A stretch of DNA of 34,840 nucleotides, taken from NCBI GenBank assembly GCA_945906965.1, contig CAMDRP010000021.1, positions 1-34,840 on the forward strand. The letters are read 5' to 3'. The notes under the pieces were generated by a model, which did no database searches, was not told where the DNA came from, and was given only the letters and a program-made list of their open reading frames with translations. This document shows positions 1 through 34,840 of this stretch, in pieces. The position numbers were made by a program, and so were the translations under genes. How positions within the stretch are numbered: position 1 is the stretch's first letter; each line of letters begins with the position of its first letter. Origin of the DNA: Opitutus sp. GAS368 (GTDB taxonomy: Bacteria > Verrucomicrobiota > Verrucomicrobiia > Opitutales > Opitutaceae).

Positions 1-1887
1 TTCGCGCTGACGCCAACGTCGCTCCGTGTCTTCGGCCACGATGAATCCGACCGCGGCGCACTCTAGATTTTGGCCATCTTTCTCGATAAATACGCGACCT
101 GTTTCACAGAGACGTGAGAGCGGGACGCCGCGGGATTGATTCAATTTCAGCGTAGCCAGCAAACCCGAGATGAGCGTGGGGCGCAGATGCGATTGATCCT
201 CGACGAAGGGATTCGCGAGCGCGAGTTCAGCGGCTGCGGTTTCGCTAGCCCAGGTCTTCACTTCGGCGCCGGGACGCAGCGTATAATTTACGCATTCGTG
301 AAAATCATGACCGACGAGGTAATCGGTGACGCGTCGATTGAACAACACGACAGGATCATCATCGCCCACCAGTCCAGGCACGGTGACCCGCGTCGGCGGA
401 ATGCGCTCGGTGCCGTAGACGCGGAGGATTTCTTCTACTAGATCGATCGGGCGATCTAAGTCGTCACGCCAGCTGGGAACTGTCACGCGCCATTCGCTTC
501 GCTTTGTGCTTTGCGCGCTTGGTGCCTGATGCATCACTTCGCCGAGCTCTGTGACTTTCAAGTTCAGGGCTTCGAGCGCTTTTTTCATGTCGGGCTCTGC
601 GATGTCGAAACCGAGACGTTCGCGGACAAAAGCTGGAGCAAGCGTGATCTCACGTTGCCACGGAGTAATTTCACCGACTTGGAGAAGCGGACCCACGACT
701 TGACCACCGGCGAACTCAAGAATGAGGTCGATCGCGCGCCAAGCCGCAGCGTGGGCAGCGTGCGCATCAACGCCACGCTCGTAGCGATACGCTGAATCGG
801 AAGTGAGCCCAAGGCGCTTCGAGGTGGCACGGATGGATTGGCGTTTAAAAATAGCGCACTCGATCACTAGGTCGGTCGTCTCTGCGGTGACGCCAGAGTT
901 TTCTCCACCCATGATACCCGCGATGACGACCGGTTTGGCCCCATCGGCGATCACCAGCATCGAGCTGTTGAGTGTGCGCTCCTTACCATCAAGCGTGGTG
1001 AGTTTTTCGCCATCAAGTGCGCGGCGCACGATGATCTGCGCCCCCGCGAGTTTGCGCGCGTCAAAAGCGTGCATAGGTTGACCGCTTTCCAGCATCACGA
1101 AGTTGCCGATATCAACGACGTTGTTGATGGAGCGGAGCCCGACGGCGGCGAGACGTTGCTGGAGCCACGCCGGGCTGGGACCGATCTTGATTCCCGTCAC
1201 GACATGGGCGAGGTAGAGCGGACAATCGTCCGGCACTTCTACGCGCACTGTGGCGAGCAGATCCTGACGCGTGGAGGCACCCTCGGAAAGAGCGCCGCGG
1301 AATTTCCCCTGCGGGTAAACGAGATCTTTTTTAAACCAAGCCGCGAGTTCACGCCCGATACCGAGGTGCGAAAGGCAATCGGGACGATTGGGCGTAATCT
1401 CGATGTCGAATACCGTGTCGCCCGGAGGCAAGACAGCGTTAATCGGCGTGCCAAGTGCGGGACGATCCACGAGGATCATTAACCCTGCTGAGTCCTCTGA
1501 GATACCAAGTTCTTTGGCGGAGCACATCATGCCGTCAGATGATTCGCCGCGGATTTTTGATTGTTTGATGACAAAGTCGCCGGGGAGAACAGCTCCTGGC
1601 AGAGCGACGGGCACACGGTCGCCCACCGTATAATTTTGCGCACCACAGACGATCGTTTTGACGCCAAGGGCCTCGCCCAATGAGACGGTGCAAACGGAGA
1701 GCTTGTCGGCGTTAGGGTGCTTGTTGCGCGTAAGAACTTCGCCCACGAGGACGTGGTTTAGCTGGGGCGCACCGGTGCGGATGACGTTCTCGACTTCGAA
1801 TCCGAGAAACGTGATGGCCCGACAAATCTCGTCGGCGGAGGCGTCGAGGGCGACATAGTCGCGCAACCAATTGAGGGAAATTTTCAT
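1..1887 (-). CDS. pheT: Phenylalanyl-tRNA synthetase beta subunit (3' end outside the window)
   Basis: Beta chain of the cytoplasmic alpha2-beta2 enzyme that charges tRNA-Phe. The minus frame is open from the ATG at 1887 to base 1, giving 629 codons of a protein normally near 800 residues. It begins MKISLNWLRDYV, the usual PheT start. It then carries the EMAP/OB-fold tRNA-binding segment (NHVLVGEVLTRNKHPNADKL, about residues 45-65) and the conserved stretch DIEITPNRPDCLSHLGIGRE (about 160-180). The B3/B4 editing region follows, with NNVVDIGNFVMLESGQPMHAFD, and then the B5 region and the start of the catalytic-like domain (VEEILRVYGTERIPPT). The C-terminal anticodon-binding domain lies outside. 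Only 10 bases separate it from the pheS stop, so the two are co-transcribed. No clear Shine-Dalgarno sequence is visible. Identification is secure. Confidence 0.97.
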   Translation of the reverse strand, partial: MKISLNWLRDYVALDASADEICRAITFLGFEVENVIRTGAPQLNHVLVGEVLTRNKHPNADKLSVCTVSLGEALGVKTIVCGAQNYTVGDRVPVALPGAVLPGDFVIKQSKIRGESSDGMMCSAKELGISEDSAGLMILVDRPALGTPINAVLPPGDTVFDIEITPNRPDCLSHLGIGRELAAWFKKDLVYPQGKFRGALSEGASTRQDLLATVRVEVPDDCPLYLAHVVTGIKIGPSPAWLQQRLAAVGLRSINNVVDIGNFVMLESGQPMHAFDARKLAGAQIIVRRALDGEKLTTLDGKERTLNSSMLVIADGAKPVVIAGIMGGENSGVTAETTDLVIECAIFKRQSIRATSKRLGLTSDSAYRYERGVDAHAAHAAAWRAIDLILEFAGGQVVGPLLQVGEITPWQREITLAPAFVRERLGFDIAEPDMKKALEALNLKVTELGEVMHQAPSAQSTKRSEWRVTVPSWRDDLDRPIDLVEEILRVYGTERIPPTRVTVPGLVGDDDPVVLFNRRVTDYLVGHDFHECVNYTLRPGAEVKTWASETAAAELALANPFVEDQSHLRPTLISGLLATLKLNQSRGVPLSRLCETGRVFIEKDGQNLECAAVGFIVAEDTERRWRQRE

Positions 1888-1897
1888 CGAGAGGAAA

Positions 1898-2941
1898 TCA
1901 GGCGAACTGCTTCAAGAAGCGGAGGTCGTTTTGATAAAAGTAACGGATATCATCGATACCGTAGAGCAACATCGCGAGGCGTTCGAGGCCCATGCCGAAA
2001 GCGTACCCTGTCCAGACTTCAGGATCGTAACCGACCCCTGAAAAAACGGTGGGGTCAACCATGCCGCAGCCACCGATTTCGATCCATTCCTTCTTAACCT
2101 TGGGTAGATGTTTCGCGCTCAAGTCGACTTCGAAGCTGGGTTCGGTGTAGCCGAAATAATGTGGACGGAAACGTGTCTTGGTATCTTTACCCAAAAGAGA
2201 TTCAAAAATATAATCCAGCAGAGCTTTGAGGTCGCGCACCGTGACGTTTTTATCAACGTACAAACATTCGAGTTGATGGAAATTAGCCGAGTGCGTCGCA
2301 TCGGTGGTATCGCGACGATAAACGCGGCCCGGCGAGACAATCCGGATAGGGGGCTCGCCTTTGAGCATCGTACGGATTTGAACTGATGAAGTGTGCGTAC
2401 GGAGCAAATATTTTTCTCCCGTGTTTTTCTTTAAGACGTTAGCAAACCGGACGTTTTCCGGCAGGTAAAAAGTGTCTTGGGCGTCACGGGCCGGATGATC
2501 AGCGGGAGTATTAAGCGCATCGAAGCAATAGTACTCCGTCTCGACCTCAGGACCGTCGGCCACTGTAAATCCCACTTTGCGCAAGATACGGCACATCTCT
2601 TCCCGAACCAAAGTCAGCGGATGATAAGTCCCTGGGCCGACGTCGGGTGACGGGAGCGTGGCGTCGACCGCTGGACCGACCTGCGCCGCCATTTCACTGA
2701 TTTCCAGGCGAGCGTGCACCGCGTCAAGTTGCGATTGCAGCTGCGTCTTGGCCTCGTTGATAAGTTTGCCCATGGCGGGCCGCGTTTCTTTGGGCACAGT
2801 GCCCATCTGTTTCATCAGCGCGGTAAGTTCACCGTTAGGGCCGACGTAGCGAGCCTTCGCGGCTTCGAAATCAGGCCGAGCAGCCAACTGAGGCAACTCG
2901 GCGGCAGCCTTGGCGAGAAGTGCGGAAAGTAGATCTTGCAT
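1898..2941 (-). CDS. pheS: Phenylalanyl-tRNA synthetase alpha subunit
   Basis: Catalytic alpha chain (347 residues, normal length) of the class II phenylalanyl-tRNA synthetase; it activates phenylalanine with ATP and transfers it to tRNA-Phe together with PheT. The N-terminal ~90 residues form the helical coiled-coil arm. Class II motifs follow: motif 2 around RTHTSSVQIRTM and GRVYRRDTTDATH with FHQLE, and motif 3 at the C-terminus (GYAFGMGLERLAMLLYGIDD). The product ends in DLRFLKQF, as is usual for PheS. It is first gene of pheST. A terminator at 3026-3062 separates it from rplT, so it probably has its own promoter in 2942-3025, though I could not pick convincing boxes there. Confidence 0.98.
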   Translation of the reverse strand: MQDLLSALLAKAAAELPQLAARPDFEAAKARYVGPNGELTALMKQMGTVPKETRPAMGKLINEAKTQLQSQLDAVHARLEISEMAAQVGPAVDATLPSPDVGPGTYHPLTLVREEMCRILRKVGFTVADGPEVETEYYCFDALNTPADHPARDAQDTFYLPENVRFANVLKKNTGEKYLLRTHTSSVQIRTMLKGEPPIRIVSPGRVYRRDTTDATHSANFHQLECLYVDKNVTVRDLKALLDYIFESLLGKDTKTRFRPHYFGYTEPSFEVDLSAKHLPKVKKEWIEIGGCGMVDPTVFSGVGYDPEVWTGYAFGMGLERLAMLLYGIDDIRYFYQNDLRFLKQFA

Positions 2942-3025
2942 GGATTAAATTATCTAAAACTAGACCCGAATCACAGTACCTGCGATAACGGGAAACTTCG
3001 TTAAAAACCAGCGTAGGACTTGGAC

Positions 3026-3062
3026 AAAAAAAAAGGACGTAGCTTCTTGAGAAGCCCGTCCT
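3026..3062 (-). terminator. Rho-independent terminator of rpmI-rplT
   Basis: Read on the minus strand, AGGACG and CGTCCT close a stem with an inner GCTTC/GAAGC helix around a TCAA loop, followed directly by nine T residues. It lies 50 bases after the rplT stop and before pheS, so it ends the ribosomal protein transcript. Confidence 0.88.
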
Positions 3063-3112
3063 CTGATTGATTTTGCAGAGAGCGAGCCAAAGGGGCTCGC
3101 GTTGGTGTTGCT

Positions 3113-3496
3113 TTAGGCCTTCTTCGTAGCGGCAGCCTTGGCCTTCAACGCGTCTTGTGCTTGTTTCACAAGGCCGTTAAAAGCAATCTCATCACGGATC
3201 GCGAGATCGCTCAAAACCTTGCGGTCGAGCATGATATTCGCGGCGGCGAGGCCTTCGATGAAGCGACTATAAGTCATGCCAGCGGCACGACATGCGGCAT
3301 TCAAACGCACAATCCAGAGGCCGCGATTATTGGCCTTCTTTTTCTTACGATCGATGTAGGCGTATTGCCAAGCGTGTTGGACGGCTTCTTTCGCATAGCG
3401 GAAGAGCTTGGATTTATTGCCGAAATAGCCACGGGCGTATTTCAGGACTTTCTTATGCCGCTTGCGGGAAGCGGGGGAGTTTGTTGCACGAGCCAT
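3113..3496 (-). CDS. rplT: 50S ribosomal protein L20
   Basis: Ribosomal protein L20, 127 residues including the usual basic N-terminal extension. It binds 23S rRNA early in assembly of the large subunit. The start (MARATNSPASRKRHKKVLK) and the core (GNKSKLFRYAKEAVQHAWQYAY, then RLNAACRAAGMTYSRFIEGL) match the L20 family throughout. A short Ala/Lys-rich tail (DALKAKAAATKKA) extends the end. AAAGGA lies about ten bases before the ATG and could act as a ribosome-binding site. The gene sits 88 bases downstream of rpmI, the standard order, and is followed by a strong terminator. In other bacteria L20 represses its own operon by binding the leader RNA; I did not find a convincing L20 leader pseudoknot here. 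Confidence 0.98.
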   Translation of the reverse strand: MARATNSPASRKRHKKVLKYARGYFGNKSKLFRYAKEAVQHAWQYAYIDRKKKKANNRGLWIVRLNAACRAAGMTYSRFIEGLAAANIMLDRKVLSDLAIRDEIAFNGLVKQAQDALKAKAAATKKA

Positions 3497-3584
3497 GTTG
3501 GATTTTTCCTTTTGTTAGTCGCCAGCGGGTCGGCTTAAAATTTCACCCGTTGAACGAAGTTATAGTTTACTGCAGCTGATCGGT

Positions 3585-3779
3585 TTAGAGGCCGAACGGG
3601 AGACAGCGTTTGAGGGGCTTAGCGTGGCCTTCGGCAACCTGTTTGTCCCGGGAGGCACGACGCTTTTGCTTCGTGCTCTTCGAGGCCAACAGGTGACGGA
3701 AGCCAGGCGTGCGACGCATGAGCTTACCAGTAGAGGTGAGCTTGAAGCGCTTAGCCACGGACTTTTTGGTCTTTTGCAT
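3585..3779 (-). CDS. rpmI: 50S ribosomal protein L35
   Basis: Ribosomal protein L35, 64 residues, the normal length. The start chosen is the ATG at 3779 (MQKTKKSVAKRFKLTSTGK); a longer in-frame extension upstream adds 30 residues unlike any L35. The body has the basic pattern RRTPGFRHLLASKSTKQKRR and ends with LKRCLPFGL. It heads the rpmI-rplT unit. In many bacteria infC lies directly upstream, but here the 326 bases before the gene hold no infC, so translation initiation factor IF-3 must be encoded elsewhere. Confidence 0.97.
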   Translation of the reverse strand: MQKTKKSVAKRFKLTSTGKLMRRTPGFRHLLASKSTKQKRRASRDKQVAEGHAKPLKRCLPFGL

Positions 3780-3997
3780 GGAGAGAAACGAAGAAAACAG
3801 ACCACTCACCGCCAACTGTAAAGGGCAAAAAGTAGCCTCCCCATATGCAGCCAAAATGAAGCCACCCACCCTATTTGGTAAAAAATAGAAAAGTCATAGA
3901 AGATTCGCGGACTCACCCCATTCCTAAGCCCAGTTGGCAAAACAAGGCTCAAAAACAACGCTCACTAAATTTGAGCATACTCCTGACCATTGGGCAC
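3780..3997. other. Intergenic region upstream of rpmI
   Basis: AT-rich stretch between rpmI and the terminator of the small basic protein gene. It should contain the rpmI-rplT promoter and leader (minus strand), but I see no confident -35/-10 pair and no convincing reading frame. infC is absent. Confidence 0.5.
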
Positions 3998-4025
3998 AAA
4001 AAAAGCGGGGCGCAAATCGCCCCGC
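3998..4025 (-). terminator. Rho-independent terminator of the lysine-rich small gene
   Basis: A perfect 8-bp stem (GCGGGGCG / CGCCCCGC, arms 4005-4012 and 4018-4025) with a 5-base loop is followed on the minus strand by a run of T residues. It lies about 80 bases after the stop of the 30-codon gene at 4106-4198, which supports that gene being transcribed on its own. Confidence 0.93.
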
Positions 4026-4105
4026 CTAATCACGCAGCTGAAATATAAAATGAGTTAAGTCGTAAACAACCTAGACTCAATTTCCCTGCGGCAAACCAAG
4101 AAGAA

Positions 4106-4198
4106 TTACTTCTTCTTTTTCGCAGCAACTTTCTTGTTTGCGACGGCTTTCTTAGCCGGTTTTTTCGAGGCAGTGGACTTAGTGGTTTTTTTGGCCAT
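4106..4198 (-). CDS. Tiny lysine/alanine-rich histone-like protein (30 aa)
   Basis: A 30-codon frame from the ATG at 4198 to the TAA at 4106-4108. The product starts MAKKTTKSTASKKPAKKAV and ends VAAKKKK. About half of it is lysine, nearly all the rest Ala, Thr, Ser or Val, and there are no acidic or aromatic residues. This is the composition of histone H1 C-terminal tails and of bacterial AlgP/Hc1-like basic tails, so binding to nucleic acid by charge is the natural inference; no fold or motif proves it. An intrinsic terminator 80 bases downstream and an AT-rich upstream region make it look like an independent gene rather than chance. A longer frame over the same bases (4030-4233) is not coherent. 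No strong ribosome-binding site is seen. Confidence 0.7.
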   Translation of the reverse strand: MAKKTTKSTASKKPAKKAVANKKVAAKKKK

Positions 4199-4541
4199 GA
4201 AAAATTATTGGCATCTTTTTTAATGAATGGCACGCAAAATTTTCATTTCTGTGCAGTTTGTTTCGCCAGCCAATTCAGGAGCTTTCGCCCACATGATCTA
4301 TCGAGGGGAAATTCCGAATAAATATCAGTGAGAAAACCAGCACGACAGATGCTCTATTTTTCAAATCCAACGAAATAATTGATCAAAAATCCTGAGCTCA
4401 AACAACGGCAATCCAACCTAGCACACCGGCCTTGAGCCCAATCATATGTATCATTAAAATCATTACAAATCACATGTATCAGTAAACTTATTACAAATCA
4501 CACCGCTTTTAAGCATGCTCGTTTCACCCAGCAAATCGGGG
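4199..4541. other. AT-rich intergenic region between small basic gene and tRNA cluster
   Basis: About 340 bases without a credible coding frame. It must hold the minus-strand promoter of the lysine-rich gene, and it contains two 28-bp direct repeats (4446-4501) just upstream of the tRNA promoter. Nothing else is recognised. Confidence 0.5.
4446..4501. repeat. Two tandem 28-bp direct repeats
   Basis: Units 4446-4473 and 4474-4501 both begin ATGTATCA and end ATTACAAATCAC and match at 25 of 28 positions. They abut directly and lie 40 bases upstream of the TTGACA box of the tRNA promoter, so they could be protein-binding sites; that is inference. Confidence 0.8.
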
Positions 4542-4569
4542 TTGACATTAAGGAGGTGAAAGCGATTTT
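4542..4569 (+). promoter_or_regulatory. Probable promoter of the tRNA cluster
   Basis: A perfect TTGACA lies at 4542-4547, with GATTTT at 4564-4569 as a weaker -10 after a 16-base spacer. Transcription would start a few bases before the first tRNA at 4582. Confidence 0.5.
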
Positions 4570-4581
4570 CCTAAACCTCAC

Positions 4582-4656
<75 letters not shown>

Positions 4657-4693
4657 CGTTTTTTCTAATCTCAATAGTTTTGGACAATCCAAG

Positions 4694-4768
4694 GCCGGCG
4701 TAGCTCAATGGTAGAGCACCTGTTTTGTAAACAGGCGGTTGCGGGTTCGAATCCCATCGCCGGCTCCA
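4694..4768 (+). tRNA. tRNA-Thr (anticodon TGT)
   Basis: Complete cloverleaf with acceptor arms GCCGGCG/CGCCGGC. The anticodon stem CCTGT/ACAGG closes loop TTTGTAA, giving anticodon TGT, which reads ACA. The T loop is TTCGAAT and the CCA end is encoded. It follows the tRNA-Lys gene by 37 bases and is probably on the same transcript. Confidence 0.95.
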
Positions 4769-4806
4769 GCTTCAATCAGCGTTCAAAACTTTGGGGATTA
4801 TTTTTT

Positions 4807-4880
4807 TGCCTGATGGTGTAATGGTAGCACAAGCGACTCTGACTCGCTTTGTCTAGGTTCGAGTCCTAGTCGGGCAGCCA
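4807..4880 (+). tRNA. tRNA-Gln (anticodon CTG)
   Basis: Acceptor arms TGCCTGA/TCGGGCA, and anticodon stem AGCGA/TCGCT around loop CTCTGAC, giving anticodon CTG, which reads CAG. The T arm contains TTCGAGT, the discriminator is G and the CCA is encoded. The U-A first pair is typical of tRNA-Gln. Last gene of the cluster, followed by a terminator at about 4935-4962. Confidence 0.94.
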
Positions 4881-4934
4881 CTTGAGTTTTTAGCCACTTA
4901 CTGAAAAAGCTATAAGAGATCTTATCCAGGCGTA

Positions 4935-4962
4935 AAAAAACCGGAGATTTACTCCGGTTTTT
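4935..4962. terminator. Bidirectional terminator between tRNAs and the TolA-like operon
   Basis: An 8-bp stem AACCGGAG/CTCCGGTT (4939-4946 and 4952-4959) is flanked by an A-run on the left and a T-run on the right, so it can stop both the plus-strand tRNA transcript and the minus-strand exb operon, whose last stop codon is at 4979. Confidence 0.92.
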
Positions 4963-4978
4963 GAAATGAGGATGAAAT

Positions 4979-5518
4979 TTATTTAGCCGCTGGTGGCGGA
5001 GGCGGAGTAGGCATGCGGGTCATTGAACTATCACTCGCCCGACGCGCCAATATTTCAGTTAGCCGCGCAATCTCGATTTCGGCGTTGCGACGTTCAACCT
5101 TAGCCCGCTCGACTTGCTTGAGGAGATCGAATGATTCACGACTGGCCTGGTCTTTAGCTTTACGTGCAGCTTCGAGTTGCAGCTCTAAATCGGAAATTTT
5201 TTTCGTTTGGGCTGCAGAATCAGCTAGGTATTTGTCCGTTTCATCCTGAATACGCTTCGATTCAGCTTCGCGCTTAGCGATCTTATCAGCTTCGCGTTTG
5301 GCTTCTTCAGCAGCTCGCTCGGCTGAGCGTTTCGCCGAATCTAAGCGGGCCTTCTCTTCAGCGATTTTTTTCTTTTCTTCTTCTAGAGCTTTAGTCTTAG
5401 CAAGCTCAGCCGCACGCGCCTTATCCTTGATTTCAGCTTCTTTGGATTCAGCTAAGTAAAGAAACATAAACGCTCCCAACATCACGGTGGGGGCAATCAA
5501 ATACATCCATTTTTTCAT
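4979..5518 (-). CDS. TolA-like membrane-anchored coiled-coil protein, second copy
   Basis: A 179-residue protein of no named family. Residues 1-24 (MKKWMYLIAPTVMLGAF onwards) give one N-terminal membrane segment after two lysines. From about residue 25 to 160 it is an unbroken Glu/Lys/Ala/Arg-rich helix with heptad spacing, that is a long periplasmic coiled coil like domain II of TolA. It ends in a Pro-rich tail (TPPPPPAAK). It is last of the seven-gene exbB-exbD-exbD-tonB operon, 22 bases after a gene of the same design, and is followed by a terminator. The two seem paralogous in architecture though not close in sequence. A role as an envelope-spanning arm or scaffold for the ExbBD motor is inference from layout; coiled-coil composition alone would also fit a structural spacer. 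Confidence 0.85.
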   Translation of the reverse strand: MKKWMYLIAPTVMLGAFMFLYLAESKEAEIKDKARAAELAKTKALEEEKKKIAEEKARLDSAKRSAERAAEEAKREADKIAKREAESKRIQDETDKYLADSAAQTKKISDLELQLEAARKAKDQASRESFDLLKQVERAKVERRNAEIEIARLTEILARRASDSSMTRMPTPPPPPAAK

Positions 5519-5540
5519 GAGTAAAATTCAGTTAGAGGTT

Positions 5541-6095
5541 TTATTTCTTAGCAGCAGCAGCAGCGGCGGCGGCGGCCGCCTTGGCGGCAGCTTCTGCGGC
5601 GGCATCAGCAGCAGCTATTTTTTCGAGAACCGCATTGAGGCCCTTAGCGTTTGACTCAACTTTCACCACGAACATCTTCAAGAAAGTGGCTTCATCGGCT
5701 TGCCGTTTTTTGTCTTCCTGAATCTTCGAAATTTCTTCTTTGGCTGTAGCTAGCTCTTTGGTGAGACGATCTGATTGCTTCTGGAGTTTATCGGATTCAC
5801 GAGCTGCCTTATTACGAATTTGAATCGCATTCTCACGATCTTCAGCATCTTTGCGGTCCTTGGCGTCCTTGATCTCTTTCTCCTTCTTACGTTTCTCTTG
5901 GGAGGCAACCGCATCGGTCACAGCTTTTTCGCGCAAACGCGCGTCTTCCATGAGTTTCTCTTGCTTAGCTTTTTTGATCTTGGCCAGTTTGTCGGCTTCA
6001 ACCTGTTCGTAGTTGGCGCTAAAATTCCAATAGACGGCGCCGAAAATAGTCAGCCCGACAAACGGTGCGGCGAAGTAAATGTGTGCTTTCTTCAT
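5541..6095 (-). CDS. TolA-like membrane-anchored coiled-coil protein, first copy
   Basis: A 184-residue protein. MKK is followed by a single hydrophobic segment (about residues 5-26), then a long Lys/Glu/Asp/Ala-rich coiled coil (about 35-145). A short less charged stretch (FLKMFVVKVESNAKGLNAVL, about 139-158) precedes a nearly pure alanine tail ending AAAAKK. This resembles TolA domains I-II but has no TolA C-terminal globular domain. It follows the TPR gene by 18 bases and precedes its sister by 22, so it is translated from the same exb transcript. The alanine tract is encoded by GCX repeats and might vary in length between strains. No family name is assigned; the function is proposed only from architecture and operon. 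Confidence 0.85.
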   Translation of the reverse strand: MKKAHIYFAAPFVGLTIFGAVYWNFSANYEQVEADKLAKIKKAKQEKLMEDARLREKAVTDAVASQEKRKKEKEIKDAKDRKDAEDRENAIQIRNKAARESDKLQKQSDRLTKELATAKEEISKIQEDKKRQADEATFLKMFVVKVESNAKGLNAVLEKIAAADAAAEAAAKAAAAAAAAAAKK

Positions 6096-6113
6096 ATTAG
6101 ATTGGTGGGATAA

Positions 6114-7502
6114 TCAGATTTTTTTGACTTCAAGTGCGGCTTTGGCAGCTTCACGCTCTTTAAGAGCTTCTTGAATTGCAGATTTGAGCCGTAGTAATTG
6201 AGTGTCCTTAGCGCCTTCCGGAGTTTGCTCAGCTTTCAGAATTGATTCCAAGGCATCGTCAAATTTTTCCAATTCGAATGCCGTGTAAGCCAAAAACATG
6301 TAAGCTGAGTGTGGTTTATCCAAACCGCCTTTTTTGAGCGCAACGCCGTAGGAATTGTAGGCCTCCAGTGTTTTGTTATCCATCGAGGAGTAAATTTGAC
6401 CGATCTGGAAATCGAGTTGGCCAGTCTTGAACTGCTTAGAGGCTTCCTGAAGAATCGAGATGGCCTTCGTATCCTGCCCTACTTGTTGGAATGAATAAGC
6501 AAGGAGTTGCCAATTTTTGATATCAGATTCGATTTCACCCGATTTGAGACCGCCGTACAGCAGATCAGTAGCTTTGCCGAATTGTCCGGCATTGTAGTAC
6601 ATCGTGACCAAATTGTAATTGTCCTTGGGCGTCTTGAGGTGGCCCAATACTTGAGCACGCTCAATTGTGTTAATAGCCCGGGCAATATTTTCACGGTTTT
6701 TGGTTTCATCTTTTTCCGTGGCGTTGCCCATGTTGAGATAAGTAGCCATCAACTGCAGCCAATAGGTCTTGTTCTCTGGCTTCATCTTAACCATTTGTTC
6801 AAGAACTTCAGCGGATCCCGCGACATCAGCTTCTTGTTGCATCGAAGCCAAAAGCAGCATGTAGAAACCCTCCTTGGGTTTTAGAGCAGAGAGGAGGCCT
6901 TCTTCTACTTCTTTACGCGAAGCGCGCACCAAAGTTAAATCTACCTTATCGGGATTAGCGACCGCTTGGTTATAAAGAATTGAAGCGTAGAACAAAGAAG
7001 CTTCCTGATTCTTCTTAGGAGAGATTTGTAGCCAACGTTTGATGTAAGCAGATGACTTGTTGAAATACTGTTGCTGGACGCTGCTAACCTTGCTGGAGGT
7101 ACCCTCTTGATAATAAATTTGAGCTAGAAAATAAATCGTATCTAACACTGCTTTTTTATCGAAATAGTTCGGATGTTTGTCGGCCAGACGTAGCGTAGTC
7201 TCCATCGGCGCGATGGCCTTAGCGTAGTCATTTTTTTGGAGGAAGATCTTAGCTTTGATATCGGAAAGAAAAGCGGTATCGTAGCTGTTGGCATCCACTG
7301 TTGCCAACACGCTATCGATAACGGCCAACGCGGCATCCCAATTCTTGGCATCCAACTGGGGCTTCATTTTTTGCTGAAGCGCCTCACTGACCTTTTCATT
7401 AAGTCCCGGTGGTCCTTGCTCTTCGGCGGCAAACGATTGGACGCTGACCAAAGCAATGCCGATAAACGCGGTGCTTAAGATAACTCGTAAGGAAGAAAAC
7501 AT
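6114..7502 (-). CDS. Periplasmic tetratricopeptide-repeat protein of the exb-tonB operon
   Basis: A 462-residue protein with an N-terminal signal sequence (residues 1-25, cleavage probably after SFA or SFAA). The rest is helical and TPR-like: repeated pairs of helices with the usual small/aromatic spacing, for example NYDLVTMYYNAGQFGKATDLL-type units near residue 300 and SAYMFLAYTAFELEKFDDAL near 405. The product would sit in the periplasm and act as a protein-binding scaffold. Neighbours are tonB 36 bases upstream and two TolA-like coiled-coil genes 18 bases downstream. TPR proteins encoded beside exbBD/tonB are seen in several Gram-negative groups, where they are thought to link the motor to cell-envelope partners. 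The specific partner is unknown. Third-codon positions here are notably AT-rich for the window. Confidence 0.9.
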   Translation of the reverse strand: MFSSLRVILSTAFIGIALVSVQSFAAEEQGPPGLNEKVSEALQQKMKPQLDAKNWDAALAVIDSVLATVDANSYDTAFLSDIKAKIFLQKNDYAKAIAPMETTLRLADKHPNYFDKKAVLDTIYFLAQIYYQEGTSSKVSSVQQQYFNKSSAYIKRWLQISPKKNQEASLFYASILYNQAVANPDKVDLTLVRASRKEVEEGLLSALKPKEGFYMLLLASMQQEADVAGSAEVLEQMVKMKPENKTYWLQLMATYLNMGNATEKDETKNRENIARAINTIERAQVLGHLKTPKDNYNLVTMYYNAGQFGKATDLLYGGLKSGEIESDIKNWQLLAYSFQQVGQDTKAISILQEASKQFKTGQLDFQIGQIYSSMDNKTLEAYNSYGVALKKGGLDKPHSAYMFLAYTAFELEKFDDALESILKAEQTPEGAKDTQLLRLKSAIQEALKEREAAKAALEVKKI

Positions 7503-7538
7503 ATAGTAAAGGTGCGTAGTTACCGCTAAAAGCTCGGT

Positions 7539-8195
7539 TTAGGAATCTTCGTTAAGGGTAAACACAATCGGAACTTGCATGTGTGTGTTTACATTTCTCC
7601 CGCCCTTTTTACCGGGGCGGAACTTCCATTTACTGACAGCCTGAACCGCAGCAGATTCGAACTCACGCTGGGAGGAACGAGCGGCGTAGGCGTTACGAAC
7701 ATCACCGTTCGAATCTACGATAAAATCGACTAAGACTTCACCGGCGATGCCCGCACGGCGCATTTCAAACGGATATTGCGGACGGGCTTGAAATTTCGCG
7801 ACTGGAGCCTGATCTAGTTTAGAAATGTCGAAAACTTCAATACCCTTACCTAACCCACCAACCTGGCCTTGAGGAATAGTAATTGCTCCCTTGTTGATGG
7901 TTAGACCATCGGGTGGCGGCGGTTGAAGTTTTTGAACGAAAGACGTGTCCGTGACAATCTGCGGAACATCCGTCTGCATTGGAGGTGCAAAGTCGACGGG
8001 CTTAGGCGGAGCTTCATCGGTATCGACTTTTTCCGGTTCGTCGGGCTCAAGCTTGGGCATCTCCATCAACTGGATGGTAGGAACTTCTTCCTTAGGCTTT
8101 TGCGGGGCGACGGCAGGTTCGAGCTCACCGAGCCAGGCAATACCTCCGTGTAGAACGAAGGACACAAGCAGACCAATAATTAAATCGCGGCGCAT
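7539..8195 (-). CDS. tonB: TonB energy-transducing protein
   Basis: A 218-residue TonB-family protein that carries proton-motive energy from ExbB/ExbD to outer-membrane transporters. The N-terminal anchor (about residues 5-22) contains the SxxxH motif (Ser12, His16) through which TonB contacts ExbD. A Pro/Glu/Lys-rich periplasmic spacer follows (about 28-95; PKPKEEVPTI-type and PPPPDGL). The C-terminal TonB domain (about 130-215) shows ARPQYPFEMRRAGIAGEVLV and the late AVSKWKFRPGKKGG with the final beta strand VPIVFTL. It lies 22 bases after the second exbD. No TonB-dependent receptor is encoded in this window, so the transported substrate cannot be read from context. Confidence 0.95.
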   Translation of the reverse strand: MRRDLIIGLLVSFVLHGGIAWLGELEPAVAPQKPKEEVPTIQLMEMPKLEPDEPEKVDTDEAPPKPVDFAPPMQTDVPQIVTDTSFVQKLQPPPPDGLTINKGAITIPQGQVGGLGKGIEVFDISKLDQAPVAKFQARPQYPFEMRRAGIAGEVLVDFIVDSNGDVRNAYAARSSQREFESAAVQAVSKWKFRPGKKGGRNVNTHMQVPIVFTLNEDS

Positions 8196-8217
8196 GATAA
8201 AGTAGGCGTTTGTGGGT

Positions 8218-8652
8218 TTACTTTCCAGTACCGCGAACGACTGTCTCGACGGATACTTGGGCGATACCTGCTTTTCTTACTTCATCTAAAGCTAAAACAG
8301 CGGTGCCGAATCTTGCCTTGTCATCTCCAGCGATCAAAATGCGTGGATTGCTAACTTGGGTTTTATATTGGACCAGACGAGGGCGAATTTCGGCAACCGT
8401 GATGAGTTCTTTGTTCCAGTAGCATGTACCTTGATCAGATACCTGTAAGGTTACACTATCGTCATCAGGTTTAGTCGGGCCAGGAGGAGCAGCTACCGGT
8501 AGATTCAATGGCAGGGATTGAATCTTATTAAGCGAGAGAGTAAAAAGAACGAAAGTAGCCAGAAGAAAGAACACAACATCGATCAAGGGAATGATCTCGA
8601 TGCGTGCTTTCTTAGCGCCTTCGCTGGACTGTTGTGAGCCTCCACCTGCCAT
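8218..8652 (-). CDS. exbD: ExbD/TolR-family biopolymer transporter, second copy
   Basis: A 144-residue ExbD/TolR protein, a single-pass inner-membrane subunit of the proton-driven motor. After a Gly/Ser-rich cytoplasmic start comes the membrane segment with the proton-carrying aspartate (PLIDVVFF, Asp25), then a periplasmic domain ending RKAGIAQVSVETVV. Thirty residues over and around the membrane segment are identical to those of the exbD just upstream, while the periplasmic domains differ clearly. That pattern suggests duplication, with the motor interface held constant and the periplasmic part specialised. The gap to the first copy is 33 bases and to tonB 22 bases. Confidence 0.95.
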   Translation of the reverse strand: MAGGGSQQSSEGAKKARIEIIPLIDVVFFLLATFVLFTLSLNKIQSLPLNLPVAAPPGPTKPDDDSVTLQVSDQGTCYWNKELITVAEIRPRLVQYKTQVSNPRILIAGDDKARFGTAVLALDEVRKAGIAQVSVETVVRGTGK

Positions 8653-8685
8653 AAATAGTATTGGGTTAAATTTAAACCGGGCGAA

Positions 8686-9117
8686 TTAGGAACCCGCAGG
8701 CTTTACACGCGTTTCAATCAAGACCTTCTGAATCCCAGCCTTGCGCACTTCATCAAAGACGTAAATCGCCTGATTGAAGGGTGCATTTTCATCACCGTTG
8801 ATAAGGATTTTGGATTCCTCTAGGTGCACTGCCCGGAAGGCTTTGAGCCGCGTAAGGAATTCATCCAACGTGACAGGATCTTTATCCCACGCAATGGTAC
8901 CCTCTTGCGTCACGCTGATAGTAGCTGTCCCACTAGGATCTCGGGCCTCACCCGTCTCCGATTGAGGCAGGGAGACGCTGAGACCTTGTGATTTGTTCAG
9001 AGAGAGGGTGAACAACACAAAGGTGGCTAGGAGGAAGAAGACGACATCGATCAAGGGAATGATCTCGATGCGCGCCTTTTTTTGTCCGCCACCCCCGCCT
9101 GAGCTTGATCCGGCCAT
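8686..9117 (-). CDS. exbD: ExbD/TolR-family biopolymer transporter, first copy
   Basis: A 143-residue ExbD/TolR protein. A Ser/Gly-rich N-terminus precedes KKARIEIIPLIDVVFF, which holds the conserved membrane aspartate (Asp24). The periplasmic domain (about residues 45-143) has the usual beta-alpha pattern with ILINGDENAPFNQAIYVFDE and RKAGIQKVLIETRV. It follows exbB by 53 bases. ExbD normally forms a dimer inside the ExbB pentamer, so two different ExbD chains encoded side by side suggest a heterodimer; this is inference. A 29-base stretch of DNA is identical with the second copy. Confidence 0.95.
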   Translation of the reverse strand: MAGSSSGGGGGQKKARIEIIPLIDVVFFLLATFVLFTLSLNKSQGLSVSLPQSETGEARDPSGTATISVTQEGTIAWDKDPVTLDEFLTRLKAFRAVHLEESKILINGDENAPFNQAIYVFDEVRKAGIQKVLIETRVKPAGS

Positions 9118-9170
9118 ATATGTGCTAGTTGGAGACGATATTAAGAGAGAAGTGTCTTTCCGGAGATCGC

Positions 9171-9833
9171 TTAGCGACCGGAAACCGATTCAGACTTCTT
9201 GAGGTAGATTTCCAAAGCGTGCGAAGCGTCGGAAATTTCCAGCTTCGCCTGCTCGATGCGGGCATTGATGTAATTAAAGGGCAAAAGGCCGAGAATAGCG
9301 ATGAATAGACCGCCTGCGGTAGCGATGAGCGCTTCAGCGACACCACCAGTGATTTGGCCAGCGGCTGCGCCGATGTCACCTTGCATGCTGCCGAAGGTTT
9401 TCATCATGCCGGTAACGGTACCCAAAAGACCGAGCAAAGGAGCCGAAGTGATGACGGTATCGAGGGTGGCCATGCCTTGAGAGTAACGGCTGAGCTCTTG
9501 GCTCGAAGCGCGGATGAAGGCGTTGGAGAGAGAGTATTCTTTATTATTAAGAGTGTATACCAAGATACGAGCCACGGAGTCGGTGCTCTTTTTGCCGAGG
9601 GCTACGGCGGCACCAATGTCGCCTTTTTCAACGCACTCGAGCATCTTTTCGACAACCTCGGGTTCGCGACGGCCATTTTCACGGATAATGAAGAGCATGC
9701 GTTCCACGATGACGGTGATGCCCATGAACGATACGAGCAGGATAGGCCACATGATAGGACCGCCATGTTTGAAGAGCTCCATCGGAGTCATGTCGCCAAG
9801 AAGAAACGCGAGGGTGAGACTTTGGGTGATCAT
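9171..9833 (-). CDS. exbB: ExbB/TolQ-family proton channel protein
   Basis: A 220-residue MotA/TolQ/ExbB-family protein, the three-helix inner-membrane subunit that forms the pentameric proton channel around ExbD. Membrane segments are near residues 25-47, 128-150 and 168-190. The family signature is present as LGLLGTVTGMMKTFGSM, and the last membrane helix reads ALIATAGGLFIAILGLLPFN. It is first gene of the seven-gene operon. The ATG at 9833 was kept as the start, though an internal ATG 14 codons later (MTPMELFKHGG) is also possible. No Shine-Dalgarno sequence is visible. The promoter should lie in the 468-base region upstream. Confidence 0.95.
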   Translation of the reverse strand: MITQSLTLAFLLGDMTPMELFKHGGPIMWPILLVSFMGITVIVERMLFIIRENGRREPEVVEKMLECVEKGDIGAAVALGKKSTDSVARILVYTLNNKEYSLSNAFIRASSQELSRYSQGMATLDTVITSAPLLGLLGTVTGMMKTFGSMQGDIGAAAGQITGGVAEALIATAGGLFIAILGLLPFNYINARIEQAKLEISDASHALEIYLKKSESVSGR

Positions 9834-10301
9834 AGGATAAAAAATTAGATGTTTTTGGTTAGGCGTCTGGTGCCGTCGTGTAGAACGGTTCTATTCATTC
9901 GCCGTGAGGTTGAGTTTATCTTAAGTGAGAACGATTAAGTTTAATTTATTCTGAAAAGTTTAAGAACCGATTTGCAGGAATCATGCCCAGAAACTGAGGT
10001 TCTCAATAGAATTGAAAACAACAGTTGAAGGGGATAAATCTTGCGAGGGCCTAAGAAGCACTTGCTGCGAACTTGTCCCGACGAAAAGTTACGTGTCAAC
10101 CTAGTTTGTCCTAAAATTCGTAGAATTGTTTTGCCGAGTTGCACAGAAAAACCTTGCCGGTAATTCAACAGTAGCGTGAGACCGAAATCACGACCTCGCC
10201 GTTCACAACCGCCGAGGTGAACCACCAAAAAACGGAGGCCTCTTGTCACCTCGGGCCGCACCCTGATTGGGCCAAGGTGCTTACAGCGAAAAAATCTCAA
10301 G
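9834..10301. other. Long intergenic region upstream of the exb operon
   Basis: These 468 bases between polX and exbB (both minus strand) hold no recognisable gene. A 119-codon minus frame spans part of it (9941-10300) but shows no domain and unlikely composition. A TTGACA reads on the minus strand at 10099-10094 without a good -10 partner. A 9-bp hairpin lies at 10212-10254. The region probably carries the exb promoter and a long leader or a small RNA, but none can be drawn with confidence. Confidence 0.5.
10212..10254 (-). other. Hairpin downstream of polX
   Basis: Arms CCGAGGTGA and TCACCTCGG (9 bp, perfect) enclose a 25-base loop, 47 bases after the polX stop. On the minus strand the loop contains six T residues after a GAGG/CCTC element, so a weak terminator for polX is possible, but no T-run follows the main stem. 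Confidence 0.5.
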
Positions 10302-12110
10302 TTACGACGTGGGCGCTCGGCTCGGATGAAGATTCAACCCAGCCCTAATTTCCACCAAGGTGCGTGTGTTCCAAACGTCATTCTTTGTGAGCCAGCCTTT
10401 GCGCGCGGCGTTGATTCCCGCGCGCACATGCGTGAGGCCTTCCGTGTCGTGGGCGTCGGGGTTAATCACGCAGCGCAAACCGCGCTCGGAGGCTTTGCGC
10501 CAGAGGCGCCAATCCATATCAAGTCGCCACGGGCTCGCGTTCAATTCGATCGCTACACCCTGGGCGATCGCGGCATCAATGATCTTCTCGGCGTCAACCG
10601 CGTAGCCTTCACGCCGCAACAACAAGCGCCCCGTCAAATGACCCAGCATCGTGACGTAGGGCGTTTCGAGCGCGCGGATGATACGCGCCGTCATCGTCGC
10701 GTTGTCCTGAGTGAAGGCGTTGTGCACGGAGACCACCACGTAGTCGAGTTGAGCCAACATCGCCGCGTCAAAGTCGAGGCTGCCATCGGGCAAAATATCG
10801 CATTCCGTGCCGGAGAACACATGCGTCTTAAACCGCCGCGAACGATTCAGCGCACCGATCTCTTCCATTTGCTTGAGCAATCGCTCCTCCGTCAAACCCC
10901 GCGCCTGAAAACTCGCTTTCGAATGATCCGCGATGCCGAGATATTCCCAGCCCAGCGCCTCCGCGGCCTCCGTCATTTCTATAAGCGTGCCGCGCCCATC
11001 GGAAGCCGTTGTGTGGTTGTGAAAGGCCCCGCGCAGATCGCTCGCTTCCACCAATCGAGGCAACCTCTCCGCCTTAGACTTGGACTTAGTGTTAACGTGA
11101 ATCTCGGCTGCCTCGATCTCCCCGAAGCCTTCGCGTAATTCAGGCGGGATAAACTCCAGCCCGAGCGCCGCAAAAAGATCCGCCTCCGTCTCCGCTCGCG
11201 TGCGCAGGCTTAAATCTTCGGCCTTAGCTTTCGCAGTCCCCTCGCCTTCCGCCGGCACCAAGCCCCACTCGCTCAGACTCAACCCGCGCGCCAGCGCCCG
11301 TTGGCGCAGTTGCACGTTGTGGTCCTTCGAGCCTGTGAAATGATGTAGCGCGAAAACAAATTGATCCTCCGGCACGATCCGCAAATCCGCCTGCAAGCCG
11401 CTCTCGAAGCGCACACTCGCCTTCGTTTCCCCCTTTGCCGTCACCTCTTTCACGCCGGACATCGTCGTAAACCACTCGACCACGGGCGCGACCTCCTCCG
11501 CCGCCACGATGAAATCCAAGTCACCCACCGTTTCGAGCCCGCGACGCAAACTTCCCGCCGCCTCCGCTCGTTTTACCACGGGCAAGGCCCGCAATCCCGC
11601 CACGATCGGTTCCGCTACCGCCCGAGCGTCCCACCACAAATGGCGCCGACCATAAGCCTCGCGGTTCTTGATTCCGGCCAAGATTTTTTCCTGCGTTTTT
11701 TCGCCGAAGCCATCGAGCTCAGCCACCAGCCCTTTCCCGCACGCCTCGCTCAACGCTGCGATCGAAGCGATGCCGAGTTTGTCATGGAGCACCTTGATCT
11801 TCTTGGGCCCGAGCCCGGGGATTTCCAACATCTCCACCAAACCCGGCTCCACTGAGGCCTTCAACTTCTCAAAAAAATCCAACCGTCCCGTCGCGTGCAA
11901 TTCCGTCACTTTCTGCACGAGCGCCTCACCAAATCCTTTCACCGTCCCAAGTTTTTCCTCCTGAATCAAACGCGCCAATTCCGCCTCCTCGATCGCCTCG
12001 AGGGCCCGCGCGCCACTTTGATACGCGCGAATTTTAAAAGGATTCTCGCCCTTCAACTCCAATAACACCCCGATCTCCAGCAACACGTCGGCGATCTCGT
12101 TTTTATTCAT
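10302..12110 (-). CDS. polX: DNA polymerase X family protein with PHP exonuclease domain
   Basis: A 602-residue bacterial/archaeal type PolX, a repair polymerase joined to a 3'-5' exonuclease. Domains in order: N-terminal 8-kDa-like helix-hairpin-helix region (about 1-80; [15 protein letters not shown]) and further HhH motifs ([29 protein letters not shown]). The nucleotidyltransferase palm follows ([17 protein letters not shown], with the Asp-x-Asp metal ligands), then the C-terminal PHP domain (about 340-590) with [33 protein letters not shown] and the late [10 protein letters not shown]. The ATG at 12110 was chosen over a TTG three codons earlier. It lies 49 bases from a divergent thioesterase gene and near lexA. 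Gap-filling in base excision repair is the known role of the family. Confidence 0.95.
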
Positions 12111-12159
12111 ACCGCACAATTAAATCGAATTTCCCAAATCCCAAACCGAAAATCCACCC

Positions 12160-12567
12160 ATGTCTTTTAACTACGCCCGCACGATCCACTTTCCCGACAC
12201 CGACGCCGCTGGCGTGGTCTTTTTTGCTAACTACCTCGCCATTGCCCACGAAGCCTACGAAGAGGCGCTCGCCGCCGCCGGCATCAACCTCCGCACTTTC
12301 TTCACCGACACCGGCACGGTCGTCCCTATCGCAAAAAGCGAAGCCGAATACCTCCGCCCGCTTGTCTGCGGCGACAAACTCCGCGTCACCGTCTCGCCCA
12401 CCCTGCTCACGCCCCACTCCTTCGAGCTGCGCTACGAACTGTTTCGCCTAGGCGCGCCCGAGAAACTCGCCGCCCGCATCCGCACCGAACACGTCTGCAT
12501 CGCCTCCGCCTCGCGCGAACGCCACCCGTTTCCACCCGCCCTCGCCGCCTGGATTCAAGGCGGTTGA
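12160..12567 (+). CDS. Hotdog-fold acyl-CoA thioesterase, possibly DHNA-CoA hydrolase
   Basis: A 135-residue 4-hydroxybenzoyl-CoA thioesterase-like protein. The signature FPDTDAAGVVFFANYLAIAHEAYEE (residues 11-35, with the catalytic Asp in DTDAAGV) is followed by the usual beta strands (LRVTVSPTLLTPHSFELRYEL). Proteins of this subgroup include YbgC and the cyanobacterial/plant 1,4-dihydroxy-2-naphthoyl-CoA thioesterases. Because menE and menC lie less than 1 kb away, hydrolysis of DHNA-CoA in menaquinone synthesis is a reasonable guess, but the sequence alone does not separate this from a general acyl-CoA thioesterase. It is followed by lexA on the same strand after 114 bases. The start ATG at 12160 directly precedes SFNYARTIHFPDTD, as expected. 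Confidence 0.9.
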   Translation: MSFNYARTIHFPDTDAAGVVFFANYLAIAHEAYEEALAAAGINLRTFFTDTGTVVPIAKSEAEYLRPLVCGDKLRVTVSPTLLTPHSFELRYELFRLGAPEKLAARIRTEHVCIASASRERHPFPPALAAWIQGG

Positions 12568-12647
12568 TTGCCGTTTCCGCTGCACGCGCCCAACCACTCC
12601 ACGCGCCGCACCCCAGAACAAAGCCAGGCTTGATCTTCGGCTTGATA

Positions 12648-12663
12648 CCACTCAGATGAGTGG
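12648..12663. promoter_or_regulatory. Perfect palindrome upstream of lexA, candidate LexA operator
   Basis: CCACTCA-GA-TGAGTGG is a perfect 7-bp dyad with a 2-base centre, 18 bases before the lexA ATG. LexA repressors usually bind a palindrome in their own promoter. The sequence is unlike the E. coli, Gram-positive or alphaproteobacterial SOS boxes, so assignment as an operator rests on position and symmetry only. Confidence 0.5.
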
Positions 12664-12681
12664 CACTCAATTGAACGTCCC

Positions 12682-13290
12682 ATGCTCACCGAACGCCAAG
12701 ACCAGATTCTCGACTTCGTTAAAACCCACCAACGCACGCACGGCGTCCCACCGTCCACGCGCCAGATCGGTCGCCAGCTCGACTCCAGCCAAGCCACCGT
12801 GATGGGCCACCTGCGCGCCCTCGCTAAAAAAAGTCAGCTTGAGAAACTCGCCGACGGTAAATGGGGCCTCAAAGCCGCCGGCGTCCAAACCCACCTCTTC
12901 GAGGCGCCAATCTACGGCTCCATCCCCGCCGGTCTGCCCGCCATGCAGGAGCAGACGCCCGACGAAACCATTACCGTTGATCCTGCCCTCTTCGGTGTCC
13001 GTCGCGCGCGCCCCGACCACTTTTGGTTTCTCCGCGTCCGCGGCGATTCCATGATCGACGCCCACATCCTCGACGGCGACCTCGTCGCCCTTGAACGCCG
13101 CGAACCCCGCCCCGGCGACATCATCGCCGCCTTAGTCGACGAGACCGAAACCACCCTCAAGCGCCTCGTGCGCGTGGGCGGTCGCCTCATCCTCCGCGCC
13201 GCCAATGCCCGCTACGCCGACATCATCCCCACCCGCGGCCTCGAATCCCAAGGCGTCGTGGTTGGTCTAATGCGCCGCAACGCCGCCTGA
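12682..13290 (+). CDS. lexA: LexA-type SOS repressor
   Basis: A 202-residue LexA-family repressor. It has an N-terminal winged helix (about 1-65; MLTERQDQILDFVK and the recognition region STRQIGRQLDSSQATVMGHL). A linker then carries the Ala-Gly self-cleavage site (IPAG, Ala83-Gly84). The C-terminal S24 peptidase domain has Ser123 (RGDSMID) and Lys160 (TTLKRL). All residues needed for RecA-stimulated self-cleavage are present. The recognition helix differs from that of E. coli LexA, so a different operator is expected; the palindrome at 12648-12663 is the obvious candidate. Bacteria can carry several LexA paralogues, and I cannot say whether this is the main SOS repressor. It converges with menE. 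Confidence 0.93.
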   Translation: MLTERQDQILDFVKTHQRTHGVPPSTRQIGRQLDSSQATVMGHLRALAKKSQLEKLADGKWGLKAAGVQTHLFEAPIYGSIPAGLPAMQEQTPDETITVDPALFGVRRARPDHFWFLRVRGDSMIDAHILDGDLVALERREPRPGDIIAALVDETETTLKRLVRVGGRLILRAANARYADIIPTRGLESQGVVVGLMRRNAA

Positions 13291-13305
13291 GCGCAGTCTT
13301 GGTTG

Positions 13306-14445
13306 TTATTTTAAGGCCAAAGTTTTCAGCTGCGCGCGATTGATTTTCCCCTGCGCCGCGCGCGGCCAATCCGCCACCGCGAGAAACCGTTTCGGCTTCA
13401 TCGCCCCGCGCACACCCGCCACGGCCCGCACTAGATCCGGCTCGCGCCCGCCCGCCGGATAACACGCCACGACGATCTCGCCCCACTCCGCGTCGGGCAC
13501 GCTAATCACCGCGACATCGGAAAATTCTCCGCTCGCCCGCAACGCCGCCTCAACCTCCTGAGGCTGGACTTTTTTACCGCCCGTGATGATCACGGCATCG
13601 CGCCGCCCCATAATCTCTAAATACCCGCGCTCATCCCAGCGCCCGAGGTCTTCGGTCCAAAAAATTTCCTCCGCTCGTTCGCTCGAGCCGTAGCCAAGAA
13701 AAACCGATTCACCGGCGATGCCGATGCGCCCGTCCGCATCCAGCCTGATCGTCGCATGGGGTAAAGCTACGCCGCAACTGCGTGCGCCCGCCAAAAATTC
13801 CTCGGGTCGCAGTGCCGCCACCATTGCCGCCGTCTCCGTCATCCCATAGCTCAAGGAAAGCCGCAGCCCCGCCCGCGCTGCCGCGTCAGCCAACTCCGCC
13901 CACGCCGGCCCGCCGCCGACAAAAATCACTTTAAACCCACGCAACCAGGCCACCGCTGCCGGCGAAGCCAGCAAACGCTGCACTTGCGTCGGCACGAGCG
14001 AAAGCACCCAGTCACCCTGCGTCGGATCGAGCTCCGGCCGCTCGCCCACCTCGAGTCGTTTCCAGGACCACGCCACGTGTCGGCCCCCGGTTTCCGCGCA
14101 ACGCAACCGCGCCATCAACCCGCTCACGTGATACGCCGGCAACACATCCACGGCGTTCACGCGCGTCAGCCCGAAGTGCGCGCAAAATCCCCGCACCGCC
14201 GCGGTCAGCGTGCGTTCGTCGTGTCGCGCCCAACGGCGTTCGCCACTCGTCCCGCCGGTGGCCACGCGCAGCCAACCGCGACCTTTCGCCGCAGCAGGAT
14301 CACCATCATGCGCTGCGGCTGGTAAAAATTCCGCCGTATCGTCGATCGTCGACGCGAGACTGGGATCACCAAGATAAAAAACGTCACCGCGCTCGATCGC
14401 GCCGCCGGTCGCTCGCAGGAGCGCTTTTAATGAATCGCGTTCCAT
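13306..14445 (-). CDS. menE: O-succinylbenzoate-CoA ligase (MenE)
   Basis: A 379-residue acyl-adenylate-forming enzyme, short for the family as MenE often is. Motifs: the Gly/Thr-rich phosphate loop VATGGTSGERRW (about 61-72); SYGMTETAAMVA, the A5-type motif; WTEDLGRWDERGYLEIMGR, which holds the conserved Asp and Arg; and the C-terminal lysine in AAQGKINRAQLKTL. It activates o-succinylbenzoate to its CoA ester in the menaquinone pathway. The ATG at 14445 is preferred: it gives MERDSLKALLRATGG, whereas the 43-codon extension upstream is the menC coding sequence read in another frame. It overlaps the end of menC by 19 bases, so the two are translationally coupled. Substrate assignment depends on the menC partnership and is strong. 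Confidence 0.92.
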   Translation of the reverse strand: MERDSLKALLRATGGAIERGDVFYLGDPSLASTIDDTAEFLPAAAHDGDPAAAKGRGWLRVATGGTSGERRWARHDERTLTAAVRGFCAHFGLTRVNAVDVLPAYHVSGLMARLRCAETGGRHVAWSWKRLEVGERPELDPTQGDWVLSLVPTQVQRLLASPAAVAWLRGFKVIFVGGGPAWAELADAAARAGLRLSLSYGMTETAAMVAALRPEEFLAGARSCGVALPHATIRLDADGRIGIAGESVFLGYGSSERAEEIFWTEDLGRWDERGYLEIMGRRDAVIITGGKKVQPQEVEAALRASGEFSDVAVISVPDAEWGEIVVACYPAGGREPDLVRAVAGVRGAMKPKRFLAVADWPRAAQGKINRAQLKTLALK

Positions 14446-15437
14446 ACGGCCTCCGCATCGATCCGCTCCACGTCCGCCGGCCGGATAAACGGAGCCACGT
14501 ATGGCCCGTCGCACCGCGCATCTTGAAACAACGGCCAAACACCAAAGCCCAACGCGCGCGGCTCGCCCGGCCAAGCCATCGCCCAGTGCAGCGCCGCTTT
14601 CGCGCCCACCGCTGTTTCCAGCGCGGAGGAAAACACGACCTGCGCCTGCGCTTTTTGGAGCTGCGCCAGCGCACCGGCGACATCGCTCAAAAGACTCGTC
14701 TTGACGACCCAGACGCCGCGCCAGCCTTCGCCGATCCAGCGCTCGATATCCGCGCCGCTCGCCAGGGATTCATCCAGCGCAATCGGCGTCGGCCAATCTT
14801 CCGCCAAGCCCTGCAACAGATCGTCCGCCCCGCGTGCATCGGCGGCGACGGGTTGTTCGACAAATTCCACGGGTCGCTCCGCGCAACGCTCCAACCAACG
14901 CTCGGCCTGACGCCGGTCCCAAGCGCCGTTCGCATCGAGCCGCAACTTCGCACCACTCGGTAGCGCCGCGCACACGTCATCAAAAAGTCCGATTTCATCC
15001 GCGAGATCGCCGACGCCAACCTTCCACTTAAATACGCGAAACCCCGCCTCCGCCTTTGGCCTGATGGCTTCCAGCACCGCGCGTCCCGCCGGCAAGAGCG
15101 CCGCGACGCCGCGAGTATCGTTTCGGCCTTCGATGGGGCCCGTCCACGCCGCTTGCGCCGCGGCCAACGCGTTGCGCAGGCAAGCCAGGTTAATCGGCAC
15201 GTCCGCCAAGTGCTCCGACTCGATCCACTCGCCGCATTTTAAAGCCGCGGACGCCGCCGCTTCCACAGTCTCCGTCCCAAACCACGGCAAACACGCCGCC
15301 TCGCCGAGACCGACTCGGCCCACCTCATCCGTGAGTCGCACGATCAGGCCTTCGCGCTCGGTCCACACGCCATGCGCCGTCCGCACCGCCGTGCGAAACG
15401 CCAACCGATACCGCCGAAACTGAAACCGGAGTCGCAT
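14427..15437 (-). CDS. menC: o-Succinylbenzoate synthase (MenC)
   Basis: A 336-residue enolase-superfamily enzyme that dehydrates SHCHC to o-succinylbenzoate in menaquinone synthesis. The N-terminal capping domain (about 1-110) includes GEAACLPWFGTET. In the barrel the expected residues are all visible: the KxK pair (FKWKV, Lys137 and Lys139), metal ligands Asp168 (RLDANGAW), Glu194 (FVEQP) and Asp222 (ALDES), and Lys246 (VVKTSLL). Enolase-superfamily racemases such as dipeptide epimerases have the same set, but the direct coupling to menE settles the assignment. It is first gene of menCE on the minus strand and diverges from guaB across a 170-base region that should hold both promoters. Confidence 0.93.
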   Translation of the reverse strand: MRLRFQFRRYRLAFRTAVRTAHGVWTEREGLIVRLTDEVGRVGLGEAACLPWFGTETVEAAASAALKCGEWIESEHLADVPINLACLRNALAAAQAAWTGPIEGRNDTRGVAALLPAGRAVLEAIRPKAEAGFRVFKWKVGVGDLADEIGLFDDVCAALPSGAKLRLDANGAWDRRQAERWLERCAERPVEFVEQPVAADARGADDLLQGLAEDWPTPIALDESLASGADIERWIGEGWRGVWVVKTSLLSDVAGALAQLQKAQAQVVFSSALETAVGAKAALHWAMAWPGEPRALGFGVWPLFQDARCDGPYVAPFIRPADVERIDAEAVWNAIH

Positions 15438-15607
15438 AAATTACCCGCCCAACAAACCCACCGCGCCCACCAACGCAACGCTCCGCACCAAGTCCTTTCG
15501 CGGGCCCCGACCTTTACTCGCACTGTTCCTCCAGCCGCAGTTCATGCGCATTTTGGCCCATAACCGAATTTCTGTTTGCGCTCTTCGCCTCTCGCCCTAC
15601 TCCGTTC

Positions 15608-17203
15608 ATGGCAATCATGACCCAGGTTGCCACGCCCTCCTCGCTCGACGCCGCCGCGGCCGATGCTGAATTTTATCTCCCGGCTGACGCTTTCTTCCGC
15701 GCCAACCTGCCCACGGCCCTCACGTTCGACGACGTCTCGCTCGCCACGCTCCATTCGGAGATTCTCCCCAAGTCGGCCGATACCGCCACGTCCCTTTCGG
15801 AATCGCTGCGGCTGCACATTCCGATCATTTCCTCGGACATGGACACCGTCACCGAGTCCCGCATGGCCATCGCCATGGCGCTCAACGGCGGCCTCGGACT
15901 CATTCACTACAACATGCCGGCCAAGGAGCAGGTGAAGGAAGTCGCCCGCGTCAAACGCCACATCCACGGCCTCATTCAAGACCCCATTTCCGTCGGACCC
16001 GATCTATTCATCGGCGACATCTTGGCCATGATCGAAGCCAAGCGTTTCTCGTTTTCCACGTTCCCCGTCGTCGACGCCGCTGGTCGTCTCGCCGGTCTCC
16101 TCTCCGGCAACGTCGTCAAAGAGCGCTACAAATCCAAACGCGTCTTTGAAGTGATGACCCCGCGCGCCGCCCTCATCACCGAGACGGCCGCCGCCGCCGC
16201 GCAAGATCCCATCTCCGCCGCCGACCGCTTCTTCACCGCCAACGTCGGTATTAACAAAATGCTCGTCGTCGATCCCGACGATCGTCTGCGCGGCCTCATC
16301 ACCGCCTCCGACGTCGAGCGCATCACCACCGAGGCCAAAGCCCGCCGCAAGCCCGCCCGCGACGCGCATTTTCGTCTCGTCGTCGGCGCCGCCCTTTCGC
16401 CGATCCGTCTGCCCGACGGCTCGCTTGATCGTGAAAAAATCTTAGCTCACGTCGGCAACCTCGTCGACGAATCCATCGACGCCGTCGCCGTCTCCACCGC
16501 GCACGGTCACACCGCCGGCGTCGGCGACATGGTGAAACTCGTCCGCGCCGCGTTCCCCGATCTCACCATCATCGCTGGCAACGTCACCAGTGCCGCCGGC
16601 ACCGAGTTCCTCGCCGATTGCGGCGCCAACGCCATCAAGATCGGCCAAGGCCCCGGCTCGATTTGCACCACGCGCATCGTCGCCGGCGTCGGCATTCCCC
16701 AACTCACCGCGCTCTACGTCGCCAGCACCGCCGCCAAGAAAAAAGGCGTCAAACTCCTCGCCGACGGCGGTATCACCAAGTCCGGCGACATCGTCAAAGC
16801 CCTCACCCTCGCCGATGCCGTCATCTGCGGCGGCATCTTGGCCGGCTGCCGCGAAGCCCCTGGCGAGATCATGGAGATTAGCGGCAAAGTTTATAAGCAA
16901 TATCGCGGCATGGGCAGCCTCTCCGCGATGAAAGCCGGCAGCGCCGCCCGCTACGGCCACGACAAAAACGACACCGCCCGCAAGGTCACCGCCGAAGGCA
17001 TCGAGGCGCTCAAGGAGGTCAGTGGCTCACTCGACGACACGATCGACAACCTCATCGGCGGCGTGCAGAGCGGTATGGGCTACCTCGGCGCCGCGACGCT
17101 CCCCGCGCTGCGCGCAAAGGCCCGCTACATTCGCGTCAGCCCCGCCGGCCAAAAAGAAGCCGCGCCGCACGACGTGATCGAAGTCTCAACGCGGAAAAAC
17201 TAA
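15608..17203 (+). CDS. guaB: Inosine-5'-monophosphate dehydrogenase (divergent at two conserved positions)
   Basis: A 531-residue IMPDH-family (beta/alpha)8 barrel with two CBS domains inserted (about 125-245; [10 protein letters not shown] and [21 protein letters not shown]). IMPDH oxidises IMP to XMP with NAD, the first step towards GMP. The catalytic loop [18 protein letters not shown] is intact with Cys353, as are DGGI at 387-390, the YRGMGSL phosphate/flap region and the Arg448-Tyr449 pair. Two usually invariant positions differ: the Asp of the NAD-binding V-D-T/S-A-H-G segment is Ser296 (VAVSTAHGH), and the Ser of the phosphate-binding GS pair is Gly409 (VICGGILAG). The ATG at 15608 was taken; an ATG three codons later is possible. 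No Shine-Dalgarno sequence is seen. PurA, the other IMP-consuming branch, lies 5 kb downstream. Confidence 0.92.
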
Positions 17204-17231
17204 AACTCCGCCACCGCCGCGGGGCGTGCGT

Positions 17232-19277
17232 TCAGGCAAGCCGCGCGAACTGCGGATGTTGCTCGATGCGGCGTTCAAATTCCGCTCGCGCTTCCACCGG
17301 CAAACTCGCCGGAAACTTCGCGTCACTGCGGCGCCAGCGCGCGAGCCAATCTGCACCGAGCAATTTCGGGGCATCTTTGCCATGGTGCACTCCATCGAGC
17401 CGCGTCATCGCCACGGTCGTCGCCGCGCGCGGCCCCGTGCTCACACCTTCGCCGACAAAGAAACCTCCGGCGAGCAACGCCACGCGCACCGCCGTCGCCG
17501 ACGAATACGTGAACAGCTCCGCCGGCTTCGCGCCGCAGTGCGCGAACATGCGTTCAAACACCGCCGGCACCCAGAGCGCCGAATCCGTCTTCGTCGAAAA
17601 CGGATCATAGAAAATCACGTCCGGCGCGGGCGTGGCGGCAAATTTCTCGAGAAAATCCCCATGATGCAGCTCCCACGCCCATTTGCCCGAGTCGTGCGCC
17701 CAGCGGCCGTTTTGCAGCAGCGCGTGAGGCGCGCCGTGACGCAGGTGCGGGAAAAACGTCGCGTGTTTCGCCGCCAACCGCAGCGGATCGAGATCACATT
17801 CAAAACTCACCATCCGCACGGGCCGCAGCGCATCGACGCCATTTTTATCGAGCACGTTTTCAAAACAATGAAGCGCCGCCATCGCGTTGGACGCCGCGCC
17901 AAGACCCACGTCCCAAATCACGAGTTCATCGCTCGTTGTGGGTTGATCCGCGTGAGGCAAGAGGCGCCGGCCCAGCGCGGATTGTTGCACGTAAACTCGC
18001 TCCGCCTCGTCGCTGGGGCGGTTCACCGAGTGCATCACTTCACCCGAACTGAGTTGGCGAATGCTGGCGAAACCTTCGGGTGATTTAACGATGTCGTAAT
18101 CGCCGAGCTTCGGCAGCGTGGCGGGCTTCTGCCGTTTCTGCGGCACACTGGGATTATCGTCGTCGGAACGCGCGAGCTCCGGGCGCTGGCGCTCATAATA
18201 CGCCGCGAAATCCCCCGCGAGAATGCTCGTCCGCATCTCCCGCATAAGGCGGTGATAAAACGCCATGTTATGCGTCGCCAAGAGATGCCAACCGAGCATC
18301 TCGTCGGATTTCACGAGATGATGCAGATAGGCCCGCGAGAAATGTTGGCACGTGTGGCAGTCGCACTTCGCATCGAGCGGAGCTTCGTCGAATTTATAGC
18401 ACGCCCGAGACATCCGGAGTTTGCCGTGCGAAGAAAACACCGTGCCGCGCTGCGCAAGCTGCGAGGGGATGATACAGTCAAACATGTCCACGCCGCGGTG
18501 TACCGCTTCCAAGATATCAATCGGCGTGCCGACGCCCATGAGGTAGCGTGGCAGATTCTTTGGGAGAAAATCGGTCACGAAACCGGTAAATTCATAGCGC
18601 TCCGCGTGCGTCTCACCCACCGCTAGTCCACCGATGGCGAGTCCGTCGAAAGGTAATTGGGTGAGATAGGCCGCGCTCTTTTTGCGCAGATCATGGTGAC
18701 AGGCACCTTGCACGATTCCAAACATCGCTTGTGGGCCGTCGCCGCGAGCACGCAACGAGCGCTCCGCCCAACGGTGCGTCAGGTGCATCGCCGCTTCGGC
18801 TTGGTCGTAAGGCGCCGTCGAGGGGATGCATTGGTCTAGGACCATGTTGATATCGCTGCCGATCGCGCGTTGCATCGCGACGCTCGACTCGGGTGAAAGC
18901 ATGTAGTGCGTGCCGTCGACGTAGCTTTTGAAACGCGCGCCTTCCTCATTCATGTGGCGCTCGCCAGGGAGCGAGAAAATCTGAAACCCGCCCGAGTCCG
19001 TCAGCACCGGGCCATCCCAATTCATGAAGCGGTGAATCCCGCCAAATTTCTTAAACACCTCCGGGCCGGGCCGGAGTAAAAGATGGTACGTGTTCGCCAA
19101 CAACACCCGCGCGCCGGTCGCCTTGAGCGACTCGACGGTCTGTCCTTTCACGGTCGCCTGTGTACCGACGGGCATAAAGATCGGCGTCTGAACTTCGCCG
19201 TGCAGGGTCGTAAACGTGCCGGCGCGCGCTTTCGAGCCGACGGATTCTTTCTGCAACTGGAAATTGAGACGCGACAT
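17232..19277 (-). CDS. tgt: tRNA-guanine transglycosylase fused to an MnmC-type methyltransferase domain
   Basis: A 681-residue two-domain protein. Residues 1-375 are a complete bacterial TGT, which exchanges guanine at position 34 of GUN tRNAs for the queuosine precursor. Visible residues are active-site Asp94 (TDSGGFQIFSL), nucleophile Asp267 (MFDCIIP), and zinc ligands Cys305, Cys307, Cys310 and His336. After a polar linker (about 370-392), residues 395-625 resemble the methyltransferase half of MnmC (Methyltransf_30/DUF752, MnmD). They include a MnmC-like opening (FASIRQLSSGEVMHSVN), an SAM loop (IWDVGLGAAS, 454-463), SFECDLDPLRLA, the FYDPFSTKTDSALW motif and a closing YSSATAVRVALLAGGFFVG. 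MnmC modifies U34 of other tRNAs. The ATG at 19277 is preferred over a longer frame that runs into the divergent gene's promoter. Usual TGT length is about 375, so this is a real fusion. Confidence 0.9.
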   Translation of the reverse strand: MSRLNFQLQKESVGSKARAGTFTTLHGEVQTPIFMPVGTQATVKGQTVESLKATGARVLLANTYHLLLRPGPEVFKKFGGIHRFMNWDGPVLTDSGGFQIFSLPGERHMNEEGARFKSYVDGTHYMLSPESSVAMQRAIGSDINMVLDQCIPSTAPYDQAEAAMHLTHRWAERSLRARGDGPQAMFGIVQGACHHDLRKKSAAYLTQLPFDGLAIGGLAVGETHAERYEFTGFVTDFLPKNLPRYLMGVGTPIDILEAVHRGVDMFDCIIPSQLAQRGTVFSSHGKLRMSRACYKFDEAPLDAKCDCHTCQHFSRAYLHHLVKSDEMLGWHLLATHNMAFYHRLMREMRTSILAGDFAAYYERQRPELARSDDDNPSVPQKRQKPATLPKLGDYDIVKSPEGFASIRQLSSGEVMHSVNRPSDEAERVYVQQSALGRRLLPHADQPTTSDELVIWDVGLGAASNAMAALHCFENVLDKNGVDALRPVRMVSFECDLDPLRLAAKHATFFPHLRHGAPHALLQNGRWAHDSGKWAWELHHGDFLEKFAATPAPDVIFYDPFSTKTDSALWVPAVFERMFAHCGAKPAELFTYSSATAVRVALLAGGFFVGEGVSTGPRAATTVAMTRLDGVHHGKDAPKLLGADWLARWRRSDAKFPASLPVEARAEFERRIEQHPQFARLA

Positions 19278-19411
19278 GGTGTGGATGAAAACGGGCCGCG
19301 ATGGGCCCAGCAGGGCAATTAGGAAAAACTTTCCGCCGCATGCGAAGCCCATTGTTTGAATGGGCGACGGTTAGAGTTTGCCCCGTTTACCAGCTCTTTT
19401 ATTCACGGGGG

Positions 19412-21049
19412 ATGCGACCCCTCGCGCTTGTCCTCGTCTTCTCGGCCGCGCTGCTCCGCGGACTCAGTGCTGCCAAAGCCACCTCGGCCGACACGACGCG
19501 CAGCGCTTGGGGGGCGACGTTGTTTCAGGTGCATTGCGCGGTCTGTCACGAAGCCAGTGGCCAGGGTATCGCCCCGGTCTTCCCGCCGCTCGCGCGCTCG
19601 GATTATCTGATGGCCGACAAAACCCGTAGCATCCGGATCGTACTTCAGGGGCTCAGCGGTCCGATCAAGGTTAACGGCGTCGAGTACAACAGCGTCATGA
19701 ACCTGTTTCAGCCGCTCAACGACGATCAAGCCGCGGCGATTCTCACGTATGTGCGCAACGCGTGGGGCAACTCCGGCGAGGCCGTGACGCCCGCCGAGGT
19801 CGCACAGGTCCGCGACGAACTCAACGCCGGCGCCAAACAAAAGCCGGATCCGTTTGCCCCGTTGCCAGCGGTGCCCGCCGGCTTTCGGCTACGCGAGGTG
19901 GCCCAACTTCCAGCCAACGGCGTTCGCCTCGCCACGATTCCTGGCGTCAATTGGCTCCTCGTCCTTAACGAGGGCGGTGATCTTTATCGGTTGGATACCG
20001 GCACCGGCAAAGTTGAGCGCGTGCTCGCCGCCAAAGATTACGCGGAAGTCACCGCCGGTTCTTTTGCTGTGCTGGGCCTGACGATCGACTCCGCGCGGCG
20101 GCTTTACGTAGTCACCAATCAGCAATTTCCCCAAAAGCCGCACCACCTCAATCGCGTCATCATCTTCCGCTCAGCTCCGCTCGATGCCTCGGGTCAACCC
20201 ACCGCACTCAAGCCTTGGCTCAGCGCGAGTTATCCGTGGGGCAACAACTACTACAATCACGGTGTCGGCCACATCGCCGAAGGGCCGGATGGGTTTATGT
20301 ACGTGAGCAGTGGCGCACGCACCGATGGCGGCGAGACCGACGGCGGCGGGGCGGGCCGTTCCTCGATTTATTGGAAAGGCGGCGAAACCGATATCACCGC
20401 CGCACTCTGGCGCGTCGATCCGCGCAGCGATGCACCCACGATCGAGGTCTTCGCCCGCGGCATCCGCAACGCGTGGTCGTTCGCTTGGAATGATCGCGGC
20501 GAATTATTTTCCGCCAGCAACGGTCCCGACGCCAACGTCCCCGAAGAACTCGATTTCGTGGAGCACGGCAAACACTACGGCTTTCCTTACCAATTCGGCG
20601 ACGCCCCCGCCTCCGCCAAACCTTATCCCTACACCCCCACGGCCCCAGCGGAACTCACCTTCACGCCCGCTCTCCGCAACTTTGGCCCCGCGGGTGGCGG
20701 CACCGCTGATCGCCCGCTCGCCTCCTTTCATAACCACTCGTCACCTGCGGGCATGGTTTTTTGCGGCCCCGATTGGCCGGCCGCTTATCGCGGGAAATTC
20801 ATCCTCGGTCGTTTCGGTAATTTTCTCGGTCAACCCGACGTCGGCTTCGACCTTCTCACCGTCGACCTCCAGAAAAACACCGCCGGTATCTACGAGGCCC
20901 GCACCGAGACGTTCATCGCTCCCCTTGCTCGCCCGATCGATCTGCTTCAAGTCGGCGCCAAACTCTACATTCTCGAATATACCCGCCCCATCGGGACCCA
21001 AACCGGCCGTCCGATGACTCCGGGACGCGTCCTCGAGCTGAGTTGGTAA
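19412..21049 (+). CDS. Secreted cytochrome c / glucose-sorbosone-dehydrogenase-like beta-propeller protein
   Basis: A 545-residue exported protein. Residues 1-21 form a signal peptide. A class I cytochrome c domain follows (about 30-120) with haem site CAVCH (Cys42, Cys45, His46) and a probable axial Met96 (YNSVMNLF). From about 145 to the end is a six-bladed propeller of the GSDH/PQQ-dependent sugar dehydrogenase type, with GVGHIAEGPDGFMYVSSG, ARGIRNAWSFAWNDRGELF and EELDFVEHGKHYGFP as typical blade motifs. It would oxidise a sugar or alcohol in the periplasm and pass electrons through the attached haem. The ATG at 19412 starts a clean signal peptide; an earlier in-frame start at 19301 would bury it. 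The next gene, a secreted lactonase, starts 12 bases after this stop. The actual substrate is not known. Confidence 0.9.
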   Translation: MRPLALVLVFSAALLRGLSAAKATSADTTRSAWGATLFQVHCAVCHEASGQGIAPVFPPLARSDYLMADKTRSIRIVLQGLSGPIKVNGVEYNSVMNLFQPLNDDQAAAILTYVRNAWGNSGEAVTPAEVAQVRDELNAGAKQKPDPFAPLPAVPAGFRLREVAQLPANGVRLATIPGVNWLLVLNEGGDLYRLDTGTGKVERVLAAKDYAEVTAGSFAVLGLTIDSARRLYVVTNQQFPQKPHHLNRVIIFRSAPLDASGQPTALKPWLSASYPWGNNYYNHGVGHIAEGPDGFMYVSSGARTDGGETDGGGAGRSSIYWKGGETDITAALWRVDPRSDAPTIEVFARGIRNAWSFAWNDRGELFSASNGPDANVPEELDFVEHGKHYGFPYQFGDAPASAKPYPYTPTAPAELTFTPALRNFGPAGGGTADRPLASFHNHSSPAGMVFCGPDWPAAYRGKFILGRFGNFLGQPDVGFDLLTVDLQKNTAGIYEARTETFIAPLARPIDLLQVGAKLYILEYTRPIGTQTGRPMTPGRVLELSW

Positions 21050-21061
21050 AGCCCGATTTCC

Positions 21062-22216
21062 ATGAACCTACTCCGCGTCATTTTCTCAATTTGCGTCATG
21101 CTCTCCTCGCTCCACGCCGCGAAGCCTACCGACAGCTTCGTGTACTTCGGCACCTACACCAATGCGAAAACCGAAAGCAAAGGCATCTACCGCTCGCGTC
21201 TCGATGTCGCCACCGGTCAACTTTCCCCCGCCGAACTCGTCGCGCCCACCCAAGACCCCGCTTTCCTCGCGCTCCATCCCAACGGCCGATTTCTCTACGC
21301 CCTAGACGAGAGCGCCGATGTAAAACGCACTCCCGGCCAAGGCCTCAAAGCCTACGCGCTCAACCCCACCAGCGGCGCCCTCACCTTCCTTGACGAAATC
21401 TCCACCGGTAGCTCCGGCGCCTGCCACCTCGCCATCGACGCCACGGGCCAATCTCTGCTGGTTGCTAATTACGGCGGCGGCAGCGTCTCCGCCGTGACCC
21501 TGCTCACCGACGGCCGACTCGGCGCGCTGGCCTCCCTGATCCAGCACCAAGGCAAAAGCGTAAACCCCAATCGCCAAGAGGGCCCGCACCCGCACGGAGT
21601 TTATCCCTCGCCTGACAACCGCTTTGTTTTCGTCCCCGACCTCGGACTCGACGCGGTCTTTTGTTACCTCCTCGACGCACCCAACGGCAAACTCACGCGC
21701 AACACGGTAATCGCAGGCACTTCGATCAAAGCCGGCTCAGGCCCGCGCCACCTCGTCTTCCATCCCAAGCAACCCTTCACCTACGTCATCAACGAGCTCT
21801 TCTGCACCGTGGACGCGTTTCAATATCTAGATTCAGGAACGCTCACTCACTTCCAAACGATCTCCACCCTTCCTCCCGGCGAACCCATTTCCAAAGGAAC
21901 CAGTACCGCCGAAATTCAAGTCCACCCCAACGGCCGCTTCCTCTACGGTTCCAATCGCGGCGCCAACACGCTCGTCGTTTATCGCATCGACGAAAAATCC
22001 GGCCAGCTCACCTACCGCGAAAGCGTCCCCACCCTCGGCCAGACCCCGCGCCAATTCGCCCTCGACCCGAGCGGCACTTGGCTCCTCGCCGAAAACCAAG
22101 ACTCCAACACGGTTACCGTCTTCCGCGTCGATCCCCAAACCGGTCGACTTACTTCTACCGGACAACGCCTCGCCGTCCCTTCGCCCGTCTGCGCCGTCTT
22201 TGTTCCCGCGCCGTAA
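21062..22216 (+). CDS. Secreted lactonase of the seven-bladed beta-propeller (YbhE/Pgl-like) family
   Basis: A 384-residue protein with a signal peptide (about 1-19, ending LHAA). The mature part matches the lactonase/6-phosphogluconolactonase propeller family from FVYFGTYTNAKTESKGIY onwards. Repeated blades carry the HPNGRFLYAL-type motif: ALHPNGRFLYALDES near residue 72 and QVHPNGRFLYGSNRG near 285, with GPRHLVFHPKQPFTYVINEL near 228. The E. coli relative YbhE (Pgl) hydrolyses 6-phosphogluconolactone in the cytoplasm. A signal peptide here instead places it in the periplasm, so a non-phosphorylated lactone is the more likely substrate. The 12-base gap behind the sugar dehydrogenase makes a two-step oxidation then lactone hydrolysis unit plausible. 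This is inference; the family also contains proteins without proven lactonase activity. Confidence 0.88.
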   Translation: MNLLRVIFSICVMLSSLHAAKPTDSFVYFGTYTNAKTESKGIYRSRLDVATGQLSPAELVAPTQDPAFLALHPNGRFLYALDESADVKRTPGQGLKAYALNPTSGALTFLDEISTGSSGACHLAIDATGQSLLVANYGGGSVSAVTLLTDGRLGALASLIQHQGKSVNPNRQEGPHPHGVYPSPDNRFVFVPDLGLDAVFCYLLDAPNGKLTRNTVIAGTSIKAGSGPRHLVFHPKQPFTYVINELFCTVDAFQYLDSGTLTHFQTISTLPPGEPISKGTSTAEIQVHPNGRFLYGSNRGANTLVVYRIDEKSGQLTYRESVPTLGQTPRQFALDPSGTWLLAENQDSNTVTVFRVDPQTGRLTSTGQRLAVPSPVCAVFVPAP

Positions 22217-22344
22217 CGCACCTCGCTGGGACCTGACCGTGGGCGGCCGTTTTTCTGTTTGCCGTCCCCCCTCCCGCCGCGCTTTTCCTTTACGGCAACA
22301 GGGGATGTTCCGCCCGCGGGCCTGACTCGGTTGCACCGCAACCC

Positions 22345-23889
22345 ATGTCACTACTTCCTTTTTCCAGCCAACTCATTGCCGATGTAGGTATCTCGCTCGG
22401 CGACGAGGGCAAAGGCCGTCTCATTCCCGAAGTCGCCGACGAACTTCGCGGCACGCCGCACGCCGTCTCCGTCGTCCTGAAGGTCAACGGCGGCGCCAAC
22501 TCCGGCCACACCGCCGGCGGCGTCAAACTCAACCTGCTCCCCGCCGGCGTCGTCGTCCGCGACGCGGCGCATCTCTGCATCGGCGCCGGCGTCGTCGCCG
22601 ATCCGCGGAAAATCTGGTGGGAAACGAAACCGCTCGAACTCAAAGGCCACACCATCCTCTCCCGCCTGCTCATCGACGAGCGCACGATGGTCACCGACCT
22701 CACGCATCGCCTCCTCGATCTCGCTTGGGAAGATTACCGCGAAAAAGTCCTCGCCGAAGAGCCCCGCGGCTCGACTGGCCGCGGCATCACGCCCGCTTAC
22801 ACCGACGAAATTGGCCAGTGGCAGATGACGTACTCCGATTTCCTCGCTGGCCCCAACTTCTTCGCCCGCAAACTCGCCCAACGCGCCGACCGCGCCCTCC
22901 GTATCATCCAACACGTCTGCCGCGTCAGCCCCGAAACCTTCGCCAGTTTCTTCGACAAACTCACCACCGCCGAACTCCGCGCGAATGCCGAAGCCATCGA
23001 ACTCGGGGTATTCACCAAGGAAGAATTTGATTTCACGCGCTTCCGCGGCGCGGCGCCTTTCACACTCAATCTGGATACCCTCACGCAAGTCACCTGGGAC
23101 GCCGGCGTCGCCCTCGCGCCCAACATCGGCGAAGTCCGCGAGTTGATTCTACGCGAGCTCCACGCCGGACGCACCATCATTGGCGAGTTTGGCCAAGCAT
23201 TCTGGCTCGATAAACGCCACGGCTTCTCGCCCAACGTCACCGCCTCGCACACCTACACGCCCGAATTCTTCGAGAGCGCCGGTATTCCCGTGCAACGCAT
23301 CCACACCTTCGGCGTCGCCAAAGCCTACGACACCAAAGTCGGCACCCACACCTTTATCACGCAAATGGACGACGCGCACCCGCTCGCCATCAAACTCAAG
23401 CAAATCGAGTTCGGCACCAGCACCGGCCGCCAACGTATGGTCGGTTGGTTCGACGCCGTGGAAAAAGGCGACGCCCTTCGCTACGGCGGTTTTCAAGACG
23501 TCATGATCAACAAGTCCGATGCGCTTACGCACTCCGGCGTGTGGTCGGGCGATTTACTCATCTGCACGTCATACCAAGACGCCGCGGGAAAAATCTACCG
23601 CCACGTCCCCCGCAACGAAGCCGTGCGCAAAACGCTCAAGCCCGTCTACACCGCGCATCCCGGTTGGACCGAAGATATTTCGAAAATCCGTCATTTCGCC
23701 GCACTCCCGCGCAACGCCCAGCGCTACGTCGCCGCGATGATGAAGGCTACGCTCGAGGTCGCCTACGCCGGCGAACCTTGGCCCAGCACCGAGAAACTCC
23801 CTAATCTTCGCTACCTCGGCGTCGGGCCAGAACCCTCGCAGATCATCAAAGACGTACCCGCCACGGCCGACCTTGTGAAACTGGTTTGA
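22345..23889 (+). CDS. purA: Adenylosuccinate synthetase (long, divergent form)
   Basis: A 514-residue PurA, about 80 residues longer than the E. coli enzyme; it joins IMP and aspartate with GTP to make adenylosuccinate, the first step to AMP. The catalytic P-loop reads SLGDEGKGR in place of the usual QWGDEGKGK and keeps the key Asp20. The His55 segment reads NGGANSGHT rather than GGHNAGHT but keeps the histidine. [39 protein letters not shown] and [24 protein letters not shown] identify the family beyond doubt. The extra length lies mostly around residues 95-250. The catalytic Asp is retained, so it is not the phage PurZ type. It follows the lactonase gene after 128 bases and converges with folC, the stop codons lying in one palindrome. 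Confidence 0.95.
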
Positions 23890-23915
23890 TCCGCGCGAAG
23901 TTCGTCGCGGATCAA
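23886..23915. other. 30-bp palindrome containing both convergent stop codons
   Basis: TTGATCCGCG and CGCGGATCAA (10-bp perfect arms) surround a 10-base centre that can itself pair (CGAA/TTCG). The purA TGA lies in one arm and the folC stop in the other. There is no T-run after either arm, so it is not a standard intrinsic terminator, but it may shield both 3' ends. Confidence 0.75.
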
Positions 23916-25231
23916 AAATCCTGCAACCGCCCCTCGCCGGGGCCACGTTGGGGCGCCAGCCGCGCCATGATTTCACCGAGCAGATAAATCGAGCCGGTCA
24001 CGACCACGACGTCGTCCGGCCCGCCCACATTGCAACGATCTTCTCCCGGGAAAATCGTATCCACGCTCGAACGCACAATGCGTCCACCGCGCGCCGCGAA
24101 CTCCACCGGCACCAACGCTTCCATTTCCGCAAAGCCACACGCACGCGCTTGCTGCGGTACGACACAATGAATCTCCGCCGCATAGTGACTGATCGTCTCC
24201 AATAACGGCCGCGCCCGCACCGCGCCCAAAACGCCCGTCACCACAATCGGCGCCCGTCCGGTCTCTTGCACCAGACGCGCCAGGCTCGTTTCCAGTATCT
24301 GCGCGCCCTCGGGATTATGCGAAGCATCAAGTACGACGAGCCGCCCACCGAGGCGGATGCGTTGCCAACGCCCCGGCCAATCCACGTGCCGCAAGCCCCG
24401 CGCGATCTGCGCTTCGTTGATCGACCAACGTCCCACTAACTCGCGCGCGACGAGCGTAGCCGTGGCTGCGTTCCAACGCTGATAATCGCCCTCGAGATTG
24501 GTCGGCGGATACGCCGCAAGGTCCGCGCCAAACACGTCGCTCACGCTCACGAGCCGCGAGCCACATTCCGCCGCACGCGCGCGAATCACGCGCTCGGCCG
24601 CCAGCGGCACGCGGCCCATGACGACCGGCACACCAGGCTTAATAATTCCGGCTTTCTCCGCGGCGATCAGCTCGACGGTGTGGCCCAGCATCTCGCAATG
24701 ATCGAGCCCGATGGACGTGATCACGCTGACGGCCGGTGTCACGATATTCGTCGCATCCAACCGCCCGCCCATGCCGACTTCGATCACGTTCACGTCGCAG
24801 CTTTTCCGCGCAAATTGCAAAAACGCCATCGCCGTCATGAACTCAAAGAAACTCGGATGATCATCCGCGCCGCCCGTGGCCGCAAGTTGCGCGGCGATCG
24901 GTCGCAGTTCCAGCGCGTACGCCATGATTTCGGACTCAGTCAAAATCTGGCGGTTCACTTGGACGCGTTCGCCGAGGCGAACGAGATGCGGCGAGGTGTA
25001 AAGCCCACGCCGCAAACCCGTTTCTTGAAAAATCGCATCCAGCATCGCGGAGACAGAGCCCTTGCCGTTGGTCCCCGCGACATGCACGCACGGCACCGCG
25101 CGCTCGGGCTGCCCAATCGCGGCCGCGAGCAAACGCATGCGATCGATGCCGAACTTCAGCCCTTGGGCCTTGAGGCTAAAAAGGTAGTCCTGCACCGCCG
25201 CATAGTCGGTCAGGGAGGGTTCGACAGCCAT
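23912..25231 (-). CDS. folC: Folylpolyglutamate synthase / dihydrofolate synthase
   Basis: A 439-residue Mur-ligase-family enzyme that adds glutamate to dihydropteroate and folates. The ATP loop HVAGTNGKGSVSAML (about 52-66) is followed by HPSFFEFMTAMAFLQFA, VGMGGRLDATNIV and the GLDHCEMLG metal-binding stretch. The C-terminal Mur-like domain shows LDASHNPEGAQILE and VTGSIYLLGEIM. The ATG at 25231 was chosen (MAVEPSLTDYAAVQDYL); a GTG seven codons earlier is possible. It lies 48 bases behind accD on the same strand, and accD-folC is a gene order found in many bacteria. Whether it has one or both activities cannot be seen from sequence. Confidence 0.95.
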   Translation of the reverse strand: MAVEPSLTDYAAVQDYLFSLKAQGLKFGIDRMRLLAAAIGQPERAVPCVHVAGTNGKGSVSAMLDAIFQETGLRRGLYTSPHLVRLGERVQVNRQILTESEIMAYALELRPIAAQLAATGGADDHPSFFEFMTAMAFLQFARKSCDVNVIEVGMGGRLDATNIVTPAVSVITSIGLDHCEMLGHTVELIAAEKAGIIKPGVPVVMGRVPLAAERVIRARAAECGSRLVSVSDVFGADLAAYPPTNLEGDYQRWNAATATLVARELVGRWSINEAQIARGLRHVDWPGRWQRIRLGGRLVVLDASHNPEGAQILETSLARLVQETGRAPIVVTGVLGAVRARPLLETISHYAAEIHCVVPQQARACGFAEMEALVPVEFAARGGRIVRSSVDTIFPGEDRCNVGGPDDVVVVTGSIYLLGEIMARLAPQRGPGEGRLQDF

Positions 25232-25279
25232 GGGCGAACGAGAAAAAAACACCGCCGCAGCCAGCCGGCGGTCGTGGTT

Positions 25280-26149
25280 TTAGTTCTTAGCCGCGACCAA
25301 GGCGGGCGCTTTTTTCGTGTGCAAAGCCGCGAGGATATCGCGGAGTCGCTCGCGCATTTCGAGACGCGGCACGATCTGGTCGATCAATCCGTGTTTGAGC
25401 AAAAACTCCGCCGTCTGGAAACCCGCGGGGAGCGATTGCTTCGTCGTGTCCTTGATGACGCGTGCGCCCGCAAAACCGATCAACGCCGCCGGCTCCGCGA
25501 TGATCACATCACCAAGCGTGGCAAAACTAGCCGTGACGCCGCCCATCGTCGGATGCGTAAGCACCGAGATAAAGGGCAACTTCGCCTCGGCCAAGCGCCC
25601 TAACGCCGCGCTGGTCTTCGCCATCTGCATGAGCGAGAAAATACCTTCCTGCATGCGCGCGCCACCCGAGGCACTGAAAATAATGCAGGGCTTTTTCTTG
25701 GTGAGCGCCATCTCGATCGCGCGGGTGATCTTCTCGCCCGCCGCCGCACCCATGGCGCCGCCGCAGAAACGGAAATCCATCACCGCGACGGAAACTTTGA
25801 TCCCATAAATCTTGCCCGTGCCGCAGATCACCGCTTCGGGCAAGCCGCTGTCCTTCTCGTAGCGCTTGAGGCGCTCAGGATAAGGCTGGGAATCGACAAA
25901 TTTCAACGGATCGCCCGATTTCACGTCCGCATCGGACTCGACGAACGTGCCTTCATCAAAGAGCGAATCAATGCGTGCCCGCGCGCTGATCGGGAAATGG
26001 TGTCCGCTGCGGGGTACGACCATCTGGTTATCCTCGATCTCCTTATTGAAGAGAATTTCGCCAGTCAGCGGATCCTTGGTGTAAAGACCCTTGGGGATCT
26101 CTTTCTTGGCGGTTTTGCGGACCTTGTAAGTCGGTTTATCAAAATGCAT
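25280..26149 (-). CDS. accD: Acetyl-CoA carboxylase carboxyltransferase beta subunit lacking the zinc ribbon cysteines
   Basis: A 289-residue AccD; with AccA it transfers carboxyl from biotin to acetyl-CoA to make malonyl-CoA. The carboxyltransferase core is standard: [39 protein letters not shown] with the oxyanion-hole glycines, [19 protein letters not shown] and [16 protein letters not shown]. The N-terminal four-cysteine zinc ribbon found in most AccD proteins keeps its framework ([20 protein letters not shown]), but all four cysteines are replaced: Asp26, Thr29, Val45 and Ser48 occupy the places of KCPxC and VCPxCGHH. Thus no zinc can bind there. That ribbon is thought to contact nucleic acid and help assembly. 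accA is not in the window. It follows the comF remnant by 15 bases. Confidence 0.96.
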
Positions 26150-26164
26150 GGCGAAAAGAGAAAG

Positions 26165-26415
26165 TTAACCGTGGGCAAACGTCACAACGTCGAGATTCAA
26201 CGCCCGCGTGCAACGCAGGACGCGCGCACAGCTGTTGAGCGTGGAACCAGTCGTAAATACATCGTCGACGAGCACATATTTCAGATCAGGAGTAAGGCGG
26301 GCTCCGGCAACCAGTGCAAAGGCATTTTTGAGGTTGGCCCGGTGCGCCCTGCGCCACATTCCGAATGCTAAAGGCGCGTCCAGGTGCCGCCGCGGAATAC
26401 CATCGGTCGAACCAG
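26165..26415 (-). pseudogene. comF: comF remnant: C-terminal part of a ComF-family phosphoribosyltransferase
   Basis: The minus frame ending at 26165 encodes the last ~80 residues of a ComF-type PRTase. It has RRAHRANLKNAFALVAG, the family's R-x-N-L-x-x-A-F element, then the PRPP loop YVLVDDVFTTGSTLNSCARVL and a final beta strand (LDVVTFAHG). A whole ComF is about 220-250 residues and begins with a cysteine-rich zinc segment, absent here. Upstream of about 26410 the frame continues to 26488 but reads low-complexity sequence (SEGEADKGGGSGSTDG) from a repeat. No missing N-terminal part is found beyond the neighbouring AbiE genes, so the break involved deletion as well as insertion. It precedes accD by 15 bases and may still act as its leader. 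Confidence 0.75.
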
Positions 26416-26460
26416 ATCCCCCCCCCTTATCTGCTTCTCCTTCGCTAAGAGGGGTTGGGG
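26413..26460. repeat. GC-skewed imperfect palindrome at the comF break
   Basis: CAGAT, a run of nine C and TTATCTG are followed by GCTAAGAGGGGTTGGGG. The arms CCCC-CTTA and TAAG-GGGG (one mismatch) pair across about 16 bases. It looks like a small intergenic repeat (REP/MITE-like) and sits exactly where ComF homology ends. I saw no second copy in the window. Confidence 0.45.
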
Positions 26461-26528
26461 CCGTTCTCAGGTTGGCATCGCGACACACCTAGCCGCCTCG
26501 GAACGATTCGAATCCTCGATTGAAGACT

Positions 26529-26572
26529 TTACAATACATACCCACATGATAACAAGTGAGTAGGTAATGTAA
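26529..26572. promoter_or_regulatory. 17-bp inverted repeat, probable AbiEi operator
   Basis: Arms 26529-26545 (starts TTACAATACATA) and 26556-26572 (ends GTAATGTAA) are inverted repeats matching at 14 of 17 positions, separated by 10 bases. The right arm ends on the A of the antitoxin ATG. AbiEi antitoxins of other bacteria repress their own operon by binding inverted repeats in the promoter, so this is most likely the autoregulatory site. Confidence 0.75.
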
Positions 26573-27168
26573 TGTCCCCCAACAAACAAAAGCTGGTGAT
26601 GCACGCCTTTCAAAAGGCTACCCTTCGGTCCTCAAAGCAACTTGAGGTACTGGGCCTTTATCGCGCTGATATACAGACCGCACAACGCGAAAGGCGGATT
26701 GAGCGAGTGGCGCGAGGGCTCTATCGGAAGGCAGAGGCGGAGGTAACAGAAAACCATAGTCTGGTGCTCGCCATGCAGATTGTTCCTAAGGGGGTGGTTT
26801 GTCTACTTTCAGCGCTTCGCTACCACGTTCTCACCACTCAAGCCCCCCATGTGGTTTGGATAGCGGTGCCGCGAGGAGTCTGGCGCCCTAAGATGTCCAG
26901 CCTGCGTATAGTTCAATATGCAAACAGCACCCTAAAGAGTGGTATGGAGTCGCATCTTATTGAAGGAGTTCAAGTGAGGGTTACGACTCCGGCTCGCACG
27001 GTAGCCGACTGCTTCAAGTTTAAAAATCGTGTTGGGCTCGATGTGGCGCTGGAAGCGCTGCGGGAAGCCCGCAGGATGAAACGCTGCACCATCGACGAAA
27101 TTCTGACCCAGGCTCGCCTTTGCCGAGTCGATAACGTGATCCGTCCTTATCTAGAGGCCATGTCATGA
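26572..27168 (+). CDS. AbiEi-type antitoxin, type IV toxin-antitoxin system
   Basis: A 198-residue AbiEi-family transcriptional regulator/antitoxin. The N-terminal winged helix (about 8-50) includes VLGLYRADIQTAQRERRIERVARGLY, followed by the mixed C-terminal domain (about 55-198) with CLLSALRYHVLTTQ, VWIAVPRGVWRP, VRVTTPARTVADCFKFKNRVG and the ending VIRPYLEAM. In characterised systems the antitoxin represses the operon by binding inverted repeats and counters the nucleotidyltransferase toxin without direct contact. The stop overlaps the toxin start (ATGA). AGG seven bases before the ATG can serve as a ribosome-binding site, unlike most genes here. Base composition is lower in GC than in flanking genes. 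Phage defence by abortive infection is the known role of AbiE. Confidence 0.93.
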   Translation: MSPNKQKLVMHAFQKATLRSSKQLEVLGLYRADIQTAQRERRIERVARGLYRKAEAEVTENHSLVLAMQIVPKGVVCLLSALRYHVLTTQAPHVVWIAVPRGVWRPKMSSLRIVQYANSTLKSGMESHLIEGVQVRVTTPARTVADCFKFKNRVGLDVALEALREARRMKRCTIDEILTQARLCRVDNVIRPYLEAMS

Positions 27169-28070
27169 GCGCACGGGAGAAAAGGGACCTGCCGGCGTCC
27201 ATCCGCCAGCGGCTGCTAAATCTGAGCCGAGAGCGGAATATGGCATTTGATCTGGTGCTCGTGCGCTACGGCATTGAACGGCTACTTTACCGCCTAACAT
27301 GTTCAGAACACAGCGACGCCTTTTTATTAAAGGGGGCGATGCTGTTCGCGGTTTGGTCACCCCAGACACACCGTCCTACACGCGATCTCGACCTGCTCGG
27401 GTTCGGGCATACCGAACTCAAGGACATTGAGGGGATTTTTAAGGAGCTTTGCGAGCAACCTATCTTAGATGACGGCTTGGCATTCCTGAGTGCGAGCGTA
27501 GAAGTTGCTTACATCCGGGAAGAGGCTCGATATGGGGGAGTTCGGGTCAGTATGATGGCAAAACTGGGAAATGCACGCATCCCTCTTCAGGTCGATATCG
27601 GGTATGGAGATGCGGTGACCCCAGGACCGGAAAAAGTCACCTTTCCATCTTTGCTAGCGCTACATGCCCCCATATTGCGCGCTTATCCAATTTACACGGT
27701 GGTTGCGGAAAAGTTCGAGGCGCTTGTGAGCCTGAGCGCAACCAACACCCGCATGAAGGACTTCTTTGACCTCTGGTTTCTAAGTGAGAACTTTGATTTT
27801 GAAGCCAATGTGCTCTCGCAGGCCATTCGCGCGACTTTCGACAGGCGCGGCACTGCACTCCTGGCTTCGGATGAGATCGTCGGGCTGTCCGACGCCTTTG
27901 CCGCAGATCGGAAAGCGGTCTGGGACTCGTTCCTAATACGCAATGGACTGGGCAGACGGGAACTTCGCGAAATCCTGGACCGCCTGAAACGATTTCTCCT
28001 GCCGATGGTGCATGCGGAAAAAGCTAACAAGTCGGCCCTTTGGAAAGCGGGACTGGGCTGGGATAGTTAG
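27165..28070 (+). CDS. AbiEii-type nucleotidyltransferase toxin
   Basis: A 301-residue AbiEii/AbiGii-family toxin with a minimal nucleotidyltransferase fold. The core motif is LLKGAMLFAVW followed by RPTRDLDLLG, with metal-binding Asp74 and Asp76. Further signs are the second carboxylate region (IPLQVDIGYGDAVTPGP), YTVVAEKFEALVSL and the family hallmark MKDFFDLWFLSE near residue 200. Toxins of this group transfer nucleotides to RNA (for the related MenT proteins, to tRNA 3' ends) and stop growth. It starts in an ATGA overlap with the antitoxin and has AGAGG eight bases before its ATG. All key motifs are present, so it appears active. The pair lies between the comF remnant and truA and is probably a mobile insertion. 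Confidence 0.93.
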   Translation: MSAREKRDLPASIRQRLLNLSRERNMAFDLVLVRYGIERLLYRLTCSEHSDAFLLKGAMLFAVWSPQTHRPTRDLDLLGFGHTELKDIEGIFKELCEQPILDDGLAFLSASVEVAYIREEARYGGVRVSMMAKLGNARIPLQVDIGYGDAVTPGPEKVTFPSLLALHAPILRAYPIYTVVAEKFEALVSLSATNTRMKDFFDLWFLSENFDFEANVLSQAIRATFDRRGTALLASDEIVGLSDAFAADRKAVWDSFLIRNGLGRRELREILDRLKRFLLPMVHAEKANKSALWKAGLGWDS

Positions 28071-28213
28071 GCGTACATGTTGAAGCGACGTTTAAATGTC
28101 TGCGTAACGACCATGATTATCTTCCCCGCAAACACGCCTTTTTTGAAAAAATTGACGGACAGAAAACGTAAACTGCACCTTTTAAAAACTCCGGCAGCGT
28201 TATCAGCCCGTGC

Positions 28214-28975
28214 TCAACGATAAAATACCTTTTCCAAAAATAATCCCTGCGGCGGCGCTGTTTGCACAACATTCGTTCGAATGCGCGACTCCAAAATCTC
28301 CCGCACTTGGGCCGGCGTAAGTTTACCCTCTCCCACCGCCACGAGCGCCCCCACCAGACTTCGCACCATTTTATAAAGAAAACCATTAGCCTCCGCTGTG
28401 ATACGCACGTGCGCGCCGCGACGCACGATCTCCAGTCGGCGCAAATCCCGCACGGTGTCTTCGCGCTCCACGCCGTTAAACGCCGAAAACGCCTTGAAAT
28501 CATGCGTACCGCGCAACTCCGCCGCCGCCGCTTCCATCGCGGTCAAATCCAACGGCCGAAACACTGCCCACGCATACGGCCGCGTAAAGGGATCCGCGTC
28601 GCCGAGGTGCACGTGATACTTGTAGATTTTTCCCGTCGCGGAGAACCGAGCATGAAAGGTCGCTGGCACCGCGCGCACCGTGGTGATCTGGATCGCCGGC
28701 GGCAACTCCGCCCGCAAGGCCGCCAACAATCGCTCCGGGGCGTGCCGCCACGCCGCTTCAAAGTGAAACACCTGCGCCCGCGCGTGCACTCCGGCATCCG
28801 TGCGCCCGCTCGCATGCGTGCGCACCAGTCCGCCGAAAATCTGCGCCAAACGCGCCTCTATGATATCTTGGATACCGTTACCGCCCGGCTGACTTTGCCA
28901 GCCACTAAACGGCGCGCCATCGTAGGCGCAGACGCATTTCCAACGCGGGAGCACCGGTGATTCAGCGGCTTTCAT
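28214..28975 (-). CDS. truA: tRNA pseudouridine(38-40) synthase
   Basis: A 253-residue TruA that isomerises uridines at positions 38-40 of the tRNA anticodon arm. The catalytic aspartate lies in THASGRTDAGVHARAQVFHF (near residue 55). CAYDGAPFSGWQSQPGGNGIQ at the N-terminus, GKIYKYHVHLGD, and the C-terminal NGFLYKMVRSLVGALVAVGEGK complete the family pattern. The start at 28975 (MKAAESPVLPRWKCV) is chosen because the extra ten codons upstream overlap ruvX coding sequence. It already overlaps the end of ruvX by 14 bases, so the two are co-translated. Its 3' end converges with the AbiE toxin across 143 bases in which no gene is seen. Confidence 0.96.
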   Translation of the reverse strand: MKAAESPVLPRWKCVCAYDGAPFSGWQSQPGGNGIQDIIEARLAQIFGGLVRTHASGRTDAGVHARAQVFHFEAAWRHAPERLLAALRAELPPAIQITTVRAVPATFHARFSATGKIYKYHVHLGDADPFTRPYAWAVFRPLDLTAMEAAAAELRGTHDFKAFSAFNGVEREDTVRDLRRLEIVRRGAHVRITAEANGFLYKMVRSLVGALVAVGEGKLTPAQVREILESRIRTNVVQTAPPQGLFLEKVFYR

Positions 28976-29396
28976 CGGGTGGATTCTGCGGAAATTTCTG
29001 ATCAAGATAATCCTGCAAAATCAACGTCGCCGCCCGTGAATCCACGATCCCACTCGCCCGGATTTCGCGACGCCGGCCTTTAGCGATAGTCGATTCCGCC
29101 TCGTGGCTCGTAAGGGTTTCGTCCACCAGATGCACCGGAAGACCCAGCTCTGCGCGCAAACGCGCCGCAAACGCATCAACCTCCTTCGCCTTAAATCCCG
29201 TCGTGCCATCCATGTTGAGTGGGTAACCGAGTACTAGATCCGTCGCGCGTCGCGCCTTCACCATCGCCATCAATCCTGCCCAGCGCCGCTCCGGCTCCAG
29301 TTCGACTTGCGCCGGTAACGGCGTCGCCACGCCGAGCGCATCGCCATAAGCGAGACCCAAGCGGCGTGTGCCATAGTCGATTCCGATAAAACGCAT
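28962..29396 (-). CDS. ruvX: RuvX/YqgF putative Holliday-junction resolvase / pre-16S rRNA nuclease
   Basis: A 144-residue RNase H-like protein of the YqgF family, standard length. The first strand carries the metal ligand in MRFIGIDYGTRRLGLAYGD (Asp7). LVLGYPLNMDGTTG, the LVDETLTSHEAES motif with conserved acidic residues, and SRAATLILQDYLD near the end follow. The family is essential in many bacteria and is linked to 16S rRNA 5'-end maturation and anti-termination, with Holliday junction cleavage shown for some members. The ATG at 29396 gives the canonical N-terminus; a far longer frame upstream overlaps the divergent gene and is rejected. It is co-transcribed with truA. Confidence 0.95.
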   Translation of the reverse strand: MRFIGIDYGTRRLGLAYGDALGVATPLPAQVELEPERRWAGLMAMVKARRATDLVLGYPLNMDGTTGFKAKEVDAFAARLRAELGLPVHLVDETLTSHEAESTIAKGRRREIRASGIVDSRAATLILQDYLDQKFPQNPPDESR

Positions 29397-29471
29397 GCCG
29401 CAAGTTCGCCCGGCCCACACCCGCGGTGCAATTTCAATTGCGACCTGCCCGCGCCCGACTCTCTTTGCCTT

Positions 29472-30647
29472 ATGGCAGCCGCTTCGCCTTCCCTTTCCCC
29501 CGCCGAACTCACGCGCTACAGTCGGCACCTCTTGCTTTCCGAGATCGGGCTCGCCGGCCAACAAAAACTCGCCGCCGCGCGCGTGCTTATCATCGGCGCG
29601 GGCGGGCTCGGTAGCCCCGCCGCGCTTTACCTCGCCGCCGCCGGCGTAGGCACGCTCGGCATCGCCGACTTCGACCGCGTCGAAGCCCACAATCTCCAAC
29701 GCCAACTCCTCCACGACGACGCCTCCATCGGCCAACCCAAGGTCGCCTCCGCCGCCGCGCGCCTCCGCCAAACCAATCCGTTTATCCGCGTTGTCGAACA
29801 CGCCGAGGGGATCACCGCCGCCAACGCCCTCAACCTCTTCGCCGCGTACGATATCATCGTCGACGGCACCGACACGTTTCCCACGCGCTACCTCAACAAC
29901 GACGCCGCCACCCTCGCGGGCCGGCCGCTCGTATACGGCAGTATTTATAAGTTCGAGGGGCAGGTCACCGTGTTCGATCCGAAGTACGGGGCGCCGTGTT
30001 ATCGTTGCCTGTTCCCCGAGCCACCGACCGCGGGTACCGTGCCAAATTGCGGTGAGGCCGGCGTCATCGGCGCGTTGTGCGGCGTTATCGGCAGCCTGCA
30101 AGCGCTGGAAACGATCAAGTTGATCACCGGTATCGGCGAGATCTTGCGCGGACGCTTAATCATCTACGACGCATTGAATCAAAAGTTCTCCGACTTCAAA
30201 TTTTCGCGTTCACCTACGTGCCGCTCGTGCGCACCTTCACCCGCGATCACCGCACTCGATCCCGCAAATTACACCTTCACCTGTCCGCCCGCATCCACGC
30301 CCACTCCCATGTCCGAAGCCGCCGTTCCATTAGAACTCTCTGTTGAAGAAACCCAACGCCTCCTCGCCGCCGCTCCGGCCGAGACGTGGCTCATCGATGT
30401 TAGAGAGCCCCATGAGTGCGCGATCTGCTGCATCGCCGGCGCACAACCGATCCCCATGCGCCAGATACCCGAGCAGTTGAGCGCACTGCCGCGCGACAAA
30501 CACCTGCTCATCCATTGCCACCACGGCAGTCGCAGTCTGCGCGTCACCGAGTACCTGCGTTCACAAGGTTTCACTCGAGTCAGCAATGTCGCGGGCGGCA
30601 TCGATGCTTGGGCCCAACAGCTCGATCCTAGCTTAGCTCGTTATTAA
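29472..30647 (+). CDS. MoeB/ThiF-family adenylyltransferase with C-terminal rhodanese domain (MoeZ-like)
   Basis: A 391-residue E1-like enzyme. Residues 1-270 are a MoeB/ThiF/HesA adenylating domain with ATP loop IGAGGLGSPAALYLAAAGVG (41-60), FNLQRQ-type arginine region (HNLQRQLLHDD), conserved DGTDTFPTRY, zinc ligands Cys176, Cys179, Cys250 and Cys253, and conserved Cys193. Residues 285-391 form a rhodanese domain with active-site Cys349 (HCHHGSRS). Such proteins activate the C-terminal Gly-Gly of a ubiquitin-like sulfur carrier (MoaD, ThiS or CysO) and load sulfur on it for molybdopterin, thiamine or cysteine synthesis. No carrier gene is present here, so the pathway is undecided. The start at 29472 is 75 bases from divergent ruvX. 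Confidence 0.93.
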   Translation: MAAASPSLSPAELTRYSRHLLLSEIGLAGQQKLAAARVLIIGAGGLGSPAALYLAAAGVGTLGIADFDRVEAHNLQRQLLHDDASIGQPKVASAAARLRQTNPFIRVVEHAEGITAANALNLFAAYDIIVDGTDTFPTRYLNNDAATLAGRPLVYGSIYKFEGQVTVFDPKYGAPCYRCLFPEPPTAGTVPNCGEAGVIGALCGVIGSLQALETIKLITGIGEILRGRLIIYDALNQKFSDFKFSRSPTCRSCAPSPAITALDPANYTFTCPPASTPTPMSEAAVPLELSVEETQRLLAAAPAETWLIDVREPHECAICCIAGAQPIPMRQIPEQLSALPRDKHLLIHCHHGSRSLRVTEYLRSQGFTRVSNVAGGIDAWAQQLDPSLARY

Positions 30648-30722
30648 ATCAAGTGCGGGCAGCCTATGATATTATTCCGCAGAGCTTCGGACTAACCCAG
30701 AGCACCCTTGTATTAGGCCAAC

Positions 30723-30750
30723 AAAAAAACCCCGTCAATTGACGGGGTTT
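30723..30750 (-). terminator. Rho-independent terminator of the H-NS-like gene
   Basis: A perfect 10-bp stem (AAACCCCGTC / GACGGGGTTT, 30727-30736 and 30741-30750) with an AATT loop is followed on the minus strand by seven T residues. It lies 25 bases after the stop of the minus-strand gene. On the plus strand it may also help end the MoeB-like transcript. Confidence 0.93.
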
Positions 30751-30775
30751 GCAAATAAAACAGAACTTATAAGGT

Positions 30776-31168
30776 TTAGGCGCGAGCCTTCACCAAACCA
30801 AAGGCTTTCTTGATGTTCTGAACACTCGGCATCGAGATGCCGACGGCCGCAGCGATCTCCGGACCGGTCTTGCCGGCTTCCGTCAACGCCTTGACCTGCA
30901 ATTTCATCTCTTCGGTAATCGTCGCGCGGGCGCGCTTTTGACCGGCGGCTGGCCGAGCGGCTTTCGATTTCGCTTTCGGAGCGCGGGTCTTCTTAGCGCG
31001 GACGCCGCCAATCGACTTCAAGCGCTTGATTAAGGCCTGCATCGATTCGAAACCATACTTGACGGGCAAGCCCGCCAATTCGGCTTCCATTTCTAGCTCA
31101 ATCGACTGTTCCAAAGAGGCGAGCTTAGCTTTGGTCGCCTCAAGTTCTTTAATTTGTTCGGTGATCAT
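30776..31168 (-). CDS. Small basic H-NS-like protein with C-terminal helix-turn-helix
   Basis: A 130-residue protein in three parts. Residues 1-35 are a charged coiled coil (MITEQIKELEATKAKLASLE). Residues ~36-58 (AGLPVKYGFESMQALIKRLK) resemble the segment after the coil in H-NS-like proteins. A Lys/Arg/Ala/Pro basic linker (about 60-82) leads to a C-terminal helix-turn-helix (about 83-125; GKTGPEIAAAVGISMPSVQNIKKAFG) like that of resolvases and ParB-type regulators, in place of the H-NS AT-hook-like domain. A nucleoid-associated or global regulatory role is inferred. The ATG at 31168 was chosen because a TATAAT -10 at 31207-31212 places transcription start at about 31200, below the alternative ATG at 31204; AGGA also lies just before it. 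It is monocistronic, with a strong terminator. Confidence 0.82.
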   Translation of the reverse strand: MITEQIKELEATKAKLASLEQSIELEMEAELAGLPVKYGFESMQALIKRLKSIGGVRAKKTRAPKAKSKAARPAAGQKRARATITEEMKLQVKALTEAGKTGPEIAAAVGISMPSVQNIKKAFGLVKARA

Positions 31169-31206
31169 CAGTCCTATATTGTGTCTATTATTATTCAACT
31201 GCAAGG

Positions 31207-31212
31207 ATTATA
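31207..31212 (-). promoter_or_regulatory. TATAAT -10 box of the H-NS-like gene
   Basis: Read on the minus strand this is a perfect TATAAT within very AT-rich DNA, 38 bases before the chosen ATG. A weak TAATAC lies 17 bases further upstream as a possible -35. The region between this gene and the dehydrogenase is only 76 bases. Confidence 0.6.
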
Positions 31213-31244
31213 TAGCTTATTAGTATAATAGTATTATCGCAAAC

Positions 31245-32036
31245 TTAGATCGTCATCGCGTGATAACCTCCGTCTACGATGATCTCAGATCCGGTAATAA
31301 AACCACCCGCGGCATCACCAGCGAGCAATAGCGTCGCACCAACCAACTCCTTGGCTTCGCCAAAGCGTTTCATCGGGGTGTGACCCATGATCGAGGTCAC
31401 ACGCTCTGGGGAGAGAATCTTACGATTCTGTTCCGCGGGGAAGAAGCCGGGCACCAAGGTGTTAACGCGCACTTTCTGCGTCGCCCACTCGCGAGCTAGA
31501 TTCTTCGATAGATTGTGCACCGCAGCCTTCGTCGCTGAGTAGGTAAACACGCGAGAGAGCGGAACCACACCCGACATCGAGCCGAGGTTGATAATCGATC
31601 CACCTTGGCCGCGCTCGACTAGGTACTTACCGAAAATCTGACAGCCTAAGAACACACCCTTCATATTGATGCGCACAATCCGATCAAACTCGTCTTCGGC
31701 GATATCAAGAAACGGCGTCGCCGAGTTCACGCCGGCACCATTGACCACAATATCAACCTGACCCGAGCGCGCCAATACCGTGGCCAACAACTGCTCGAGC
31801 GCCGCCTTCTCACTAGCTTCAGCCGAGACAAAGTAGCCTTTCCCACCCGCCGCATGGATGCGATCCAGGCGGGGTTTAGCCTTTTCTTCATTGCGGCCTA
31901 CCAGCACGACTTCAGCGCCAGCGGCCGCGAGTCCTTCGCCCATCGCACCGCACAACTCGCCCGTGCCGCCGATGACGACCGCGACTTTACCGCGCAGCGA
32001 AAACAAAGAATTAAGATAATCAGGGGAGGTACTCAT
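31245..32036 (-). CDS. Short-chain dehydrogenase/reductase, sugar-acid type
   Basis: A 263-residue classical SDR. The cofactor loop is [18 protein letters not shown] (TGxxxGxxG), with [11 protein letters not shown] in the NAG position. The catalytic triad is Ser in [10 protein letters not shown], Tyr and Lys in [14 protein letters not shown], and the C-terminal SDR signature is [13 protein letters not shown]. It is closest in feel to gluconate 5-dehydrogenase/mannonate-type reductases (KduD/IdnO group), and NPGFF-like [18 protein letters not shown] fits that group; exact substrate cannot be read. It lies 84 bases downstream of an RbsD/FucU mutarotase gene on the same strand, which suggests a small sugar catabolism unit. 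Confidence 0.9.
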
Positions 32037-32120
32037 ATGATATTAAATAAAGATTGAAGCCGTGATCAAAGGCCGGACGCGTGTCCGTGATCAATTTAAA
32101 AGACGATTGAGGCCAACTGC

Positions 32121-32510
32121 TCAGCCCGACACCAACACCATATTAGCGTACTGCGTCGTATCAGCGGTGCGGATCACGCCGATTGCCCCTGGCACCCGTC
32201 GCTTGAGTGAAACATGAGACTCCGTCACCACCTTCACTCCTTTTAGCGCCGCCGCAAAAGCCGCCCGCGTCGCTGCCGTGTTCTCGAGCGCAAACTCTTT
32301 GGCCATAAACGCCTGTGTCACCGTGTAATTGGCCCGCACCGCGAGCAACACCTGCAACACCGTGGGCACATCATCGATCAACGAAATATCCACCGTCTCC
32401 AGCCCAGGCCAAAAGGGAAACCCGCGGTCCGCGATCACGAGCGTGTTGGTGTGTCGCACCCGCGCGAGCAGCGCGAGCAACTGAGGATTGAGGATACCTT
32501 GGACGATCAT
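32121..32510 (-). CDS. RbsD/FucU-family sugar mutarotase
   Basis: A 129-residue protein of the RbsD/FucU family, which interconvert anomeric or ring forms of ribose or fucose and so feed the right form to kinases or isomerases. The N-terminal active-site strand reads LARVRHTNTLVIADRGFPFW (conserved His and Asp), then DDVPTVLQVLLAV and the C-terminal TADTTQYANMVLVSG with the conserved Tyr and Asn. The length is right for the family. The sugar is uncertain: RbsD and FucU differ by a few residues I cannot weigh here. An SDR dehydrogenase gene follows on the same strand. Confidence 0.9.
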   Translation of the reverse strand: MIVQGILNPQLLALLARVRHTNTLVIADRGFPFWPGLETVDISLIDDVPTVLQVLLAVRANYTVTQAFMAKEFALENTAATRAAFAAALKGVKVVTESHVSLKRRVPGAIGVIRTADTTQYANMVLVSG

Positions 32511-32687
32511 AAGGGGGGTATGGAGTTTCCACCATTACGTTCGCTCCAGGTCTTAAAATCCAGACCGAACTCCACCAACTCGCCCACCCCGAAACCTCGC
32601 GCCCCGACGCGCGCAGTTGACGCGTCTCCGCCTCGCTTCACGGTTCTTCCCCAGCGCCTCACCCGCGTTTCACCCGGTCCCTTCACC

Positions 32688-33992
32688 ATGTTGCTTCCCC
32701 TCACGCCCGCCGACTTCGAGTCCTACCTCGCAGCCCTGCGTTGGCTCGTGAATACGCCGTCGCCGTTCACCGAGCCCGCCGCCGTCTCCGCACTCATGAG
32801 CGAGGTCCGCACCCGGATGCAGCGCCTCCTGCCCGCTTATACGTGCACGGTCGATGTCGAGGGCAACCTCACGTGTGTACCGCCCGCGATCGACACCACT
32901 CGACCACTCCTTTACCTGAGCGCCCACGTCGACACCGTCCCAAGCGAACCCGCCCTTTGGACCGCGCCGTTTACGCCGCATCCCGCCTATGAGGACGCCA
33001 CGCAACTCGTCGCCCAAGGCGTCAACGACTGCAAAGCCGGCGTGGCCACCCAGCTCTGGCTCGCGCACCTCGCGAGCACCGGCGCGATCGCCTTAAAGAA
33101 CGTCATCTTCACCTTCACGTTCAAAGAGGAAGGCGCCGGCCCCAAGACGGGCGTCACCCTCGGACAGGCCTTTGGTCACGCGCTCCCTGCGCCCACCTCT
33201 GGCAGCACGTTACTCGTCCTAGAAAACACCGTGCGCTCCGACGTTCCTTACTTACCACTGTGTTACACCGCAGAGAGTAGCAGCTACACCATCCGTCTCA
33301 CCGGCACGCTCACTCAACTCCGCGCCGCCCAACTCACGCTCGCAGAGTGGCGCCCTGTTTCCATCACGCCCACCGCGACCCTCACCGCCGACTTCACGTG
33401 GACGCACCACGCGCCCCTTGGCCACGTGTGCACCGCGCCTGCCGAGAAAAACCCGTTGCTCGCTGCGCTCCTCGCCACCGATGCGCTCACGTTGCTACGC
33501 GCCGGCGACGAACGTTCCCATGGCACCGTTCCCGCCGCCATCGGGCTCGCGCCCAGCCCGTCGGCCGATGTCCCTCATCGTCTCACGCTCACTAAGCGCG
33601 GGCATTTTCCTTTGCCCGAGGTCCTCGCCGAACTCGCCGCCTTCGAATACACCGCCGTCAAACCCTTGGCGCTGTCCGCCGGCTTCGACGTCGCCGCGCG
33701 TTGCGCCAATGCGCCCGTGGGCGCAGCCTTCATCGCCGCCGTCGCCTCGGGTCACGCCGGCTTCGATCGCAATCCCGGTTCATCCGACGCCACGATCATC
33801 ACATCGTCTCTCCCGCCCGCATATCAGGCGCAGTTGTTGCCGTTGGTTTATGGCCCCGGCACGCGCTCGCAACGTCTCGGCACACCCCCGCGACTCACGC
33901 ACGGACCCAACGAGACGTTCCTCAAAGTCGCCGGTCGGCAATCCCTCGAGGTGCTGATCGAAGTACTTCAACGCGCCGAACATCTGGCCTGA
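32688..33992 (+). CDS. M20-family zinc peptidase/deacylase (ArgE/DapE-like)
   Basis: A 434-residue M20 family metallo-hydrolase. Metal-site motifs are YLSAHVDTVPSEP (His and Asp), QGVNDCKAGVATQLWLAHLA (bridging Asp), FTFKEEGAGPKTG (catalytic Glu-Glu) and a C-terminal His in RLTHGPNETFLKV. Between them lies the dimerisation lid domain (about 190-310). The N-terminal start at 32688 (MLLPLTPADFESYLAAL) fits the family; a longer frame back to 32451 overlaps the divergent mutarotase gene and is rejected. Family members remove acyl groups or cleave dipeptides (acetylornithine, succinyl-diaminopimelate, carnosine); this one has no context to fix its substrate. It converges with apt. Confidence 0.88.
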   Translation: MLLPLTPADFESYLAALRWLVNTPSPFTEPAAVSALMSEVRTRMQRLLPAYTCTVDVEGNLTCVPPAIDTTRPLLYLSAHVDTVPSEPALWTAPFTPHPAYEDATQLVAQGVNDCKAGVATQLWLAHLASTGAIALKNVIFTFTFKEEGAGPKTGVTLGQAFGHALPAPTSGSTLLVLENTVRSDVPYLPLCYTAESSSYTIRLTGTLTQLRAAQLTLAEWRPVSITPTATLTADFTWTHHAPLGHVCTAPAEKNPLLAALLATDALTLLRAGDERSHGTVPAAIGLAPSPSADVPHRLTLTKRGHFPLPEVLAELAAFEYTAVKPLALSAGFDVAARCANAPVGAAFIAAVASGHAGFDRNPGSSDATIITSSLPPAYQAQLLPLVYGPGTRSQRLGTPPRLTHGPNETFLKVAGRQSLEVLIEVLQRAEHLA

Positions 33993-34024
33993 TTATCGTC
34001 TGCCCAGTCCGCCCTCAGCGCTAC

Positions 34025-34534
34025 TCAGACCTGCTCGGGCCACACGCCGTGACAACGGTACCGCGCCCAGAGCGCCGCCGTCTTCTCGTTGTTCCTAAAA
34101 CCGATTGCGACGATCCCCACGACGACGCCCCCAGCCCGCTCGATCAACGCGATCGCCGCGCGCGCCTGTGCTCCGGTCTCGATCCATTCGTCGGCCAGCA
34201 ACACCCGTTTGCCCGGCGCAAATGCCCCCGTGCGCAACTCCAACGCCTTCACCGTGCCCGAGTAATCGCTCGTCAACTCGCGGTCATGCGCCACGGGCAA
34301 TTTTCCGCCTTTGCGCACGGGCACGAAGCCCGCGCCCAGCTTCAAGGCTAACGCCGTGCCCACGATGAAGCCCATCGCGTCTAGCCCCGCTACAATGTCG
34401 ATGCGCTCGTCGCGATAAGGTTTAACCAAATCCTCAATCAGCGCCGCAAACGCCGCGGGTTGCGCGAAAATCGGGGTCACATCCGAGCGTTTGTAAATCG
34501 TCCGACTGCGGTCGATGAGGGAGAGATAGTCCAT
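34025..34534 (-). CDS. Adenine phosphoribosyltransferase-like protein with altered PRPP loop
   Basis: A 169-residue type I PRTase of the Apt group; Apt makes AMP from adenine and PRPP. RDERIDIVAGLDAMGFIVGTALA, VPVRKGGKLP (RKxGKLP is the Apt hallmark) and the ELTSDYSGTVKALEL hood region are present. The PRPP-binding loop, usually V-D-D-x3-T-G-G-T, is VLLADEWIETGAQA here: Asp115-Glu116 and Thr120-Gly121 remain but Gly-Thr is replaced by Ala122-Gln123. The change could shift substrate preference or reflect a distinct subgroup, so no gene symbol is given. The length is typical. It is alone on the minus strand, diverging from the next plus-strand gene across 178 bases in which no gene is seen. Confidence 0.85.
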   Translation of the reverse strand: MDYLSLIDRSRTIYKRSDVTPIFAQPAAFAALIEDLVKPYRDERIDIVAGLDAMGFIVGTALALKLGAGFVPVRKGGKLPVAHDRELTSDYSGTVKALELRTGAFAPGKRVLLADEWIETGAQARAAIALIERAGGVVVGIVAIGFRNNEKTAALWARYRCHGVWPEQV

Positions 34535-34712
34535 GGCTTCGTCGTTAAAAAGTAATCCTACTCTGCGCCACGCACCCGCGCCAACGCCAATCCAATTTCC
34601 GTGATATAACTTACTTATCTCCCGCCGACCCGGGCAATCACCCGCACCTTACTGTTATTTTCAGCGCCATTCAGCTTGCGCGCTCACTCCACCAGCGCAG
34701 CGTTTCAAACCT

Positions 34713-34840
34713 ATGGCCCGCATCCCGCTCGAAGATAATTTCAACGACGTCATCAACAAAACCCAGCGCGGGATGAAAATCACCGACGCCGACCTCGCCG
34801 CCCGCGCCGAGGTCACCTTGCCCGAGCTCGCCGCCGTCAA
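34713..34840 (+). CDS. 5' end of an unidentified gene (cut by the window edge)
   Basis: The last 128 bases hold an open frame from the ATG at 34713, 42 complete codons, starting MARIPLEDNFNDVINKTQRG and continuing MKITDADLAARAEVTLPEL. The middle looks like the first helices of a helix-turn-helix (ITDADLAARAEVTLPEL). The frame, codon use and position after a non-coding gap are those of a real gene, but the piece is too short to name. A metabolic enzyme with a short N-terminal HTH-like lead is one possibility. Confidence 0.7.
   Translation, partial: MARIPLEDNFNDVINKTQRGMKITDADLAARAEVTLPELAAV

Follow-up and report, generated by a model that had tools for sequence, protein, structure and literature searches.

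Bacterial tRNA-guanine transglycosylases (TGTs) are regarded as enzymes with a single task, namely queuosine at GUN anticodons. On the uridine side of the wobble position, nm5U34 is made by MnmE/MnmG from ammonium. The protein described here resembles bacterial Tgt (PF01702, TIGR00430; Z. mobilis structure 1q2r) in its fold, Asp102/Asp280, preQ1 pocket and zinc site, but it is a second copy in a separate clade, carries an extra C-terminal enzyme and has Arg286, usually Arg289, and Asn290 replaced. That C-terminal enzyme has the fold, the SAM motif I, the acidic residue and the catalytic Asp of the stand-alone MnmD/MnmC2 methyltransferases (3vyw, Z 24.0; Methyltransf_30), but it lacks the motif Pro and Asn, scores below the NF033855 cut-off and is joined to a TGT. 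In bifunctional MnmC (MnmC2-MnmC1) and in MnmL-MnmD chains the same methyltransferase family is likewise tied to another wobble enzyme. Here the fusion partner is a base-exchange enzyme instead of an FAD oxidase or a radical-SAM enzyme, and the order is reversed with respect to MnmC. The pathway of the phage DNA guanine transglycosylase DpdA, which reportedly involves (methylamino)methyl-7-deazaguanine, would be a precedent for N-methylated preQ1, and Cui et al. (2023) reportedly described N-methylated preQ1 as a naturally occurring base of phage DNA. In that pathway, however, the target is DNA and the transglycosylase is distant. Among the titles and abstract openings listed by literature searches, no earlier description of a TGT-methyltransferase fusion was found.

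The window is the whole stretch of DNA that was analysed, 34,840 nucleotides from Opitutus sp. GAS368. The fusion frame is open in one piece on its minus strand, from 19277 to 17232, and encodes 681 residues plus the stop codon, with a start methionine that aligns with those of its relatives. The original prediction had given these limits correctly, and its two domain assignments, a full TGT followed by an MnmC-like methyltransferase, are borne out by Pfam and NCBIfam profiles. The TGT profile PF01702 matches residues 16–363 (18189–19232, minus strand, as are all features below) with an E value of 2.9e-145, and the Tgt equivalog TIGR00430 scores 453.4 bits for the N-terminal part against a cut-off of 306.75. 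A linker of residues 364–390 (18108–18188), with model confidence below 50 at 381–383, leads to the MnmC2/MnmD-like domain, residues 391–681 (17235–18107). Methyltransf_30 (PF05430), the profile first proposed as a check on this domain, matches its core at residues 516–624 (17406–17732) with an E value of 1.1e-11 and 45.1 bits, where the cut-off is 22. The MnmC2 equivalog NF033855 scores 57 bits over residues 411–608, under its cut-off of 136; the four other relatives tested fall short of it as well, the solo ones with 71 and 70 bits and the MnmL-MnmD domains with 99 and 123 bits. The MnmC1 FAD oxidoreductase domain is absent from the chain, with no DAO or TIGR03197 match in Pfam and NCBIfam. 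An open frame on the plus strand at 15608–17203, which we take to resemble guaB (IMP dehydrogenase), converges with the gene, and the two ends are 28 bases apart.

The AlphaFold model of the whole protein has a mean pLDDT of 87.0. Its TGT part superposes on the TGT-RNA complex 1q2r with Z 51.8 and an rmsd of 1.8 over 371 residues. TGTs filled all of the top 50 matches listed in the fold search with the whole model, and the methyltransferase was therefore folded separately (pLDDT 87.9). It is most similar to MnmC2 of A. aeolicus (3vyw; Z 24.0, rmsd 3.3 over 244 residues) and to E. coli MnmC (Z 21.8), and spermidine synthases form the next group, from 17.4. An assembly join or a chance arrangement is rejected, given the single open frame and the 78 relatives, out of the best 80 of 314, that are likewise fused. 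A dead-enzyme reading of either domain is also rejected for the window protein. The fusion in the window is confirmed as real.

A search with the C-terminal domain matched 130 of the 384 genomes of the host's class. Match rows show a fusion-length frame of 571–867 residues in 44 of the 384, with the TGT part read directly in 34 and the others judged by frame length. Two class genomes (G529 and G476) have a near relative with an intact methyltransferase and no TGT part at that locus, and five (G187, G190, G199, G462 and G577) keep the TGT with a shortened, decayed methyltransferase behind it. The match in G500 is cut by a contig end, and the other class matches are mostly solo-length frames with about 32–44% identity. 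Of the 314 relatives that a pattern scan found in named genomes, the best 80 were retained. The methyltransferase frame also holds at least part of a TGT in 78 of these 80 loci, and in the remaining two (L144 and L191) the match starts at a contig end. Under their MAG names as submitted, the fused relatives include many Opitutaceae, four Riflebacteria MAGs and several 'Deltaproteobacteria'/Binatia. The fusion is a family and not one chimera. Within at most 8 kb per side, no family of frames outside the fusion recurs in more than 19 of the 80 fused loci. Around the solo methyltransferases no neighbour family recurs in more than 3 of 19 loci, and their retrieved flanks hold no TGT match in any of the 19. 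G364 also has another TGT-methyltransferase fusion (C5, L227:3723-5627, plus strand), which is more diverged and whose SAM motif is altered to VTMGTAGNAM; it was left out of every count.

In two direct listings an ordinary TGT is present as well in all 29 genomes that carry the fused one (24 + 5), split over contigs in G075 and cut by a contig end in G098. The ordinary gene of the window's own genome is G000:C19:1914-2990 (L072). An ordinary TGT is likewise found in 20/20 genomes with a solo methyltransferase only (that of G311 being two complementary pieces on two contigs) and in both of two fusion-free relatives listed directly. In a phylum sample of 288 genomes, each of the 15 with a recognised fused TGT (12 intact fusions and 3 with a decayed methyltransferase) has at least two TGT matches. 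Only four of the other 273 (G114, G209, G220 and G278) have at least two, with no recognised fusion. In a TGT tree of 75 rows, built by a quick method and with a long-branch warning on the Z. mobilis row, fused and ordinary TGTs form separate groups with an SH-aLRT of 100. Ordinary TGTs are 42–48% identical to the TGT part of the window protein; fused TGTs outside its own genome are 60–82% identical. This co-occurrence, tree separation and identity gap mark the fused gene, on sequence grounds, as a distinct TGT paralogue, a second TGT. A replacement of the queuosine pathway by the fusion is rejected, as QueA is present in 40/40 genomes. Two further TGT-like matches are observed in G560: a distant protein 22% identical to the TGT domain (C11, L228:3805-4572, plus strand) and a weak match about 11 kb from it.

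Residues of the TGT part (Z. mobilis numbering) were compared in 78 named rows, with one or two gaps or X per site, in an 82-row set of these plus 4 genome-sample rows, and in 31 genome-sample rows. In the window protein the catalytic Asp102 is D94, in a TDSGG motif (18987–19001). The preQ1 pocket lies in GGLAVGE (18612–18632), where G217, L218, A219 and E222 correspond to Gly230, Leu231, Ala232 and Glu235. The nucleophile Asp280 is D267, in MFDCIIPSQLAQRG (18444–18485), and the zinc site is formed by C305, C307, C310 and H336 (18270–18365). The full TGT with zinc site and both catalytic Asp that had been proposed is hence found. Throughout the fused family Asp102, Asp156, Cys158, Gln203, Gly230, Leu231, Ala232, Glu235 and Asp280 are kept in 80/80 readable rows of the 82-row set and in 31/31 genome-sample rows. 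Counted on the named rows, Asp102, Asp280, the base-binding Asp156, Gln203, Gly230 and Met260 are each kept in 76/76 readable rows, and again in 31/31 of the genome sample. Leu231, Ala232 and Glu235 are described as a switch that binds the aminomethyl group of preQ1 (PMC3660597). The zinc ligands Cys318, Cys320 and Cys323 are present in 81/82 fused rows (the other is a gap) and His349 in 82/82. The zinc cysteines are all kept in the fused paralogues, unlike in many ordinary TGTs of the genomes compared; the ordinary TGTs L062–L087 and L091 are often without them (Cys318 8/26, Cys320 8/26, Cys323 16/26).

The loop next to the nucleophile is altered, with Q273, Q276 and R277 of the window protein replacing Arg286, Arg289 and Asn290. 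At the Arg286 position Gln is found in 76/76 readable named rows and in 80/80 readable rows of the 82-row set, and the 31 genome-sample rows have Q in 28, K in 2 and A in 1. At the Arg289 position the 76 named rows have Q in 66, H in 5, R in 4 and K in 1, and the 31 genome-sample rows have Q in 29, R in 1 and K in 1. The Asn290 position is Arg in 76/76 named and 29/31 genome-sample rows. In ordinary TGTs, Arg286 and Arg289 are Arg in 50/50 readable rows. Arg286 and Arg289 presumably read U33 and U35. Arg286 lines the space joining the ribose-34 and phosphate-35 pockets of the twisted TGT dimer (PMC5395182), and a UGU loop is given as the minimal TGT substrate (PMC10103133). We infer from these residues that the RNA choice of the fused TGT may be altered and that its base choice and chemistry would be unchanged.

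The methyltransferase half was analysed in an alignment of 30 fused rows, from which duplicate loci, the TGT-free L048 and the truncated row of G187 type were excluded. All 30 rows share SAM motif I (WDxGLGAxxNAM), the catalytic Asp and the acidic residue without variation. In the window protein motif I is VIWDVGLGAASNAM (17880–17921), with W, D, G, G, N, A and M invariant in the 30 rows. The acidic residue is E493 of SFECD (17793–17807), aligned with Glu101 of E. coli MnmC, whose role is described in PMC3648344. The catalytic D558, corresponding to MnmC Asp178, is kept in YDPFSTKTDSALW (17571–17609), where the Pro and Asn that come next in MnmD are lost. The earlier expectation that relatives keep the SAM-binding residues holds for the 30 aligned fused domains; in the five genomes of lineage f11 g39 the C-terminal half of the methyltransferase and the acidic residue are gone.

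The reference motif D-x-[FY]-[SA]-P-x-x-N-x-x-[ML]-W reads D-[PMF]-[FY]-S-x-[KR]-x-x-x-x-x-W in the fused domains. Its Asn is kept in 19/19 solo sisters, 21/21 readable MnmL-MnmD rows (L009, which gave no motif, is not in this count) and 2/2 MnmC rows, and Thr stands in place of Pro in 5/21 of the MnmL-MnmD rows. In the fused motifs the Pro is found in 0/76 named and 0/30 genome-sample rows and the Asn in 3/76 and 1/30 (4/106); the two sets may share genomes, and two named rows and one genome-sample row gave no motif. In the methyltransferase tree the fused domains cluster together next to the solo group, with supports of 100/99 and 97/88, and the TGT-free G529 protein and the truncated G187 protein fall inside the fused group. 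In E. coli MnmC, according to PMC3648344, Asp178 is the probable base and Pro182 is more than 98% conserved and given as SAM binding. The simplest reading of the motif is that the methyl acceptor of the fused domain would have changed; loss of the Pro and Asn might instead tune SAM binding.

Seven fusion genomes (G411, G461, G347, G515, G381, G560 and G364) hold an extra solo-length relative, three of which are placed in the solo clade by the tree, one was read and three are known by match rows alone. Because these genomes hold a solo-length relative too, the function of the fused methyltransferase is probably not simply that of the solo one. In the same phylum the domain is otherwise found fused behind MnmL/YtqA or in front of MnmC1. 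The MnmL/YtqA proteins with a C-terminal MnmD comprise L006, L012 (L012:223-1983, plus strand) and 20 further loci, in other classes of the phylum. Two of these proteins were tested, and their MnmL/YtqA part matches TIGR01212 of NCBIfam with 241 and 234.7 bits; the 20 further loci were assigned from the length of the frame, the position of the match and the tree. The MnmL radical-SAM enzyme (a name from NCBIfam) and MnmC1 presumably form the 5-aminomethyl group that this domain then methylates, and the MnmL-MnmD chain is a one-chain alternative to MnmC. Two MnmC proteins, L229:443-2275 (plus strand, G427) and L230:1074-2873 (minus strand, G364), have a degenerate-looking N-terminal half and an intact MnmC1; their methyltransferase half gives no Methyltransf_30 match.

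Pathway genes were compared between a fusion set of 25 genomes (24 with a fused TGT, including the decayed G187, plus G529) and 15 fusion-free family relatives. QueA is present in 25/25 and 15/15. QueF, which makes preQ1, is present in 23/25 and 12/15; it was not found in the fusion genomes G411 and G490. QueG is present in 21/25 and 14/15 and was not found in the window's own draft genome G000, which is 96.8% complete. We conclude that preQ1 is available in most fusion genomes and that their queuosine probably comes from the usual pathway. MnmG is found in 25/25 and 15/15, 39 of them over the cut-off and the own-genome copy cut by a contig end. MnmC1 exceeds the cut-off in 2/25 of the fusion set and 0/15 relatives, MnmM is found in 2/25 and 1/15, and Methyltransf_30 in 0/15 fusion-free relatives. 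A profile search of the window genome, which answers the original question about a separate mnmC or mnmD, found no other Methyltransf_30. G274 has a second, borderline match of 22.4 bits. As 15/15 fusion-free relatives are without Methyltransf_30 and 14/15 without MnmM, nm5U methylation looks dispensable in the family. G187, the sole tested genome of the decayed lineage f11 g39, has MnmM, a known nm5U methyltransferase. MnmM and MnmC are reported as mutually exclusive elsewhere (PMC9976899). In G427 MnmC1 is present and, in searches for relatives of the C-terminal domain, MnmC1 and MnmM, the fused domain is the only candidate found for nm5U methylation.

Since an ordinary TGT is also present and Arg286/Arg289 are replaced, the fused gene probably does not just encode the queuosine TGT of the genome joined to an mnm5U enzyme. 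The original prediction was right about the fusion, the identity of the domains and the intact active sites, and it missed the second-TGT status and the arginine replacement. Of its two proposals we prefer a methyltransferase with a new role tied to queuosine chemistry over two wobble modifications per chain. Tentatively, we favour a two-step RNA-modifying enzyme in which the fused TGT inserts preQ1 and the fused domain N-methylates it. The second TGT would first exchange guanine for preQ1 (7-aminomethyl-7-deazaguanine) in RNA. Because the conserved arginines adjoining the nucleophile are replaced, the site would be other than, or not limited to, U33-G34-U35 of the four GUN tRNAs. The MnmD-like domain would then use SAM to methylate the exposed primary amine of preQ1, which would yield 7-(methylamino)methyl-7-deazaguanosine (N-methyl-preQ1). 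Alternatively, the ordinary TGT may place the preQ1 that is methylated, in agreement with the lineages that keep only the methyltransferase. The architecture, paralogy, residue retention and replacement and predicted fold are direct observations, and it is from these that we infer the inserted base, the target RNA and the methyl acceptor. In particular, preQ1 is proposed as acceptor because MnmC1 and MnmL, the other partners of the same domain, supply an aminomethyl substrate and a TGT supplies aminomethyl preQ1. To our knowledge, N-methyl-preQ1 is known only from phage DNA. The bolder form of the proposal, a TGT of new RNA specificity that inserts preQ1 outside GUN anticodons for conversion to N-methyl-preQ1 by its own domain, hence a new RNA nucleoside pathway, is rather doubtful as a whole.

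The preQ1 reading is consistent with the ordinary TGTs in 29/29 and 20/20 genomes, the kept active-site, pocket and zinc residues, the changes at Arg286/Arg289 and at the Pro and Asn, the solo-length relative in 7 fusion genomes and QueF in 23/25. Several observations argue against it. Some lineages keep the TGT without the methyltransferase, and others the methyltransferase without the TGT. MnmM is present in G187, the one genome tested there, as if the lost job were nm5U methylation, and the fused domain is the only candidate found for that job in G427. With a GUN tRNA as target, QueA (40/40) would be a competitor for the preQ1 amine; G411 and G490 lack QueF, and Arg289 is kept in 4/76. Among the neighbour families, compared by recurrence, none ties the fusion to queuosine genes. 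The loss of Pro and Asn might also concern SAM binding, for which Pro182 is listed in PMC3648344.

The explanation that survives best beside it, and a quite possible one, is that each chain holds two independent wobble enzymes, a second TGT acting on G34 or a related site and an MnmD domain converting nm5U34 to mnm5U34. The closest solved folds are MnmC2 enzymes with SAM and catalytic residues kept in the fusion, MnmG is present in 40/40 genomes, and other nm5U methyltransferases are rare (MnmM 2/25, MnmC1 2/25), with no other Methyltransf_30 in the window's own genome. The separability of the domains, MnmM in the one tested genome of the decayed lineage and the case of G427 fit as well, and in E. 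coli MnmC the two activities are mutually independent (PMC3648344). However, 7 fusion genomes already hold a solo-length relative, and the family seems not to need nm5U methylation, as 15/15 fusion-free relatives have no Methyltransf_30 and 14/15 no MnmM. The acceptor-side motif is unlike those of the solo, MnmL-fused and MnmC types examined. The NF033855 score of 57 against 136 also counts against this explanation, though four other relatives tested fall below the cut-off too, and it gives no reason for joining the domain to a TGT with changed contact residues.

That the TGT part is a duplicate of the ordinary queuosine enzyme, working on GUN tRNAs perhaps under other conditions, with the methyltransferase acting on another amine, e.g. 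queuosine, would agree with the TIGR00430 equivalog cut-off being passed and with QueA in 40/40 genomes and QueG in 21/25 of the fusion set; it is improbable, as no fused row read retains Arg286 and an ordinary TGT is present in 29/29. Very improbable is a TGT part that performs no base exchange and serves only as an anticodon-loop holder presenting tRNAs to the methyltransferase, as might be suggested by the replaced Arg286/Arg289 and by the position of the domain N-terminal to an active-looking methyltransferase, since the catalytic Asp, base pocket and zinc site are unchanged in 80/80 readable rows and lineages with a decayed methyltransferase still keep the TGT part.

What is new here, judged from sequences, is a second TGT that is widespread, has altered RNA-contact residues and is fused to a diverged MnmD-like methyltransferase, a combination that suggests a methylated RNA base. 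If the chain held two independent wobble enzymes, it would join the guanine-34 and uridine-34 pathways; we know of no earlier one-chain joining of the two, also among the publications listed by literature searches. On the favoured preQ1 reading, a widespread paralogue with intact catalytic parts and replaced RNA-contact arginines predicts that RNA contains a methylated 7-deazaguanosine, at a site that may be new.
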